DNA from: Sneathia sanguinegens
Lineage (GTDB): Bacteria > Fusobacteriota > Fusobacteriia > Fusobacteriales > Leptotrichiaceae
Reading direction: 5' to 3'
Length of the DNA stretch: 64,000 nucleotides
Assembly (NCBI RefSeq): GCF_001517935.1
Contig: NZ_LOQF01000002.1
Span: forward strand, 1-64,000
Shown here: positions 1-64,000 of the stretch, piece after piece
Position numbering within the stretch: position 1 is the stretch's first letter
Layout of the letters: every line of letters begins with the position of its first letter
The notes under the pieces: model-generated
Databases searched by the model: none
What the model was told of the DNA's origin: nothing
The model's input: only the letters and a program-made list of their open reading frames with translations
Made by a program: the position numbers and the translations under genes

Positions 1-36
1 AAAAAAAAAAAAAAAAACAGAAATTTATTCTGTTTT
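1..36 (-). terminator. intrinsic terminator after trxB
   Basis: A 9-bp stem (AAAACAGAA paired with TTCTGTTTT, 5-nt loop) is followed on the minus strand by 13 or more T residues, a classic Rho-independent terminator just past the trxB stop. The plus side also carries a short T run, so it may act in both directions. Confidence 0.8.
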
Positions 37-48
37 AAAAAAATTTTT

Positions 49-1023
49 TTAATTATTTAATATATAGTTAAATGCTGATAAGGCTGCCTTTGCTCCTTCA
101 CCTAAAGCAATTATTATTTGTTTATATGGTACAGTTGTGCAATCACCTGCAGCAAATATACCCTTACAACTTGTTCTATTATATTCATCGATTTCTATTT
201 CTCCAATTTTGTTAGTTTTAACTATATCTTTAAAATTATCAGTATTTGCTCTTAAACCAATTTCAACAAAAACTCCATCTATTTTTAAATTTTCTAATTC
301 CTTTGTTGTTCTTTCTTTGCATAAGACCTCAGTAACAAATTTATCCCCTTTGATTTCATCTATAGCTGTATTGACTTTTATTTTAATTTTAGAATTTGAT
401 TTTGCTTTTTCTTGTAAAACTACATCTGCTTTTAGTTCAGGTAAATATTCTATTATAGTTACACTTTTAGCGATATTAGCCAAATCAAGTGCTGCTTCTA
501 CTCCAGAATTTCCACCACCAGCAACTATTACATCTAAATTTCTATAAAAAGGTCCATCACAAGTTGAACAATAATGAACTCCTTTACCTTTAAATTCTTC
601 TTCACCCTTAACATTTAATTCTCTATGTTTTGCACCAGTTGCGATAATTATTGACTTTGTCTTAAATTCAACACCATTATCTGTAACGACTAATTTTTTA
701 TTTCCATCAATAATTTTAGAAACTAAATGTCCTTGATAAAAAGGTATTTCATATTCTTTGGCATGTTTTTCTAAAGAAGTTGCAAATTCAGGACCAGTTG
801 TTGAAACAGTTCCGATAATATTTTCTATACCATTTGTAGTTAAAACTTGACCTCCAACATTTTCTGCTACAATCCCAATTTTCATTCCTTTTCTTTTTGC
901 ATATATTGCACTTGATATTGCTGCTGGACCTGCTCCTATAACAATTACGTCATACACAAGATCGCTTCTCATTTCTTTAAAATTTTTCTTATTTTCTTCC
1001 AAATTAAGATTTAATTCAAACAT
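49..1023 (-). CDS. trxB: thioredoxin reductase
   Basis: Cytosolic FAD flavoenzyme that passes electrons from NADPH to thioredoxin. The FAD-binding GAGPAA motif lies near residue 31, the redox-active pair is CSTC (Cys152/Cys155), a second nucleotide-binding GGGNSG is near 169, and the closing FAD motif GIFAAGDC is near 288. At 324 residues it is about 15 longer than usual because of an N-terminal extension before the first beta strand. Its ATG overlaps the tyrS stop by one base (TAATG) and a GGAG lies upstream, so the two genes are translationally coupled. CSTC replaces the commoner CATC, a tolerated variant. A generic ferredoxin-NADP reductase is unlikely because the CxxC is present. Confidence 0.93.
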   Translation of the reverse strand: MFELNLNLEENKKNFKEMRSDLVYDVIVIGAGPAAISSAIYAKRKGMKIGIVAENVGGQVLTTNGIENIIGTVSTTGPEFATSLEKHAKEYEIPFYQGHLVSKIIDGNKKLVVTDNGVEFKTKSIIIATGAKHRELNVKGEEEFKGKGVHYCSTCDGPFYRNLDVIVAGGGNSGVEAALDLANIAKSVTIIEYLPELKADVVLQEKAKSNSKIKIKVNTAIDEIKGDKFVTEVLCKERTTKELENLKIDGVFVEIGLRANTDNFKDIVKTNKIGEIEIDEYNRTSCKGIFAAGDCTTVPYKQIIIALGEGAKAALSAFNYILNN

Positions 1024-2243
1024 TAATTGTTCTCCTTTTTTATTCTTATAATCTTTTTCTTACCTGCCTTTACTACCATGTCTTGAATAATCTTAATATT
1101 AGCTTTAATATCTACTATAGCAACATCGTTTATTTTTACTGCTCCTTGTTCTATTAATCTTCTAGCTTCACTTGTTGATTTACAGAAAGATAATTTATTT
1201 ACTAACAAATCAATTATATCCACTTCTTGTTCAGAAATAATGACTTCTGGTAATTCAACATTTAAATTTTTCTTAGAAAATAGATTTTCAAAATATTCTC
1301 TTGCACTCTTAGCTGCTTCTTCTGAATAATATATTTTAACTAATTCTTCTCCTAGTCTCTTTTTTGCTTCCATTGGATGAACTTCTTTTTTTATTCTTTC
1401 TATTTCTTGCATTGGTATTTCTGTTAATTGTTCATAATATACATACATCAATTCATCAGAAATAGACATTATCTTCCCAAACATATCATTAGGAGTATCA
1501 GTTATTCCAATATAGTTATTCAATGATTTACTCATTTTTTCTACACCATCAAGACCTACTAATATAGGCATTAACATACAAACTTGAGGTTCTTTATTAA
1601 AATCTTTTAATAAATCTCTTCCTCTTAAGATATTGAATTTTTGTTCAGTAGCACCTAATTCAACATCTGCTTCTAAATGAACAGAATCATATGATTGTAG
1701 TATTGGATACATAAATTCAATTAAAGAAACTGGCTTATTTTCCTTAAGTCTTTTTGCAAAATCTTCCCGAGATATCATTTGTGAAACGGTAAATTTTGAT
1801 AAAAGATTCAATATAGTTGTTAAATCTAGTGTTTCTAACCATTCATGATTATATTTCACTGTCATTTTATTTACATCTAATATCAAACTAATTTGATCCA
1901 TATATGTTTTTATATTTTTTTCTATTTGTTCCATACTTAGCATTTTTCTAGTTTCACTCTTACCTGTAGGGTCACCAATTCTAGCAGTAAAAGTTCCAAT
2001 TAAAAATATTGGTTCATGCCCTAAATCTTGGAATTGTTTTAATTTTCTAATAGGAACTGCATGACCCAAATGTAAATCGCTTCCAGTTGGATCAATTCCG
2101 AATTTAACTTTTAACCCTTTTCCTGTTCTTATGCTTCTTTCAAGTTTTTTCTTAAATTCTTCTTCATTAATTAATTCTTCGCATCCTCTTTTTAGAATAT
2201 TAAATTGTCTTTCAACTTCATTTTTTATCTCTACTTCAGTCAT
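1023..2243 (-). CDS. tyrS: tyrosyl-tRNA synthetase (TyrZ-type)
   Basis: Charges tRNA-Tyr with tyrosine in the cytosol. A class I Rossmann fold carries HLGH (residues 58-61, the HIGH signature) and KMSKS (236-240); a C-terminal S4 RNA-binding domain (about 340-400) contains SEARRLIEQGAVKIN. The 406-residue length and the GDPTGKSETRK block match the TyrZ/TyrRS-2 subfamily rather than the E. coli-like form. It is the first gene of a two-gene unit with trxB. No T-box leader is visible in the short upstream gap, so control probably lies elsewhere. Confidence 0.95.
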   Translation of the reverse strand: MTEVEIKNEVERQFNILKRGCEELINEEEFKKKLERSIRTGKGLKVKFGIDPTGSDLHLGHAVPIRKLKQFQDLGHEPIFLIGTFTARIGDPTGKSETRKMLSMEQIEKNIKTYMDQISLILDVNKMTVKYNHEWLETLDLTTILNLLSKFTVSQMISREDFAKRLKENKPVSLIEFMYPILQSYDSVHLEADVELGATEQKFNILRGRDLLKDFNKEPQVCMLMPILVGLDGVEKMSKSLNNYIGITDTPNDMFGKIMSISDELMYVYYEQLTEIPMQEIERIKKEVHPMEAKKRLGEELVKIYYSEEAAKSAREYFENLFSKKNLNVELPEVIISEQEVDIIDLLVNKLSFCKSTSEARRLIEQGAVKINDVAIVDIKANIKIIQDMVVKAGKKKIIRIKKENN

Positions 2244-2296
2244 ATCATTCTCCTGTCAATTTTATTTTACATTTTTTTTATTTTTTTTTCAAGCTA

Positions 2297-2986
2297 TTAA
2301 TCTTCATTAGTTTTATTTATATAGTAAAATTCTCCATTTCTACCTAATACATCATCATATTCAACTGTTAATACCTTATCACCAGCTTTTAAATTTTTTA
2401 TATTTAATCCATCAATAAAAGGTTGTGTTATTTCTGAAAAATATACCTTAATATTTTCATTAAATAATTCTTTATTCTTTGCATTTAATATTTCATTACA
2501 TCCGCTGTAATCATGTATATAATAATATCTACCATCATTAGCAATAGACATATCAGAATATGATACTAGAAAATCTTGATATTTAACATTTTCTCTAGTC
2601 TTTTTTAAAATTTTTGAATTTAAAGGAAATATGTATGTATTACACATACTTAAATCTTCATTATTATCTATTTTAGAATATTTTTCATAACAGTCTTCAT
2701 TATCTATAGTTTCAATTAATCTATTGTTTTTTTCATCATAGCTATATACATATTTTTCTTCATCATCAATTGCATATAGCTTATTATTTTTTCTATCTAA
2801 TTTACTAATAATTGCAGATCCGTCGTCATATCTAACAGCCTTATAATACTTATTATCCATTTGAAAAATAGTAAATACTTCATAATCTGCATTCAAATCA
2901 CTTATTATCCAAGTTCCTAAAAAATTATCTGAAAATCCTATTAGTTGAAATACTAACAAAAGTATCCCCATTACAATTTTTTTCAT
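2297..2986 (-). CDS. secreted protein of unknown function
   Basis: The first 19 residues (MKK, then a hydrophobic stretch ending near GFSDN) form a Sec signal peptide without a lipobox Cys. The remaining 210 residues are acidic, Tyr-rich and lysozyme-inhibitor-like only in general character; I recognise no family. Cysteines are scattered (for example in SMCNTYIF and YSGCNEIL) and could form disulfides. It has its own promoter and a good AAGGAG ribosome site, and lies between tyrS and a divergent glycerate kinase gene. Periplasmic location is inferred from the signal peptide. Confidence 0.7.
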   Translation of the reverse strand: MKKIVMGILLLVFQLIGFSDNFLGTWIISDLNADYEVFTIFQMDNKYYKAVRYDDGSAIISKLDRKNNKLYAIDDEEKYVYSYDEKNNRLIETIDNEDCYEKYSKIDNNEDLSMCNTYIFPLNSKILKKTRENVKYQDFLVSYSDMSIANDGRYYYIHDYSGCNEILNAKNKELFNENIKVYFSEITQPFIDGLNIKNLKAGDKVLTVEYDDVLGRNGEFYYINKTNED

Positions 2987-3023
2987 AAAAACTCCTTACA
3001 AATTAAAATGTTTTTTTGTTTTT

Positions 3024-3053
3024 ATTATACCACAATTTTTTTTACTATACCAA
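3024..3053 (-). promoter_or_regulatory. sigma70-type promoter for the secreted protein
   Basis: On the minus strand TTGGTA and a perfect TATAAT are separated by 18 bases, about 40 bases upstream of the start codon. The -10 is consensus; the -35 is weak. Confidence 0.45.
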
Positions 3054-3064
3054 CCATATTTTCC

Positions 3065-3093
3065 TTGCTTTTTTTAAATTTTAATATGATAAT
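3065..3093 (+). promoter_or_regulatory. sigma70-type promoter for glycerate kinase
   Basis: TTGCTT and GATAAT with a 17-base spacer lie about 40 bases before the glycerate kinase ATG. It is back-to-back with the minus-strand promoter, so the gap is a divergent promoter region. Confidence 0.4.
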
Positions 3094-3129
3094 AAATATA
3101 TCAACATATGAAAGGACGATGTATGTATC

Positions 3130-4200
3130 ATGAAAATATTAATAGCTCCTGATTCATACAAAGCTAGCCTTAGCTCAAATGAAATCTGTGAGATTTTTAA
3201 AAATACTTGCATTAACCAAGTAATAACTTGTCCTCTTGCCGATGGTGGTGAAGGAACTGTTAATGCAATAGTATCTGCAAAAAAAGGAAAATTTTTTTAT
3301 TCCTTTGTACTTGGTCCTAATTACAATAGAATAAAAGCTAAATATGGTGTTATATATAGCAATACAGTAGTTATAGAAGTTGCTAGTTGTTGTGGAATGA
3401 CAGTAGTAGAAAAAAAGAATCCATACTTTACTACAACTTATGGCTTAGGTCAATTAATCCGTTATACATTAGACAAAGGTTTTCGTAATTTTATAATAGG
3501 TCTTGGTGGAAGCTGTACTAATGATGCTGGTTTAGGCTTACTTCGTGCATTAGGTGCTAAATTTTATGATAGAAATAGAAAAATAATTAAAAATGCCAGA
3601 GATATTGGCGATATTTATGAAATTGATTTAAATAATTTTGATAAAAGAGTAAAAAAAAGTAAATTTTTAATAGCCTGTGATGTTACAAATACTTTTACTG
3701 GACCCAATGGAGCTTCATTTATGTATGGAAAGCAAAAAGGTGCTAATGACGAAATGATAAAAAAATTAGATTCTAATTTCTCGCATCTTGAAAAAATATT
3801 AAATCAAAATTTAAATTTTCTATATGCTGGTGCTGCAGGTGGTTTAGGTGCCTGCTTCAAAGTTTTTTTCGATGCAAAACTTGTAAGAGGTTTTGATTTA
3901 ATTACCAAAATGACTAATTTAGAACAAAAAATACAAAAAGCCGACTTAGTTATAACTGGCGAAGGTAGATCAGATATTCAAACAAAATATGGTAAAGCTC
4001 CTTATGGGGTACTGAAATTAGCTAAGAAATACAATAAACCCGTATATTTAATCTCTGGTAGAATAGAAGATGAAGAAGAATTAAAAAAACTTGCTTTTGA
4101 TAAATTAATTGAAATTAGTCCTAAAAATATTAATATATTTTATGCAATTAAAAATTCAAAAAAATTTTTAATAAAAACAATTAAAATTTTAGGATTATAG
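3130..4200 (+). CDS. glxK: glycerate kinase (GlxK/GarK family)
   Basis: Phosphorylates glycerate with ATP, feeding it into lower glycolysis. The N-terminus has the family signature PDSYKASLSS (residues 7-16) and the ADGGEGT motif (37-43); GLGGSCTNDAG (about 131-141), CDVTN and GAAGGLGA complete the type I glycerate kinase pattern. At 356 residues it is slightly shorter than the usual 370-380, mainly in the C-terminal half. It stands alone with its own promoter; an AAAGGA ribosome site lies about 12 bases upstream. Whether the product is 2- or 3-phosphoglycerate cannot be told from sequence, so the symbol marks the family. Confidence 0.88.
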   Translation: MKILIAPDSYKASLSSNEICEIFKNTCINQVITCPLADGGEGTVNAIVSAKKGKFFYSFVLGPNYNRIKAKYGVIYSNTVVIEVASCCGMTVVEKKNPYFTTTYGLGQLIRYTLDKGFRNFIIGLGGSCTNDAGLGLLRALGAKFYDRNRKIIKNARDIGDIYEIDLNNFDKRVKKSKFLIACDVTNTFTGPNGASFMYGKQKGANDEMIKKLDSNFSHLEKILNQNLNFLYAGAAGGLGACFKVFFDAKLVRGFDLITKMTNLEQKIQKADLVITGEGRSDIQTKYGKAPYGVLKLAKKYNKPVYLISGRIEDEEELKKLAFDKLIEISPKNINIFYAIKNSKKFLIKTIKILGL

Positions 4201-4291
4201 AAAATATTTACAAATATATTTATTTTTTAATCTTTGCTTTTATCATTTTATTATTATAAAATATTATTATATTGTTTAGGAGGTATTTCAA

Positions 4292-5095
4292 ATGAAATTA
4301 TCAAAGAAAATTATTGCTATTTTAGCAACAAGTATCGCTTTTACAAGTTTTGCTGAAGTTAAAACTTATACATTAACTGCTAACCAATTAATGGCTAGAG
4401 AAAATACCATGAGTACTTATTGGTATCAAACATCTGTTGAAGCAAAAGCTTTATATCTTCAAGGTTATAAGCTTGCTACTAAAAATTTAACTAATATCTT
4501 AAAAAAACACCATAATAAACCTTATGCTATAGTTTTAGATATCGATGAAACAGTTTTAGATAATAGTCCATATCAAGTTCAAAATATCAAAGATGGAACT
4601 GGTTTCAATCCTAAAACATGGGACGAATGGGTTCAATTAGGTGTAGCAAAAGCTGTTCCTGGTGCTAAGGAATTTTTAAATTTTGCTAATAAGAATAAAG
4701 TTAAAATATATTACATTTCTGATAGAGATGACAATCAAATAGATGTTACTATTAAAAATATGAAAAAAGAAGGTTTACCTGTACAAGGTAGAGATCACTT
4801 ATTATTCAAAGGAATGGGTACAAAAGTTGAAAGAATGGATAAAGTTAAAAAACATTCTAATATAGTTATGTTATTTGGTGATAATATCTGTGATTTTGGA
4901 GATTTCTCTAAAACTTCTATGGCAGACAGACAAAAGAAATTAGACGAATTAAAGGCTGAATTTGGTGACAGATTCATTATCTTCCCTAATCCAATGTATG
5001 GTAGTTTTGAAAGAACAATTTATAAAGAAAAAAATGCTAAAACTCCTGAAGAAAAAATGAAAGTTAAACATAATTTACTTAAAGGATATAAATAA
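4292..5095 (+). CDS. secreted class C (e(P4)-like) acid phosphatase / 5'-nucleotidase
   Basis: HAD-superfamily phosphomonoesterase that probably strips phosphate from nucleotides outside the inner membrane, e.g. during NAD or nucleotide scavenging. Residues 1-21 are a signal peptide. The nucleophile motif LDIDETVLDN (Asp83, Asp85) is class C-specific; YISDRDDNQ (about 151) and LFGDNICDF (about 199) supply the distal aspartates. H. influenzae e(P4) is a lipoprotein, but no lipobox Cys is seen here, so this form may be soluble in the periplasm. A strong AGGAGGT ribosome site precedes the ATG. Confidence 0.88.
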   Translation: MKLSKKIIAILATSIAFTSFAEVKTYTLTANQLMARENTMSTYWYQTSVEAKALYLQGYKLATKNLTNILKKHHNKPYAIVLDIDETVLDNSPYQVQNIKDGTGFNPKTWDEWVQLGVAKAVPGAKEFLNFANKNKVKIYYISDRDDNQIDVTIKNMKKEGLPVQGRDHLLFKGMGTKVERMDKVKKHSNIVMLFGDNICDFGDFSKTSMADRQKKLDELKAEFGDRFIIFPNPMYGSFERTIYKEKNAKTPEEKMKVKHNLLKGYK

Positions 5096-5100
5096 GAATA

Positions 5101-5126
5101 AAAAAAAGCCTACGGGCTTTTTTTTT
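5101..5126. terminator. bidirectional terminator between convergent genes
   Basis: AAAAAAGCC and GGCTTTTTT form a 9-bp stem with a 4-base loop and A/T tracts on both sides. It serves the acid phosphatase gene and the convergent outer-membrane gene. Confidence 0.85.
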
Positions 5127-6060
5127 ACCATTCATAATTATAGCCTAAAGTTGCTGAGTATGCTTGCGATAATTTACCTAAGGATAGTGACAATTTATGC
5201 TTATCTTTAAATAACATTTCAACTAATATATCTCCAGAATGAACCATATAATTATCTTCTTTCTTATTTATTATTTCTCTTGAAAAAATTTCATATTTAT
5301 TTGAATTTTTTAATCTTTTATCAAATGCGTAACCTATAGAAAGTTTATATTTATTTTTAGTTTCAAATAATATACCTGCTCTCAAAAAGGCCCCAATATT
5401 ATAATTAAAACTTGGTACTAATTTTACAAGAGAATTATTTTGATCCCTAACTTCTGATTTCAAATTATATGTATAACTTGCCCTAAGTCCCGGTTCCACA
5501 AAATATTTTTTACCAAAATGTAATCTAAAATCTAAGCCTCCAATTATCCCCATATAATTTTGTTTAAAATTTTTATTATAGTCTATAATGCTATAGTTAA
5601 ATTTATGCTCAGTATTTATTCTCACTTTAAAATCTGGTATATATGCACTAGCATTAAGTCCAAAATTAATTCCATTAATTTTATTAGAATTTATTAATGA
5701 ATTTGTATAACCTACTGTAGCACCAAACATTGTTTTATTTCCTTCATAATCTAATGCTTTTGAAAAATTAATATTAGTATTTATATTGTATTTATTCTTA
5801 TCTCCAACAAAATTTGTAAATGTTCCTATATTATATTTTGAATTTTTTTCATCAAGACTATCTATAAAATTTTGACCAGAACTTTTTAAATTAGTAAATT
5901 TATAATTTGATAATTCATAATTAAAAGCCTTAATTTGCATATTTCTAAATTCATCAATTGTTTCCATAACTATCTTTTTTTCTTCCGATAAATTTTCATA
6001 ATTTACTGTACTAGCAAACCCTAAAGTTGTAATTAAACTTAAAAATAATAATTTTTTCAT
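5125..6060 (-). CDS. outer-membrane beta-barrel protein
   Basis: A 16-residue signal peptide (MKKLLFLSLITTLGFAS) is followed by a helical stretch of about 60 residues, then about 230 residues of alternating polar/hydrophobic strands (e.g. GLNASAYIPDFKVRIN, LRASYTYNLK) that end in LGYNYEW. A terminal aromatic residue is the usual insertion signal of outer-membrane barrels. It resembles the isolated barrel or autotransporter-beta-domain proteins frequent in Fusobacteriota, but there is no long passenger. It lies 7 bases downstream of the effector operon on the same strand and may be co-transcribed with it; a role in export or immunity is only a guess. Confidence 0.72.
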   Translation of the reverse strand: MKKLLFLSLITTLGFASTVNYENLSEEKKIVMETIDEFRNMQIKAFNYELSNYKFTNLKSSGQNFIDSLDEKNSKYNIGTFTNFVGDKNKYNINTNINFSKALDYEGNKTMFGATVGYTNSLINSNKINGINFGLNASAYIPDFKVRINTEHKFNYSIIDYNKNFKQNYMGIIGGLDFRLHFGKKYFVEPGLRASYTYNLKSEVRDQNNSLVKLVPSFNYNIGAFLRAGILFETKNKYKLSIGYAFDKRLKNSNKYEIFSREIINKKEDNYMVHSGDILVEMLFKDKHKLSLSLGKLSQAYSATLGYNYEW

Positions 6061-6067
6061 TTTTCTC

Positions 6068-9000
6068 CTATCTAGGCCAATATATCCCTTGTACCTTTTT
6101 ATCTTTTTTATAATAACTTTTTTTTATAACATTTGATTGATTTCCACCAAGACAATAATATCCATTATCATCTTCTGATACTATGAAACTACAGTGTCCT
6201 TTACCATTTCCATAATTAAGCACTAAAATAGCCCCATATTTTGCTTTATTTATTTTTTTGAAATATTTAGCTCCCTCTTTAGAATAAAAACATTGTGAAC
6301 TAGGTGATTTAAAGCCTAAATTTAAAATGTAGTTTACAAATGAAGCACACCACGGTGTATTTATGTCTGCATCTATACCCCCACCTTCTTTATGATAAAT
6401 TTTAACCATTTTTTGTAAAGTATATTGATTATAACTTTTCATATATTCAAATAAGGCCCTTTCCATCCATGTGCACTTTCTATTTTCGTTAGTGCTAATT
6501 TTATATGGTGAATAAAGTTGTGGTAATTGTTTCTTTGCTTTTTCAATAAATTCAGAAAATACATCTTGTTTGCATAACTTTTTTCCTATATTTACCCATT
6601 TATCATTTTCATATTTTGAATTTATTTTTCCCAAGAAATATCCCATTATTATTTTAGCTAAAGGCTTTATATTTATTAATCTTTCATTTTTAGAATCAAC
6701 AACTGGATATACCTCATAACTCATTAACTTCTTTTCATCATACCTTGGTTTTAATTCAGATTTAAATAATATCTCACATTGTTTCGCTAATGTCCTTGCA
6801 AAACATTCAACTGAATAAACATATCTTGCATATTTATTAAAATATCTTCTTTCTAATCTGGAATATATATTTTCTATTGCTTTATAGTCATCTAATTTAT
6901 ATATTATTTCCGTTTTTATTTCAGGAATTTGTTTTAAGCTACTTTTTATTTGATTTGGATTTGTAATATTAATAGTTCCACCTAATGTACAAATACACTT
7001 TGAATTTTCTAGCAATATCGGTTTGTTTTCTATTTGTATATCCGTTTTTTTTAACCAATATGACAAATTTGGAGAACACACTTTATTTATTGTGCAAGTT
7101 TTAAAAGGTATTATCCTATTATCATATATAGTTGCACATGCTTTCCCATCTATATATTTTTTTGCACTCAATACATTCAATGTTGATATATCTGGGCTCA
7201 TTGTACAACTTACTTTTGCTCCAGAACAAACTATTTTATTTTTTTCATTATTTTCAACTTCAAAATATATTTTTTCATAAAAATTATATATGTTATAGCT
7301 TGATCTTATCTTCATATTATATGCCAGTGCTTGTTTTGTTTTAAAACTCTTTTTTATTTTACTTGCACTACCATCTTTTAAATAAGTTTTACAATCCTTA
7401 TTTTCCATTAAGTTAGATATTTTTTGTAAAGATTTATCTTTATATTCTTTATCACTTTTTAGCAAAGAAATAATAACATTTGTAATATTAAAGTCTTTAA
7501 TGCTAGCTAAAAAACTATAGTCACTAAAATCTAATCCTTGTCTATATTCATCTAAATATATTAAATAATTTCTAAGAATATTCTGTTTATCATTTGGAAA
7601 ATTGTCAAAATATTTTGTTTTTACTCTCGTAATACTTTTTATTAATGAAATTAATAAATTATCTAAAAATCTTCTTGCTCTTTTAAAATTTCTCTTAGAT
7701 TGTTTGTCTAAGCTATAACTTTTTTTTACTAAGCACTCATCTTTAAATAATTTTAAAAATCTATAATGTTTTGTTTTTGGATATTCCCTTAAAGGTAAGG
7801 TTGGGCAATCAACTTTAATATCATCAACATCTGCCAAACCTAAGCTTGTTAAATAATTTGTATTTGAATTTTCTAATTTAATCTTAGTAAAATCTTCTAT
7901 TTTATTTATAATATATTCTTTAACCTTAGATTTAAATATATTTTTTATAATATTCCCTATTTGCTGTATTCTACTTTCATTTTCATACTTACAGCTCAAA
8001 AAGCACAAAGAATCTTCCAAAGTTTGCAATGGATCCATTGAAGAACTACAAATATCATATAAAAAGTCTATTACACTAACTTGTTTTTTTAAAATATCTC
8101 TATATTTATCAAAATTTTCTTGATTAATTATATCTTTATTTTTTTTATCAACTGCTTTTAAGATCTCATTAAAACTTTTTCTTTCTTTGCTATCAACCTT
8201 AGAATTTGTAACATCTTCAAAATAATTTGTGTACTTTTTGTCTCCATATTCTTTTTCAAATTTTTCTTTTAACTTTTCTCTTACAGAATCACTATCTTCA
8301 ACCAATCTAGCCTTTGTTTTGTTATTATCCTTTATTATTTCTTTTATTTTCTCAATAAGTTCTTCATTAGAATTTTTATTTTCTATAAGTTCTTCTTTTT
8401 TACTTTGAGTTAAATTTTTAAGTTTTTCTAAAATAGGTAATATTTCTTTTATCTGTTCTTTTAAACCTTTACTATTCTGTCCAATAAATTCTTCACCAAC
8501 ATCAATTTCAGACTTATCTTTTTCATTTACTTTTGGAATAACTTTTTTTTCTTTAAGTACCCCTGTAATATAGCTAATATCATATTCACTTTTATTATCA
8601 AGATATTCTGTTATGGGAATATTATCTCTACAGTGTATTTCAACCTTATTTAATAATTTTTTTAATTTACTTATTCCAAACACATGACAAGCAATATATA
8701 TACCAGCTGGACTTAATTCAACACTTAATTTTTTATCTTTTAATTCTATTTGCTTATTATCTTGTATAAAGGGTATTCCACTTATATCTAATATTTCACC
8801 AGAATATTCAAGTAATATCTCTTTTAAATCTTTAATTCTTATAAACTTATCAAAAAATATCACAAGTTCATCCTGTTTTTTATAACCTTCCTCACAATGT
8901 AATAAAAAATTTAAATCTATATTAGGTTCTATTAAATATATTTCAGTTTGACTCATTAAATATCTTCCTATTTTTTCGCTTGTAATTTCTCCCTTTGTTT

Positions 9001-9106
9001 CTCTACCAACTTCATAATCAGATTTAAGATATTTCATTGCTAAATCATCATAAAATCTTTGAATTTCTTCAGGTATTTGTTCTTTTTGAAAAAATTTTTC
9101 TTTCAT
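6068..9106 (-). CDS. DUF4280 (PAAR-like) spike-tip protein with C-terminal CHAP/NlpC-type hydrolase
   Basis: A 1012-residue modular protein. Residues 1-200 are an uncharacterised domain; 210-330 are Lys/Glu-rich and probably coiled coil; about 624-720 match the DUF4280 PAAR-like pattern (VCSGAKVSCTMSP, ATIYDNRIIPF, CICTLGGTINI), a family that caps VgrG spikes; about 880-1012 form a TIGR02594/CHAP-like cysteine hydrolase with PWCASF (Cys920), GHCSF (His971) and LGGNQSN. The likely role is to be loaded on the VgrG tip and to cut peptidoglycan in a target cell. It is the last gene of a five-gene operon, 7 bases after the spike gene. No obvious immunity gene follows it. The domain calls come from remembered motif patterns, not a search. 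Confidence 0.7.
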   Translation of the reverse strand: MKEKFFQKEQIPEEIQRFYDDLAMKYLKSDYEVGRETKGEITSEKIGRYLMSQTEIYLIEPNIDLNFLLHCEEGYKKQDELVIFFDKFIRIKDLKEILLEYSGEILDISGIPFIQDNKQIELKDKKLSVELSPAGIYIACHVFGISKLKKLLNKVEIHCRDNIPITEYLDNKSEYDISYITGVLKEKKVIPKVNEKDKSEIDVGEEFIGQNSKGLKEQIKEILPILEKLKNLTQSKKEELIENKNSNEELIEKIKEIIKDNNKTKARLVEDSDSVREKLKEKFEKEYGDKKYTNYFEDVTNSKVDSKERKSFNEILKAVDKKNKDIINQENFDKYRDILKKQVSVIDFLYDICSSSMDPLQTLEDSLCFLSCKYENESRIQQIGNIIKNIFKSKVKEYIINKIEDFTKIKLENSNTNYLTSLGLADVDDIKVDCPTLPLREYPKTKHYRFLKLFKDECLVKKSYSLDKQSKRNFKRARRFLDNLLISLIKSITRVKTKYFDNFPNDKQNILRNYLIYLDEYRQGLDFSDYSFLASIKDFNITNVIISLLKSDKEYKDKSLQKISNLMENKDCKTYLKDGSASKIKKSFKTKQALAYNMKIRSSYNIYNFYEKIYFEVENNEKNKIVCSGAKVSCTMSPDISTLNVLSAKKYIDGKACATIYDNRIIPFKTCTINKVCSPNLSYWLKKTDIQIENKPILLENSKCICTLGGTINITNPNQIKSSLKQIPEIKTEIIYKLDDYKAIENIYSRLERRYFNKYARYVYSVECFARTLAKQCEILFKSELKPRYDEKKLMSYEVYPVVDSKNERLINIKPLAKIIMGYFLGKINSKYENDKWVNIGKKLCKQDVFSEFIEKAKKQLPQLYSPYKISTNENRKCTWMERALFEYMKSYNQYTLQKMVKIYHKEGGGIDADINTPWCASFVNYILNLGFKSPSSQCFYSKEGAKYFKKINKAKYGAILVLNYGNGKGHCSFIVSEDDNGYYCLGGNQSNVIKKSYYKKDKKVQGIYWPR

Positions 9107-9113
9107 ATATTCC

Positions 9114-10355
9114 TCAATTATTAAATATTTTATTAGCTTTTAATTTAATATTAGATTTACTATTTATGTCTATATCTGCTTTTTTGGAAACAAGAATAAT
9201 ATTATTTCCATATATACTCATTTCATCCTTTGCTTCCATAGATATATAGCCCCTACTTAGATTAGCTATTTCTTCTTTTGAAATAAATACTATCTTATTA
9301 GTATCTACTGTAAATTTATCTTTTTCTAATTCTATACTTGCCTCTTTACTTATGTATACTCTTTTTTCATCAGTACAAAATCTATTACTTCCTTTATTAT
9401 TAATACAAAATGCTACCTTTGCATCATTTTCATTATCACTTGGAAAGTACACATCCACTATATCTCCATTTTCTGGTGTTGGAAAAAAGCCCGTACTTGT
9501 CTTTGAATAAGGTGTAGAAAAACTCAAACTTTTTTTATTTTTACTCTTATCCCATATACTTCTTGAAAAATCCACTTTCATACTAGCTACTTCAAGATTT
9601 TCAATAACCTTAATTACCGTTGCTTCCAAAAAAGTTCCCTTAACATTATTTTTTATTTCATATAAATAATTGCCTTTTGGGCATAACAATATTTCTGTTA
9701 AATAAATATTTTTATCTAAATTTGTAATTAGCTCGCAAATATATTTATCTTGGTATTTATCTCCGACTAAATATACTTCATTTTTTATTTTGAAATAACT
9801 ATCCTTATTCTTGATACCACTTTCAACTATATTTTTTAAATCAATTTCAGATACATTTTGTAGACCTATCATTAAAATTCCAGAATAACTTGTATATATT
9901 ACTTCATTTATATCATTTAATATCCTTGCCATAAATTCAAAATCTGTTTGTGCATATTGTAAATACAATCTATTAATTGATCTTTTTAAACTATTTGAAA
10001 TTGAATATTTAAATTTATATTCTTTTAATAATTCTAAGCAAATATCATAATATGTTATTGTTTCATCTTGGAATATTTTATAATTTTTTTTTATATCCAT
10101 TTTCTTACTATATGAATAAGCTTTTATAAGAGCTTTTTTACCATCTATACCAAATTTTGATACACATTTATCATATATTTCTCCAGAAAAATAGTTTATT
10201 TTATCTTCTATTTCAATTATATTTCCACTTAATTGTTGAATATCTAAAATTTCAAGTTCTATTTCCAATTCTGTGTGCTTATTATATGCTGATTTTAAGC
10301 TTAATCTTTTTAAGGTATATTCTTTTATTTCAGTATTATTAATTTTTATTATCAT
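9114..10355 (-). CDS. VgrG-like spike protein
   Basis: 413 residues with VgrG/phage late-control-D (gp27-gp5) architecture. The N-terminal about 200 residues are gp27-like (LQYAQTDFEFMARILND is the typical hub motif). A gp5 OB-like segment near 280-320 contains TGFFPTPENGDIVDVYFPS, and the C-terminal 100 residues are short beta repeats (VFISKEE, YISMEAKDEMSIYGNN, IDINSKSNIKLKANK) like a spike needle. It would form the trimeric tip of a contractile injection device that carries the adjacent DUF4280 protein. Its start overlaps the upstream small gene by 17 bases. Confidence 0.75.
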   Translation of the reverse strand: MIIKINNTEIKEYTLKRLSLKSAYNKHTELEIELEILDIQQLSGNIIEIEDKINYFSGEIYDKCVSKFGIDGKKALIKAYSYSKKMDIKKNYKIFQDETITYYDICLELLKEYKFKYSISNSLKRSINRLYLQYAQTDFEFMARILNDINEVIYTSYSGILMIGLQNVSEIDLKNIVESGIKNKDSYFKIKNEVYLVGDKYQDKYICELITNLDKNIYLTEILLCPKGNYLYEIKNNVKGTFLEATVIKVIENLEVASMKVDFSRSIWDKSKNKKSLSFSTPYSKTSTGFFPTPENGDIVDVYFPSDNENDAKVAFCINNKGSNRFCTDEKRVYISKEASIELEKDKFTVDTNKIVFISKEEIANLSRGYISMEAKDEMSIYGNNIILVSKKADIDINSKSNIKLKANKIFNN

Positions 10356-10725
10356 CTACATTTACCTCAATTTCTTTTTGATCACCTATAAATTTCTGTA
10401 ATAGAACCAAATTAAATTTCCCACTTTCGCCATTAAATTTTTGAATTAATTTATAGATATATAACTTTGGGAAAAAATAAGCAACATCATCTATTTTTAA
10501 ATTTACATCAAAGTACTTATCTTTGATTTTTATAAGTTCTCTTATTAAAGTATTTGTTTTTATATTTGTATTATCTTTTGTAAATATCTCACCTTCTATT
10601 AATAACTCTATTCTATTTTTATCATTTACATAACTTTCTTTTACATCTTGTAAAATATTAATTTCTACAGATTTTATTATCTCATTTGAAATATTTACAT
10701 TTTCTAATTTAATTTCATATTTCAT
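10339..10725 (-). CDS. small protein, possible Hcp/tail-tube-like subunit
   Basis: 128 residues of alternating beta-type sequence: SVEINILQD, RIELLIEGEI, YFDVNLKI and a closing GESGKFNLVLLQK. This spacing resembles the tube (Hcp/gpV) proteins beside VgrG-DUF4280 cassettes in Firmicutes, which also end in a G-F-x-L-x-x-x-QK block. The resemblance is by pattern only. It overlaps both neighbours (17 bases with the spike gene, 4 with the gene before it), so it is made with them. An alternative is a spike chaperone. Confidence 0.5.
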   Translation of the reverse strand: MKYEIKLENVNISNEIIKSVEINILQDVKESYVNDKNRIELLIEGEIFTKDNTNIKTNTLIRELIKIKDKYFDVNLKIDDVAYFFPKLYIYKLIQKFNGESGKFNLVLLQKFIGDQKEIEVNVDDNKN

Positions 10726-11273
10726 ATGCTAATCCACCTTTCTTGCTCTGAAAATTCTATTATATCTAAGAATAAAAAATTATTAAAAAAATACCTACAT
10801 TCAAAGCCTATTGGTAAAAATTCTTCTATTATCTCATTAATTAATCGTTCTATATATACTGTTTTTTTATAATCTAAAATTATGAAAAATTGTCTGTCTT
10901 TTCTATATATCATATAACTTTCAAAATTATCTTTAATACATGAAAAAAATATATATAACTTATCTTTTATATACCTTGCTTTATACTTCCACTTACTTAT
11001 TAAATATTTTTCATTTTCATTATATATACTTAACTTGCTAATTATTAATTCATATCTTATTTTCGCTAAGATTTTAATATATATTTTAGCTAAATTTTCA
11101 TTAAGTCCATATTTAAAATATATATTTAATGAAGGTAAATTTATATGTGCCTTTTTCCCTATATTAAAACCATCTAAACTTAATTCAAAATAAGGAATAT
11201 ACTCATTAAAACTAATTTCTTTTATTTTTTTATACTCTAAATACCAAATATATGGGAAAAATTTATTATTCAT
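10722..11273 (-). CDS. unknown protein of the spike/effector operon
   Basis: 183 residues, no signal peptide, rich in aromatic residues and Lys/Ile, mixed alpha/beta. I recognise no family. The ATGA overlap with the next gene and an 8-base overlap with the preceding one show tight translational coupling in the order 345-aa, 183-aa, Hcp-like, VgrG, DUF4280-hydrolase. Position suggests an adaptor, chaperone or baseplate-like part for the spike. Confidence 0.55.
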   Translation of the reverse strand: MNNKFFPYIWYLEYKKIKEISFNEYIPYFELSLDGFNIGKKAHINLPSLNIYFKYGLNENLAKIYIKILAKIRYELIISKLSIYNENEKYLISKWKYKARYIKDKLYIFFSCIKDNFESYMIYRKDRQFFIILDYKKTVYIERLINEIIEEFLPIGFECRYFFNNFLFLDIIEFSEQERWISI

Positions 11274-12303
11274 AAATTCTCACCTCAAAGGCTTCAAATT
11301 TATTATTTAAAAAATTCACAAGAAAAAAAACATCTTCATAGCAAGCTATTTTCTCTAATTTTATATAAATATATGAATTTTTAAATTTAAATATTTGTTG
11401 ATTATAGTCTGGAATTAATAAATGTGATAGATTTTCATTTGAATAGAATATTTCTAAAATTTTTATTTTATATTGTTTGAAAAATATTTTTTTTATATCT
11501 TCTAAAGAGATTAATTTATGTTCTACTATTTTATTATCAATATACTTAGTTACAAATCGTTTATCAAAAGGTAAAATTTTAAAAATATCAAAGATATATA
11601 AATCATCTTTTCTTGAATAAATATCAATATGTTCATCATAAATTAATATATCATCGATATTTCTTATATCATCTTTTACTAAATAAAATGTTTCTACTTT
11701 TTTATCTAAGATATATTTATAGCCTATATCGTCCAATCTTGTTAAAGTTTTTTTTGAAATTATTTTCTCTTCGCTTATATTCCAAAAAATTGTTTGATTG
11801 AATTTAAAATCTTCGTCTAAATTATATTCAATTTTGGCTTCTTCAACATTTTCAATAATATCAATAAATTCCTTAAATTTTATCTTGTACATTCTATTAA
11901 CATATCTTAAATCTAATCCATCCCATTCAAGATTTGAAAGTAAATATGCAAAATATATTTCTTCTATTTTTTCAATATACCTTGTATCTTTTTCTAAGGT
12001 GAATATAAACCTAAACCTTTCTGTACCAAGCACATATTCTCCTATAAATTCTTTATTTTCCAATTCTTTTAATTCATAATATGGCTTATCTATATATACT
12101 TCATCTTCATTAGATTCCAACATAGGATTCAAAAAGAAAGAGTATTTTTTATTCTCTTTTTCTAGAATTGTAAAATAAATATCTGGCTTAGTCTTCACAT
12201 CAAAAAGCAAGCTTTTTATATTTTCTAAACCTAATTTCAAATTTTCTTCTATTCTTTTTTTAAATAACTCTGTATGTTCTAAAAATTGCTTATCATCTAT
12301 CAT
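11266..12303 (-). CDS. unknown protein, first gene of the spike/effector operon
   Basis: 345 residues, cytosolic by composition, acidic and Ile/Tyr-rich, no recognisable motif. A strong GGAGGAG ribosome site lies 6 bases before the ATG, and a terminator of the preceding gene lies about 90 bases upstream, so the operon begins here. It may be a structural or adaptor component of the injection cassette; nothing in the sequence itself shows a function. Confidence 0.6.
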   Translation of the reverse strand: MIDDKQFLEHTELFKKRIEENLKLGLENIKSLLFDVKTKPDIYFTILEKENKKYSFFLNPMLESNEDEVYIDKPYYELKELENKEFIGEYVLGTERFRFIFTLEKDTRYIEKIEEIYFAYLLSNLEWDGLDLRYVNRMYKIKFKEFIDIIENVEEAKIEYNLDEDFKFNQTIFWNISEEKIISKKTLTRLDDIGYKYILDKKVETFYLVKDDIRNIDDILIYDEHIDIYSRKDDLYIFDIFKILPFDKRFVTKYIDNKIVEHKLISLEDIKKIFFKQYKIKILEIFYSNENLSHLLIPDYNQQIFKFKNSYIYIKLEKIACYEDVFFLVNFLNNKFEAFEVRIYE

Positions 12304-12390
12304 TTAAGCTCCTCCTTTCAGGTATATTTTACTTTTTTTTTAAAATAATTTTCTTTTTTTTCTTAAGTTTATTCCTTTCTTTTTTCTTAA

Positions 12391-12423
12391 AAATAAAAAA
12401 AAGAAATCTAGTAGTACTAGATT
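12391..12423 (-). terminator. intrinsic terminator after the thiamine-precursor transporter operon
   Basis: AATCTAGT and ACTAGATT form a perfect 8-bp stem with a 3-base loop, followed on the minus strand by TTCTTTTTTTTATTTTT. It separates the riboswitch-controlled operon from the effector operon. Confidence 0.85.
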
Positions 12424-12441
12424 CCCTTATAAAAAATTTTT

Positions 12442-13152
12442 TTATTTTATAACCTTAAAAATTTCTTTTTTTATTCTTGACATTTCTTCTTCAGTTTTAT
12501 TAATCTTAAATTTTGCAACAAATTTACCTGGTTGCCCTAAAAGTACATAAACTGTATCTGCTAGCAAAATTGCTTCATTTATATCATGTGTAATTAGAAG
12601 ACAGGTTAAATTTAACTTATTTTTTAAATTTAAAAACCAATCATACATCTTAGTTTTTGTAATATAATCTAAGGCAGAAAATGGTTCATCCAACAATACT
12701 ATTTTATCACTGAACATATATGTTCTTAATAAAGCCGCTCTTTGTCTTTGACCTCCAGATAATTCTTTTGGATATCTTTCAAGAAGTCCATCTAAACCAA
12801 ATTTTGGTATATTTTCTTCTATTTTCTTTCTAATTATATTTTTATCAACTTTTTGTATTTTTAAAGGTAGGGCTATATTGTCATAAATAGTCATAAATGG
12901 TAATAACAAATCTTTTTGTAGCATATAGCTAACCTTTGCAGTTTTTCCTGTTATCTTTTCATCTTCTAAATATACTTCTCCCTTTGTTGGATAAATTAAA
13001 CCAGCTATAATATTAAACAATGTAGTTTTACCTACCCCACTAGGTCCTATTATTCCGACAATTTCTCCTTTTTTTACACAGAAATTTATATCTTCTAATA
13101 TTGGTTTTTCATCAAATTTGTGACAAATATCCTTAATTTCCAAGATATTCAT
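12442..13152 (-). CDS. thiZ: ABC transporter ATPase, thiamine-precursor uptake (ThiZ-like)
   Basis: Cytoplasmic ATPase of the SsuB/TauB/ThiZ class: Walker A GPSGVGKTT (about residues 37-45), Q-loop YMLQKDLLLPF, signature LSGGQRQR, Walker B KIVLLDEPFSALD and the switch His in LITHD. At 236 residues it is typical. It is the third gene of a permease, binding protein, ATPase set and overlaps the binding-protein gene by 20 bases. The TPP riboswitch upstream of the set, rather than the ATPase sequence, points to a thiamine precursor (formyl-aminopyrimidine/HMP) instead of sulfonates. Confidence 0.82.
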   Translation of the reverse strand: MNILEIKDICHKFDEKPILEDINFCVKKGEIVGIIGPSGVGKTTLFNIIAGLIYPTKGEVYLEDEKITGKTAKVSYMLQKDLLLPFMTIYDNIALPLKIQKVDKNIIRKKIEENIPKFGLDGLLERYPKELSGGQRQRAALLRTYMFSDKIVLLDEPFSALDYITKTKMYDWFLNLKNKLNLTCLLITHDINEAILLADTVYVLLGQPGKFVAKFKINKTEEEMSRIKKEIFKVIK

Positions 13153-14107
13153 TTGTTACACCTGCAGAACTTGGTAATTTTTTATCTATTAATTTCTTTT
13201 CATATAACCAATTATAGAATCTATCCCATTTTGCTATATCTATACGTCCCCATTCACCTTTTTCATTTAAGTAATATTTAGCAATACTCTTTTGGCTTTC
13301 TTTAATTAATTCTTTATTACCTTCAGGTGCATTTTTAATTAAAATATCTGCTGCCTTATCTGGATTTTGTATTGCATATCTATAACCTTTTTCAAGAGCT
13401 TTTAATACTTTTCTAGCTAATTCTGGTTTATTTTTTAAGAAGTCATTATTAGCTATTAAAACTGGTGAATAATAATCAAATATTGGTTCATATTCAGCTA
13501 AAGGGAAGAAATTAACATCTACTTTCTTTAATTTTGCATTAATTAAATCCCAATTACTATATACAATAATAAAGTCATATTGATTTGCTACCAAACCTGC
13601 TGTAGCATCAGTACTTTCTCCTGGGATATATTCCATTTTATCCCCTACTATTGTTTTTACAGTAGCATCATCTATAGGATCTTGCCAAGTTGAATATCTT
13701 TTACCTTGTAAATCTTTTGGTGTTTTAGCTCCTAATGATTTTAATGACATTAACCCAGCTGTATTCTTTTGTAATATTGCAGCTATAGCAGTTATTGGAG
13801 TATTTTTTAATAATCTTTTTACTAAATTAGGTTGGAAATATATACCTAATTCTGCTTTACCTGAACCTACTATTGCTGCTGAACTATCTTCAGCTGGTTG
13901 AACTATATTTAAATCTATACCTTCTTCTTTGAAATATCCTAAATCTTTGGCTACGAAGATACCTGTATGATTTGTATTTGGAACCCAATCCAATACTAAA
14001 GTAAGTTTTTCCAACTTTTTATTTTCTGCTTTCTTTGAATTAAAGCATGAAAACACTGTAAATAACATTACGAAAATTGTTAAAATTTTAATAAATTTAT
14101 TTTTCAA
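13133..14107 (-). CDS. thiY: ABC transporter substrate-binding lipoprotein, thiamine precursor (ThiY/NMT1-like)
   Basis: Captures the substrate outside the inner membrane. The N-terminus is a lipoprotein signal with lipobox LFTVFSC (Cys21). The mature part is NMT1/ThiY-like: LVLDWVPNTNHTGIFVAKDLGYF at the front (the VPNTNH block is characteristic of HMP/FAMP binders), then GSGKAELGIYFQP and YDFIIVYSNWD. Its length of 324 is normal. It sits between permease and ATPase genes in a TPP-riboswitch operon, which agrees with pyrimidine-precursor binding. Confidence 0.87.
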   Translation of the reverse strand: MKNKFIKILTIFVMLFTVFSCFNSKKAENKKLEKLTLVLDWVPNTNHTGIFVAKDLGYFKEEGIDLNIVQPAEDSSAAIVGSGKAELGIYFQPNLVKRLLKNTPITAIAAILQKNTAGLMSLKSLGAKTPKDLQGKRYSTWQDPIDDATVKTIVGDKMEYIPGESTDATAGLVANQYDFIIVYSNWDLINAKLKKVDVNFFPLAEYEPIFDYYSPVLIANNDFLKNKPELARKVLKALEKGYRYAIQNPDKAADILIKNAPEGNKELIKESQKSIAKYYLNEKGEWGRIDIAKWDRFYNWLYEKKLIDKKLPSSAGVTNEYLGN

Positions 14108-14118
14108 CTTTTCTCCTC

Positions 14119-14847
14119 CTATTTTTTAATTATTTTCTTTTCTAAAATATCTATTATTGACATTAATAATAAGCTTAAAAAGGTTATAAGAAATATAACA
14201 GCAAACATCTTATCTAAGGCAAATGCCTTTTTTACTCTTGTCATATATACACCTAATCCATAATAGCCCCCTAACCATTCAGAAATTACTGCAGATATTA
14301 ACGAATATGACATTGATACTTTTAAACCTGAAAAAAAATAGCTCATTGCTGAAGGGATTTTTAAATATCTATACATTTGAAAGGTATTAGCCCCCATTGC
14401 TTTAAGTAATTGTATATTATCTTTATCAACAGCCTTATAACCATTCAATAAAGAAATAGTTATTGGAAAGAAAGTTGATATAACTACTAAAACTATTTTA
14501 GGTTTCATATAATATCCTAACCATATAATTAATAAAGGTGCTATTGCAATAGTTGGTATTGTTTGCGTCAATATTATAACTGGATAAACTAAATCGTAAA
14601 GTCCTTGGTATAAATCCATACTAAGTGATAAGATAAAACTAAGTATTATACCTATAAAAACGCCAATAAAAGCTACCAATAGTGTATAGTAGGTATGTCG
14701 CATAAGCAGACCAAAATCTCCTATAAATGCTAAAATGACCTGATATGGGGATGGTAGCAAAAATTCTGATATGATATGTAAATCAGACAAAATCTCCCAA
14801 ACTATTAGCAATAAAATAACTAAACTATAATCTTTTAATTTCTTCAT
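14119..14847 (-). CDS. thiX: ABC transporter permease, thiamine precursor (ThiX-like)
   Basis: 242-residue inner-membrane permease of the BPD family with about six membrane segments. The EAA loop appears as LLKAMGANTFQMYRYLKIPSAM (about residues 140-161), which docks the ATPase. It is the first gene of the operon; its AGGAG ribosome site lies just after the attenuator terminator, so transcription reaches it only when the riboswitch allows. Confidence 0.85.
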   Translation of the reverse strand: MKKLKDYSLVILLLIVWEILSDLHIISEFLLPSPYQVILAFIGDFGLLMRHTYYTLLVAFIGVFIGIILSFILSLSMDLYQGLYDLVYPVIILTQTIPTIAIAPLLIIWLGYYMKPKIVLVVISTFFPITISLLNGYKAVDKDNIQLLKAMGANTFQMYRYLKIPSAMSYFFSGLKVSMSYSLISAVISEWLGGYYGLGVYMTRVKKAFALDKMFAVIFLITFLSLLLMSIIDILEKKIIKK

Positions 14848-14857
14848 ATATACTCCT

Positions 14858-14882
14858 AAAAAAAAACTCTCTATGAGAGAGT
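14858..14882 (-). terminator. attenuator terminator of the TPP riboswitch
   Basis: ACTCTCT and AGAGAGT form a 7-bp stem with a 3-base loop followed by nine T on the minus strand, placed between the TPP aptamer and the thiX ribosome site. This is the expression platform expected for TPP-induced premature termination. Confidence 0.82.
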
Positions 14883-14912
14883 AGTAAAATTTGATTATAT
14901 CAAAAAAAACAT

Positions 14913-14985
14913 AAACTCCCTACGCCAGTATTACCTGTATCAGGTTTAGGGTATAATCTCAGCCATTAAAATAGCACCCCTGTTT
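14913..14985 (-). promoter_or_regulatory. TPP riboswitch (THI-box aptamer)
   Basis: The minus strand shows all conserved THI-box blocks in order: AAAC/GUUU P1 ends, GGGGTGC, GGCTGAGA, ACCC, AACCTGAT, GGTAATACTGGCGTAGGG. Thiamine pyrophosphate binding should favour the terminator downstream and turn off the transporter operon. Confidence 0.95.
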
Positions 14986-15042
14986 GTTCAAATATATTAT
15001 ACATTATTTTTCACCTTTTTCAATAATTGTTTTTATTTTCAC

Positions 15043-15074
15043 AAAAATAAATAGTGACCTAAGCCACTATTTAT
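15043..15074 (-). terminator. intrinsic terminator after the APC transporter gene
   Basis: ATAAATAGTG and CACTATTTAT form a 10-bp stem with an 8-base loop and a TTTTT tail on the minus strand. Confidence 0.85.
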
Positions 15075-15082
15075 ATCATAAT

Positions 15083-16399
15083 TTATTTTTTATTTCTGTC
15101 TATATATGGATAACGTAAATTTGAATAAATCAACACTATTATACAGAAAACTACTATAGGTATTATTGCACCTTGGCTCTTTAAGAAACTCCAACTTGAT
15201 ACTATTCCTATTATATATATTGTAACACTTAAAATTGGGAATATTATACTTGCAATAGGTCCTAATTTAAATTTAGCATTTTTATATGCTTCTGGTCTTT
15301 TTTTCTTTAAGAAAAATAAAGTTATAACAGGGAAAATTGAGAAAATTAATCCTACATTTGCACCTATAAGTGAAACAACCTTTATTTCTTGACCAGTTAT
15401 TATTGGATACATTCCTATAATATAATACATTAATAATAGATAATGTGGTGTTCCAAATGTTTTATTTTCTTCTGCCATTTTTTTAGGTAACCAACCATCA
15501 TTTATTGCTGCTTTTATACCGATAGGTGCCCATGAGAATACTGCATTAAGTGATGTAAATAACGCTATCATTCCACCACCTATCATAAAGATATAGTACA
15601 TATAATTTGGTAATATTCTCTTTGCAACTACACCTAAGGTCTTATTAGCTACTTCTGATACTGGTAAAACACCTGCTGCTACTATTGTTATTAAGAAATA
15701 TACAACTGCTACAATTAATGTTGATCCTATCATAGCTATAGGTATATTTTTACCTGGGTTCTTAGCCTTTCCACCAAATTCAGACAAGAATTCTCCACCT
15801 ATCATTGTATATCTTACAAGTAACATTGCTGATATAAATGTTCCAATACCATTAGGGAATATATTCTTTGCTTCAAAAAAGCTTGGAAATTCTTTTACTT
15901 GTGGTAAACCAAAACCAATAAATGCGAACAATGATACTATCAATATAATAACTGTTACTCTTTGAACAAATACTGATGTTTTCAATCCAACTATATTAAC
16001 TATGAAAACAAAAGTCATAACTGCTCCTGCTAAAAGTCTTGGATTAATAAAAGGCCATAAATCTTGTGCATATTGTGAAATACCAATTGCATATTGTGCC
16101 AAAATGAATTGCCCAAAAACTAATAAAGCAACATAGAAAAAGGCTGTTCTAGGTCCTATAAGATCTCTAACATACGAATACATTCCACCCTTATTAGGTA
16201 TTGCTGAACCAAGTGCTGCAAGAGGTATTAACGGAATAATTATAATAACTGTTGCTAATAAAAATGATACTGCAACCCCCTTACCTGTCATTCCAATTGC
16301 TATACATAGCAATACTACTATACCAGATCCAATTATTTGACCTATTCCTATCATCATAAGTTCAAATAAATTTAATTGTTTTTCATTTGTTTCTTCCAT
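15083..16399 (-). CDS. APC-family amino-acid permease
   Basis: 438 residues with about 12 membrane segments. The first segment carries the APC helix-break GIGQIIGSGIVV (residues 17-28), and FGGKAKNPGKNIP (about 209) is the family's conserved loop. It imports or exchanges amino acids at the inner membrane; the substrate cannot be read from sequence. It starts 11 bases after a nucleoside phosphorylase gene, behind AAAGGAG, so the two form an operon; the pairing does not reveal a shared pathway. Confidence 0.82.
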   Translation of the reverse strand: MEETNEKQLNLFELMMIGIGQIIGSGIVVLLCIAIGMTGKGVAVSFLLATVIIIIPLIPLAALGSAIPNKGGMYSYVRDLIGPRTAFFYVALLVFGQFILAQYAIGISQYAQDLWPFINPRLLAGAVMTFVFIVNIVGLKTSVFVQRVTVIILIVSLFAFIGFGLPQVKEFPSFFEAKNIFPNGIGTFISAMLLVRYTMIGGEFLSEFGGKAKNPGKNIPIAMIGSTLIVAVVYFLITIVAAGVLPVSEVANKTLGVVAKRILPNYMYYIFMIGGGMIALFTSLNAVFSWAPIGIKAAINDGWLPKKMAEENKTFGTPHYLLLMYYIIGMYPIITGQEIKVVSLIGANVGLIFSIFPVITLFFLKKKRPEAYKNAKFKLGPIASIIFPILSVTIYIIGIVSSWSFLKSQGAIIPIVVFCIIVLIYSNLRYPYIDRNKK

Positions 16400-16410
16400 C
16401 TAAACTCCTT

Positions 16411-17148
16411 TTACAATTTAAAATTAACCAATGCTTCAAGAGCTACATCTGCACAAGTATTAACTGTTTTCTTTAATAATTCTGGATCAGGATTATTTTC
16501 TTCAGCTTTTTGTAAAACTTTCAAGGCATTTCCATCAACAGATAAAATAGATCCTGCTTTAATTCCATACATACTAGCTGCTACAAATAGACAAGCTAAT
16601 TCCATTTCAAGACCTATAGCTCCACTTTTAGCTTGTTCTTCAGTATTAGTTTTAAGAACTCCTCCATAAAATGCACCTTGTGTAACTACTATACCAACAT
16701 TTGGTTTCAAATTCTTTTTTTCTGCTATTGTTTTAAGTTCATTTAATACACCGTAATCACTAATAGCTGGGAAACTCTTAGGTACATAAATATCACTAAC
16801 TCCATCTTCTTTTGAACATGCAGTAGGTATTATTATATCTCCAGCTTTTATATTTTCACTTATTGAACCACATGTTCCTAGTCTAATAATAAGCTTTGCC
16901 CCACCTTTAATTAATGAAATAAATGCCAACATAGCACCACTTGCACCGACTCCATGTGAACAAATATTAATTGGTACTCCTTTATAGTAACCAAAATAAG
17001 TCCAATATTCTCTTGCCTTTACTAAGCATTTCATATTGTCCAAACGATTTGCCAACATTTCAGCTCTAAACGGATCTCCAACTACAAGAACTCTTTCTTG
17101 TACTTCACCTTCCAACAATTTAATTCCTGGTAGCATATTTTTTTCCAA
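16411..17148 (-). CDS. nucleoside phosphorylase (DeoD/Udp family)
   Basis: Cytosolic enzyme that cleaves nucleosides with phosphate to free base and (deoxy)ribose-1-phosphate. Family blocks: VGDPFRAEMLA (phosphate loop, about residue 24), ICSHGVGASGAM, LIRLGTCGSI (about 88) and IGLEMELACLF (about 173), where the Glu-Met-Glu contacts ribose. The closing signature SVDGN corresponds to the SVSDN of uridine/purine phosphorylases, so base preference is uncertain. The start is TTG behind an AAAGGAG 9 bases away; the next ATG, four codons in, has poor spacing. First gene of a pair with the APC permease. Confidence 0.85.
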   Translation of the reverse strand: MEKNMLPGIKLLEGEVQERVLVVGDPFRAEMLANRLDNMKCLVKAREYWTYFGYYKGVPINICSHGVGASGAMLAFISLIKGGAKLIIRLGTCGSISENIKAGDIIIPTACSKEDGVSDIYVPKSFPAISDYGVLNELKTIAEKKNLKPNVGIVVTQGAFYGGVLKTNTEEQAKSGAIGLEMELACLFVAASMYGIKAGSILSVDGNALKVLQKAEENNPDPELLKKTVNTCADVALEALVNFKL

Positions 17149-17336
17149 AACTATCAGCTCCTTTCACTAATATTAGTGTACTCCATTTTATAAAAAAGTC
17201 AACATTTCCCAAAAAAGCACAATATATTACTTGTTTTTTTTGCATTTTAAATTATACTTTGTGGTGTAAATGGTGATATAAAATTTGACTAAAATTTCTT
17301 TTCATAATATAATTGTCATTATTAGGAGGTACTACT

Positions 17337-17543
17337 ATGAATTATGATTTAGTTTTAAGAAATAAAATTAAAGCTGTACGTACTTTAAGAAAAATATCTC
17401 AAGAACAACTCGCTCATATGGTTGGCATTTCTCGTCAAACCATTTGTTATATAGAAAATGGGCAATTTAATCCTTCTGCAAAATTAGCTCTATTAATCTG
17501 CAAAGCTTTAGATTATAAATTTGAAGATTTATTTTTCTTATAA
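17337..17543 (+). CDS. XRE/Cro-type DNA-binding regulator
   Basis: 68 residues consisting almost entirely of one HTH_3 domain: MVGISRQTICYIENGQ (turn and recognition helix) and NPSAKLALLICKALDYKFEDLFFL. This is the minimal YozG/Xre-like regulator type. The ATG was chosen because AGGAGGT sits 6 bases upstream. It is divergent from the nucleoside phosphorylase and followed by its own terminator; its target is unknown, perhaps the shared upstream region. Confidence 0.85.
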   Translation: MNYDLVLRNKIKAVRTLRKISQEQLAHMVGISRQTICYIENGQFNPSAKLALLICKALDYKFEDLFFL

Positions 17544-17567
17544 TTTTTTAGCTTAATACCATTAAAT

Positions 17568-17610
17568 TAAATGCTTATTTACGTTTTTTAATGAGCATTT
17601 TTTTATTTTT
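17568..17610 (+). terminator. intrinsic terminator after the XRE regulator
   Basis: AATGCTTATT and AATGAGCATT pair over 10 bp (one G-T), with a T-rich tail following. Confidence 0.78.
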
Positions 17611-17724
17611 TCAAAATGTGAAATAAACAAAAAATTTTTTAAGTACATTCAAATACTTTTGTGCAAATATTTATATATTCCTAGCATTTTTATTTAATTT
17701 ATAGTAAAATTAAGGGTGGTAAAT

Positions 17725-18360
17725 ATGTTATTAAAATTAGAAAATGTTTCTAAAAAGTTCAATAACGAACTTATCTTTTCAAATATTTCCTTCTCTGTAA
17801 AAGAAGGTGAAATTTTTTCTATAGTAGGTAAATCTGGTATAGGTAAGTCAACACTAGCTAAAATAATTATTGGTCTTATAAAGCCAACATCAGGCAGAAT
17901 TTTATTTAATAATTCTGATATTTCAAAAAGAAAAATATCTGATATACAAATGATTTTCCAAGATCCTTATAGTGCTTTAAATGAAAAAATGACTGTTGAA
18001 GAAATTATTAAAGAACCTTTAATTGTCAATAAACAAGATAATATCAATGAGCGTGTAACTGAGATGCTAAACTTTTTAAAATTAATTGATTTTAAAACGA
18101 AGTATCCAAGCGAATTATCTGGTGGTCAAAGACAAAGAGTTATTGTTGGTGCAGCAATGATTTTAAAACCAAAATTAGTAATTTGCGATGAACCAATTGC
18201 TTCTCTTGATCTTACTATACAAGAACAAATAATACAATTAATAAAATTTTTTAATAAAAAATATAGAACAACTTTTATCTTTATTTCACATGATTTACAA
18301 ATAGTTAAACATATTTCAGATACTATATTTAAAATGGAGGTTAAAAATGAAAAAAACTAA
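17725..18360 (+). CDS. orphan ABC ATPase (OppF/DppF-like, short)
   Basis: 211 residues with Walker A GKSGIGKST, Q-loop IFQDPYSALN, signature LSGGQRQR, Walker B LVICDEPIASLD and switch ISHDLQIVKHIS. The DPYSALN and ASLD blocks are typical of peptide/nickel ATPases, but the roughly 80-residue C-terminal oligopeptide domain of OppF is missing, and no permease or binding protein lies nearby. It may serve an unlinked transporter. The ATG is preferred over an upstream in-frame GTG because GGGTGG is correctly spaced for it. It overlaps ldh by 14 bases. Confidence 0.78.
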   Translation: MLLKLENVSKKFNNELIFSNISFSVKEGEIFSIVGKSGIGKSTLAKIIIGLIKPTSGRILFNNSDISKRKISDIQMIFQDPYSALNEKMTVEEIIKEPLIVNKQDNINERVTEMLNFLKLIDFKTKYPSELSGGQRQRVIVGAAMILKPKLVICDEPIASLDLTIQEQIIQLIKFFNKKYRTTFIFISHDLQIVKHISDTIFKMEVKNEKN

Positions 18361-19276
18361 TAAAGTTTCAATTATTGGAGCTGGCTTTGTAGGTTCAGCT
18401 ACTACTCTTGCAATTGCAGAATCTGGACTTGCTTCTCACATTGTTTTGGTTGATATAAACAAGAATAAGGCTCAAGGTGAAGCCTTGGATATAGCACATG
18501 GTGCGGCATTTATGAAATCTGTAGAAATAACTGCAGGAGATTATAAAGATACTACTGATTCAGACATAGTTGTAATTACTGCTGGTGCTGGTCAAAAACC
18601 TGGAGAATCAAGATTAGATTTAATAGGAAAAAATTTAAATATTTTCAAACAAATGATACCACAAATTGTAAGATATTCTCCAAATAGTATTTTACTTGTT
18701 GTTGCAAACCCAGTAGATATACTAACTTATTTCACTTATAAACTTTCTGGTTTCCCTGCTACAAGAGTAATAGGTAGTGGAACAGTACTTGATACTTCAA
18801 GATTAAAATATCATCTTGCAAAAATATTTGATATAGATGCTAAGAGTGTACATGGCTTTATGATAGGTGAACATGGGGACAGTGAATTTCCTGTATGGTC
18901 TGCTTTAAGTGTTGGTCCTTTATCAATAGAAGAATATTGTAGATTAGTTAATATTGAATTAGAAGAACTTAAGAAAACAGTTACTCACAATGTTAAAAAT
19001 GCTGCTTATGAAATAATTGAAAAAAAAGGATATACAAATTATGCAATAGGTTTAGCTGTTCGTCGTATTGTTGAGGCAATTTTAAGAGATGAAAAATCAA
19101 TTTTAACAATTTCTACATACAACCCTATAAGTGAAGTATATTATTCAGTACCTAATGTAGTAGGTAGAAATGGTCAAATAATGAAAATTTGCCCTGAATT
19201 AAACAAAGAAGAAAGAGAAAAATTAGATGAATCTATGAAAATTTTAAAAGAAGTTATAAATAAATTTGAACTATAA
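18347..19276 (+). CDS. ldh: L-lactate dehydrogenase
   Basis: Reduces pyruvate to L-lactate, regenerating NAD+ in fermentation. Rossmann motif IIGAGFVGSA (residues 9-18); the substrate loop reads AGAGQKPGESRLDL, where Gln marks lactate rather than malate dehydrogenase; the catalytic His is in IGEHGDSE (about 175-182). At 309 residues it is typical. GGAGG precedes the ATG inside the end of the ABC ATPase gene, giving coupled translation. Confidence 0.95.
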   Translation: MKKTNKVSIIGAGFVGSATTLAIAESGLASHIVLVDINKNKAQGEALDIAHGAAFMKSVEITAGDYKDTTDSDIVVITAGAGQKPGESRLDLIGKNLNIFKQMIPQIVRYSPNSILLVVANPVDILTYFTYKLSGFPATRVIGSGTVLDTSRLKYHLAKIFDIDAKSVHGFMIGEHGDSEFPVWSALSVGPLSIEEYCRLVNIELEELKKTVTHNVKNAAYEIIEKKGYTNYAIGLAVRRIVEAILRDEKSILTISTYNPISEVYYSVPNVVGRNGQIMKICPELNKEEREKLDESMKILKEVINKFEL

Positions 19277-19291
19277 TTTTCTTTGTTTTTG

Positions 19292-19300
19292 TGATATAAT
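19292..19300 (+). promoter_or_regulatory. extended -10 promoter element before glmU
   Basis: TGATATAAT, a consensus extended -10, lies about 30 bases upstream of the glmU start and after the ldh stop. No good -35 is seen, which is acceptable for an extended -10. Confidence 0.5.
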
Positions 19301-19330
19301 TAAGATAAAAAAATAAACTTGGAGGAAATC

Positions 19331-20659
19331 ATGTTATCAATAATTTTAGCTGCTGGTAAAGGTACTAGAATGAAATCTAATTTACCAAAAGTTTTACATA
19401 AGGTTAATGGTAAGCCAATGTTACAAAAGGTTATAGAAACAACTAGCAAATTTGGAGATATACTTTTAGTTTTAGGGTATAAAAAAGAACAAATTATAGA
19501 AAATTTTCCAACATACCCTTATGTTGTACAAGAAGAACAATTAGGTACTGGACATGCTATTAAAATTGCAAAAGAATATTTAAAAAATGCTGATACTGTT
19601 TTAATTACTTATGGCGATGGTCCTTTATTGTCTTCAGAAACAATAAAATCAATGCAAGATAAATTTTTTAAAAACAACTTAGACTGTCTACTACTTACTT
19701 GTTATTTAGATGAGCCTAAAGGTTATGGAAGAATTTTAAAAGATTCTATGAATAAAGTTATTGATATAGTTGAAGAAAAAGAAGCTACTGAAGAAATAAA
19801 AAAAATAAATGAAATTAATGTTGGAGTTTATTTATTCAAAGCAAAAAGCTTACTTAATATCATAGATAAAATAGATAACAATAATCTTAAAGGCGAATAT
19901 TATTTAACAGATGCCATAAAATTATTGAATTCTAATGGTTATATCTGTGATAGCCTAACTCTAAAAGATAAAAATGAAATGTTAGGTGTAAATTCAAAAA
20001 TTGATTTGGCAAAAGTATCAAATATTTTATTACAAAAAAAATTAACTTCATTAATGGAAAATGGTGTTACAATTATTGATCCAACATCTACATACATTGA
20101 AGATGATGTTATTATAGGTTCAGATACAATAATTTATCCTAATACTATTATTACTGGAAAAACTACTATTGGATCTAATTGTCTTGTATTTTCTTCAAGA
20201 ATTGAAGATAGCGAAATAGCTGACAATGTAAAAATAGATAATAGCGTTATAGAAAGTTCTACTTTAAAAAATGAAGTTACAATTGGTCCTTTTGCACATT
20301 TAAGAAAAGGTACAATTTTAAATGAAAAGGTTCACATAGGTAATTTTGTAGAAGTTAAAAATTCTACTTTGCACAAAGGTGTAAAATCTGGACATTTAAC
20401 TTACCTTGGAGATGCTATCATAGGCGAAAATACTAATATTGGTGCTGGTACTATTACATGTAATTATGATGGTGTTCACAAAAATAAAACTCAAATAGGT
20501 GCTAATTCATTTATTGGAAGTAATTCTATATTTGTTGCTCCAATTAATGTAGGTGCTAATGTTCTTACTGCAGCGGGTAGTGTAATTACAAAAGATATTG
20601 AAGATGATAAACTTGCATTTGGTCGTGCAAGACAAGTTATTATTAATAAAAAAAAGTAG
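19331..20659 (+). CDS. glmU: bifunctional UDP-GlcNAc pyrophosphorylase / GlcN-1-P acetyltransferase
   Basis: Makes UDP-N-acetylglucosamine for peptidoglycan and surface glycans. The N-terminal nucleotidyltransferase has LAAGKGTRMKSNLPKVL (residues 6-22) and QLGTGHA; the C-terminal half is a left-handed beta helix of hexapeptide repeats (e.g. IGSDTIIYPNTIITGKTTIG) with the acetyltransferase block IGAGTITCNYDG. At 442 residues it is slightly short but complete. The ATG directly follows GGAGG; an in-frame TTG upstream would include the ribosome site itself. It is followed by prs, as in many bacteria. Confidence 0.95.
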   Translation: MLSIILAAGKGTRMKSNLPKVLHKVNGKPMLQKVIETTSKFGDILLVLGYKKEQIIENFPTYPYVVQEEQLGTGHAIKIAKEYLKNADTVLITYGDGPLLSSETIKSMQDKFFKNNLDCLLLTCYLDEPKGYGRILKDSMNKVIDIVEEKEATEEIKKINEINVGVYLFKAKSLLNIIDKIDNNNLKGEYYLTDAIKLLNSNGYICDSLTLKDKNEMLGVNSKIDLAKVSNILLQKKLTSLMENGVTIIDPTSTYIEDDVIIGSDTIIYPNTIITGKTTIGSNCLVFSSRIEDSEIADNVKIDNSVIESSTLKNEVTIGPFAHLRKGTILNEKVHIGNFVEVKNSTLHKGVKSGHLTYLGDAIIGENTNIGAGTITCNYDGVHKNKTQIGANSFIGSNSIFVAPINVGANVLTAAGSVITKDIEDDKLAFGRARQVIINKKK

Positions 20660-20675
20660 AAAGAGAGTGTAAGAA

Positions 20676-21653
20676 ATGAAAGAACACGAAATTAAAATTT
20701 TCGCTGGAACTTCAAGTTTTAAATTAGCAAATAAAATTGCTGACAAACTCGGTACTAAGCTTGGAGATAGAGATATCATTAAATTTGCTGATGGTGAATT
20801 TTTTGCAAAAGCTAATTGTACCGTAAGAGGTTGTAAAGTATTTATTATACAATCTACCTCGAAACCTGTTAATGAAAATATTATGGAATTATTAGTTTTT
20901 ATTGACTCGTTAAAAAGAGCTTCTGCTTCTGAAATTATTGCTGTTATGCCTTATTATGGTTATGCAAGACAAGATAGAAAAGCTAGTCCAAGAGAACCAA
21001 TTACTTCAAAGTTAATTGCTGATCTTTTAACAACTGCTGGTGCTACAAGAGTAGTTACTATGGATTTACATGCTAAACAAATACAAGGGTTCTTTAATAT
21101 TCCAGTTGATCACATGGAAGCCTTACCTATATTTGCAAAGTATTTTATAAACCAAGGTTTCACAAATGAAAATACTGTAGTTGTCTCACCTGATGTTGGT
21201 GGTGTTAAAAGAGCAAGAAACTTGGCTACTTGGTTACATATGCCTCTAGCAATAATTGATAAAAGAAGACCACAAGCAAACATTTGCGAAGTAATGAATA
21301 TTATTGGTGATGTTAAGGGTAAAAGAGCTATTTTAATAGATGATATTATTGATACTGCTGGTACTATTTGTAATGCTGCAAAAGCTTTAAAAGAAGCTGG
21401 TGCTACTGAAGTATTTGCTTGTGCCACACATGCTGTATTTTCAGGAGAAGCCGTACAAAGACTTAAAAACTCTGAATTTACAAAAGTTATAGTTACAGAT
21501 TCAATTCAATTAAATGACGATCAATTATTTGATAAATTAAAAATAGTTTCTGCAAGTACAATGTTTGCTGAAACTATTCATAGAATATACAATGAAGAGC
21601 CTATTAGCGACCTTTTTGCTCTTCCAAATAATATAGATGAAAGTAATGAATAA
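20676..21653 (+). CDS. prs: ribose-phosphate pyrophosphokinase
   Basis: Forms PRPP from ribose-5-phosphate and ATP, for nucleotide, His and Trp synthesis. Recognised by FADGEFFAK, YYGYARQDRKASPREPI (ATP loop), VVTMDLHAKQIQGFF, SPDVGGVKRAR (flexible loop) and the PRPP motif AILIDDIIDTAGTI. 325 residues, class I. An AGAGAG ribosome site lies 16 bases after glmU, so it is probably co-transcribed; it overlaps the next gene. Confidence 0.96.
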   Translation: MKEHEIKIFAGTSSFKLANKIADKLGTKLGDRDIIKFADGEFFAKANCTVRGCKVFIIQSTSKPVNENIMELLVFIDSLKRASASEIIAVMPYYGYARQDRKASPREPITSKLIADLLTTAGATRVVTMDLHAKQIQGFFNIPVDHMEALPIFAKYFINQGFTNENTVVVSPDVGGVKRARNLATWLHMPLAIIDKRRPQANICEVMNIIGDVKGKRAILIDDIIDTAGTICNAAKALKEAGATEVFACATHAVFSGEAVQRLKNSEFTKVIVTDSIQLNDDQLFDKLKIVSASTMFAETIHRIYNEEPISDLFALPNNIDESNE

Positions 21654-22227
21654 TAATTTTGAAAAAGCCATACAATTATTACAAGAAGGTCGTGCAATAA
21701 TAATTCCAACTGATACTGTGTATGGTTTAGCTGCTATTCCTACAAAAAAAGCTATAAATCTTTTATATACACTAAAAAAAAGAGATAAAGCTAAAAAGAT
21801 TCTAGCCTTAGTAGCTGATTATTCAGACTTTGAAAAATTAACTACTGATGTTGATTATAAACTTATAAAACATTTTTTACCTGGTGCTTTAAGCATAATT
21901 TGTAAGACAAACAAAGAATTTTTACCTTTATTAGGTCCTACTATTGGCATCAGAATTCCAGACTGCGATTTAACTCGTAATTTGATTAGAAAAGTTGGTG
22001 GCATACTTATGACAACAAGTGCTAATATTTCTGGCGAACCCCCTGCTACAAAGATTAGCTCTATTTCTAAAGAGTTGTTAGATAATGTTCCTTTAATACT
22101 TGAAACTGATAAACATTTATCTGGTATACCTTCAACTATTATCTCATATTTGGATAATCATTATACTTTAATTCGCTCTGGGCAAATTGATTTTAAAGAC
22201 ATTTTGAAGATTGGAGGAAAAAAATAA
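21637..22227 (+). CDS. tsaC: L-threonylcarbamoyladenylate synthase (YrdC/Sua5 domain)
   Basis: First step of t6A37 tRNA modification: threonine + bicarbonate + ATP to threonylcarbamoyl-AMP. The YrdC fold is shown by IIPTDTVYGLAA (residues 22-33), KKRDKAK, the PGALSII block and TTSANISGEP (about 127-136). At 196 residues it is the short TsaC form without the Sua5 extension. Translation starts inside the prs end; the ATG three codons later is an equally possible start because no clear ribosome site separates them. Confidence 0.9.
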   Translation: MKVMNNNFEKAIQLLQEGRAIIIPTDTVYGLAAIPTKKAINLLYTLKKRDKAKKILALVADYSDFEKLTTDVDYKLIKHFLPGALSIICKTNKEFLPLLGPTIGIRIPDCDLTRNLIRKVGGILMTTSANISGEPPATKISSISKELLDNVPLILETDKHLSGIPSTIISYLDNHYTLIRSGQIDFKDILKIGGKK

Positions 22228-22228
22228 C

Positions 22229-22690
22229 ATGAAAATAATGAATGCAAATAGATTAAATGATATGGATGTTTTAAATATGAAACAACAAGCTAAACTTGCA
22301 AGTTCTATGCAAAAAATTGGTAAAACTAAAAGAAAAATAGAAGTACATCTTAGTAAAAGTTCTCAAAAATATCTTGATCAAGTTATTATAGAACTAAAAA
22401 AACAAATGGATGCAAATACTAGTTCAGCTTTACCTAATATTTTAAGTTTTTTCAACTATTTACAAAAGCAAGTCCATGTTGAAAAGAAAGCAAAAAGAGA
22501 AAAACTTAAATCTTTTAAACTTTCATATGAAGAACAAGACTTCTTAGTATTACAAATAAAATCTATGATTAAAGAAGTTGAAAGACAAAAAGAAAATTTA
22601 AAATTCTATAATTTAATTAAAAAACTAATTTTTTCTTCAGTTAAAGCACAAAATGAACTATTATTAAAAGAACTTACAAATAAAAAATAA
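22229..22690 (+). CDS. unknown basic protein, coiled-coil type
   Basis: 153 residues, highly charged (Lys-rich), predicted mostly helical, with no signal peptide or membrane segment. General character and length recall YaaR/DUF327-like proteins, but I cannot confirm a family. Start fixed by GGAGG eight bases before the ATG. It lies between tsaC and a PilB-like ATPase and is probably in the same transcript; function unknown. Confidence 0.55.
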   Translation: MKIMNANRLNDMDVLNMKQQAKLASSMQKIGKTKRKIEVHLSKSSQKYLDQVIIELKKQMDANTSSALPNILSFFNYLQKQVHVEKKAKREKLKSFKLSYEEQDFLVLQIKSMIKEVERQKENLKFYNLIKKLIFSSVKAQNELLLKELTNKK

Positions 22691-22712
22691 TTTAATTTCA
22701 TATGGGGGGATT

Positions 22713-23750
22713 ATGAAAAAAATGATAAAAGAAGACATTGCTCCTAGCAATGTCTTTATATCTAATAACACTATTTTAATAGTTAATGATATTATTAGTT
22801 ATGGAATAAAAAATAAAGCAAGTGATATACATATTAGAGATTATTATGGTAAATGTATAATTGAATATAGAATAAATGGTCTTATTAAAGAATACAAAAA
22901 TGATTATTCTAATTCTGTAGAAATTATCTCAAGAATAAAGATAATGTCAAAAATGAATGTAGCAGAGAAGAGATTACCACAAGATGGAAATATTACTTTC
23001 GAAAATTATGATTTAAGAATCTGTGTAATACCTACAATTAGTGGAGAAAATGTAGTAATTAGAATATTAAATTCTACCTTAGATGATATTTCACTAAAAG
23101 CCCTTGGTTTTTCAACAAAATCTATTTTAAATATTCAGAAGGCTATTTGTAAAAGTCATGGTTTAATTCTGGTTACAGGTCCCACTGGAAGTGGAAAATC
23201 AACAACTCTTTTATCAATAACAAAATTATTAAATGATGGCACAAGAAAAATTATAAGCATAGAAGATCCTGTTGAAAATAAAGTTTCTGGTATAGTTCAA
23301 GTTCAGGTGAATGATGATATAGGTCTAAGCTTTCCTACTATTTTAAGAAGTTCTCTTAGATCTGATCCTGATGTTATAATAATTTCAGAAATAAGAGATG
23401 AATTAACTGCTAAAATTGCTGTTAGAGCTTCTTTAACTGGACATCTTGTATTAGCTACTCTACACACAAATGATTGTATTTCAAGTTTTGCAAGACTAAT
23501 TGATATGAATATCCCTAAATATCTTATTCTCGATTCCATCCTTATGATAATATCTCAAAGACTATTAAATTCTAGCGATGATAAAAAAATAAAAAATAGA
23601 TTGATGATAAATGAAGTTCTTTATTTAACTGAAAAAGAAAAAGATATATTTTCTAAATATACTTTAAATAGTGACATTTTAGAAAATTTAAAATTACTTA
23701 ATTTTAAAACTATGATGGAGGATGCAAGTGAAAAAGGCTATAATATATGA
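22713..23750 (+). CDS. GspE/PilB-type secretion ATPase, short orphan form
   Basis: 345 residues of the type II/IV secretion ATPase family: Walker A GPTGSGKSTT (about 150), Asp box IISIEDPVENKV, Walker B SDPDVIIISEIRD and His box TGHLVLATLHTND. The long N-terminal (T2SSE_N) domain and the CxxC zinc module of GspE/PilB are absent; it begins with the IHIRDYYG strand of the N2 domain. Its role would be to drive assembly of a pseudopilus or pilus at the inner membrane, but no pilin, GspF or prepilin peptidase gene is close. GGGGGG precedes the ATG; the 3' end overlaps the next gene by 23 bases. Confidence 0.82.
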   Translation: MKKMIKEDIAPSNVFISNNTILIVNDIISYGIKNKASDIHIRDYYGKCIIEYRINGLIKEYKNDYSNSVEIISRIKIMSKMNVAEKRLPQDGNITFENYDLRICVIPTISGENVVIRILNSTLDDISLKALGFSTKSILNIQKAICKSHGLILVTGPTGSGKSTTLLSITKLLNDGTRKIISIEDPVENKVSGIVQVQVNDDIGLSFPTILRSSLRSDPDVIIISEIRDELTAKIAVRASLTGHLVLATLHTNDCISSFARLIDMNIPKYLILDSILMIISQRLLNSSDDKKIKNRLMINEVLYLTEKEKDIFSKYTLNSDILENLKLLNFKTMMEDASEKGYNI

Positions 23751-24324
23751 TTTTGACAAAACAATTTATTCAAAAGAAACAAGTATAACTTTTATGAAAT
23801 ATTTTTTAAAAAAACATCCTTATTTAATTTTTCCTTTTTTTATTAATCTTATTAAAATACTATTTAATTTATTTAATTTATCCAAGGTTAAAAATATCTT
23901 TTTTGATATATTTAAATATAATAATCCAAATGAAGATATTATTGATTTTTGGGAAAAAGAAATAAATAATATATATCCATATTTTTTTAATGAAATTAAT
24001 AATAATAAAAAAGAGGCTGATATTTTAATTTTGATTTCTGCTTCACCTGATTTCTTACTTAAACCCCTTTATAAAAAGCTTGGTTTTGATATTTTAATTG
24101 CAACAGAATATAATAATTATTCTATTGTTGGTAAAAATTGTAAGGGAGTTGAAAAATTAAATAGACTGAATAACTTAGGTGCTTTTCATGTACTTGCTTT
24201 TTATTCTGATAGTTTGTCAGATAAGCCTTTATTTGATATTGCAGATAAAAAATTTAGTATAGTAAAAGGAAAAAAAAATATAGGCTTGCCTAAAAAGAAT
24301 GGATTGATAGATAAATGGTTATAA
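23728..24324 (+). CDS. HAD-superfamily phosphatase (SerB-like, HAD-IB)
   Basis: 198 residues with the nucleophile motif IYDFDKTIY (Asp8, Asp10 from this start), a Ser motif LISASPDFL and a C-terminal acidic motif AFYSDSLSDKPLFD. The helical insertion after motif I is the HAD-IB cap of SerB-like enzymes. Substrate unknown; phosphoserine and sugar or lipid phosphates are possible. The GTG start was chosen because GGAGG lies 6 bases upstream; an ATG two codons earlier would overlap that ribosome site. Confidence 0.72.
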   Translation: MKKAIIYDFDKTIYSKETSITFMKYFLKKHPYLIFPFFINLIKILFNLFNLSKVKNIFFDIFKYNNPNEDIIDFWEKEINNIYPYFFNEINNNKKEADILILISASPDFLLKPLYKKLGFDILIATEYNNYSIVGKNCKGVEKLNRLNNLGAFHVLAFYSDSLSDKPLFDIADKKFSIVKGKKNIGLPKKNGLIDKWL

Positions 24325-25043
24325 AAATTAAATATAGCTATGATGGTAGCAAATTTTATGGAATGCAAAGACAAAAAGATAAGATTACTGTTCAAGGTGA
24401 AATTGAAAGAGTTTTATTTGAAGTTTTTTCTGAAAAAATTAATTTAATTTCTTCTGGAAGAACAGATCGTGGAGTACATGCCCTAAATCAAGTATCAAAT
24501 TTTGAAATTAAATCTCCTATTCCCTTGGAAACTATTAAATATCAACTAAATAAACATCTTTATGGTAAACTTAAAATTAATGAAATTAATTATGAAACAA
24601 CTCATTTTAACTCAAGATACTCAGCTATTAAAAGAACCTATGAATACCGTTTTAAACTTTTAAAAGATATTAGTCCTTTTGAAGCAAACTATATTTCAGG
24701 AATAAATTTAAAACATATTGATCTTGATAAAATAAACAAAAATCTTCTTCTTTTTATTGGAACACACGATTTTACACAATATTCTAAAAAAGATAAGGCT
24801 CTTAAAAATCCCATAAGACAAATATATTCTGCAAAATGCAAATATGAAAATGAAATATATATCGCCACAATACAGGGTAATAGTTTTCTAAAATCTATGA
24901 TAAGACTCATTATGGCCTCTTGTATATTTGAAAATCCTGAACAAATAAAAAATAGATTAGATTTAAAAGCCCCTAATTTACCAAAAAAAATATTAAGTCC
25001 TTATGGTCTTTACTTAAAAGAGGTAATATATGATGAAAATTAA
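24315..25043 (+). CDS. truA: tRNA pseudouridine(38-40) synthase
   Basis: Isomerises U38-U40 in the anticodon arm of many tRNAs. The catalytic Asp sits in SSGRTDRGVHALNQ (about residues 46-59); YDGSKFYGMQRQ near the N-terminus, RYSAIKRTYEYR and the closing FLKSMIRLIMA block are TruA signatures. 242 residues is typical. It overlaps the HAD gene by 10 bases and the GNAT gene by 14, in a run of coupled genes. Confidence 0.94.
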   Translation: MVIKIKYSYDGSKFYGMQRQKDKITVQGEIERVLFEVFSEKINLISSGRTDRGVHALNQVSNFEIKSPIPLETIKYQLNKHLYGKLKINEINYETTHFNSRYSAIKRTYEYRFKLLKDISPFEANYISGINLKHIDLDKINKNLLLFIGTHDFTQYSKKDKALKNPIRQIYSAKCKYENEIYIATIQGNSFLKSMIRLIMASCIFENPEQIKNRLDLKAPNLPKKILSPYGLYLKEVIYDEN

Positions 25044-25473
25044 AAGATTAGATGCAAAGGCAGACAGAAAACTTTTAGAAAAAATATACATATATGAAGA
25101 AGAAATTTTTGGCAAGGCAGGTATAGGTCAATATAACATATCTCCTTTTACAAAATATGGTAGAACTTATGCAATATATAACGATAAAGATATTATTAGT
25201 GTTATCGAAGTTTTACAATGCAATAAGCTTTCATATATTTATGGTGTATCGACAAATAAATCATATCAAAATATGGGCTATGCTAAAAAACTATTAACTT
25301 TTGTCATAAATGATTTAAAAATTTCTAATTTTGAATTTATCGAGTTAACTGTTACTTGCACAAATGAAAAAGCAATAAAGCTTTATCAAAGTTTTGATTT
25401 TAAAATAAAAGAATTGCTTGAAAATGAGTATTTTGATAATGAAAAAAGATATTTAATGAGAAAGGAAATATAA
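25030..25473 (+). CDS. GNAT-family N-acetyltransferase
   Basis: 147 residues with a GNAT core: GVSTNKSYQNMGYAKKLL is the acetyl-CoA pyrophosphate loop (a variant of Q/RxxGxG/A), and ELTVTCTNEKAIKLYQSFDFK is the usual strand-4/helix end. Substrate unknown; a RimI-like or small-molecule acetyltransferase is possible. Start ATG follows AGAGG inside the truA end and abuts the methyltransferase gene. Confidence 0.75.
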   Translation: MMKIKRLDAKADRKLLEKIYIYEEEIFGKAGIGQYNISPFTKYGRTYAIYNDKDIISVIEVLQCNKLSYIYGVSTNKSYQNMGYAKKLLTFVINDLKISNFEFIELTVTCTNEKAIKLYQSFDFKIKELLENEYFDNEKRYLMRKEI

Positions 25474-26082
25474 ATGCAACATTATTTTAGTGAAAACCCT
25501 GACATAAAATCAAATAGAAAAAAAATTGACTTACAATTTTTAGATAAACATTTTTCTTTTACAACAGATAATGGAATTTTTTCAAAAAATAATATAGACA
25601 CTGGTACCAAAATCTTATTAACTGAAATTATTAAAACTTTTAAAGCTCCTTCTACTTCTTTTGATGTCCTAGACATTGGTTGTGGCTATGGTGTAGTTGC
25701 AACTATAATAAGATCATTTTATAAAAATAGTAATGTCATTTTAAGTGATGTAAATAATAGAGCCTTAGATTTAGCAAAAATAAATTTAGAAAATAATAAT
25801 ATATCTGCTAATTATAAAATAATAAAATCTAATTTATATGAAAATATTTGTGAACAATTTGATTTGATAATCTCTAATCCTCCAATTAGAGCTGGAAAAA
25901 AACTAATCTTTGAACTTTATAGAAAGAGTTATGAGCACCTAAAAAAAGATGGTTTATTCTTCTGTGTTATAATGACAAAACATGGTGCAAAATCAACAGA
26001 AAAAGAATTAAAAACTATTTTTTCTTCTATTTCATGTATACAAATTTCAGAAGGATATAGAGTTTATATGGGAAGAAAGTAA
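25474..26082 (+). CDS. RsmC/YbxB-like class I methyltransferase
   Basis: 202 residues. SAM motif I LDIGCGYGVVA (about 66-76), acidic SDVNNRALDLA, and catalytic NPPIRAGK (about 133-140), which is characteristic of the RsmC/YbxB group that methylates guanine N2 in 16S rRNA. The YFSENPDIKS N-terminus is also family-typical. Specific target position is inferred. The gene begins directly after the GNAT stop behind AGGAAAT. Confidence 0.85.
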   Translation: MQHYFSENPDIKSNRKKIDLQFLDKHFSFTTDNGIFSKNNIDTGTKILLTEIIKTFKAPSTSFDVLDIGCGYGVVATIIRSFYKNSNVILSDVNNRALDLAKINLENNNISANYKIIKSNLYENICEQFDLIISNPPIRAGKKLIFELYRKSYEHLKKDGLFFCVIMTKHGAKSTEKELKTIFSSISCIQISEGYRVYMGRK

Positions 26083-26090
26083 CTTCCCAT

Positions 26091-26558
26091 TTAAACTATA
26101 ATATCAACATATTCTGCTTTAACAATATTAATTAAATCTTGTGGATTTATTTTAATTTGTACACCTATTTTTCCACCACTTACAAAAATATATTCTTTAC
26201 CTTTTGCACTCTCATCAATAAAAGTTTTAAATAACTTTTTCATGCCTATGGGTGAACAACCTCCATGAACATAACCTGTTAATCCAAGCAAATCTCTTTG
26301 TAATAGCATTTCTATCTTTTTACTATTTGAAACACTTGCTGCTTTTTTTAAGTCTAATTCATTAACTACAGGTATAATAAATACAAAATATTCTTTTTTA
26401 TTTGAAATAGTAACTAAGGTTTTATATACATTTTGAGGATTTTCTCCAGTACTTATTGCAACATCAACACCTGATATACCCTTACTTGCATCATATTCTA
26501 TTTCTTCGTATTTTATTTTCTTAGATTCTAATATTCTAATTGCATTCGTTTTTTTCAT
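26091..26558 (-). CDS. ybaK: Cys-tRNA(Pro)/Cys-tRNA deacylase
   Basis: 155-residue YbaK/EbsC protein, a trans-editing enzyme that hydrolyses Cys wrongly attached to tRNA-Pro. Signatures: the Lys in QNVYKTLVT (catalytic Lys of the family, about residue 46), PVVNELDLKKAA and GYVHGGCSPIGMKK. The gene is convergent with the methyltransferase, separated by only 8 bases, and lies 10 bases after the membrane-protein gene on the minus strand. Confidence 0.9.
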   Translation of the reverse strand: MKKTNAIRILESKKIKYEEIEYDASKGISGVDVAISTGENPQNVYKTLVTISNKKEYFVFIIPVVNELDLKKAASVSNSKKIEMLLQRDLLGLTGYVHGGCSPIGMKKLFKTFIDESAKGKEYIFVSGGKIGVQIKINPQDLINIVKAEYVDIIV

Positions 26559-26568
26559 TTTATTCCTT

Positions 26569-27027
26569 TTAAATAATCTTAAATAAACCTAAACTAACTA
26601 AACTCATAATTAAAAATGCTAATATTACACCAAATAATACAGATAACACTGTCTTTTTAAAATCAAGATCTAATAAACTTGCTGCTAGTGTTCCAGTCCA
26701 TGCTCCAGTTCCTGGTAAGGGTATTCCAACAAATAAGAAAAGAGCTACATATACTCCATATTTTGAACCTGTTTCTAATTTTTTACCAGCATTATGACCC
26801 TTTACCAAACAATATTTAAAAAATTTTCCAATATATTTTAATTCACTTCCAAATTTTAAAACTTGTCTTGCAAATAAAAATATTAGAGGAACAACTAACA
26901 TATTACCTATTATCGATATTAACATTATTTTAGTTAAATCTAATTTCATAGCTATTCCATATACAACAGCTCCTCTTAATTCAATTAGAGGTAGCATAGA
27001 TATTATAAAAACAATTATATATTTCAT
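26569..27027 (-). CDS. COG2426 small membrane exporter-like protein
   Basis: 152 residues with four or five membrane segments. The N-terminal PLIELRGAVVYGIAM and central FVGIPLPGTGAWTGTLAA blocks are signatures of the family annotated as putative small multi-drug export proteins (COG2426). Real substrates are not established for the family. Likely co-transcribed with ybaK; the upstream fba gene has its own terminator between them. Confidence 0.78.
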   Translation of the reverse strand: MKYIIVFIISMLPLIELRGAVVYGIAMKLDLTKIMLISIIGNMLVVPLIFLFARQVLKFGSELKYIGKFFKYCLVKGHNAGKKLETGSKYGVYVALFLFVGIPLPGTGAWTGTLAASLLDLDFKKTVLSVLFGVILAFLIMSLVSLGLFKII

Positions 27028-27043
27028 TATTATCCTTTTTATT

Positions 27044-27072
27044 AAAAAAAGCCAACACCAGCTGGCTTTTTT
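27044..27072. terminator. intrinsic terminator downstream of fba
   Basis: AAAAAAGCCA and TGGCTTTTTT form a stem with an 8-base loop; the minus strand ends in a T tract, terminating fba before the COG2426 gene. Confidence 0.8.
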
Positions 27073-27081
27073 ATTTTAATT

Positions 27082-28071
27082 TTATCTTACTTTTCCTTTT
27101 TTGTAAGCCCCTTCAGCACCATAAACATCTACTATTTTTTCTTTGTAGTATTTCTTCATAAATTCTTTACCTTTTGCTAAGTATTTTCTAGGGTCAAATA
27201 CAGTTGGATCATCAAAGAATGCTTTTCTAACTCCTGCAGTAAATGCTAATCTTCCATCTGTATCAACATTTATTTTTGCAACTGCTGATTTAGAAGCCAT
27301 ATGTAATTGTTCATCAGGTATTCCTAATGCATCTTGTAATTTTCCACCATTTTCATTAATAATTCTTACATATTGTTGTGGAACTGATGAAGAACCATGT
27401 AATACTATAGGGAATCCTGGTATTCTTTTTTCTATTTCTTTTAATATATCTAATCTAATATGTGGATTGTCACCTGGTTTGAATTTATATGCACCATGTG
27501 AAGTTCCTATTGCAATTGCTAATGAATCAACTCCTGTTTTTGAAACAAAATCTTCAACTTCACTTGGTTGAGTGAATATATGTTCTTCAGCATGTACTTC
27601 ATCTTCAATACCTGCTAATACTCCTAATTCTGCTTCAACAGTAACATCATATTTATGAGCAAAATCTGCAACCTTCTTTGAAAGTGCAACATTTTCATCA
27701 TATGGATATTTTGAAGCATCAATCATTACTGATGAGAATCCATTTAAAATACAGTCTTCAGCTATTTCATAACTTGGACCATGATCCAAATGTAATGCAA
27801 CTGGTATATCTGAACCTGAAGCCTTTACATATTCTACTGCTGCTCTACCTAACCATGGTATCATATCTCTTCCAATATAATTTCTTGCACTTGGTGAAAC
27901 TTGTAGAATTACTGGTGCCCCCATTTCAACACAAGCTTCAATAATAGCTTGTAATTGTTCCAAATTATTGAAATTAAATGCGGGAACTGCATATCCTTCC
28001 TTATTTGCTTTTGCAAACATTTCCTTAGTATTAACTAAACCAAAATCTTTGTAGTTATACTTCATTTCCAT
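27082..28071 (-). CDS. fba: fructose-bisphosphate aldolase, class II
   Basis: Zn-dependent glycolytic aldolase. Metal and catalytic blocks: LHLDHGPSYE (Asp-His, about 94-103), EAELGVLAG (about 142), GTSHGAYK and VLHGSSSVPQ. 329 residues with the insert pattern of the longer class IIB/Gly-rich subgroup found in Firmicutes and Fusobacteria. AGGAGG lies 10 bases before the first ATG; a second ATG two codons in is possible. Confidence 0.95.
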   Translation of the reverse strand: MEMKYNYKDFGLVNTKEMFAKANKEGYAVPAFNFNNLEQLQAIIEACVEMGAPVILQVSPSARNYIGRDMIPWLGRAAVEYVKASGSDIPVALHLDHGPSYEIAEDCILNGFSSVMIDASKYPYDENVALSKKVADFAHKYDVTVEAELGVLAGIEDEVHAEEHIFTQPSEVEDFVSKTGVDSLAIAIGTSHGAYKFKPGDNPHIRLDILKEIEKRIPGFPIVLHGSSSVPQQYVRIINENGGKLQDALGIPDEQLHMASKSAVAKINVDTDGRLAFTAGVRKAFFDDPTVFDPRKYLAKGKEFMKKYYKEKIVDVYGAEGAYKKGKVR

Positions 28072-28121
28072 GTTATTTAATCCTCCTATTCGATATATAT
28101 CTTATTTTAGCATAATTTGCA

Positions 28122-30731
<2,610 letters not shown>

Positions 30732-31543
30732 ATATTTCTTTTAGCCTCCTAAATCTATTTCTTAGTCCAGATTTTGATATATTTAATTTATTTGCTAGTT
30801 CTTGCAAAGAAGCATCTTCATTTTTCATTCTAAGTATGGCTACTTCTCTTAAATTTTCATTTATATTATTAAGACCTATTGTTTTATCTATTTTTCGTAT
30901 AAGTTCTATTTGTTTCATAGAAGTACTTAGTTTTTTTGCTTCATTTGCTATTTCATAATTCATATTTCTATTTATTTTTAAATTAATCTCTTTATTTATA
31001 CTTGAATTTTGATAATAAAAGAAAGACTTTTGAGCAGATAAATCTATTAATAAATCTAATATATCTTCACAATTTCGTACATATATTAAATTTGTATCTT
31101 TTTTCTCTGAATAAAAAGCTTTTTTCCCCCATTCATTTAAAAGATTAAATAAATATTTTGCACTATCCTTACTTTCAATAAAAAAATCCATAGAATATCC
31201 TTTTATTGGATCTTTTATATATCCACCTGCTAAAAATATACCTTTAAATACCCAAGTATTATCTAAATTAGACTGAGCTATTTTAAAATTTTGTATTTTT
31301 ATTTCGTAAATAATCATATTTTTTTTTATGTAATTGAACTTAAAATCAAATATTTCTATTTTTTTTAAATTTTCAACAATTCTTCTTGCTAAATAACTTA
31401 TTTCTGTTTTAAAATTTACTCCTTCTTTTATTATAGCACCTTTTGATAGAAAAATTCCATATAATTCTGAGATAATTTCATTTTTTGTCTGTGGTTTTAT
31501 TAAAAGCACTTCTTTTTTCACCTTAGTAGAAAATGAAATAATA

Positions 31544-32911
31544 TTATCTTCCATAGTTTATACCAGATTTCCATTTTATTTTAGTTATTATAATTAAAAA
31601 TATTATTGCTGCTGTAAAATTAGAAAATAGATTTCCATAAAATACTGCATAATATCCTAAATATCTTTGTGTACATAAGATAAATACATATCTAAATAAC
31701 CATATTCTTAAAAAACTCATAACAAGAGGCATAACATTTTTACCTAAGGCATTAAATATTGCCTGACAAACCATAAATATTCCATAAGGTAATATTGAAA
31801 ATGTATAAATTTTCAAAGCTGAATTTGCAACATTTAAAACATTTTGTTGTAAGGTAAATAATTTTGTTATTTTACTTGTTAAAGGAATAATTATAACTAA
31901 AGTTGTAAGAGCTATTATTATCGCTATAGTTAATCCTATTTTATATATCTTTTTTGCTTTTTTTGAATTACCTACCCCTATATTTAAACTAACCATAGTA
32001 GTTACAGTAGTTCCTATACAAGATGGTAATTGAAAGCATAAGCTATTTACATTACTAGCTATTCCTAAGCCTGCTATAACAACTGCTCCATACTTACTTA
32101 TTTCCATATTTATTAATAGAAAGCCTAAATTTATCATCATAAAGCTTAACATAGATGGAATACCTAATTTTATAAGTGTAAATATAATATTCTTTTCAAA
32201 TTTATAATCACATAGATTTAATTTATATATATATTTATTCAAAAATAAATCATAGTACATCCAAAAACTTACTACTATGTATGCAGATAGCGAAGCAAAT
32301 ACTGCCCCCTTTATATCCATTTTTAATAGTTCTAAAAAAATAAAATTAAAAAATATTTTAAGTAATAATAAAACTATCATTCTATAAAACGAAGCTTCTG
32401 GATTACCTACACCATCTTTTATAGAATTGAATATAGCTGCCATAAATTGAAAGGGTATTACCAGTGAATATAGCGATAAATACATATACACATCATTTGA
32501 CATATCCTTAGTTACTGTTGTAGACATATATGAAGCTACAAATAAGCTAATTGGTATTAGAACTAAACCACAAAATATTCCAAAAATTAAAACTTGTAAG
32601 GCTGTTTTTTTTACTCCTTTTACATCTCCCTTACCGACCAATTGTCCTATCATGGCCATCGCTGCAACTCCCAAGCCTTGTGATAAACCAAGCATTATAT
32701 TTATTGTAGGTTGTGAATATGTTATCGCCCCCGTTCTTTCTGGTCCTATTATATGATTTAAATATAGCCCATCTGTAAATGGTATCATGGCTTGTACAAT
32801 AGCCATCATTATTGTAGGAATACTAAGTAAAAATAGGGTAACTATTACATTTCCATTAAGTATAATATTTCGTCTATCTTCCATAGTTAATTTTGTAATA
32901 TTTATTTTCAA
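31544..32911 (-). CDS. MATE-family efflux transporter
   Basis: 455 residues, 12 membrane segments in two related halves (GLSQGLGVAAMAMIGQLVGKG in the first; IASNVNSLCFQLPSCIGTTVTTMV in the second) as in MATE Na+/H+ drug antiporters. Substrate unknown. The start appears to be TTG, six bases after GAGGAG; the nearby ATG is out of frame, and an in-frame ATG nine codons later is the alternative. First gene before whiA. Confidence 0.88.
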   Translation of the reverse strand: MKINITKLTMEDRRNIILNGNVIVTLFLLSIPTIMMAIVQAMIPFTDGLYLNHIIGPERTGAITYSQPTINIMLGLSQGLGVAAMAMIGQLVGKGDVKGVKKTALQVLIFGIFCGLVLIPISLFVASYMSTTVTKDMSNDVYMYLSLYSLVIPFQFMAAIFNSIKDGVGNPEASFYRMIVLLLLKIFFNFIFLELLKMDIKGAVFASLSAYIVVSFWMYYDLFLNKYIYKLNLCDYKFEKNIIFTLIKLGIPSMLSFMMINLGFLLINMEISKYGAVVIAGLGIASNVNSLCFQLPSCIGTTVTTMVSLNIGVGNSKKAKKIYKIGLTIAIIIALTTLVIIIPLTSKITKLFTLQQNVLNVANSALKIYTFSILPYGIFMVCQAIFNALGKNVMPLVMSFLRIWLFRYVFILCTQRYLGYYAVFYGNLFSNFTAAIIFLIIITKIKWKSGINYGR

Positions 32912-32925
32912 TTCATTCTCCTCGT

Positions 32926-32951
32926 AAAAAAAAGCATGTTTTCACATGCTT
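32926..32951 (-). terminator. intrinsic terminator after crr
   Basis: AAGCATGT and ACATGCTT pair over 8 bp with a 4-base loop, followed by eight T on the minus strand. Confidence 0.85.
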
Positions 32952-32961
32952 ATATAATTTA

Positions 32962-33462
32962 TTATACATCAATTTCTATAATTTTTTCTTGCCCTGCATG
33001 TACTTCTTGATTTTCGTACTTAATAATTTCTTTGTATTCTTCTGATTCCAATACAATGACTGGCGAAGTTACTGATGGAACCTTATCTTTAATAAACTCT
33101 AAGTCGTATTTTATAATCCCATCTCCTGCTTTTACTTTTGTTCCAGATTCTACTAATTTTTCAAATCCTTCACCATTTAACTTAACTGTATCTAATCCTA
33201 AATGAACTAAAATACTTATTCCATCCTTTGATTCTAATGTAAATGCATGCAATGTTGGTGTAACTTCAACAACTCCATCCATAGGTGCAACCATTACTCC
33301 AGAATTGCTTGGTTCTATTGCTATTCCATCCCCCAACATCTTTGAAGCAAATGTTTCATCTTTTACTGTTTCTAAAGGAACTACCTTACCTGTTAAAGGT
33401 GCTATAAGAACTTTTTTTGTATCTTTATCTTTTTTACTAAATAATTTGCTAAAAAAACCCAT
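32962..33462 (-). CDS. crr: PTS glucose-type EIIA component
   Basis: 166-residue soluble EIIA-Glc. The accepted phosphate sits on the His of ILVHLGLDTVKLNG (about residue 85); the partner His is in THAFTLE. APMDGVVE and KAGDGIIKYD are further family blocks. A lone EIIA passes phosphate from HPr to membrane EIICB proteins encoded elsewhere and may regulate uptake. Own promoter and terminator. The ribosome site is unusually placed; see the hairpin entry. Confidence 0.92.
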   Translation of the reverse strand: MGFFSKLFSKKDKDTKKVLIAPLTGKVVPLETVKDETFASKMLGDGIAIEPSNSGVMVAPMDGVVEVTPTLHAFTLESKDGISILVHLGLDTVKLNGEGFEKLVESGTKVKAGDGIIKYDLEFIKDKVPSVTSPVIVLESEEYKEIIKYENQEVHAGQEKIIEIDV

Positions 33463-33496
33463 ATTATTCTTGTGTATTAATTACACAACTCCTTTC
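33463..33496 (-). promoter_or_regulatory. hairpin between Shine-Dalgarno and start codon of crr
   Basis: On the minus strand GAAAGGAG is followed at once by a perfect 7-bp inverted repeat (TTGTGTA, 5-base loop, TACACAA) and then 7 bases before ATG. Unfolded, the spacing is 26 bases, too long; folded, the effective spacing is 7. No other ribosome site or nearer start is visible. Confidence 0.6.
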
Positions 33497-33688
33497 TTTT
33501 TAGACTCATATTATCTATAATAACATATTTAAAATAATATATCAACATTACTTTATTTTCTATATTTTTACTTAAAAAACAAGTTATTAATTCCTTCTTT
33601 TTTATTTTTGAAAAAATATAATTTTTAATAAACATAAGTCTGGGCATAATAATAGTAAAATTAAGACAAGGATAAAAAATATAACTAT

Positions 33689-34105
33689 TTATTTTTCTTT
33701 TCCTTTTTTCAATGCTATTAAAAAAAGTATTAAGCCTATTCCAACTAATATATGACCAAGTCCAGCAAGTCCAGATATAAATAAAGATATTTTATTAGAA
33801 ATTTCTAATTCAAGTACTTGAATTATCCCACGCACTAACATTGAAATTGATAAAATTGCTAAACCTATATTATATATTTTCATAAAAATACAAAAACTTT
33901 TCTGTTTTTCTAATTCAATATTTTTAGAAAATATTGCAACAAATAAATAAACAAAAGTGCCTAGAATAAAAAGATGAGTATGTACCTTACCAAGAGTTGT
34001 TACTTTTGTAAAATGATAAAATTTTGTAAATTCACGATAAAAAACTCCTCCTATCATTGCAAATATCGCATAAATTAATGCTAAGTTTAAATATTTCTTT
34101 TTCAT
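33689..34105 (-). CDS. DUF2871-like membrane protein
   Basis: 138 residues with four membrane segments. GKVHTHLFILGTFVYLFVA and the GGVFYREF N-terminal block match my memory of the DUF2871 family; function is unknown. It overlaps the preceding membrane-protein gene by 4 bases (ATGA) and so shares its regulation by the upstream TetR protein. Confidence 0.7.
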   Translation of the reverse strand: MKKKYLNLALIYAIFAMIGGVFYREFTKFYHFTKVTTLGKVHTHLFILGTFVYLFVAIFSKNIELEKQKSFCIFMKIYNIGLAILSISMLVRGIIQVLELEISNKISLFISGLAGLGHILVGIGLILFLIALKKGKEK

Positions 34106-34764
34106 TTAAAAGCCTCCTTTTTCATAGTATTATATCCAATTAATACTGTCCATATATATGCACAAGTTTTAGGTATCATTAATACTCCAATTGCAGGAAT
34201 AGTACTTGATAAGAGTACAACCGGTATGTAAAAAGCAAAACTAAAAACTATTGTAAGCCAAATATTTTTAAAATTATTATCCTTATTTGCCTTATCATAA
34301 AAAAGCTTAATAATTAATAAACCCAGAAGTAGAAAAGGAATATTTCTATATATTCCCCATGATAAAGGTTGTTTTATACTAAGCCATTTATTTTGAGGCA
34401 TAATTGAAAGTATTATCCTTAATATTGACAATATATATACCATAAGTGTTAGGCTCTTTTTTCCTCTTATTTTATATCTACTTCTCCAAACATAATATAG
34501 TAGTATATAAAAAATAGTCATTGTAATTGAGGTTATAAGCTTACCTATACCTAATGCCCTTGTATATGTTGAAAGCCCTGTAGTATTAAGAGCAATAGCT
34601 CTTGGTACTAAATGAAATGCATCTCCTAAGCCAAGTATTATAGCCATAAGTCCAAATATGAAAAATTGACTGTTTAATTTACTCTTACTTAGCATTTTTA
34701 TTCCTAAAATAATAACTGTTAACAAATATACTACATCAAAAAGTGTTTCAAAAATCGCTTGCAT
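34102..34764 (-). CDS. multi-pass membrane protein of unknown function
   Basis: 220 residues from the chosen ATG, with about seven hydrophobic segments and few soluble loops. I do not recognise a named family. The start was set by GGGAGGAG five bases upstream; an in-frame ATG nine codons earlier would overlap the operator palindrome. It forms a unit with the DUF2871 gene and lies directly behind a TetR regulator, suggesting an inducible membrane or stress module. Confidence 0.68.
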   Translation of the reverse strand: MQAIFETLFDVVYLLTVIILGIKMLSKSKLNSQFFIFGLMAIILGLGDAFHLVPRAIALNTTGLSTYTRALGIGKLITSITMTIFYILLYYVWRSRYKIRGKKSLTLMVYILSILRIILSIMPQNKWLSIKQPLSWGIYRNIPFLLLGLLIIKLFYDKANKDNNFKNIWLTIVFSFAFYIPVVLLSSTIPAIGVLMIPKTCAYIWTVLIGYNTMKKEAFK

Positions 34765-34784
34765 TAAAACTCCTCCCGTCATTA

Positions 34785-34797
34785 TGAACAATGTTCA
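34785..34797. promoter_or_regulatory. TetR-type operator palindrome
   Basis: TGAACA-A-TGTTCA, a perfect 6+6 inverted repeat, lies between the TetR gene and the membrane-protein gene, 20 bases before the latter's start. It is a likely binding site for the adjacent TetR protein. Confidence 0.5.
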
Positions 34798-34840
34798 ATT
34801 TAAACTGATATAAAACTCTTCCATATTTGGAAGAGTAAAT

Positions 34841-35398
34841 TTAATATATACTTTTTTTTATCAAATCTATTAATATCATATAATCATATTTCTTTTGTGT
34901 CAATAAGGAAAATATATTCATTATTAAAAAATCAATAAATTTTTCTTTTGAAAATTTATCATTAAAAACATTAGGTCTAATATTCGTATCTTTTTTCAAA
35001 ATATCTTTCATCTTTTTTTTAATATTGGAAAGATAAAAATTCATTTTGCTATATCCTTTTTCTTTCCCATTTTCTGATAAACTTATTGAATGTATCATAA
35101 AAAAATTTGGATATTTATCTACATTAATTCTTATATGCAAAAAAAGTTTTTCTACAAATTCTAAAAAATTGAGTTCTTTTTTTTCAAAATCATTCCACTT
35201 AAATATATCTTCCCAAACACTTTCAATTATTGCAATTAAAAGATCATCTTTTGAAGGAAAATAATAATATATGGAACCTAGTGCAATATTACATTCTTTT
35301 GCTACTAACCTCATATTTATTGCAGTTAATCCTTTATTTGAAACAATTTTTTTACAAGTTTCAAGAATATTTTCTCTAGATGTAATCACAGTATTCAC
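34841..35398 (-). CDS. TetR-family transcriptional regulator
   Basis: 185 residues. The N-terminal HTH is clear: ILETCKKIVSNKGL, RLVAKECNIALGSIYYYFPSKDDLL (residues 11-53). The C-terminal ligand domain is divergent, as usual. The start is GTG. It lies upstream of, and on the same strand as, two small membrane-protein genes with a palindrome in between, so it probably represses them and perhaps itself. Confidence 0.83.
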   Translation of the reverse strand: MNTVITSRENILETCKKIVSNKGLTAINMRLVAKECNIALGSIYYYFPSKDDLLIAIIESVWEDIFKWNDFEKKELNFLEFVEKLFLHIRINVDKYPNFFMIHSISLSENGKEKGYSKMNFYLSNIKKKMKDILKKDTNIRPNVFNDKFSKEKFIDFLIMNIFSLLTQKKYDYMILIDLIKKSIY

Positions 35399-35426
35399 TC
35401 AATATACACTCCATTCTAAATATTTT

Positions 35427-35933
35427 CTATATATTAATCCAATATCTTCTTGTTGTAACATTTCCTCTTGATAATCTATTTTGCACTTTGTTTTCCAAAA
35501 TCCCACCATTATTTTCTATAACTTTTATTGATCCGATATTATCATCATCACATGTAATCAAAACCTTATGAAGGTTCAGTGTCTCTTTACAATACATAAG
35601 TGCCATAGAGAGCATTTTTGTTCCATAGCCCTTCATACATTCAGATTGTCTAATTTCATATCCTATGTGACCACCATAGTTAATTAAAAAAGAATTTAAT
35701 TCATGCCTAATATTAATTTCACCAATAAATTTTTCATTATCTATCAACCAAAATGTAGTGGCTCTAACATAATTTATAGGCAAATTTATACCATGTTCAA
35801 AATTATATGAACTTTCTATAATTGTCTCAGGGTTATTAAAACGTCTTTCTGCATGCGGTCTAAAAATTTCATCTTCTTCATTTGCTTCTATATAACCTTG
35901 AATATATTTCTTATCTGGTCTAATTAATTTCAT
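35427..35933 (-). CDS. GNAT-family N-acetyltransferase (RimJ/RimL-like)
   Basis: 168 residues. The core has FIGEINIRHEL, HIGYEIRQSECMKGYGTKML (acetyl-CoA loop with a KGYGT variant) and SIKVIENNGGILENK, typical of GNAT_3/RimJ-like enzymes of Firmicutes. The ATG follows AAAGGAGG with correct spacing; an earlier in-frame ATG lies before that ribosome site and is rejected. It marks the start of the imported region. Substrate unknown. Confidence 0.82.
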   Translation of the reverse strand: MKLIRPDKKYIQGYIEANEEDEIFRPHAERRFNNPETIIESSYNFEHGINLPINYVRATTFWLIDNEKFIGEINIRHELNSFLINYGGHIGYEIRQSECMKGYGTKMLSMALMYCKETLNLHKVLITCDDDNIGSIKVIENNGGILENKVQNRLSRGNVTTRRYWINI

Positions 35934-36110
35934 AAGTCCTCCTTTATTAATCATACCCTTTTACACTGCTTACAATATGTCATGTGTCAATTACACTCAC
36001 TAACAACAGTATATTCAAAAATCTTCTGTAATTTTTGTTTTGGCGTAATACGTTTACTCTATAAGCTGAGATTTATTTGTGGTTATTTTTATATCCTAAA
36101 ATTAAATCAC

Positions 36111-36593
36111 TTAGTTTATTTCTGTAATTATATGCTCTACGCTACTATGCTCTGAGCTAAGATATTCCTTCATAAATGTCGGATATGCCTTACATTTATC
36201 TAGCTCATCTATAGGCACCCAATACATTGTCTCTTTAGCACCTGAATCTGTAGTGCTTTGTCTCGTAAAATCTCTTTTGCCTATTGGTTTCATCATATAG
36301 TAGAAAGTAAGCTCATGGAAGTCCACTCCTTTTAAGCCAGAGGTTCCAATGAAGAAGTTCTCGTGTATTACTGCAAGGTGATCGACCTCGTAATTAAGTC
36401 CTGTCTCTTCAAACACTTCTCTCTTCACGGCTTCTTCTGATGTCTCACCCATGTGAACTGCTCCACCAACTGAGTAGTAATAGTCATCGACTTCATTTCT
36501 TGCAAATAGCACGCAACCATCTTCGACTATGATTGCTGCCGCTCTATATCTAAATGCTTTTTTATCTTCAATAATAGAACAATTATGCTCCAT
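36111..36593 (-). CDS. NUDIX hydrolase
   Basis: 160 residues with a complete Nudix box, GGAVHMGETSEEAVKREVFEETGL (about 43-66), including the metal-binding REVFEE. It would cleave a nucleoside-diphosphate-linked substrate; which one is unknown. G+C is higher than in the core genes, with Clostridia-like codon use (GAC, CTC), consistent with recent transfer. It lies alone between the GNAT gene and a chimeric small gene. Confidence 0.88.
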   Translation of the reverse strand: MEHNCSIIEDKKAFRYRAAAIIVEDGCVLFARNEVDDYYYSVGGAVHMGETSEEAVKREVFEETGLNYEVDHLAVIHENFFIGTSGLKGVDFHELTFYYMMKPIGKRDFTRQSTTDSGAKETMYWVPIDELDKCKAYPTFMKEYLSSEHSSVEHIITEIN

Positions 36594-36615
36594 AGTTTTC
36601 CTCCATTAAATCCTT

Positions 36616-36969
36616 TTAAATCTCACAATATTTAAATATTCTACTATTTTTTTCATACTCAATAAGATTTTCATCTACATTTTCGCTTTCAAAATCAACT
36701 TTAATTTTTCCACTATTCTCAATATTCATCGTTAACACAGTCCACTTATCTTTTTCACGCATCGCTCCTTCCAGTGCACCAAACTGGTACATGACACTTT
36801 TTTCCTTGCTCTTAAACTGTGAAAAGTCATAGTCAATACTTTTGCAAATTTTAGTAGCGTATTCGTCTCGATACAGTGTCGGGAACTGCTCTGTGCAAAG
36901 CTTCCGTGCATACAACGGTAAAACAAGTGTTTCCTGTATACTACCTTTTTCTATATGAATTTTATTCAT
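36616..36969 (-). CDS. small chimeric protein: methyltransferase N-terminus joined to an unrelated tail
   Basis: 117 residues. The first about 70 (GSIQETLVLPLYARKLC through QFGALEGAMREKD) resemble the N-terminus of LCM-type SAM-dependent methyltransferases; no SAM-binding GxGxG follows. From WTVLTMNIENSGKIKVDF onward the sequence changes character and looks like the end of a small immunity-type (YezG/DUF600-like) protein. An internal deletion that joined two genes in frame is the simplest reading. A ribosome site GAAAGGAG is present, so a product may still be made; activity is doubtful. Confidence 0.5.
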   Translation of the reverse strand: MNKIHIEKGSIQETLVLPLYARKLCTEQFPTLYRDEYATKICKSIDYDFSQFKSKEKSVMYQFGALEGAMREKDKWTVLTMNIENSGKIKVDFESENVDENLIEYEKNSRIFKYCEI

Positions 36970-37080
36970 TGATAAACTCCTTTCTGTTATAATGATAAAA
37001 CTATCGTATTTGAATAAGATATTCTTATTCTTTTTGCTGAGTATCTACCTCGTTTCTGTACAAAGATTTTTAGTAAAATT

Positions 37081-37387
37081 TCATTTAAAATCCACTCTAC
37101 TCATTTTTCTATCCATAGGTTCTAAGTATATTTCAAGTTCTTCCAAAGAGTAATCAATCGTCTTTATTTCTCCAATTGGATATAAAGATTATGCGGGTAT
37201 TTATACCCAACAAAGAAATTGTCTCTCGCAGAAGATTTGTGTGTTCAGCGGACTTCTTAACTAATAAGCTATATTCCTTGTAAGTCCCTTCTGCTTCAAT
37301 GTTAAGCCTAATAGTATCCAGCTTGACAGAAATCTTATCTTTTCCCGTTACCAGTATTGCTCTATCCATGTTACGCCTTCTGTGCAT
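37081..37387 (-). pseudogene. SIMPL-domain (DUF541) protein remnant
   Basis: The 5' part encodes KISVKLDTIRLNIEAEGTYKEY, typical of SIMPL proteins of Firmicutes. After about residue 60 the frame is lost. In another frame the last 90 bases encode TIDYSLEELEIYLEPMDRK up to a TGA, which fits the family's C-terminus. The middle (about 100 residues) is missing. A 77-residue fragment could be translated but would not fold as the full domain. Confidence 0.65.
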
Positions 37388-37404
37388 AAAATAATTCTTT
37401 CAAC

Positions 37405-37690
37405 TTAACTATCTGATTTTGACGTTAATTTATACACTTCTATTAAAGGTCTCCACATGCGATGTCTTTTGCTTGGAAACATAATTTTTATCAATGAGGA
37501 CAAATATTTTTTGCCTTTTTTAGTTGACCTTACACATTGCCAATTTACTTTTTTATAAATTGAACTGGTGTGCCAAGTTCTTCTTGAAAGTATTTTACCA
37601 CAAAATCCACATTCTAGCATACTTGAAAAGTATATTTTCTTGATAGTTTTTCTCTTTTTCTATCCTTATTAACAATAGTATTTCAGTTCT
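37405..37690 (-). pseudogene. large serine recombinase remnant (zinc-ribbon part)
   Basis: MLECGFCGKILSRRTWHTSS followed by WQCVRSTKKGKKY is the recombinase zinc-ribbon domain of Tn4451/TnpX-type serine integrases. Just upstream, in a shifted frame, DRKREKLSRKYTF supplies the linker that normally precedes it. The catalytic N-terminal domain is absent and the sequence after KKYLSS is degenerate. It records an integrative element that once had its own integrase here. Confidence 0.68.
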
Positions 37691-38018
37691 TATTTTTTTT
37701 ATTATATTTGAAGCTTTTATTACTTTTACTTTTATATTCATTTTACCTCCTTCCCATTTTGTATCTTTCTACAGTTTTATTATATCACAAGATTAACATA
37801 GCAAATCTCATACTATAAATCTTTATTGCTTGCATTTTACCCTCCTAAGTAAGTTAATTTTTTACTTGATAAGTTATCTAAAATTAAAATATACTAATCT
37901 CACCTAAGCAACTTTAATAATATTCGAACTTCAAAGTATTTTGATTTTTATAGAAAGATGACAAAATCCCCCTCACTTTATAAAGTGAAATTTGCCCTCT
38001 TTGGTAACCAATAATATC
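37691..38018. other. intergenic stretch without a gene
   Basis: No supported coding sequence. It is AT-rich with runs of T and an isolated GGAGG-ATG on the minus strand that leads to no recognisable protein. At 37973-37988 there is a perfect 16-bp palindrome TCACTTTATAAAGTGA, probably a regulator site or terminator stem left from the element. Confidence 0.5.
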
Positions 38019-38660
38019 CTACACCGTTTCTCCAAGACTCATAAGAGAAATGCTGTCAAGCATTGTAAAGTTTTCCTTTAACAGTTCCTTATCCATCGGA
38101 TAGTCTAACTTAAATCTTGAAGTTACTGCGTAGCTTATCGAGTCCCTCACAAATTTAGTAAAGGAAAGTCTATCTTCATCGGATATTCTAAGCTCATTCA
38201 TCAGGCTATCTATTTTTTTCATCCCCGTAAAGCCTGCTTAAAGAAAAAATGTTTTCTAAAGTGCTTTCGCATTCTTCATAGCCCTCACTTCTTTTAATAC
38301 ATCTCTATGAGTTTCTTTATCAAATCTTCAAAGATTTACCTCATTGACATATCTATTTTTAGAAACGGTCTGACTTATATCAAAGATATAGTCCACCTTT
38401 TTGTATGTGCCATAGTCCTCTAAAATTGGGATACCATTTTGACCTCTCATAACAGTACGGTTAAAAAAGCGTTCCCTTCAATAATCAAACTTGGCACAGG
38501 CTATAGCTTCAAAATTCCTATCATAGATACTTAACTGACTTCTAAAGTCGTATCTTTGATTATTTCCAACAACCTTTAAGAGCTTCGGGTATTCTGCTTC
38601 ACTTTGCAAAATATCCTGTTTTACAAGCACCAAAATGTTATGAAAATCATTGATTCGCAT
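38019..38660 (-). pseudogene. LtrC/ArdC-like conjugative-element protein, decayed
   Basis: The frame starts MRINDFHNILVLVKQDILQ and continues RYDFRSQLSIYDRNFE, the N-terminus of the LtrC-like proteins of Firmicutes ICEs. It runs through two in-frame TGA codons (after AKFDY and after YVNEVNL), then shifts frame twice (EGYEECESTLENIFSLSRLYG; then KIDSLMNELRISDEDRL). The end FVRDSISYAVTSRF matches the same family. Two nonsense codons and two frameshifts show a dead gene, though about 200 residues of identity are still legible. Confidence 0.68.
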
Positions 38661-38742
38661 TTTTATCTCCTTCTTTTTTCAAACAAAAAAGGCGGTTAGA
38701 TTTTACTCTAATCACCTTCGCTATATACCAAATATTATTACT

Positions 38743-39468
38743 CTATTTCAATTTTTTAATTGATTCACTTTCAGATAGTATCTTCATTTGTTCAATAGCT
38801 ATTGCATTTAATTTTTCCAATCTTTCAGTTTGGCTCATGCCTTCATTTATAAATACCGCATTAAGATTCTCAAGATTAGAAAGGCAGACAAGCTGTGATA
38901 TATCCGCATAATCTCTAATATTGCCTTTTAAATCTGGATTTTCATCACGCCACTCCTTAGCTGTTATTCCAAATAGAGAAACATTAAGAATATCCGCTTC
39001 ACTTGCATAAATAAAATTGATTTTTTCTTTTGAAAGTTTATCTGGTACAAGTTTGTTTTTAATGGCATCTGTGTGAATTCTATAATTGATTTTTGCCAAA
39101 TTTCTCTTAATATCCCACCCTAACTTCTTTTGTTCTTCTTCCTTTAGGCGTTCAAATTCTTTGATTAAATATAATTTAAAGTATGGCGATACCCAAGAAG
39201 CAAACTCAAACGCTATATCTTTATGAGCATACGTTCCACCATATCTTCCTGCTCTCGCAACGATACCGATAGAATTAGTTTTTTCCACCCATTGCTTAAC
39301 TGATAATATAAAACGGTTAAATCCTGCTTCATTTTTAATTCCCTCGAATTCGGGGGAATTAAAATTCGTGTTATACATTTCTTCCCAAATACCTAAAAAC
39401 TCTATTGTATTCTTGTTTCTGAGCCACTTTTCAATCAAAGCAGAACCGTTCTCAATATCTCTAACCAT
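38743..39468 (-). CDS. KilA-N domain protein, 5'-truncated
   Basis: DNA-binding KilA-N protein of the kind found in phages and conjugative elements: SALIEKWLRNKNTIEFLG, GGTYAHKDIAFEFASWVSPYFKLYLIKEF and the C-terminal YASEADILNVSLFGITAKEWRDENPD. The reading frame continues upstream for another 30 codons (encoding INVEGSEISII and DNRDYISLTD) but contains no start codon before it meets a TAG within the repeat motif CCTAAATGACGAG. So the true start was lost at a recombination junction; only a form beginning inside the domain could be made. Confidence 0.7.
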   Translation of the reverse strand: MVRDIENGSALIEKWLRNKNTIEFLGIWEEMYNTNFNSPEFEGIKNEAGFNRFILSVKQWVEKTNSIGIVARAGRYGGTYAHKDIAFEFASWVSPYFKLYLIKEFERLKEEEQKKLGWDIKRNLAKINYRIHTDAIKNKLVPDKLSKEKINFIYASEADILNVSLFGITAKEWRDENPDLKGNIRDYADISQLVCLSNLENLNAVFINEGMSQTERLEKLNAIAIEQMKILSESESIKKLK

Positions 39469-39702
39469 ATCCGTTAAAGAAATATAATCTCTATTGTCTA
39501 TGGCAATAATGCTGATTTCTGAACCTTCAACATTTATTTTAGACCCTAAATTGCAATCCTAAATGACGAGTTTTTTTCTAGTAGTTATGCCTTTATTTTT
39601 TTCTAAACTCCCGATAGTAAGGTGGCAGGTCAAGCTAAGTCTGATAAGTTCTAATTCATCGTAAAATATGCTATAATTATTCATTAGGAAAAGGAGAATC
39701 AT

Positions 39703-39729
39703 AATGACACAGTACACAGATGCTAAATG
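39703..39729 (+). other. short leader ORF (8 codons) before the 168-residue gene
   Basis: MTQYTDAK-stop is preceded by AAGGAG and by a TATAAT box about 25 bases earlier. The TGA overlaps an ATG that opens a second 25-codon frame. The same arrangement is conserved in the second copy of the repeat. It may be a leader peptide or what remains of a deleted first gene. Confidence 0.4.
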
Positions 39730-39764
39730 AACGATAAAGAGAAGTCACAAAAGGAGATAGTTTT

Positions 39765-40271
39765 ATGGATTATATACGAGCGATTCTGGACGGGATTGCA
39801 ATAGCCGCAATCTTTAACGGTGCAGTGGCAGCTTTGGTGCTTATTAACCCGAGATACTTTTTTGATTCTTATCCAAAAGCAATTCAGAAAGCTGCACCAG
39901 AACAGATGACAAAAAAAGAAAAAAATATAAATTTAATTCTAACAATTATAATTTGCGGGATTTGTTTCATATATTCAACGGCAAGTCTTATACATACAGG
40001 CATTTTGGGTTTTTGGAATCTTTTTTGGATGGGGTATATTCAGTGGAGCATATTAAACTTAGGAGATTTCTTTTTGTTGGATTGTCTGTTGTTCCAAGGA
40101 AAATATAAGGATAAAATCGTCATTCAGGGAACAGAAGGGCATCCAGATTATGAATTCAGTAACTGGCTGAAGCATTTAGCAATCATGGAACATTTTGTAG
40201 TTACTCCGTTTTTAATTATACCATTTGTGGCAGTGATTCAGGCGTTGCTGGTTGGTTTATTAGGAAGATAA
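39765..40271 (+). CDS. membrane protein of unknown function (copy 1, intact)
   Basis: 168 residues with four membrane segments (about 8-28, 56-76, 85-105, 143-163) and a charged loop PRYFFDSYPKAIQKAAPEQM between the first two. I recognise no named family. An AAAGGAGATAG ribosome site is well placed. The second copy of this gene is inactivated by a nonsense codon, so this is the only possible functional copy. It is on the opposite strand to most of the island and faces the DUF1016 gene. Confidence 0.62.
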   Translation: MDYIRAILDGIAIAAIFNGAVAALVLINPRYFFDSYPKAIQKAAPEQMTKKEKNINLILTIIICGICFIYSTASLIHTGILGFWNLFWMGYIQWSILNLGDFFLLDCLLFQGKYKDKIVIQGTEGHPDYEFSNWLKHLAIMEHFVVTPFLIIPFVAVIQALLVGLLGR

Positions 40272-40365
40272 ATTTTTATATAGGTAGTTTGATGGTAAAT
40301 ATGTCAAATTTTTGAATTATAAAAATAAGTAGAGTTTTTCTCTACTTCTTTTTATAATTTATATT

Positions 40366-41397
40366 TTATTTTCCCTTGTATTTTTCTATAACTTTTTCTA
40401 CTTGTTCTTCAAGCTCTTCTCTGTTTGGGATATACAAAGTATATTTTGATGCGAATATTTTATTTGATAAGTTTCCTAATGCGTATTCTGCTTGTACTCC
40501 GTCCTTATCTGTACACAAGATTATCCCTATCGGTTCATTATCCATTTCATCATTAACTTCTGCCTTATAATAATTAAGATACATATTGATTTGCCCAACT
40601 GCTTCTGGCATTAGCTTGCTTGTTTTTAGTTCGATTAAGACATAAGACCTCAAAATCTTATTATAAAATACCATGTCCACATAATAATGTGTGTTTCCTA
40701 GGGTTACTCTTTGTTGGCTACCTACATACATAAAACCCTTGCCAAGTTCTAGCAAGAATTTTTCAATATGCTCTATAAGTGCTTTTTCTAAATCACTTTC
40801 CATCATTGGTTTTTCTTCTGGCAATCCTAAAAATTCAAATACATAAGGGTCTTTTACAAGATCAGCCGCCTTTTTTATTTCATTACCTTTTAAGGCTAGG
40901 TCTAGAACTTTTTCTTTATTTTTCTCTCCAGCTTATAAGTGTAATCTTTTAAAAAGTGATGTTTTAATTTGTCTTTTAAGTTCTCTTACTGACCAGTTTG
41001 CGTTGATACTCTCTTTCTCATAGAAGCTTCGCTTTTTCTCATCGCTAATTGATAAAAGCTCACAATAATGAGACCAAGTCAATTTAACAGACACTGTCTG
41101 TTGAATTTCATATTCTTGAAAAAATCTCCTCATAAATTGCAAATTTGATACTGAAAATCCTCGCCCAAACTCTTTAGTTAATCTCTTAGATAAATCTTTA
41201 AGTAATTCTCTACCATAATCTGCTCTTTCTGAATGTCCTTGTTCATCTTCTACGATGATACGTCCAACCTCCCAGTAAGTTTGCACTAAAATATTATTGA
41301 CTTCTCTTGCAACTTCATTTCTTGCCTTATCCATCAATGTTTTTATGCTATTAAAAATATCGTCATGGACTCTATCTATGTTATTTTTGTTATTCAT
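40366..41397 (-). pseudogene. DUF1016 (YhcG-type PD-(D/E)XK) nuclease, copy 1, split by one stop
   Basis: The N-terminal half (MNNKNNIDRVHDD to LFKRLHL) is DUF1016_N, with YWEVGRIIVEDEQG and the GRGFSVSNLQFMRRF block. The C-terminal half has the nuclease core: VTLGNTHYYVDMVFYNKILRSYVLIELKTSK (Asp...ExK) and GIILCTDKDGVQAEYALG. The two halves are in one frame separated by a single TAA just after KRLHL; the codons after it continue the family (AGEKNKEKVLDLALKGNEIKKAADLVKDPYVFEFLG). The same TAA is in the second copy. Either two polypeptides are made or the gene is dead. Confidence 0.75.
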
Positions 41398-41471
41398 ACA
41401 AGCACCTCTTTGACCTCTTAATTACTATAATTATATCATAAAATATTGTGTTTATTAAATTTAATATTTCT

Positions 41472-41497
41472 AAATTGCAACCCTAAATGACAAGTTT
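41472..41497. repeat. third copy of the repeat-end motif
   Basis: TTGCAACCCTAAATGACAAG followed by TTTTT matches the left ends of both 1.9-kb repeats (39551 and 44907) with one to three differences. It marks a recurrent breakpoint, perhaps an element end. Confidence 0.6.
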
Positions 41498-41594
41498 TTA
41501 TCATTAAACTGTTCCCACAAGGTATTTCCGAAAAGAAAAATGACTTTTAAGATTTTAAAGCAAATCTTAAAAGCCACCTTTTTAGCCTGTTATC

Positions 41595-41618
41595 TTATTT
41601 TCTTGACATCAATACTAC
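41595..41618 (-). repeat. rlmD 3'-end fragment (shortest)
   Basis: Minus-strand codons for VVLMSRK-stop, identical at DNA level over 17 bases (GTAGTATTGATGTCAAG) to the fragments at 43.1 and 47.55 kb. The HVET part is lost at this copy. Confidence 0.6.
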
Positions 41619-41762
41619 ATTAAGAAGTAAGTCTTGACGCTCGTTGCAGGGTGGAATTTATCTAATAGAATATCGTAGGAGTCCAAGTACAATCCGAGAG
41701 TTTTTATTCTTAAATGCCCATATTATCACCTCAACAAAGTCAATTTTATTAACGAATTTCCA

Positions 41763-41966
41763 TCACGAATTCTCCTTGCCGAACAGAAAGTAGAGAATCG
41801 GCCCGACAAAGTTCATCAGTACAATGGTAATAACCAGCCATAATGTACGATTTCCTCGCTTATATGTGTAATGAGTCAAAATATGATACAATGTATAACC
41901 CAGTAGCACAAACTGTGCAATGATAAGCGGAATCAATAATGGAAGATATTCTACAATTTTATCCAT
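41763..41966 (-). CDS. PLDc_N-like small membrane protein
   Basis: 67 residues, two membrane segments (PLLIPLIIAQFVLLGYTLYHIL and LWLVITIVLMNFVGPILYFLFG). It matches the short phospholipase-D N-terminal-like (cardiolipin synthase N) proteins that often accompany drug-inducible regulators. The ATG chosen follows GAGGAG; an earlier in-frame ATG precedes that site. It overlaps the end of the MerR gene by 8 bases and is part of its operon. Confidence 0.75.
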   Translation of the reverse strand: MDKIVEYLPLLIPLIIAQFVLLGYTLYHILTHYTYKRGNRTLWLVITIVLMNFVGPILYFLFGKENS

Positions 41967-42690
41967 CTTTCTTCTCCTCTCCATAAACTTCTATGCAAAA
42001 ACCGTGATACCCGCAACAAGTACAAGTCAGTTTTCTAAGCGTTGGGGTATGACGTGCCCATAATGCCTCTTTAAATTTTGGTCTAAATATTTCATGACAC
42101 TGTGGGCAAATATACGCAACATTTTTGAAATAATAGATTGACACCCAGATTGCATATGGAATTGCTAACACAGCCCAAATAATGAATGGCCAATATATTC
42201 TTGACGAAATTAGCAGGATAATAGATCCCCACTGTAACATACTGATAGGAATACCCGTAATCAGCAGAAAAGCATGAAGCTGTTTCAATTTATTTTTTTG
42301 TTTCACTACATAGGCTATGTCACCGATAGATTCAACAGAGAAAATATCCACGGTCTTTAGTTCTTGTTGAATACTTTCAATCAACTCCAGTTGTGTCTTG
42401 CGCTCATTGACTTCTTCTTTGATAATCTGTTCTTGTCGTTTCAGCAAAGCAGCAATAACGCTGCTCGGATTTTCCTCTGCAAGCAGTTCTCCAATGCTGT
42501 TTATAGATATTCCTGCATCACGAAGAAAACAAATGACCTTCATACGTTTTAAATCTTGTTCAGAGTATAGTCTGCGACCACCTTCAGACAATTCGCTGGG
42601 GACGAGAATATTTCTGGAGTCATAATACTGTACTGTTCTTACAGATACGCCACAAATCTTTGCAATATCTCCTGTCGTATATTTTGACAT
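41959..42690 (-). CDS. MerR-type regulator with membrane segments and zinc ribbon
   Basis: 243 residues. N-terminal MerR winged helix (YTTGDIAKICGVSVRTVQYYDSRN, ELSEGGRRLYSEQDLKRMK), then a coiled dimer helix (80-120), two membrane segments (about 140-185) and a C-terminal zinc ribbon (CPQCHE... CTCCGYHG). It is thus a DNA-binding protein tethered to the membrane that may sense a ligand there. Start chosen at the ATG 6 bases after GGAGGTG. Two matching operator-like repeats lie directly upstream. Confidence 0.82.
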   Translation of the reverse strand: MSKYTTGDIAKICGVSVRTVQYYDSRNILVPSELSEGGRRLYSEQDLKRMKVICFLRDAGISINSIGELLAEENPSSVIAALLKRQEQIIKEEVNERKTQLELIESIQQELKTVDIFSVESIGDIAYVVKQKNKLKQLHAFLLITGIPISMLQWGSIILLISSRIYWPFIIWAVLAIPYAIWVSIYYFKNVAYICPQCHEIFRPKFKEALWARHTPTLRKLTCTCCGYHGFCIEVYGEEKKDG

Positions 42691-42723
42691 AGCCTTCACC
42701 TCCTTTCATTATGCAGTTTACAA

Positions 42724-42763
42724 CATTACGCAACGTCACAATCAATACCTTACGCAGCGTTAC
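42724..42763 (-). promoter_or_regulatory. paired operator-like repeats upstream of the merR gene
   Basis: Two 16-base boxes, CATTACGCAACGTCAC and CCTTACGCAGCGTTAC, match at 12 of 16 positions and start 24 bases apart, just upstream of the merR ribosome site. Each has a partial dyad (ACGCNNCGT). They are likely MerR binding sites for autoregulation. Confidence 0.55.
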
Positions 42764-43176
42764 AAGTAATAAATTACATAATTTAATGCACACCTATCAT
42801 CTTAACAAGTGTATTATTGACTATAGTTTCCTTTGCAAGTTTTACCTAAGTGATTCTGACTTCAATACATTTCGTTTTCACATCAAGTTCTACATTATTT
42901 TTCAGCACGTCAAAAAAATGCTGCCGACAACGTTTCTGTAGTTACAACCCTCATATTTCAAGTAGTCAGAACTGTTGTCAAATGGTATAAAAATGGGATC
43001 CCGATCACCCTCCAAACTGGGGAAGTACTTCGGAATCCCTTGATTTCAAGCCCTTTCTATACTATTTAGTCCTTTACTCTTGACATCAATACTACAGTCT
43101 CCACATGTATCAAGACTATCCTGATGATGATGATGATAAAAGTCTAAGGCACTACAAACTGGGATTTGGATTTTAC
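42764..43176. other. gene-free stretch between merR and the ABC-F gene
   Basis: No supported gene. A minus-strand piece encoding FFDVLKNNVELDVK-TKCIEVRIT-stop (about 42846-42917) looks like the end of a protein, but I cannot name it. The rlmD fragment at 43066-43107 lies here, preceded by a short GC-rich tract (42995-43045). Confidence 0.45.
43066..43107 (-). repeat. rlmD 3'-end fragment
   Basis: Minus-strand codons HVETVVLMSRVKD-stop, the C-terminal end of an RlmD/RumA-type methyltransferase, aligned with HVECIALIQRVKS of the intact gene at 52.3 kb. Nothing upstream encodes the rest of the enzyme. Confidence 0.7.
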
Positions 43177-44655
43177 TTAAAATTGTATGATTTTATTGGC
43201 TATATCTTCTACAAATCGCTTATCGTGTTCCACAAATATAAGTGTAGGCTTTGCTTCTTTTATAATTTCCTCAATCTGTATTCTTGATATTACATCTATA
43301 TAATTCAGTGGTTCGTCCCAAACAAATATATGAGCTGGCTTTGAGAAACTTACAGCAATTAAAACTTTCTTTTTTTGTCCATCGCTATAGTTCTTCATAT
43401 CCATTTCAAATAATTCTCTTGAAAAATCTAATTTTCTTAGAATTGTTTTACACAATGTTTCATCAACATCTTGCTTGTGAATATATTCGTTTAGGCTACC
43501 TGTTAAATTAGATGTGTCTTGAGGAATATACGAGATTTTTAAATTACCTGCTAATTTTATCTCACCTGTATACTCGTGATTTATACCTAATAAAATTTTA
43601 ATCAAGGTTGATTTTCCGCTACCATTACCCCCATATATAGCCACTATGTCGCCTTGCTTTATCTCAAAACTTACATTACTTAGGATCTGTCTTTCTCCAT
43701 AGTATGCTGATAACTCGCTAACCGATATTAGGGGATTTTTGTGATGATTTAGCGGATGCAGTAATAGGCTTTCCTTTATTTCGATATCTTTTAGTAAACT
43801 CTGTTTTTCTTCTATTGCCTTGTTTTGTCTATTCTCCAAATTCTTAGATTTTTTCATCATCTTGGCTGATTGATGACCTATATGTCCTTTGTCTGGTTTT
43901 ACACCTGATACTTTCACACCATTTTTAGTATTTTCAATTTTATCAGACCAAATTTGACTTTGTCTTGCAGCCTCTTTTAATCGTTTAATATCTTTTCTTA
44001 ATCTCTCATTTTGACTAATTTCAAATTGGTCTTTCATCACTTTGTTTTCATACCATGATGTAAAATTTCCCGATTGGACATCAATAGAATTCCTGTTAAT
44101 AGAAATAACATGATTAATACAACCATCTAAAAAATCTCTATCATGAGATATAAGCAAAAATCCTTTTTTACTTTTCAGATATTCACTTACAATTTTTCTT
44201 CCGTCCATATCTAAATGGTTTGTTGGTTCATCAATAAGTAAAAAACCATCTTCTCTTGTAAACAAAATAGCTAAAAGGATTTTTGTTTGTTCCCCTTTAG
44301 AAAGAGTTTTAAATTCCCTATAAACAAGGTTCTCATCTACATTTAGCAAATTAAGTTCTCTAAATAACTTCCATTCTTCATCATCTGATATTAGTTCTTT
44401 ATATAACTCAATTCCTAATTTTGAAGTATCAATTATATTTGGTGGAAATTTAATAAATTCAACATCCTTGCTTATTTTACCTTGATAAGTTTCTTGATTT
44501 AAAAGTAACTTAAATAGAGTTGATTTACCAATTCCATTTCTTCCTATCAAACCCGTTTTCCAGTTTGTATCAAAGGAAAACGATACATTTTTAAATATCG
44601 GTTTTACATATCCATAATATGAGAAAGTGAGGTTTTCAATTTTAATTGCCGACAT
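43177..44655 (-). CDS. ABC-F ribosomal protection protein (Lsa/Vga-like)
   Basis: 492 residues, two ABC domains without membrane segments: Walker A GRNGIGKST (about 38-46) and GGNGSGKST (about 343); signatures LSKGEQTK and YSDGQKKK; Walker B FLLIDEPTNHLD and IFVWDEPLNYID; the interdomain linker (about 200-300) is the arm that enters the ribosome. Length and the FDTNWKTGLIGRNG start resemble the Lsa group, which protects ribosomes from lincosamides, pleuromutilins and streptogramin A. The drug spectrum here is inferred. TATAAT lies about 35 bases upstream. The gene sits between two copies of a direct repeat. Confidence 0.85.
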   Translation of the reverse strand: MSAIKIENLTFSYYGYVKPIFKNVSFSFDTNWKTGLIGRNGIGKSTLFKLLLNQETYQGKISKDVEFIKFPPNIIDTSKLGIELYKELISDDEEWKLFRELNLLNVDENLVYREFKTLSKGEQTKILLAILFTREDGFLLIDEPTNHLDMDGRKIVSEYLKSKKGFLLISHDRDFLDGCINHVISINRNSIDVQSGNFTSWYENKVMKDQFEISQNERLRKDIKRLKEAARQSQIWSDKIENTKNGVKVSGVKPDKGHIGHQSAKMMKKSKNLENRQNKAIEEKQSLLKDIEIKESLLLHPLNHHKNPLISVSELSAYYGERQILSNVSFEIKQGDIVAIYGGNGSGKSTLIKILLGINHEYTGEIKLAGNLKISYIPQDTSNLTGSLNEYIHKQDVDETLCKTILRKLDFSRELFEMDMKNYSDGQKKKVLIAVSFSKPAHIFVWDEPLNYIDVISRIQIEEIIKEAKPTLIFVEHDKRFVEDIANKIIQF

Positions 44656-44702
44656 AAAAACACCCCCATCACAATCCTATTTTATTTAATATTATACCAT
44701 TT

Positions 44703-44820
44703 TTAAGCCATTTTTTCTATATCAGCTTTCTGTGGCACTTGATAGTTCCCTATAAAGTTAAAGTAAACATCAACTTGTTGTTTTCTGTCTTTTCCTTTTC
44801 TTCCCCAAAGTTTGACAGTT
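44703..44820 (-). pseudogene. C-terminal tail of a serine recombinase
   Basis: The minus strand encodes LWGRKGKDRKQQVDVYFNF and ends NYQVPQKADIEKMA-stop. The QQVDVYFNFIG block is the usual tail of large serine recombinases (DUF4368-type) of Firmicutes elements. No start or catalytic domain precedes it. It runs directly into the ABC-F promoter, so the resistance gene probably travelled next to an integrase. Confidence 0.55.
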
Positions 44821-45119
44821 TTAAATAATTAAAAATGTTGTAGGTATATTAAAATCTACATTTTTTTGTCAAAATTTTTTAAAAACTGTATAATTAAACA
44901 TAAATTGCATCTCTAAATGACGAGTTTTTTTTTAGTAGTTATGCCTTTATTTTTATTCTAAACTCCCGATAGTAAGGTGGCAGGTCAAGCTGAGTTTGAT
45001 AAATTCTAATTCATCGTAAAATATGCTATAATTATTCATTAGGAAAAGGAGAATCATAATGACACAGTACACAGATGCCAAATGAACAATGAAGAGAAGT
45101 CACAAAAGGAGATAGTTTT
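44821..45119. other. leader region of the second repeat copy and a distal promoter
   Basis: On the minus strand TTGACA and TATACC-type boxes (about 44850-44880) could be a distal promoter reading toward the ABC-F gene. From 44905 the sequence is the leader of repeat copy 2, with TATAAT (about 45030) and the same 8-codon MTQYTDAK frame at 45058. No full gene. Confidence 0.45.
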
Positions 45120-45626
45120 ATGGATTATATACGAGCGATTCTGGACGAAATTGCAATAGCCACAATCTTTAATGGTGCAGTGGCAGCTTTGGTGCTTATT
45201 AACCCGAGATACTTTTTTGATTCTTATCCAAAAGCAATTCAGAAAGCTGCGCCAGAACAAATGACAAAAAAAAAGAAAAACATAAATTTAATTCTAACAA
45301 TTATAATTTGCGGGATTTGTTTCATATATTTAACGGCAAGTCTTATACATACAGGCATTTTGGGTTTTTGGAATCTTTTTTGGATGGGGTATATTCAGTG
45401 GAGCATATTAAACTTAGGAGATTTCTTTTTGTTGGATTATCTGTTGTTCCAAGGAAAATATAAGGATAAAATCGTCATTCAGGGGACAGAAGGGCATCCA
45501 GATTATGAATTCAGTAACTAGCTGAAGCATTTAGCAATCATGGAACATTTTGTAGTTACTCCGTTTTTAATTATACCATTTGTGGCAGTGATTCAGGCGT
45601 TGCTGGTCGGTTTATTAGGAAGATAA
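45120..45626 (+). pseudogene. membrane protein, copy 2, with nonsense codon
   Basis: Same length and about 97% identical to the 168-residue protein at 39765, but the Trp codon in SNWLKHLA has become TAG (TGG to TAG), which cuts the product after 133 residues, before the last membrane segment. Confidence 0.8.
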
Positions 45627-45720
45627 ATTTTTATATAGGTAGTTTGATGGTAAATATGTCGAATTTTTGAATTATAAAAATAAGTAGAGTTTTTCTCTAC
45701 TTCTTTTTATAATTTATATT

Positions 45721-46476
45721 TTATTTTCCCTTATATTTTTCTATAACTTTTTCTACTTGTTCTTCAAGCTCTTCTCTGTTTGGGATATACAAAGTATATT
45801 TTGATGCGAATATTTTATTTGATAAGTTTCCTAATGCGTATTCTGCTTGTACTCCGTACTTATCTGTGCATAAGATTATCCCTATCGGTTCATTATCCAT
45901 TTCATCATTAACTTCTGCCTTATAATAATTAAGATACATATTGATTTGCCCAACTGCTTCTAGCAATCCTAAAAATTCAGATACATAAGGGTCTTTTTCA
46001 AGATCAGCCGCCTTTTTTATTTCATTACCCTTTAAGGCTAGGTCTAGAACTTTTTCTTTATTTTTCTCTCCAGCTTATAAGTGTAATCTTTTAAAAAGTG
46101 ATGTTTTAATTTGTCTTTTAAGTTCTCTTACTGACCAGTTTGCGTTGATACTCTCTTTCTCATAAAAGCTCACAATAATAATACCAGGTCAATTTAACAG
46201 ACACTGTCTGTTGAATTTCATATTCTTTAAAAAATCTCCTCATAAATTGCAAATTTGATACTGAAAATTCTCACCCAAACTCTTTAATTAATCTCTTAGA
46301 TAAATCTTTAAGCAATTCTCTACCATACTCTGCTCTTTCTGAATGTCCTTGTTCATCTTCTACGATGATACGTTCAACCTCCCAGTAAGTTTGCACTAAA
46401 ATATTATTGACTTCTCTTGCAACTTCAATTCTTGCCTTATCCATCAATGTTTTTATGCTATTAAAAACATCGTCAT
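45721..46476 (-). pseudogene. DUF1016 nuclease, copy 2, deleted
   Basis: It retains the C-terminal GQINMYLNYYKAEVNDEMD and YTLYIPNREELEE regions, but the 71 codons with the catalytic Asp and ExK residues are missing, and the N-terminal half lacks its first codons and about 35 internal bases. The ancestral TAA after KRLHL is also present. Clearly non-functional. Confidence 0.8.
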
Positions 46477-46807
46477 TGTGTTTATTAAATTTTATATCCT
46501 CTATCTACCTTGATATACTTTTCGGAAGTTTTTTTATTGTAAATGGCAATATATAAATGCACAAAAGAGTAATTTCCAATCCATTGTTTCATAAAATGGA
46601 GCTTCACATATTACTGTGAGCTGCCAGCATGATGGTCTGTATATTTACGCCTAGTCAATCATTTGGGATGCTTAGCACCTGTGCTTTTTAGGCTGATTAT
46701 ACCGCCGACACTTAATCCTCACACGTGCCATTCAAACACACAGGAAGCCAGTTTGAATTCATTACATAACACTCTTAATGTTGTGTTTTTTAAAGCACTT
46801 GCTAAAA
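46477..46807. other. gene-free stretch
   Basis: No coding sequence that I can support on either strand. The right part (46640-46740) is comparatively GC-rich and unlike the core, so it is island DNA of unknown origin. Confidence 0.4.
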
Positions 46808-46885
46808 TTATTCATTTTGTTTTGATGTATCTTGCTCATATTCCCGTAATTGCATATGCCAATCATCTCTTTCTTCCTGCGATAT

Positions 46886-47410
46886 CTAACGTATGATACG
46901 GCAGGGATTGCCTCCTGCCACAACGTGACTTGGAATATCTTTTGTGACAACCGATCCAGATGCAACCACCACATCGTCTCCAATCGTCACACCAGGATTA
47001 ATAACAGCATTGCCACCAATCCAAACATTATTGCCTATGGTTACAGGTTTAGCGTATTCAAGGTCTAGATTACGCACGTTCGCGTCAATCGGATGGCCAG
47101 CCGTGTAAATACTTACATGCGGACCTATAAATACGTTATCTCCAAAGGTCACATCATTCTCATCAAGAATTGTTAAATCAATGTTTGCATAAAAATGCTT
47201 ACCAAACGAGATCCTATCTCCGTGATCAAAATAAACAGAAGGTGTTAAAACCATATCCTCTGGAGCAACTTTAAAACATTTTTTCAATTCTTCGAATGCA
47301 CTTTTATCATTCCAATATTCTGATTCATTAAACTTCTTCTGTGCCGCATGCACTATCTCAAAAGAATAATCGCCAATTTTATAAGGATTATAGAGTTTAC
47401 CAGCAATCAT
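46886..47410 (-). CDS. maltose/galactoside O-acetyltransferase-like protein, shortened
   Basis: 174 residues of the left-handed beta-helix (hexapeptide) acetyltransferase family: N-terminal Mac domain (MIAGKLYNPYKIG), active-site YTAGHPID, then IGNNVWIGGNAVINPGVTIG and DVVVASGSVVTKDIPSHVVAGGNPCRIIR. A TAG follows RIIR, but the same frame continues ISQEERDDWHMQLREYEQ to a TAA at 46808, the normal C-terminal helix of the family. A single nonsense mutation thus removed about 25 residues outside the catalytic core; activity may survive. Confidence 0.78.
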   Translation of the reverse strand: MIAGKLYNPYKIGDYSFEIVHAAQKKFNESEYWNDKSAFEELKKCFKVAPEDMVLTPSVYFDHGDRISFGKHFYANIDLTILDENDVTFGDNVFIGPHVSIYTAGHPIDANVRNLDLEYAKPVTIGNNVWIGGNAVINPGVTIGDDVVVASGSVVTKDIPSHVVAGGNPCRIIR

Positions 47411-47537
47411 CCTATTCCATTCAGTTTTATTAACTATACAAATTCCTCATTTCAATTCATCAACTTGTAATAAAATATCATTCTGCGTAGATTATGAAGA
47501 GACACGCAGCTTAGATATAAAAAGGAAAATACACCAC

Positions 47538-47576
47538 CTAATCAGCCCTTGACATCAATACTACCGTCTCCACATG
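47538..47576 (-). repeat. rlmD 3'-end fragment
   Basis: Minus-strand codons HVETVVLMSRAD-stop, sharing a near-identical DNA core (CATGTGGAGAC-GTAGTATTGATGTCAAG) with the 43.1-kb fragment. Confidence 0.7.
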
Positions 47577-47638
47577 GATTGAGAGAACTCCTAGTACGTC
47601 AGTCCTTTTTCGAGTGCACACTATTGATAGTGGGTGCA

Positions 47639-47672
47639 CCTTTTAACGATAGAAAAAGCTATCGTTAAAAGG
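47639..47672. repeat. perfect 14-bp inverted repeat
   Basis: CCTTTTAACGATAG and its exact complement are separated by AAAAAG. The arm sequence TTTTTAACGATAG recurs at 47812. There is no T run, so it is not a standard terminator. Confidence 0.7.
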
Positions 47673-47871
47673 TTTAAGATTGGCTTAATAGCTTGATTAT
47701 TGAGCATTGAGATGGACCCAGAATTTCGGACACACTAGGCGACAAGCTGAAACGAGTGAACACTAAGTATGTCATGAAGTCTTGTCTGTATGTGGAAACA
47801 TATCCACATGCTTTTTAACGATAGCATAAGGTTATCGCTAAAAGGTATTACCTCGACAAACCGGGATCTGT

Positions 47872-48495
47872 TTACTTACAATATTCCTCTACTTTATATT
47901 CATACTTTTTTAAAAGTTCCCGTGAGTAAACTTTTTCATTTATCGAGTTTCTAACTTCTTTCCAGAGAATAGCTGCAACTTTTAACTTATTAGAATAACA
48001 ATCGCTAAATTCATCTAAACAAAAGTCTTTTAGAAACTGATTCCATTGACAAGCAGAACTATCATACTTGGCATAATCCGACTCACCATAATATATTTTA
48101 ATCATATCTTGAATAGTAAATTTTATATCTTTATCCCTTTTTATTTTTCGCCAAGCCGTTGCCATATCAGCACTAAATTTAAAAGGAGTAATACCTGTTA
48201 CAGCTGAAAAATAATCTCGAAATTTTTGGTTAAATGAAAAACCGCATTTAAGTAATGGTGTCTCCAAGGTTATAACTTCGGACTGATTTTTATTTCCTTT
48301 ACTCATACTCAAAAATTTTTCTACTTTATTTCCCCTAAAATATTGTTCGATAATATAGTTCAATTCTTGCTTCGTACATCTATACTCTAATCCAAGAGAC
48401 TTACAAATTTGTGAAAGTTCTTCTCGATACCAATAGTATCTATTAAATTCTTCAAATGATTTTATATCTCTAAAATCATGTCTTTTTTCTTTCAT
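47872..48495 (-). CDS. SAP-domain protein (DUF6434-like)
   Basis: 207 residues. The N-terminal SAP-like helix-turn-helix reads FEEFNRYYWYREELSQICKSLGLEYRCTKQELNYIIEQYF (about 15-54), a DNA-binding fold; the rest (FRDYFSAVTGITPFKFSADM, WRKIKRDKDIKFTIQDMIKIYY) matches the DUF6434 type found on Firmicutes islands. Function unknown; nucleic-acid binding is inferred from the SAP motif. It lies alone with weak ribosome-site support. Confidence 0.7.
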   Translation of the reverse strand: MKEKRHDFRDIKSFEEFNRYYWYREELSQICKSLGLEYRCTKQELNYIIEQYFRGNKVEKFLSMSKGNKNQSEVITLETPLLKCGFSFNQKFRDYFSAVTGITPFKFSADMATAWRKIKRDKDIKFTIQDMIKIYYGESDYAKYDSSACQWNQFLKDFCLDEFSDCYSNKLKVAAILWKEVRNSINEKVYSRELLKKYEYKVEEYCK

Positions 48496-48534
48496 ATGGT
48501 CACCTTAATAATTTCAAATTTTTCAGTTTTTGAT

Positions 48535-48822
48535 TTAAACTGATTTTATTTTCTCATTTATACCTTGCAAGAACGCTATAACAGCGGCTCCAACCATCGG
48601 TATTCCATATGGACTAACTAAGAATCCAATAATCAATGCTTCTATACCAATGGTAACTTCTTTTTGTAAAAAGGATGCTATCGCTCCAAGTATACAAAAT
48701 ATCTTCAGCAAATATAGTAGTGCCGTTCCTATGCTAAGTAAGAATATCAGAAATGCAGTAAGGACACTTAACAAAAGACAGATTGGGGAAAAACTATTTT
48801 TATCCATCTCATGGACTGTCAT
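48535..48822 (-). CDS. CD1845-like small membrane protein of conjugative elements
   Basis: 95 residues (90 if it starts at the second Met, MDKNSF). Two long hydrophobic segments, the second ending in ALIIGFLVSPYGIPMVGAAVIAFLQGINEKI; the FLVSPYG(I/L)P motif is typical of the CD1845 family encoded next to mobilisation genes in Clostridial ICEs. Its role in transfer is not established. It lies 6 bases downstream of an rlmD C-terminal remnant. Confidence 0.65.
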   Translation of the reverse strand: MTVHEMDKNSFSPICLLLSVLTAFLIFLLSIGTALLYLLKIFCILGAIASFLQKEVTIGIEALIIGFLVSPYGIPMVGAAVIAFLQGINEKIKSV

Positions 48823-48828
48823 TCATTT

Positions 48829-49146
48829 CTATTCAATCATTTTGAAGTGTCTCAAAGCATCCATGATGGCTTCTTCTTTTTCAGGTGTACACTGTGGAAT
48901 AATTTGTTTCTCCTTTTTTTTGACTTGTTGTAATGTTCTCGTAATTCTATTCCACATTTCCTTTTTTATTTGTGCAATATATAATGTCGGAACTTTTAAT
49001 TCAAATTTATTCCAAACATATTCTTTGATTTGAGCATATGTTGCCTTGCTTTCAGCACTGGTCAAATCAAGCTCATTCAGCTCAGTTTCAACGTCTATAT
49101 GATTATCGACATCGAGTTTGGACAAAAGTGCTAACGTCCCGACGTG
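48829..49146 (-). pseudogene. rlmD C-terminal extension remnant (Clostridia type)
   Basis: It begins in frame HVGTLALLSKLDVDNHIDVETELNEL and ends PQCTPEKEEAIMDALRHFKMIE, the appended C-terminal domain of many Clostridial RlmD proteins. Between them YAQIKEYVWNKFELKVPTLYIAQIK is intact, then two compensating frameshifts occur (KEMWNRITRTLQQ stands where CGIELREHYNK would be read in the other frame). The methyltransferase body is absent, as expected for a displaced 3' end. Confidence 0.72.
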
Positions 49147-49425
49147 TGATTTTTAGGTTAATTCTAAATTTATCGTTACTTTTGCGAAAATGCGAATTTT
49201 ACTTATCTTACATCTTTTCTATACACTCGGTCTTTGCAAATCTCAATTAGGCTATTTTATAAAGCTATACCCTCGCTTTAACATTTTCTAAAAATAAGAT
49301 TCTATTGTATTTTCTCGTTTATCTCTCATACCTCGGATTTTATTTTGAAGAATATCAATATTCTATATTAATTATATCCATTTCATAGTTTCCCATCCAT
49401 TTTAAAAATTTTAACCCGCTTTTCT
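49147..49425. other. gene-free stretch
   Basis: AT-rich, no coding sequence and no clear promoter or repeat. It separates the rlmD remnant from the nuclease pair. Confidence 0.4.
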
Positions 49426-50136
49426 CTAATCCTGTCGTACGTATAAATCTATATCCCATCGACTTAATTCCGTAATTTCTAAAGTAAAATCTATCAAATA
49501 CACACTAATCTTATCATACTCATTAATCTTTTTTATTTCTTTTAAATGTTCCTGTGAAACTCCAACAACAATAATATTATATTTATGATTGAATTTTTTA
49601 TACTTATAATCTTCAGCCAATTTTTTACTTGAAAATAATAAAATCTTATTTGATAATACACTGTTTTTTTCTATAGATGTTTTACCATCTGTATTCATTA
49701 ACATCCAAAAAGGATCTCCTATTGTATTGAAATCAGGTTTTAAATACTCATTATATTCAGACATAGCAAAAGTATCAAAATCATCATATTTTATCAATTT
49801 AATTCCATTATACTCTGATACCTTACAAGCACCATTTTGAAATTCACTTTCTGCAGAAATAAATACACCATTAATTCCACCAATATGTTTCAGTTTGTAA
49901 TCGAAATTTCTTAATTCACTAACATTTATTGGGTTTCTCCAATTTTTACATTCTATACCAACTTGATAAAATATACCAAAATGCTCAAATGAATAAAGAA
50001 CGTCTATTTCATGAGTCGCACCATCATCACCCACCATTTTGACTTTCGTTCGAATTTCTGAATTTATTCTCTCTTTCTTAAAAAGTAGTACACAAATATT
50101 TTCAACTGCTTTTTCAAAATCATCACCTTTTCCCAT
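49426..50136 (-). CDS. Mrr-like restriction endonuclease with a shared C-terminal domain
   Basis: 236 residues. The N-terminal half is a PD-(D/E)XK nuclease of the Mrr_cat type: GDDFEKAVENIC, THEIDVLYSF (metal Asp) and YQVGIECKNWRNPI (Glu-x-Lys) at about 40-75. The C-terminal 95 residues (TIGDPFWMLM, FSSKKLAEDY, VVGVSQEHL) form a separate domain that recurs in the upstream gene. It lacks the helicase or methylase partners of classic restriction enzymes. It starts 4 bases after its partner's stop, so the pair is coupled. Phage or foreign-DNA defence is a reasonable but unproven role. Confidence 0.7.
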   Translation of the reverse strand: MGKGDDFEKAVENICVLLFKKERINSEIRTKVKMVGDDGATHEIDVLYSFEHFGIFYQVGIECKNWRNPINVSELRNFDYKLKHIGGINGVFISAESEFQNGACKVSEYNGIKLIKYDDFDTFAMSEYNEYLKPDFNTIGDPFWMLMNTDGKTSIEKNSVLSNKILLFSSKKLAEDYKYKKFNHKYNIIVVGVSQEHLKEIKKINEYDKISVYLIDFTLEITELSRWDIDLYVRQD

Positions 50137-50140
50137 ATAC

Positions 50141-50944
50141 TCACCTCACATATAATTCTCTAATAACGTTATAATCTACACTATGCATTTTTACATTACA
50201 GTCTATTATGGAAGAGATTTGTTTACTTGGCCGAATAAGACCTAATTTATATGGAAAAAGCCCACTCTCTGCAAGAGAAATCAAAAATACTAAATGACGT
50301 TGTGAAATACCAAATACAGCGTAATCCTTTTGTTGTTTACAGTATGCATCGGCAAGTTTTTTTGATGTGAAAAGTGGTAAAGAATTCCCTCCAACAAAAT
50401 AATTTCCCGTATTTTTTTTTGTTCGTTCATCAATTTGCATTAAAGTCCAAAAAGGATCACCAATAACATTTTCATCAGGTAAAAATTTACTGATAGCTTT
50501 TAAAGCATTTATTCTTGTTTCTTTCATAACATCAAAAAATATGGTTTGAATTTGTTTATCATTAGCAATATTCAATGCTTCTTCATCTATTTTAACGTTA
50601 TAATACAAAACACCTTTAGGAAAGTAACCTAAATCTTTTAAGAGGTTATCGAACTGCCATACATCTTCAGCTTTTACAATTTTGTTATCTATTATTTTTA
50701 TAACCGTTTTTTCTAAATTATTCATCTGGACAAATTCAATGTATATATCTATTTTATGTTCAATGCTTTTCCCTTTAACTCTAATATTTTTAAAAAGTTT
50801 AGGATTGATTAAATTTTCTCTATTTATCCTATAATCGTATAGAGAGAATACTAAATCAATCAACTCCATCCCCTTATTTTTATTGTTTTCTATGCTATCT
50901 TTCAATTGATTCTTTTTACGAAAAATATTTTTGAAAAAATTCAT
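50141..50944 (-). CDS. probable pseudonuclease partner of the Mrr-like protein
   Basis: 267 residues from the chosen ATG (AAGGAGG 12 bases upstream; an earlier frame extension lacks a ribosome site). The middle part follows the nuclease pattern of its neighbour (SIEHKIDIYIEF, then DVWQFDNLLKDLGYFPKGVLYY), but the catalytic Glu-x-Lys is replaced by KII, so it is probably inactive. The C-terminal domain (VIGDPFWTLM, FTSKKLADAY, FGISQRHL) is shared with the nuclease. The two proteins likely interact; the role may be recognition or control. Confidence 0.6.
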   Translation of the reverse strand: MNFFKNIFRKKNQLKDSIENNKNKGMELIDLVFSLYDYRINRENLINPKLFKNIRVKGKSIEHKIDIYIEFVQMNNLEKTVIKIIDNKIVKAEDVWQFDNLLKDLGYFPKGVLYYNVKIDEEALNIANDKQIQTIFFDVMKETRINALKAISKFLPDENVIGDPFWTLMQIDERTKKNTGNYFVGGNSLPLFTSKKLADAYCKQQKDYAVFGISQRHLVFLISLAESGLFPYKLGLIRPSKQISSIIDCNVKMHSVDYNVIRELYVR

Positions 50945-51040
50945 TATTATAACTAACCTCCTTGAATATAAACTGGAAAATTTTAGAGGATATCTGTTAA
51001 CGCATCGTTTTTTCTCTGACAGATATCGCATAGTCAATTA

Positions 51041-51093
51041 TTAAACTATTCTCATCATTTCTATCCTCTGAATCAAGACTACACCTTCACATG
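51041..51093 (-). repeat. rlmD 3'-end fragment
   Basis: Minus-strand CATGTG, then GGTGTAGTCTTGATTCAGAGG, reads HV-GVVLIQRIEMMRIV-stop after a one-base deletion. Its LIQR ending resembles the host's ALIQRVKS more than the LMSR fragments do, so it may be the original host 3' end displaced by the first insertion. Confidence 0.62.
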
Positions 51094-51196
51094 AGATTTT
51101 TAGACTATTTGAAAAATTACAGATTTATGCAAAATCCATTGATTTTTCATGTCTTATAACATTTCAATTGTTTTAAGCCTATTATTTTTAATTAGA

Positions 51197-51463
51197 CTAT
51201 TTATCATCTGGCTTTAAATGCTTCCTTAATTTTTCAACTTTCTCTGTACATTTGGTGTAAAGTTCATAACCTTCATTGAAGTTCACTCTTGACCTAAATG
51301 TGCTAGCAATGAATTTGCATGGTGAGGTAATCCTTTCAACTACACCGCACCGTTCGCACTCAGCATACACATTCCCATCCTTAATCGGAATAAACATTCC
51401 ATGGTCTTTCTCATTTCCCATGACGCTAACATCTCCGAAATCATCAAATTTTACATAGAGCAT
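51197..51463 (-). CDS. small protein with Cys pairs, unknown
   Basis: 88 residues. YAECERCGVVERITSPCKF contains a CxxC and a third Cys, with a fourth in YTKCTEK, suggesting metal binding. The ATG is well supported by AAGGAGG 9 bases upstream. No family recognised. It is in the segment nearest rlmD, with the DUF4097-like gene. Confidence 0.55.
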   Translation of the reverse strand: MLYVKFDDFGDVSVMGNEKDHGMFIPIKDGNVYAECERCGVVERITSPCKFIASTFRSRVNFNEGYELYTKCTEKVEKLRKHLKPDDK

Positions 51464-51554
51464 ATACGGCTTCCTCCTTTATTGGTATGTCTATATACGC
51501 TCTAATTCCAACTTATATCAAGTTTTATTGCTTCTTTTTTGATCTATATGTCTG

Positions 51555-52157
51555 CTACTTTGCAATAGCTTTCCCATTAAGGCAGCGCACCATGTAATGC
51601 GCAAATCCATCGTTTTTACAGTTTACCTTCTTCTTATCTGAAACCTCGGTGACACCATTCTCACAATCTACTTCAAGGCTTGCATCCTTGGTGATTGTTC
51701 CTTCTAAAATACTCATGCCATTTAATGTATCAAGCGTACAAACATGAGTTACTTCTACGTTTGTTGCTGAAGCCGACCCATTACAACATTTAAGAAAGAC
51801 ATCATCCGCTTTCAAATTAACAACTTCTACCTTGCCATTGCCCACTTCTACATAAAGCTTACCAATCTCAATATCTGTGATGAGCACTTGATTAGAATCA
51901 GATTCAACCTCACAAACTTCCACATCACGTGGCAAACTCACAACAATTTCAGGCATACCCTGAATAAACCACCTCAGCCAATTCGAAGCTGAGACTTTTT
52001 TAGTTTGAATAAGCCTTATAACATTTTGCGCTTCCTCAACCCTCAATATATCTTGTTCACAGTTAACAAAGCTCACACCAAAGGTATCAGCACGTTTCAC
52101 CGTTAAACGAACATCTTTCGTCTCTGCGATAAACTTCTTCCCTTTTAATTTAGTCAT
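51555..52157 (-). CDS. DUF4097-like beta-repeat protein
   Basis: 200 residues without a signal peptide. The second half is a series of short beta-turns (VLITDIEIGKLYVEVGNGKVEVVNLKADDVFLKCCNGSASATNVEV) as in DUF4097/LiaG-type proteins, whose function is mostly unknown. A GGGAGAAAT ribosome site lies just upstream, 3 bases after the small gene before it. It is on the youngest island segment, adjacent to rlmD. Confidence 0.62.
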   Translation of the reverse strand: MTKLKGKKFIAETKDVRLTVKRADTFGVSFVNCEQDILRVEEAQNVIRLIQTKKVSASNWLRWFIQGMPEIVVSLPRDVEVCEVESDSNQVLITDIEIGKLYVEVGNGKVEVVNLKADDVFLKCCNGSASATNVEVTHVCTLDTLNGMSILEGTITKDASLEVDCENGVTEVSDKKKVNCKNDGFAHYMVRCLNGKAIAK

Positions 52158-52160
52158 TTC

Positions 52161-52349
52161 TTATTTCTCCCTTCCCAATTCATCCTTTGTATCTCCACAC
52201 ACCATATCAATGCAAACATTCACATCTATATAATTTTTTAGGACTTTTTTTCGTCCACCTTCGCCATCTTCTACAAATACATAATGCTTGTAAAACTGCT
52301 TAAAATGCAGGATTTTCACGATTTCACTCTTTGTATCAACGCTATGCAC
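52161..52349 (-). CDS. small protein overlapping the rlmD 3' end
   Basis: 62 residues if started at the ATG within rlmD. A start at the GTG that overlaps the rlmD stop (GTGA) would give 52 residues and fit coupled translation better. Sequence: KILHFKQFYKHYVFVEDG, then DVNVCIDMVCGDTKDELG; no family recognised. The reading frame crosses the presumed attachment core, so its 5' part is host DNA. Followed 3 bases later by the DUF4097-like gene. Confidence 0.5.
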   Translation of the reverse strand: MHSVDTKSEIVKILHFKQFYKHYVFVEDGEGGRKKVLKNYIDVNVCIDMVCGDTKDELGREK

Positions 52350-53695
52350 TCCACATGATTAGTAAATGGGAACATATCAACTATACATACTTTTTTTACT
52401 TCATAACCATATTCTTGAAATTGTTTTAAATCTGTACATAAGGTTCTTGGATTACATGAAACATATATTATTTCATTTGTTGAATAAAATTCTGCTACTT
52501 TTTTTACTACTTTTTCACCTACACCATTTCTAGGAGGATCTAAAATAAGTAAATCTGGTTTTTCTAAATTTTCTAATTTACTAAAAACATCACCAGCTAT
52601 GAATTCACAATTTTGTATATTATTTAATAGACAATTTGCTTTTGCTTTTTTTACAGCTTCTTCAACTATTTCAATACCTATAACTTTTTTACAATTTTTT
52701 GATACTATTTGCCCTATTGTTCCTGTACCACTAAACAAATCAAAAACAACCCTATCTTTTTTATTTCCTATATATTCAATTACTTTTGAATAAAGTTTTT
52801 CAATTGTTTTCTTATTTGTTTGAAAAAAACTATATGGACTAATTTCAAATTTTAAGTCAAATAATTCTTCACATATATCTCTTTTCCCATAAAGTATATT
52901 TTCTTTCTCAGAAACAACCATATCTTGTAATCCATCATTTAATGTATGTAATATACCTGTTATTGTGTAATTTTGAATAAATTTTAAACTTAATAATTCA
53001 TCTTTTAAATTTTCTAAATATTTTTCTTCTATTTCTTTATCAATTTGACTTGTAGTTACAAGATTAACTAATATATCATTTTTTCCTTTTCTAATTACTA
53101 AATTTCTTAAATATCCTTTGTGCTTAAGTCTGTGATAAAAATTCAAATTAAATTTTTTAGAAATTTCATCTACTTTATTGTATATCATGTTAAAATTAGC
53201 ATCCATTAATTTACAGCCACTAACATTTACTATATCATGAAAACTATTCTGTTTATGTAAGCCTAAAATTGTTGGTCCATCTAAATATTCATTTCCAAAA
53301 CTAAATTCCATCTTATTCCTATATCCTTGTTTTTCAACACTTTGTATAGGTTCTTGAAATTCATATTCTTTTTTTATTACTTGATCTAAAAGTTTTTTTA
53401 TATTTTCACATTTTAATTTTAATTGTTCTTCATATGTGTAATATTGATAGTTACAACCTCCACATTGTCTTTCTAATTCAGAATAAATTTGATTTGTTCT
53501 ACCTGCATAATCTAATATTTTACAATGATTAAGTTCATATTTTTTCTTTCTAGTTTTTGTTAATATACCCTCAACTATTTGATCTTTTGCAGCATTTATA
53601 TTAATATATACCTTATTATCTTCTAGTAAACCGTAGGATTTTCCTCTTTCATTTATTCCTACTATTTTTATTCTTACACTTTCTCCCTTTTTCAT
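52316..53695 (-). CDS. rlmD: 23S rRNA (uracil-5-)-methyltransferase, RlmD/RumA family
   Basis: 459 residues. TRAM domain at the N-terminus (about 1-55); iron-sulfur cysteines in ERQCGGCNYQ (Cys78, Cys81) and VSGCKL; SAM fold VFDLFSGTGTIGQ (about 316-328), DPPRNG and the catalytic Cys in YVSCNPRTL (about 420). It makes m5U in 23S rRNA (U1939 and/or U747 in relatives). The C-terminus HVECIALIQRVKS is the known integration site of elements in relatives, and fragments of such ends litter the island downstream. It follows tRNA-Arg by 20 bases with AAAGG before the ATG. Confidence 0.93.
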   Translation of the reverse strand: MKKGESVRIKIVGINERGKSYGLLEDNKVYININAAKDQIVEGILTKTRKKKYELNHCKILDYAGRTNQIYSELERQCGGCNYQYYTYEEQLKLKCENIKKLLDQVIKKEYEFQEPIQSVEKQGYRNKMEFSFGNEYLDGPTILGLHKQNSFHDIVNVSGCKLMDANFNMIYNKVDEISKKFNLNFYHRLKHKGYLRNLVIRKGKNDILVNLVTTSQIDKEIEEKYLENLKDELLSLKFIQNYTITGILHTLNDGLQDMVVSEKENILYGKRDICEELFDLKFEISPYSFFQTNKKTIEKLYSKVIEYIGNKKDRVVFDLFSGTGTIGQIVSKNCKKVIGIEIVEEAVKKAKANCLLNNIQNCEFIAGDVFSKLENLEKPDLLILDPPRNGVGEKVVKKVAEFYSTNEIIYVSCNPRTLCTDLKQFQEYGYEVKKVCIVDMFPFTNHVECIALIQRVKS

Positions 53696-53715
53696 TTTAT
53701 TCCTTTACAAAAAAA

Positions 53716-53791
53716 TGGCGTGCTTCACAAGAGTCGAACTCGTAACCTTCTGGTTCGAAGCCAGCTGCTCTATCCATTGAGCTAGAAGCAC
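53716..53791 (-). tRNA. tRNA-Arg (anticodon TCG)
   Basis: Acceptor GTGCTTC/GAAGCAC, discriminator G and encoded CCA; D arm GCTC/GAGC; anticodon loop CTTCGAA reads TCG (CGN codons); T arm with GTTCGAC. The anticodon stem has one G-A mismatch at its top pair. Apart from the anticodon arm and one D-loop base it is identical to the nearby tRNA-Arg(ACG), so it is a recent duplicate. A run of T follows directly. Confidence 0.9.
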
Positions 53792-53792
53792 A

Positions 53793-54482
53793 TTATTTAT
53801 ATAAATATTCTTTTACACTACTATCATATACATTTAAAGGAGCTTCTACTACCAAGCCTTTTTTTGCTCCCTTAATACAATCGACCAGAACTAACAAGGC
53901 CTTTGCATCATGTTTAGTATACACAAATTTCAATACTTTAGCAACTAATTTTGTACTTAACAAATATTCTAAAATTTCATCTAATCTTTCTACTCTAAAT
54001 ATTAAATATAGATGCCCTCTATTTTTTAAAATTACATTTGAAATAGCTATTATTTCTTCAATTTTTAAATTTTCTTCATTTCTAGCTATTCTTTTACAAC
54101 TATCTTTTTTTATTTGATCTTCGTTATTTTCCAAAAAATATGGTGGATTTGAAACTACTATATCAAATTCTTGAAAAATATGTTTAGAAAATTCTTTTAT
54201 ATCCTCATTAATATATTCAACATTTTTTATTTCATTATTATTTGCATTTTCAACAGCTAAATCATATGACTTCTTTAAAATTTCAACACCTACTATTTTT
54301 GCTTTCATTTTTTTTGCTAAAAGCAAAGAAATTACGCCATTGCCACTACCTATTTCAAGAACTTTTTTTGCACATCTATTTATTTTAACAAAATCTGCTA
54401 AGGCAACTGAATCTAAGGTTATTGATTGTAATTCAGTATCTTGCATCAATTCAATATCTTTAATCTTAATTTTTTGTATCAA
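53793..54482 (-). CDS. TrmN6-like tRNA1(Val) (adenine37-N6)-methyltransferase family protein
   Basis: 229 residues. SAM motif I VLEIGSGNGVISLLLA (about 41-56), acidic GVEILKKSYDLAVENA and catalytic VSNPPYF (about 114-120; NPPY methylates amino groups). It fits the COG4123 group that modifies A37 in tRNA-Val; the target here is inferred. The start is probably TTG, 8 bases after GGAGG; an in-frame GTG five codons earlier includes the ribosome site. It lies between two tRNA-Arg genes, ending 1 base before the second. Confidence 0.85.
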   Translation of the reverse strand: MIQKIKIKDIELMQDTELQSITLDSVALADFVKINRCAKKVLEIGSGNGVISLLLAKKMKAKIVGVEILKKSYDLAVENANNNEIKNVEYINEDIKEFSKHIFQEFDIVVSNPPYFLENNEDQIKKDSCKRIARNEENLKIEEIIAISNVILKNRGHLYLIFRVERLDEILEYLLSTKLVAKVLKFVYTKHDAKALLVLVDCIKGAKKGLVVEAPLNVYDSSVKEYLYK

Positions 54483-54500
54483 GTCCAGTTCCTCCACGAT

Positions 54501-54523
54501 AAAAAAAAAGTACCTAAAGGTAC
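54501..54523 (-). terminator. weak terminator after tRNA-Arg(ACG)
   Basis: GTACC/GGTAC, 5-bp stem with 4-base loop, followed by nine T on the minus strand. The short stem suggests partial read-through into the methyltransferase gene. Confidence 0.6.
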
Positions 54524-54527
54524 AAAA

Positions 54528-54604
54528 TGGCGTGCTTCACAAGAGTCGAACTCGTAACCTTCTGGTCCGTAGCCAGACGCTCTAATCCATTGAGCTAGAA
54601 GCAC
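54528..54604 (-). tRNA. tRNA-Arg (anticodon ACG)
   Basis: Acceptor GTGCTTC/GAAGCAC + G + CCA; anticodon stem TCTGG/CCAGA around CTACGGA, anticodon ACG (A34 read as inosine; CGU/CGC/CGA). T-loop GTTCGAC. Three bases separate it from tRNA-Ser(GCT), so they are co-transcribed. Confidence 0.95.
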
Positions 54605-54607
54605 ATA

Positions 54608-54699
54608 TGGCGGTGAAGGAGGGATTTGAACCCTCGATCCAATATTACTTGGACACTCCCTTAGCAGGGGAGCATATTCGGCCACTCTAACACTTCACC
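54608..54699 (-). tRNA. tRNA-Ser (anticodon GCT)
   Basis: Acceptor GGTGAAG/CTTCACC + G + CCA; anticodon loop CTGCTAA (GCT, for AGC/AGU); the long variable arm GTGTCCAAG...TTGGATC typical of Ser; T arm GAGGGTTCAAATCCCTC. Confidence 0.95.
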
Positions 54700-54701
54700 A
54701 C

Positions 54702-54791
54702 TGGCGGGCAGACTGGGATTCGAACCCAGACGGCTTTCACACCTTCGCTGGTTTTCAAGACCAGTTCCTTAGCCAGTTCGGACATCTGCCC
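54702..54791 (-). tRNA. tRNA-Ser (anticodon TGA)
   Basis: Acceptor GGGCAGA/TCTGCCC + G + CCA; anticodon stem CTGGT/ACCAG with loop CTTGAAA (TGA, for UCN); long variable arm; T arm CTGGGTTCGAATCCCAG. First gene of the tRNA run, 2 bases before tRNA-Ser(GCT). Confidence 0.95.
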
Positions 54792-54807
54792 TTTACACTC
54801 AACTATC

Positions 54808-56400
54808 CTACCATTTTTTAAAAATATTGTCAACTATTTTTTTAATTTTATGCATTAGTCCAACACTTTGTTTTTCAATGGCTTCAACATTGTTATTTAT
54901 TTCCTTTAATCTAGGTACTATATTGGCTTTAACTGTATTCTCATCTATTCCATAAATTCTGTCATATTCCTTTGAAAAATCTTCAAAGCTAATAGGTGCT
55001 AACTTAAGATATAGATCTTTTGCCTGTTTCATTCTATCAACTTTTCCAAATTGTATAATTGGCATACGAGAAAATTTTATATTTGAAAAATTTTTATTAT
55101 CCTTACAAATTTTTTTCAATAAATTATGTAGTTCATATTCATCTTGCACATCATATTCCTTCATTAAGTCTAAATTATCTCTAAATATTTTCAATGATGA
55201 ATATTCGATATTTTTATATTTTGTTAATTCTAATGCAGTCAAAAATTTTTTCATATCTTTATTTTCAATATCATAATATCTTATAGTATTTTTTAATTTA
55301 CTTAATATATCTGGTCTATTTTTTATAGCATTTTCGTAATCTCTATTTTTTAGTTTTTCAATCTTACCTTGACAATAAGTATCTAAAAAATCATTATACA
55401 TTTCTTTAAATTTTTCAAGATTTATAGTAACTGCGGCATTTTTTTTCAAAAAATATTCCATTAAACTTTTTTTTGTTAATTTTATTTTTTCTCCATCTAT
55501 AACTAAAATATCTTCATTCAATAAATTATTTATTTTATTTTTTATATCATTCGATATTTCAACATCATTTAAAATTTCTTCAAGAGGTATTCTTTCTTCT
55601 TCTAAAAAGTCTAATCCAAATCTTAATTCAATAAAATTACAGATTTCCTTTCCGAAAATTTTATAAATATCTTCTTTTTTAAAATCATATTTTTGTACAA
55701 TTTCTAAATATTTATCATAACCTAGCTTCTTATCTTTTAATATTGATAATACTTTACATTCAATTTGTCTTATTCTTTCCCTAGTAACATTGAAATCTTT
55801 TGCAATTTCATTTAAAGTTCTGCCATTAATTCTATCAATAAAAATCTTTATCTTATTAGCATCCAAAATTGGTTTTAATTCTTCCTCTAAACTTTTTATA
55901 TTTTTCAATATTAGAAAATTATCTCTTATTTCTACTTGATCTTTTTGTTCTAACTCTCTTATTGCTTCATCTATTATATCTTGATATTGCAATATTACAG
56001 GTAATTTTTCAATAAAACAGTCTTTTAATACTCCATAAGGATAAAAAGAAAGAAATTTATACAAATAATCTAGTAACTTATTTTTAAAATATGAATTTTT
56101 TAATATTAAAAATTTTAATATTTCATATGTATTATTATAATCTAATGATACAATATATAGGCTTTCAATATCTAATTCTAATAAAGTTGAAAGTTCAATT
56201 AAATTTGGACTATATTTTTCATATTTTTTAATTTTTTCTTTAACTTCACATAGTTCTTTTAAACTCTTTTGTCCCATTCCTTGAATATTTTTCATATCAT
56301 TTTCTGTTAATTCTAATATTTGTGTATCAGTTGTTATACCAACTTTAATTAGTGCATTATATGTCCTTGTTGATAAATTCAAATCTTTTAGTTCTCTCAT
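54808..56400 (-). CDS. alpha-CTD-like plus sigma-region-4-like DNA-binding protein
   Basis: 530 residues. The start, MRELKDLNLSTRTYNALIKVGITTDTQIL...IQGMGQKSLKEL (1-50), mirrors the RNA polymerase alpha C-terminal domain (helix-hairpin-helix). Around 187-222, RTLNEIAKDFNVTRERIRQIE is the HTH of sigma factor region 4. The remaining about 300 residues are helical and unfamiliar. Such proteins may guide polymerase to promoters or act as atypical regulators. The ATG after AGAAGG is preferred over the TTG three codons earlier. It lies alone upstream of the tRNA run. Confidence 0.75.
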   Translation of the reverse strand: MRELKDLNLSTRTYNALIKVGITTDTQILELTENDMKNIQGMGQKSLKELCEVKEKIKKYEKYSPNLIELSTLLELDIESLYIVSLDYNNTYEILKFLILKNSYFKNKLLDYLYKFLSFYPYGVLKDCFIEKLPVILQYQDIIDEAIRELEQKDQVEIRDNFLILKNIKSLEEELKPILDANKIKIFIDRINGRTLNEIAKDFNVTRERIRQIECKVLSILKDKKLGYDKYLEIVQKYDFKKEDIYKIFGKEICNFIELRFGLDFLEEERIPLEEILNDVEISNDIKNKINNLLNEDILVIDGEKIKLTKKSLMEYFLKKNAAVTINLEKFKEMYNDFLDTYCQGKIEKLKNRDYENAIKNRPDILSKLKNTIRYYDIENKDMKKFLTALELTKYKNIEYSSLKIFRDNLDLMKEYDVQDEYELHNLLKKICKDNKNFSNIKFSRMPIIQFGKVDRMKQAKDLYLKLAPISFEDFSKEYDRIYGIDENTVKANIVPRLKEINNNVEAIEKQSVGLMHKIKKIVDNIFKKW

Positions 56401-56520
56401 AATAAACAACCTTCTATTTTTTTGTATATTATACCATAAAACCTTTCTTTATCTAAGCTTTAATTTTACAATTTCTTCATTTTATGCTATAATTATACAT
56501 ATTTTTTATTGGAGGAAATT

Positions 56521-57240
56521 ATGGGAAGACATGGTACTATAGCTGGTCGTAAAGAAGCACAAGATAAGAAAAGAGCAGCTGCATTTACAAAGTATGTTAG
56601 ATTAATTACCGTCGCTGCAAGAGAAGGAGCAGATCCTGATTACAATGTTGCACTAAAGCATGCTATTGAAAAGGCAAAAAGTATAAATATGCCTAATGAC
56701 AATATACAAAGAGCTATTAAAAAAGGTTCAGGTGCTGATGGAAGTGTTACATATGATTCACTTAATTATGAAGGATATGGTCCTGGTGGTGTAGCTGTAA
56801 TAGTAGAAATTTTAACAGATAATAGAAATAGAACAGCTTCTTCTGTAAAAGGTTTATTTGATAGATGTGGTGGAAATGTAGGTACTCCTGGTTGTGTATC
56901 TTATATGTTCACAAGAAAAGGTGCAATAGAAATTGAAAAAACTGATAATCTTACTGAAGACGATATTATGGATGTTGCTTTGGATGCTGGAATGGATGAA
57001 ATTACAACTTATGATGATAGTTTTTATATTACAGCTCCTACAGAAAATTTTGAAGCTGTTAGTACAGCATTAAGAGAAGCTGGTTATAAATTTATTGATT
57101 CAGACATAACTTATGTTCCTAACATAGTTGTTGAAAATGTATCTGAAGCTGATAAAGAAAAACTACAAAAGCTTATTGATCAACTTGAAGATAATGATGA
57201 TGTACAAAAAGTTCATCACAATTGTAAGGATTTATTATAA
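56521..57240 (+). CDS. yebC: YebC/PmpR family protein (TACO1-like)
   Basis: 239 residues, three-domain YebC fold: MGRHGTIAGRKEAQDKKRAAAFTKYVRLI at the front, NVALKHAIEKAKSINMPNDNIQRAIKKG and YGPGGVAVIVEILTDNRNRTAS. Family members regulate transcription or aid ribosomes at proline stretches; which applies here is unknown. The ATG after GGAGG is the start; an in-frame TTG four codons before contains the ribosome site. Own promoter with TATAAT about 30 bases upstream. Confidence 0.93.
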   Translation: MGRHGTIAGRKEAQDKKRAAAFTKYVRLITVAAREGADPDYNVALKHAIEKAKSINMPNDNIQRAIKKGSGADGSVTYDSLNYEGYGPGGVAVIVEILTDNRNRTASSVKGLFDRCGGNVGTPGCVSYMFTRKGAIEIEKTDNLTEDDIMDVALDAGMDEITTYDDSFYITAPTENFEAVSTALREAGYKFIDSDITYVPNIVVENVSEADKEKLQKLIDQLEDNDDVQKVHHNCKDLL

Positions 57241-57273
57241 AAAAGCACAAAGTGTTAAACTTTGTGTTTTTAT
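57241..57273. terminator. bidirectional terminator between yebC and the ROK gene
   Basis: CACAAAGT/ACTTTGTG with a 5-base loop and flanking A and T tracts, between convergent genes. Confidence 0.82.
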
Positions 57274-58397
57274 TTTATCAATGTTCTACCTTTAAATAAA
57301 TTATTTATTATTAAAGATAAAGCCCCTAAATTCTCTATATCATTATTTAATTTTGAATATTCTATTATTGTATTTGAAAATAAATTACTATCTACATTTT
57401 TTCTAACATTTTCTTTAATTAGATTTAAAAAATAATCCGATTTTATATGATCTTCACCAGATATTACAATTTTCCCTATATCTAAAAGATTTAATACATT
57501 AGCTAAAGCAAAACCTATTTTCTTACTTATATCTGTTATAATTTCCATATATGGCGATTCACCTTTACTTGCTAACCTAAATATATCTGAAATTTTTAAC
57601 ATTTCATTTTCCATACCTTTTTTAGTTAATCTATCAAATATATTATAATCATTACAGTAGTCTCCCAAACTAAGTTCAGTATTACTATAAGTGTTGTTAA
57701 ATTGACCTGCTGAATAATTAACACCAGAATAAATTTTATCATTTATTAATATTGCAGATCCTATACCATTCCTAAAGAACATAAAAAAAGCATCCTTATT
57801 ATTTTTCAATGTCCCAAATAGTTTTTCTGCATTTATCATAGCCCTGATATTATTTTCTATCACACAGGGTATTGAAAAAATGTCCTCTATATATTTTGTA
57901 ATTTTTATATTACTTCCTTTAAAAACTGTTGATTTTTTAATCAAGCCATTTTCAGAGTCAACTATCCCAGGTATCGCAAGACCGACACCTATTATATTTT
58001 CTTTTCCATATTTTTCCATCATATATTCTAATTCATCACACATCATTTTTATTAATTTAGCTTGTAAAGTTGCATATGATCTCTTTCTAAGCCTAGTTTC
58101 AATTATTTCTCCATTAAGATGTGAAATTGATATTGATAGATATTCCTCGCTTAGAAAAATTCCTAAAATTTTTCCATATTTTTTATTCAAAGTTATAACT
58201 TTTCTAGGTCTACCACCATTTGAAGGTAACAATTTTCCTGTAGATATTAGTAATTTTTTATCAAATAATTTTTTAGTTATTTTAAAAATAGCTGGTGCCG
58301 TTAAACCTAAAACTTCTACTAATTTAGCTCTACTCATATTATTTTCTAATAAAATATGATTAAGTGCTATGTAATCATTACTATTAAGTTTTTTCAT
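57270..58397 (-). CDS. ROK-family regulator (NagC/XylR-like)
   Basis: 375 residues. N-terminal winged HTH (NHILLENNMSRAKLVEVLGLTAPAIFKITKKLF, about 13-45) followed by a ROK sugar-kinase-like domain with GVGLAIPGIVDSENGL (about 137-152). It probably represses sugar-use genes until a sugar binds, though the cysteine cluster of the ROK zinc site is not obvious. Divergent from the DUF1275 gene across a gap holding a 9+9 inverted repeat, a likely operator. Confidence 0.85.
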   Translation of the reverse strand: MKKLNSNDYIALNHILLENNMSRAKLVEVLGLTAPAIFKITKKLFDKKLLISTGKLLPSNGGRPRKVITLNKKYGKILGIFLSEEYLSISISHLNGEIIETRLRKRSYATLQAKLIKMMCDELEYMMEKYGKENIIGVGLAIPGIVDSENGLIKKSTVFKGSNIKITKYIEDIFSIPCVIENNIRAMINAEKLFGTLKNNKDAFFMFFRNGIGSAILINDKIYSGVNYSAGQFNNTYSNTELSLGDYCNDYNIFDRLTKKGMENEMLKISDIFRLASKGESPYMEIITDISKKIGFALANVLNLLDIGKIVISGEDHIKSDYFLNLIKENVRKNVDSNLFSNTIIEYSKLNNDIENLGALSLIINNLFKGRTLIK

Positions 58398-58407
58398 TCA
58401 ATCACCT

Positions 58408-58431
58408 TTTATTTATTTTTTTATAAATAAA
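58408..58431. promoter_or_regulatory. inverted repeat, candidate ROK operator
   Basis: TTTATTTAT-6 bases-ATAAATAAA, a perfect 9+9 dyad (24 bases), lies 11 bases from the ROK start and just before a TATACT box for the divergent DUF1275 gene. XylR/NagC sites have similar AT-rich dyads. Confidence 0.45.
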
Positions 58432-58491
58432 TGATATACTAGATTGTAGATAATTGCAAGAACTTTTTTTATTTTTATAGGAGGCTTTAAG

Positions 58492-59121
58492 ATGACAACA
58501 CGACAAACATCAGAATCAACAGAAGTTTCTATGCTTTTAACTTTTATCGGAGGTTTTTTAGAAATATATTCTTTTTTATTAAAAGGGCATGTATTTGCAA
58601 CAACAATAACAGGAAATATTGTTTTAATGATATTTAATCTTTCTAGTAAAAATTATTCTTTAATTATTAAATATATTTTTCCTATTCTTGGTTTTTGCTT
58701 AGGAACTATGATTTCAATAAAAATTAGAGAAAATTTTTCAAATAAACTTTTACATTGGCGATTATATGTATTGCCCTTAGAAATATTACTAATTGTCTTA
58801 GTTTATTTATTGAGAAGTAAAGAATTTATAATTATTGATATTTGTTTTATTTCAACATTAAGTGGCTTACAAATACAAACTTTTACCAAGATAAAAAAAA
58901 GAGTATATATGTCAACTATGTGTACAGGAAATACTAGAAAATTCATTCAGCATTTAGTTTATAAAGATTATGAAACAGCAAAAATTTTTGCACTTATAAT
59001 TTCTAGCTTTGCATCAGGAGTTATTTTTGGGACATTTATAATTAATATTTTAAAAGAAACTTCAATTTTACTTATGATAATTCCTATAGTAATTGTTGGA
59101 TATCTTGTACATAAAAATTAA
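58492..59121 (+). CDS. DUF1275 (YoaK-like) membrane protein
   Basis: 209 residues with about six membrane segments. LLTFIGGFLEIYSFLLKGHVFATTITGNIVLM is the DUF1275 signature (GG..D..S/TY and TGN), and MCTGNTRKF repeats the TGN in the second half. Function unknown. AGGAGGC supports the ATG. It shares a divergent promoter gap with the ROK gene and may be under its control. Confidence 0.82.
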   Translation: MTTRQTSESTEVSMLLTFIGGFLEIYSFLLKGHVFATTITGNIVLMIFNLSSKNYSLIIKYIFPILGFCLGTMISIKIRENFSNKLLHWRLYVLPLEILLIVLVYLLRSKEFIIIDICFISTLSGLQIQTFTKIKKRVYMSTMCTGNTRKFIQHLVYKDYETAKIFALIISSFASGVIFGTFIINILKETSILLMIIPIVIVGYLVHKN

Positions 59122-59156
59122 GCTACAAACAGATTAAACTGTTGTAGCTTTTTTTT
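59120..59156. terminator. bidirectional terminator between DUF1275 and secA
   Basis: AAGCTACAA-A-CAG pairs with CTG-TTGTAGCTT (one bulge, 6-base loop), with T8 on the plus side and a shorter run on the minus side. Confidence 0.85.
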
Positions 59157-59160
59157 AATT

Positions 59161-61707
59161 TTAATTTTTATTTCTTCTTTCTCTTCTTGAAACAAATTCT
59201 CCATCTTCTTTTTGTTCTTCTTGGTGAGAAGGTTCTTGAGGTTTAATTCTAAGTAAGAATGATGTTGTATCTCTATTTATTGATTCTATCATATCGTTAT
59301 ATACATCAGCACTTACAATTTTATACTCATTAACTGGATTTTTTTGACCATATGATTGTAAATTTATACCTTCTCTTAATTCTGATAAATTCTTTAAATT
59401 ATCTCTCCATTTACTATCAAGAACTTCAAGCATAATATATCTTTCAATTTTCTTAAAATATTCATCTCCAAATAAATCAACTTTTGAATAATATATTTTT
59501 TCTAATTCTTTGTATAACTTATCTAGAAGACCTTCTTTTTCTTCTTTGTTAATATCGAAACTTGGTTCATAATTATATATATTATGTAATTTTTCAATTA
59601 TTTCTTCATTATCTTCAGAAGTTTCTAATATGTCATCTATATTACCATATAACATATCCAAAATTACATCTCTTAAATTTTCATTTTTTAATATTTTATC
59701 TCTTTGTGCATAAATAATTTCTCTTTGCTTATTATTTACATCATCAAATTCAATCAAACTTTTTCTTGTAGCAAAGTTTCTACTTTCTACTCTTTTTTGA
59801 GCATTTTCAACAGATTTAGATACTTTTTTAGATCTTATTTCTTCATCTTCGCCAAGTTTTAACATAGCCATTATTTTCTTTAATCTATCTCCACCAAACA
59901 ATCTCATTAATTCATCATCTAAAGATAAATAAAATTCTGATGCTCCTGGATCTCCTTGTCTTCCTGCTCTTCCTCTTAATTGATTATCTATTCTTCTACT
60001 TTCATGTCTTTCAGTTCCAAGTATGAATAAGCCTCCAGCTTTTAGTACCTTTTCTCTATTTTCTTCACATTCTTTTTCATACATTTTCAAAGCATCTATA
60101 TATTCAGGTGTACCTCTTTCAGCAACCTTTGTTGCTAATGAATCTGGATCTCCACCCAATTTTATGTCTGTTCCACGACCTGCCATATTTGTTGCTATAG
60201 TAACTGATTTATATCTACCTGCTTGAGATACAATTTCTGCTTCTCTTTCATGATATTTTGCATTCAATACTTCATGAGGTATTTTTGCCTTTGTTAATAA
60301 TCTTGATAATTCTTCTGAATGAGCAATAGTAGCTGTACCAACCAATACTGGTTGTCCTTTTTCAAATAATTCAATTATTTTATTTACAACTGCCTTATAT
60401 TTTGCTTTTTTTGTTTGATATATTACATCTGCTAAATCTTTTCTTATAACTGGTTTATTTGTAGGAACTACTACAACTTTAAGATTATAGATTTGTCTAA
60501 ATTCTTCTTCTTCAGTTTTTGCAGTACCTGTCATACCTGACAATTTATCATACATTCTAAAATAGTTTTGTAATGTAACTGTTGCTAAAGTTTGATTTTC
60601 TCCGGCAACTTTTACATGTTCTTTTGCTTCAATTGCTTGGTGTAAACCATCTGAATATCGTCTTCCATCCATAAGTCTACCTGTATGTTCGTCAACTATT
60701 ATTATTTCATCTTTTTGGTTTATGATATAATCCTTGTCTCTTTTAAATAATTCTTTTGCCTTAAGTGCTTGAGTTAAGAAATGTGTCAATTCTACATAAT
60801 CAGGTGCATAAAGATTTTCTATGTTCAGCATTTTTTCAACACTTTTTATACCCTTATCTGTTATTGTTACTGTTCTAGCTTTTTCATCAACTTCATAATC
60901 TTCCCAATCTTCATCAGGTATAACTGTGTTCTTTTTATCTTTAATTTTTTCAGTCTTATAACTTCTTTTTAATCTATTTGCTACTGTTGCAAAAGTTCCA
61001 TACCATTCAGTAGTTTCTTCTGCAGCACCAGAAATAATTAAAGGAGTTCTTGCTTCATCTATAAGTATAGAATCTACTTCATCGACAATTGCAAAATTAA
61101 ATTCTCTTTGAACTTTTTCTTCCATTTCATGTACCATGTTATCACGCAAATAATCAAACCCAAATTCATTATTAGTTCCATATGTTATATCACAATTGTA
61201 TGCAATTTTTCTTTTGTCATTTTCCATATTTGCTATTATAACACCTGAAGACAAACCTAAAAATGAATAAATTGTACCCATGGTATCTCTATCTCTTTTT
61301 GCTAAATAATCATTTACTGTAACAACATGAACTCCCTTACCTGTTAAGGCATTTAAATATACTGGAAATGCTGACATCAAAGTTTTACCTTCTCCAGTTT
61401 TCATTTCTGCAATTTTCCCTTCATGAAGTATCATACCACCAATTAATTGGACATCATATGCTCTCATTCCTAAAACTCTTTTTGCAGTTTCTCTAACTGT
61501 TGCAAAAGCATCAACTAAAATATCATCTAAAGTTTCACCATTAGCTAATCTTTCTTTTAATTGTCTTGTCTTATCTTTCAATTCATCATTACTTAACTTT
61601 ATATATTCTTCCTCAATATTGTTAATTTTCTCAACTTTTTTTCTCATTCTTTTAATAACTTTTTCGTCTGTCAAACCAAACATTTTATTAAAAATTCCCT
61701 CAAACAT
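59161..61707 (-). CDS. secA: preprotein translocase ATPase SecA
   Basis: 848-residue motor that pushes preproteins through SecYEG. Walker [11 protein letters not shown] (101-110), DEAD-like [16 protein letters not shown], the second helicase domain ([25 protein letters not shown]) and the wing/scaffold region are all present. The C-terminus ends in SRRERRNKN without the zinc/SecB-binding tail. Last gene of rsmD-xseB-ispA-pgeF-secA, 18 bases after pgeF. Confidence 0.97.
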
Positions 61708-61725
61708 TTAACTTCCCTTTCTAAT

Positions 61726-62424
61726 TTATCTTTTTTTTGTAATTATTGCTACCATTCTTTCAGGGGTATGAGTTTTTCTATATGAATAAAAATCACCTTC
61801 AGTAGTACAATAATTATTTTTAAATATATTTTTTTCCAAAATTCCACAGTTTTTTGCTATTTGTTCATTTAATTTTTGTGTATCTAAATATATTTTATCT
61901 TCTTTATATGTTATCATATTATTAAAAGTTAGTAAAGTTTTCAAAATATCAACAGTATCTTCTTTTATTTCATAATTTCTTCCCGATATTCCTATTCCAA
62001 AACAAACTAATATATTTTCTAATTTACATTTATATTTATTTAACATTAAATCTATACCTTTTTCCAATATTTTATTTGCACTTCCTCTCCAACCTCCATG
62101 CAAAACTCCAAATACATCCTTTGTTGGATCTAATAAGAATATTGGTAAACAATCTGCATAATATGTAATTAAAGTGTAGTTAGTATCATTTGAGATAAAT
62201 CCATCTATAACTTCATTTTCATCTATATCTACTTTTTCATTTTTTTCTATGCAATATATGTTAGTTGTATGTTTTTGATTTCCCTTAATACAATTTTCAG
62301 AAATATTTAAATCTGTTAAAATTTTATTTAAATTAAACTTATCTTTCATATCTCCTGCTTGTTTTGTTGTTTGTATTGCAAGATATCCATATTTTTCTAT
62401 TTCATTAAAATGAATATATTTCAT
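61726..62424 (-). CDS. pgeF: peptidoglycan-editing / laccase-domain purine nucleosidase (PgeF/YfiH)
   Basis: 232 residues with the metal site of the family: YADCLPIFLLDP (Cys, about 111) and GVLHGGWRGSANKILEKG (His, about 128); FKNNYCTTEGDFYSYRKTHTPERM closes it. E. coli relatives edit L-Ser in muropeptides and others cleave purine nucleosides; the role here is not shown. It overlaps ispA by 1 base and precedes secA. Confidence 0.87.
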   Translation of the reverse strand: MKYIHFNEIEKYGYLAIQTTKQAGDMKDKFNLNKILTDLNISENCIKGNQKHTTNIYCIEKNEKVDIDENEVIDGFISNDTNYTLITYYADCLPIFLLDPTKDVFGVLHGGWRGSANKILEKGIDLMLNKYKCKLENILVCFGIGISGRNYEIKEDTVDILKTLLTFNNMITYKEDKIYLDTQKLNEQIAKNCGILEKNIFKNNYCTTEGDFYSYRKTHTPERMVAIITKKR

Positions 62425-63209
62425 TATTTTTGCCTTTCAATTATTTTCATTATAAATTGGGTTAAGTTTGTGTTAGTAGGTAAAAGCTCTTTTAACTCTT
62501 TGATATATTTTTCTAATTTTTCTTTTGCCTTCATTTCTCCTAATATATTAACATAATTTGAATTATCAGTTTCATTTTTTGAATCAAAAATGTCATCCTG
62601 TAATTGATAAATTAAACCTAATAAAGTAGCTATTTTTAGATATTTTTCATTTTCAAGTCCTTTATGTATCATTACCATTTCAAAACATGCTTTTATTAAG
62701 GCCCCAGTCTTATATTCATGAATTGTATTAATTGTTTTTTCATCAAGTTTTTTATTTAAATTTTGCATATCAAGATATTGACCTTGAACCATACCTCTAA
62801 GTCCTGCATTTTTACTTAAACATTCTATAAGTTTATCCTTATTTTTTAACTTTTCTGATCTTGCTATTATACTAAAAGCTTCTGTAAGTAGAGCATCCCC
62901 TACCAAAATACCTATATACTCTCCGAATTTCGCATGAGTAGTAAGTTTGCCTCTTCTATACTTATCATTATCCATTCCTGGTAAGTCGTCATGTACCAAA
63001 GAATAGTTATGTATAAATTCTATAGCTATTGCTATATCTACAATTTCATCTTTTTTTATGTTCAATACTTCAGAAAAGTATAGTACCAAAAGTGGTCTTA
63101 TTCTTTTTCCACCAGAATTTATTGAATATTCTATTGCCTTATACAAATTATCTTGAGTATTATAATAACTAAGTGCTTCATTTAATTTTTTTTCAAAATA
63201 TTCTTTCAT
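62424..63209 (-). CDS. ispA: polyprenyl (farnesyl/geranylgeranyl) diphosphate synthase
   Basis: 261 residues. First Asp-rich motif VHDDLPGMDND (about 74-84) and second YQLQDDIFD (about 196-204); GGKRIRPLL (about 33-41) binds diphosphate. This is the short-chain type, feeding quinone and undecaprenyl synthesis. It overlaps xseB by 4 bases. It is somewhat shorter than E. coli IspA (299). Confidence 0.92.
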   Translation of the reverse strand: MKEYFEKKLNEALSYYNTQDNLYKAIEYSINSGGKRIRPLLVLYFSEVLNIKKDEIVDIAIAIEFIHNYSLVHDDLPGMDNDKYRRGKLTTHAKFGEYIGILVGDALLTEAFSIIARSEKLKNKDKLIECLSKNAGLRGMVQGQYLDMQNLNKKLDEKTINTIHEYKTGALIKACFEMVMIHKGLENEKYLKIATLLGLIYQLQDDIFDSKNETDNSNYVNILGEMKAKEKLEKYIKELKELLPTNTNLTQFIMKIIERQK

Positions 63210-63433
63210 TTCTTTTCCTTAAAGTCTTCTAATTCATATCCTTCATCTGTTTTTTCTATTATTTTTTTCACTTTACCTGAAGCTTCATCTAAAAGTTCAT
63301 TCGCTGATTCTAAAATTTTTTTACTTTCTTCATAAATTTTCAATGATTCCTCTAAACTTATGTCACTTTCTAAAATTTTCATATTATTTTCTAATTTTTC
63401 TATTTTCTTTTCAAAGCTCTCTTTTCTAGCCAT
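63206..63433 (-). CDS. xseB: exodeoxyribonuclease VII small subunit
   Basis: 75 residues, helical: SFEKKIEKLENNMKILESDISLEESLKIYEE matches XseB, which joins XseA to degrade single-stranded DNA. The large-subunit gene is not in view. One base after rsmD, coupled to ispA as in many bacteria. Confidence 0.9.
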   Translation of the reverse strand: MARKESFEKKIEKLENNMKILESDISLEESLKIYEESKKILESANELLDEASGKVKKIIEKTDEGYELEDFKEKK

Positions 63434-63434
63434 T

Positions 63435-63995
63435 TTATTCCCCTAACTTATATTTAAAAAATGTAACTATTTTTCTATTATAGTCTCTTTCATCATATTT
63501 TATAAATTGTCCTATTTCATCAGCTAATTTTTCATACTTTCCATGTTCACAAATTATTACTCCATCTTTTTCTAAAAGATTACAATCAGATATTTTTTCA
63601 ATTGTTTCTGTAGTTAAATTTTTTGCATATGGTGGATCCATAAAAATTATATCAAATTTCTCATTTTTATTTTCCAAAATTTCTATTGCTCTTAAAACAT
63701 TATTTTTATATGCTCTACACTTACTTGATAAGTTAAGTCTTTCAACATTATCTATTATTACTTTTAAAGCTTTTACATCTTGTTCTATTAATATTGCTTT
63801 TTTAGCTCCCCTAGATAAGGCTTCAAAACTCATATTTCCTGTACCTGCATACAAATCTAAAAATTTAGCTTCATTTATTTTATCATAAATAATACTATAA
63901 ATAGCTTCCTTTAATCTTTCCAAAGTTGGTCTTGTATCTCTACCCTCTCTTGAAAGTATTAATCTATTTTTTAAATTTCCTGAAGTTATTCTCAT
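63435..63995 (-). CDS. rsmD: 16S rRNA (guanine966-N2)-methyltransferase
   Basis: 186 residues. MRITSGNLKNRLI and RPTLERLKEAIYSII open the protein; SAM motif LDLYAGTGNMSFEALSRGA (about 47-65); catalytic IFMDPPYAKN (about 117-126). It methylates G966 in 16S rRNA. The ATG lies 5 bases from the window edge, so upstream promoter and neighbours are not visible; the protein appears complete. Confidence 0.93.
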   Translation of the reverse strand: MRITSGNLKNRLILSREGRDTRPTLERLKEAIYSIIYDKINEAKFLDLYAGTGNMSFEALSRGAKKAILIEQDVKALKVIIDNVERLNLSSKCRAYKNNVLRAIEILENKNEKFDIIFMDPPYAKNLTTETIEKISDCNLLEKDGVIICEHGKYEKLADEIGQFIKYDERDYNRKIVTFFKYKLGE

Positions 63996-64000
63996 ACATT

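Follow-up and report, generated by a model that had tools for sequence, protein, structure and literature searches.

XPF-ERCC1, MUS81-EME1 and RecB-RecC are pairs of an active and an inactive nuclease, the first two of which go back to a duplication, after which one sister lost its active site and the two became obligate partners. E. coli Mrr and other type IV restriction nucleases carry the Mrr_cat catalytic fold, Shedu (SduA) is a standalone PD-(D/E)XK defence nuclease, and the NACHT-associated NA-iREase1 domains (Pfam) provide a precedent for conserved, dead restriction-endonuclease folds in bacterial conflict systems. Here we analyzed a 64,000-nucleotide stretch of Sneathia sanguinegens DNA (hereafter the window), in which two adjacent genes on the minus strand, A and B, belong, judging from their sequences, to the known class of PD-(D/E)XK defence-type nucleases. 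The pair is real, conserved and uncatalogued in the libraries searched, and we estimate a probability of about 0.6 that its products form a nuclease/pseudonuclease complex in which a single subunit is catalytic, and which is probably an uncatalogued defence module of two genes.

Gene A (49426-50136, minus strand; 236 aa) matches Pfam Mrr_cat (PF04471; E 5.4e-9, score 36.6 bits, gathering cut-off 21) and carries the residues D45...E62-C63-K64 and Q100. Like E. coli Mrr, it has the Mrr_cat fold and catalytic residues, but it differs in lacking the winged-helix part (Mrr_N, by Pfam) and in being paired with a pseudonuclease; the nuclease domain opens the protein directly, and Mrr_cat is the sole Pfam domain above cut-off. 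Gene B (50141-50944, minus strand; 267 aa) falls into no family of Pfam, NCBIfam or PADLOC and is homologous to A over its full length by profile alignment (hhalign probability 99.8, E 1e-27). It retains the aspartate (D66), reads KII where A has E-x-K, and carries a motif of its own, E70-F71-x-Q73-M-N75-N76-x-E78. A PDB sequence search gave no match; the fold model of A is unusable (pLDDT 43, built from 5 close sequences), and that of B, of low confidence (pLDDT 58), has as its best PDB match 1y88, a restriction-endonuclease fold (E 8e-4), with MspJI, AspBHI, Can2 and RPB5 among its other top matches.

The loss of E-x-K is no quirk of the window copy, since it extends to all B proteins aligned. 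In one alignment of 11 A, 11 B and 8 single-gene proteins, K64 is a lysine in 11/11 A, 0/11 B and 8/8 single-gene proteins, and Q100 follows the same pattern (11/11, 0/11 and 8/8); E62 is a glutamate in 11/11 A and 8/8 single-gene proteins and in 1/11 B, while D45 is retained in 11/11, 10/11 and 8/8, respectively. What is constant among the 11 B proteins instead of the active site is E70, F71, Q73, N76 and E78. The alignment thus bears out the first-pass annotation, which had read one gene as Mrr-like with an intact Asp...Glu-x-Lys site and the other as the same fold without Glu-x-Lys, and it identifies B, by sequence, as a Mrr_cat homologue that is not the catalytic member.

The single-gene relatives share the two-domain layout of A, with D..ECK intact and about 26-31% identity, and differ from it in being encoded by one gene, presumably as homo-oligomers, where the window pair is split into active and inactive specialists. 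Annotated as 'restriction endonuclease' (Pantoea WP_126689326.1 and WP_172607963.1; prophage-contig loci L065, L066, L067 and L069), they lie in plasmids and prophage-like contigs; E. coli genomes gave no DNA match to a Pantoea form. One such relative (L059) sits beside an AriA/OLD-like gene and another (L008) beside an ABC-three-component system. At L060 (4458-7667), a 1069-aa protein without a PADLOC match lies beside a single-gene member and is possibly a defence gene. The likeness of the pair to XPF-ERCC1 and MUS81-EME1 is an analogy of logic only, as A and B are of another nuclease family, have another C-terminal domain and lack a helicase. The NA-iREase1 domains, unlike B, are fused to NTPases, and their profile matches one single-gene relative weakly (0.019) and B not at all.

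No catalogued system accounts for the two genes together, in keeping with the initial view that they had no known partners: Pfam, NCBIfam and PADLOC hold none that the pair matches, and with PADLOC 2.0.0 no one system was matched by both genes and no B tested was matched. For A, too, no catalogued defence family gave a strong match; its PADLOC hit, SduA (14.9 bits, 0.0018), falls on the C-terminal region, comes without a DUF4263 nuclease and is absent in the other family members tested, and membership of SduA was rejected. Such a pair is not described in the literature searched, the coverage of which was incomplete.

Both proteins end in a common domain of about 100 residues (BLASTP, 42% over 79 residues, E 1e-12), as had been noted at first for some 95 residues; rather than vanishing on closer alignment, the similarity grew stronger with profiles. 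In A the domain runs from about K133 (49429-49740, minus strand) and reads PD..TIGDPFWMLM...LFSSKKLAED...VVGVSQEHL...DLYVR, and in B it runs from about L155 (50144-50482, minus strand) and reads PDENVIGDPFWTLM...LFTSKKLADA...VFGISQRHL...ELYVR. Its predicted order is strand-strand-helix-strand-helix-strand, and it has no Pfam name. An identity with SseB was rejected (probability only 0.1 in an hhalign comparison with a streptococcal SseB protein), as was one with Tic22 (weak hints of 0.11, and 0.029 by fold, with none from a PDB profile search). In Bacilli the domain also stands alone in proteins of about 150 aa (L083:1378-1839, L088:1444-1902 and similar) and terminates a 594-aa protein (L081:1438-3222), with a further member at L084:1393-2391; these lone and fused proteins occur in larger Bacilli genomes with no sign of defence in their settings. 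Its occurrence both alone and fused indicates a general module that is not special to the pair, presumably one for binding or assembly. The stand-alone proteins lie near an endonuclease III-like gene.

The genes are arranged with B first, followed by 4 bases and then A, and the coupling proposed at the outset is evident in the sequence: the Shine-Dalgarno of A, GAGGTGA, overlaps the last codons and the stop of B, 4 bases before the ATG of A (GTGAGGTGA(gtat)ATG, 50137-50150, minus strand). Close copies elsewhere are laid out as in the window (GTGAGGTGA...ATG), the last codons of B doubling as the ribosome-binding site of A, and in L052, L053, L057 and L058 the ATG of A lies within the end of B. 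Despite this variation, the order B-A holds in all 12 pairs inspected, with either the start or the ribosome-binding site of A located at the end of B or immediately ahead of it. Such a layout promotes production of the two proteins in balanced amounts, as expected of the subunits of a complex, which A and B probably form. An 88-aa open reading frame upstream of B (51197-51463, minus strand) is not a core part, as it is conserved only in the nearest copies, in L004 and partly in L003. A promoter scan at the locus gave matches no commoner than in shuffled DNA, and no terminator or Rfam match was found there.

We surveyed genomes with profiles of the family and read the gene neighbourhoods, and found the pair kept together elsewhere with defence genes recurring beside it. 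The B-A pair is present in 12 further genomes, from Lactobacillales and two Clostridia. A bacterial genome scan yielded four close copies, in Candidatus Merdenecus (L003), Peptostreptococcaceae pGA-8 (L004), Streptococcus pseudopneumoniae (L005) and Streptococcus sp. 121 (L006), with B directly upstream of A in 4/4, and a search with the A profile added more Lactobacillales pairs (L052-L058 and L061) at 41-55% identity in A and 32-43% in B. Every B match in the genomes searched with profiles adjoined an A. Among 98 Fusobacteriota the pair occurs only in the window's own genome (0/97 others); phage records gave no match, and a scan of viral contigs with the B profile found none.

In a maximum-likelihood tree, A forms one clade and B another (support 100/100 each; root not fixed), with the intact-site single-gene forms outside both. 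The distance matrices of A and B co-vary (Mantel r 0.93, p 1e-4), and among closer pairs dN/dS is 0.12-0.35 for A and 0.15-0.53 for B, indicating purifying selection on both, somewhat looser on B. Since plasmids and prophages carry single-gene relatives whose site is intact, the most likely origin of the pair is a single old duplication and one site loss, followed by joint descent, much as for XPF-ERCC1. At some loci at least one of the two genes may be dispensable or in decay, given the decayed copies in which B is frameshifted and A intact (L006:7205-7995) or A is interrupted and B intact (L061:7124-7811).

Matches to defence families by PADLOC models lie within 5 kb of the pair in at least 8/12 outside loci, an enrichment judged by inspection, with a base rate computed for HerA only. 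SIR2-HerA adjoins the pair in L055 and L057, and HerA remnants do so in L061; with HerA-type genes in only 17/247 Lactobacillales (7%), these three adjacencies are unlikely to be chance. In L056 the pair has Gabija on one side and a C5 methyltransferase on the other, a type I restriction-modification system lies beside it in L058 and PDC-M46 in L057; a Septu/PDC-M01 pair (L006) and a HEC-06-like gene (L005) lie near it, and an LmuA-like gene is 4.8 kb off in L003. No defence gene or recombinase is found among the neighbours as read in L053 and L054. The varying order and partners point to a self-contained module that moves in the company of defence genes, and a role in defence is probable on this evidence. 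Defence islands accumulate cargo of every sort. The L056 locus (4734-9186) may hold a local four-gene unit, B-A being followed on the same strand by the C5 methyltransferase and then by a hypothetical protein of 525 aa, and the Gabija pair lying on the other side.

The same neighbourhoods bear on whether the pair is instead an add-on of SIR2-HerA or restriction-modification systems rather than a stand-alone unit. Same-strand gaps of 81 bp (L055), 299 bp (L057) and about 147 bp (L061) separate it from SIR2-HerA or, in L061, from HerA remnants, and in L056 it lies directly upstream of the C5 methyltransferase. We nevertheless consider this reading improbable, because the pair comes first relative to SIR2-HerA in L057 and last in L055 and L061, and 10/13 loci, including the window, have no such partner; for the same reasons SIR2 and HerA, neighbours in only 3/13 loci, were rejected as core components. 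A somewhat better case, still an unlikely one, can be made for an accessory nuclease of the mobile element that serves transfer, excision or the exclusion of rivals and not anti-phage defence. Genes that by their sequence encode serine recombinases are found next to the pair in L004 and L052 and close to it in L006, the tail of a recombinase gene closes the transferred block in the window, and the single-gene relatives occupy prophage-like contigs and plasmids; however, the recombinase varies in order, strand and type, the genes read next to the pair in L053-L056 include no recombinase, and defence genes are the commoner neighbours.

The remaining alternative concerns B itself, which would be merely decaying, or an antitoxin-like inhibitor of A, and not a targeting subunit. 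That B comes first, is coupled to A and evolves faster is compatible with this, and a nuclease-inhibiting sister is plausible; plain decay is contradicted, however, by the invariant motif EF-Q-NN-E and by dN/dS below 1 over deep divergence, and the intact A beside a frameshifted B in L006 conflicts with an antitoxin role if A alone is toxic. We regard this alternative as rather doubtful.

Under the preferred reading of a complex with one catalytic subunit, A would be a metal-dependent PD-(D/E)XK (Mrr-type) nuclease that alone contributes catalysis to a heterodimer or heterotetramer, and B, a duplicated sister that has kept the fold and lost the active site, would be a structural or a DNA-binding and regulatory partner, joined to A at least partly via the shared C-terminal domain. 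Such a complex would have half as many catalytic centres as a homodimer, and would therefore nick its DNA substrate, or cleave both strands only when several complexes assemble. By the logic of XPF-ERCC1, the most likely division of labour places the active site in A and binding or control in B, which may supply binding, geometry or control that sets target choice or holds A off until triggered. The pair would then act as a compact anti-phage or anti-mobile-DNA module of two genes carried on mobile elements. A more specific proposal, which we advance tentatively as falling somewhat short of even odds, is that this obligate active/inactive Mrr pair is an undescribed anti-phage nuclease, a bacterial counterpart of XPF-ERCC1, in which B, with its conserved EF-Q-NN-E site, recognises the invader or gates A, while the shared domain serves as a novel module for assembly or sensing. 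If confirmed, the pair would be a defence enzyme of two genes whose dedicated non-catalytic partner was produced by duplication and the loss of one active site, and with the intact-site single-gene relatives in plasmids and prophages the step from a one-gene to a two-gene nuclease can be tested directly. The pair also draws attention to an uncatalogued domain of about 100 residues that is present in and outside these enzymes.

The window copy is a recent import, given the patchy spread of the pair and a 2.4-kb block (49142-51559) that has 88.5% DNA identity (blastn), across phyla, to the Peptostreptococcaceae locus L004 and marks the extent of the transferred segment. The initial placement of the genes on a mobile island is consistent with shifted G+C, the L004 match and nearby tRNA genes; no integrase was seen among the open reading frames of the island. 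One block of the island is duplicated, with a nearly identical hypothetical membrane protein encoded twice (39765-40271 and 45120-45521) and DUF1016/YhcG-like nuclease pieces, split or remnant, likewise present twice (40366-41397 and 46271-46447). The same G+C-shifted island also carries an ABC-F type ATPase gene (43177-44655), possibly a resistance gene.
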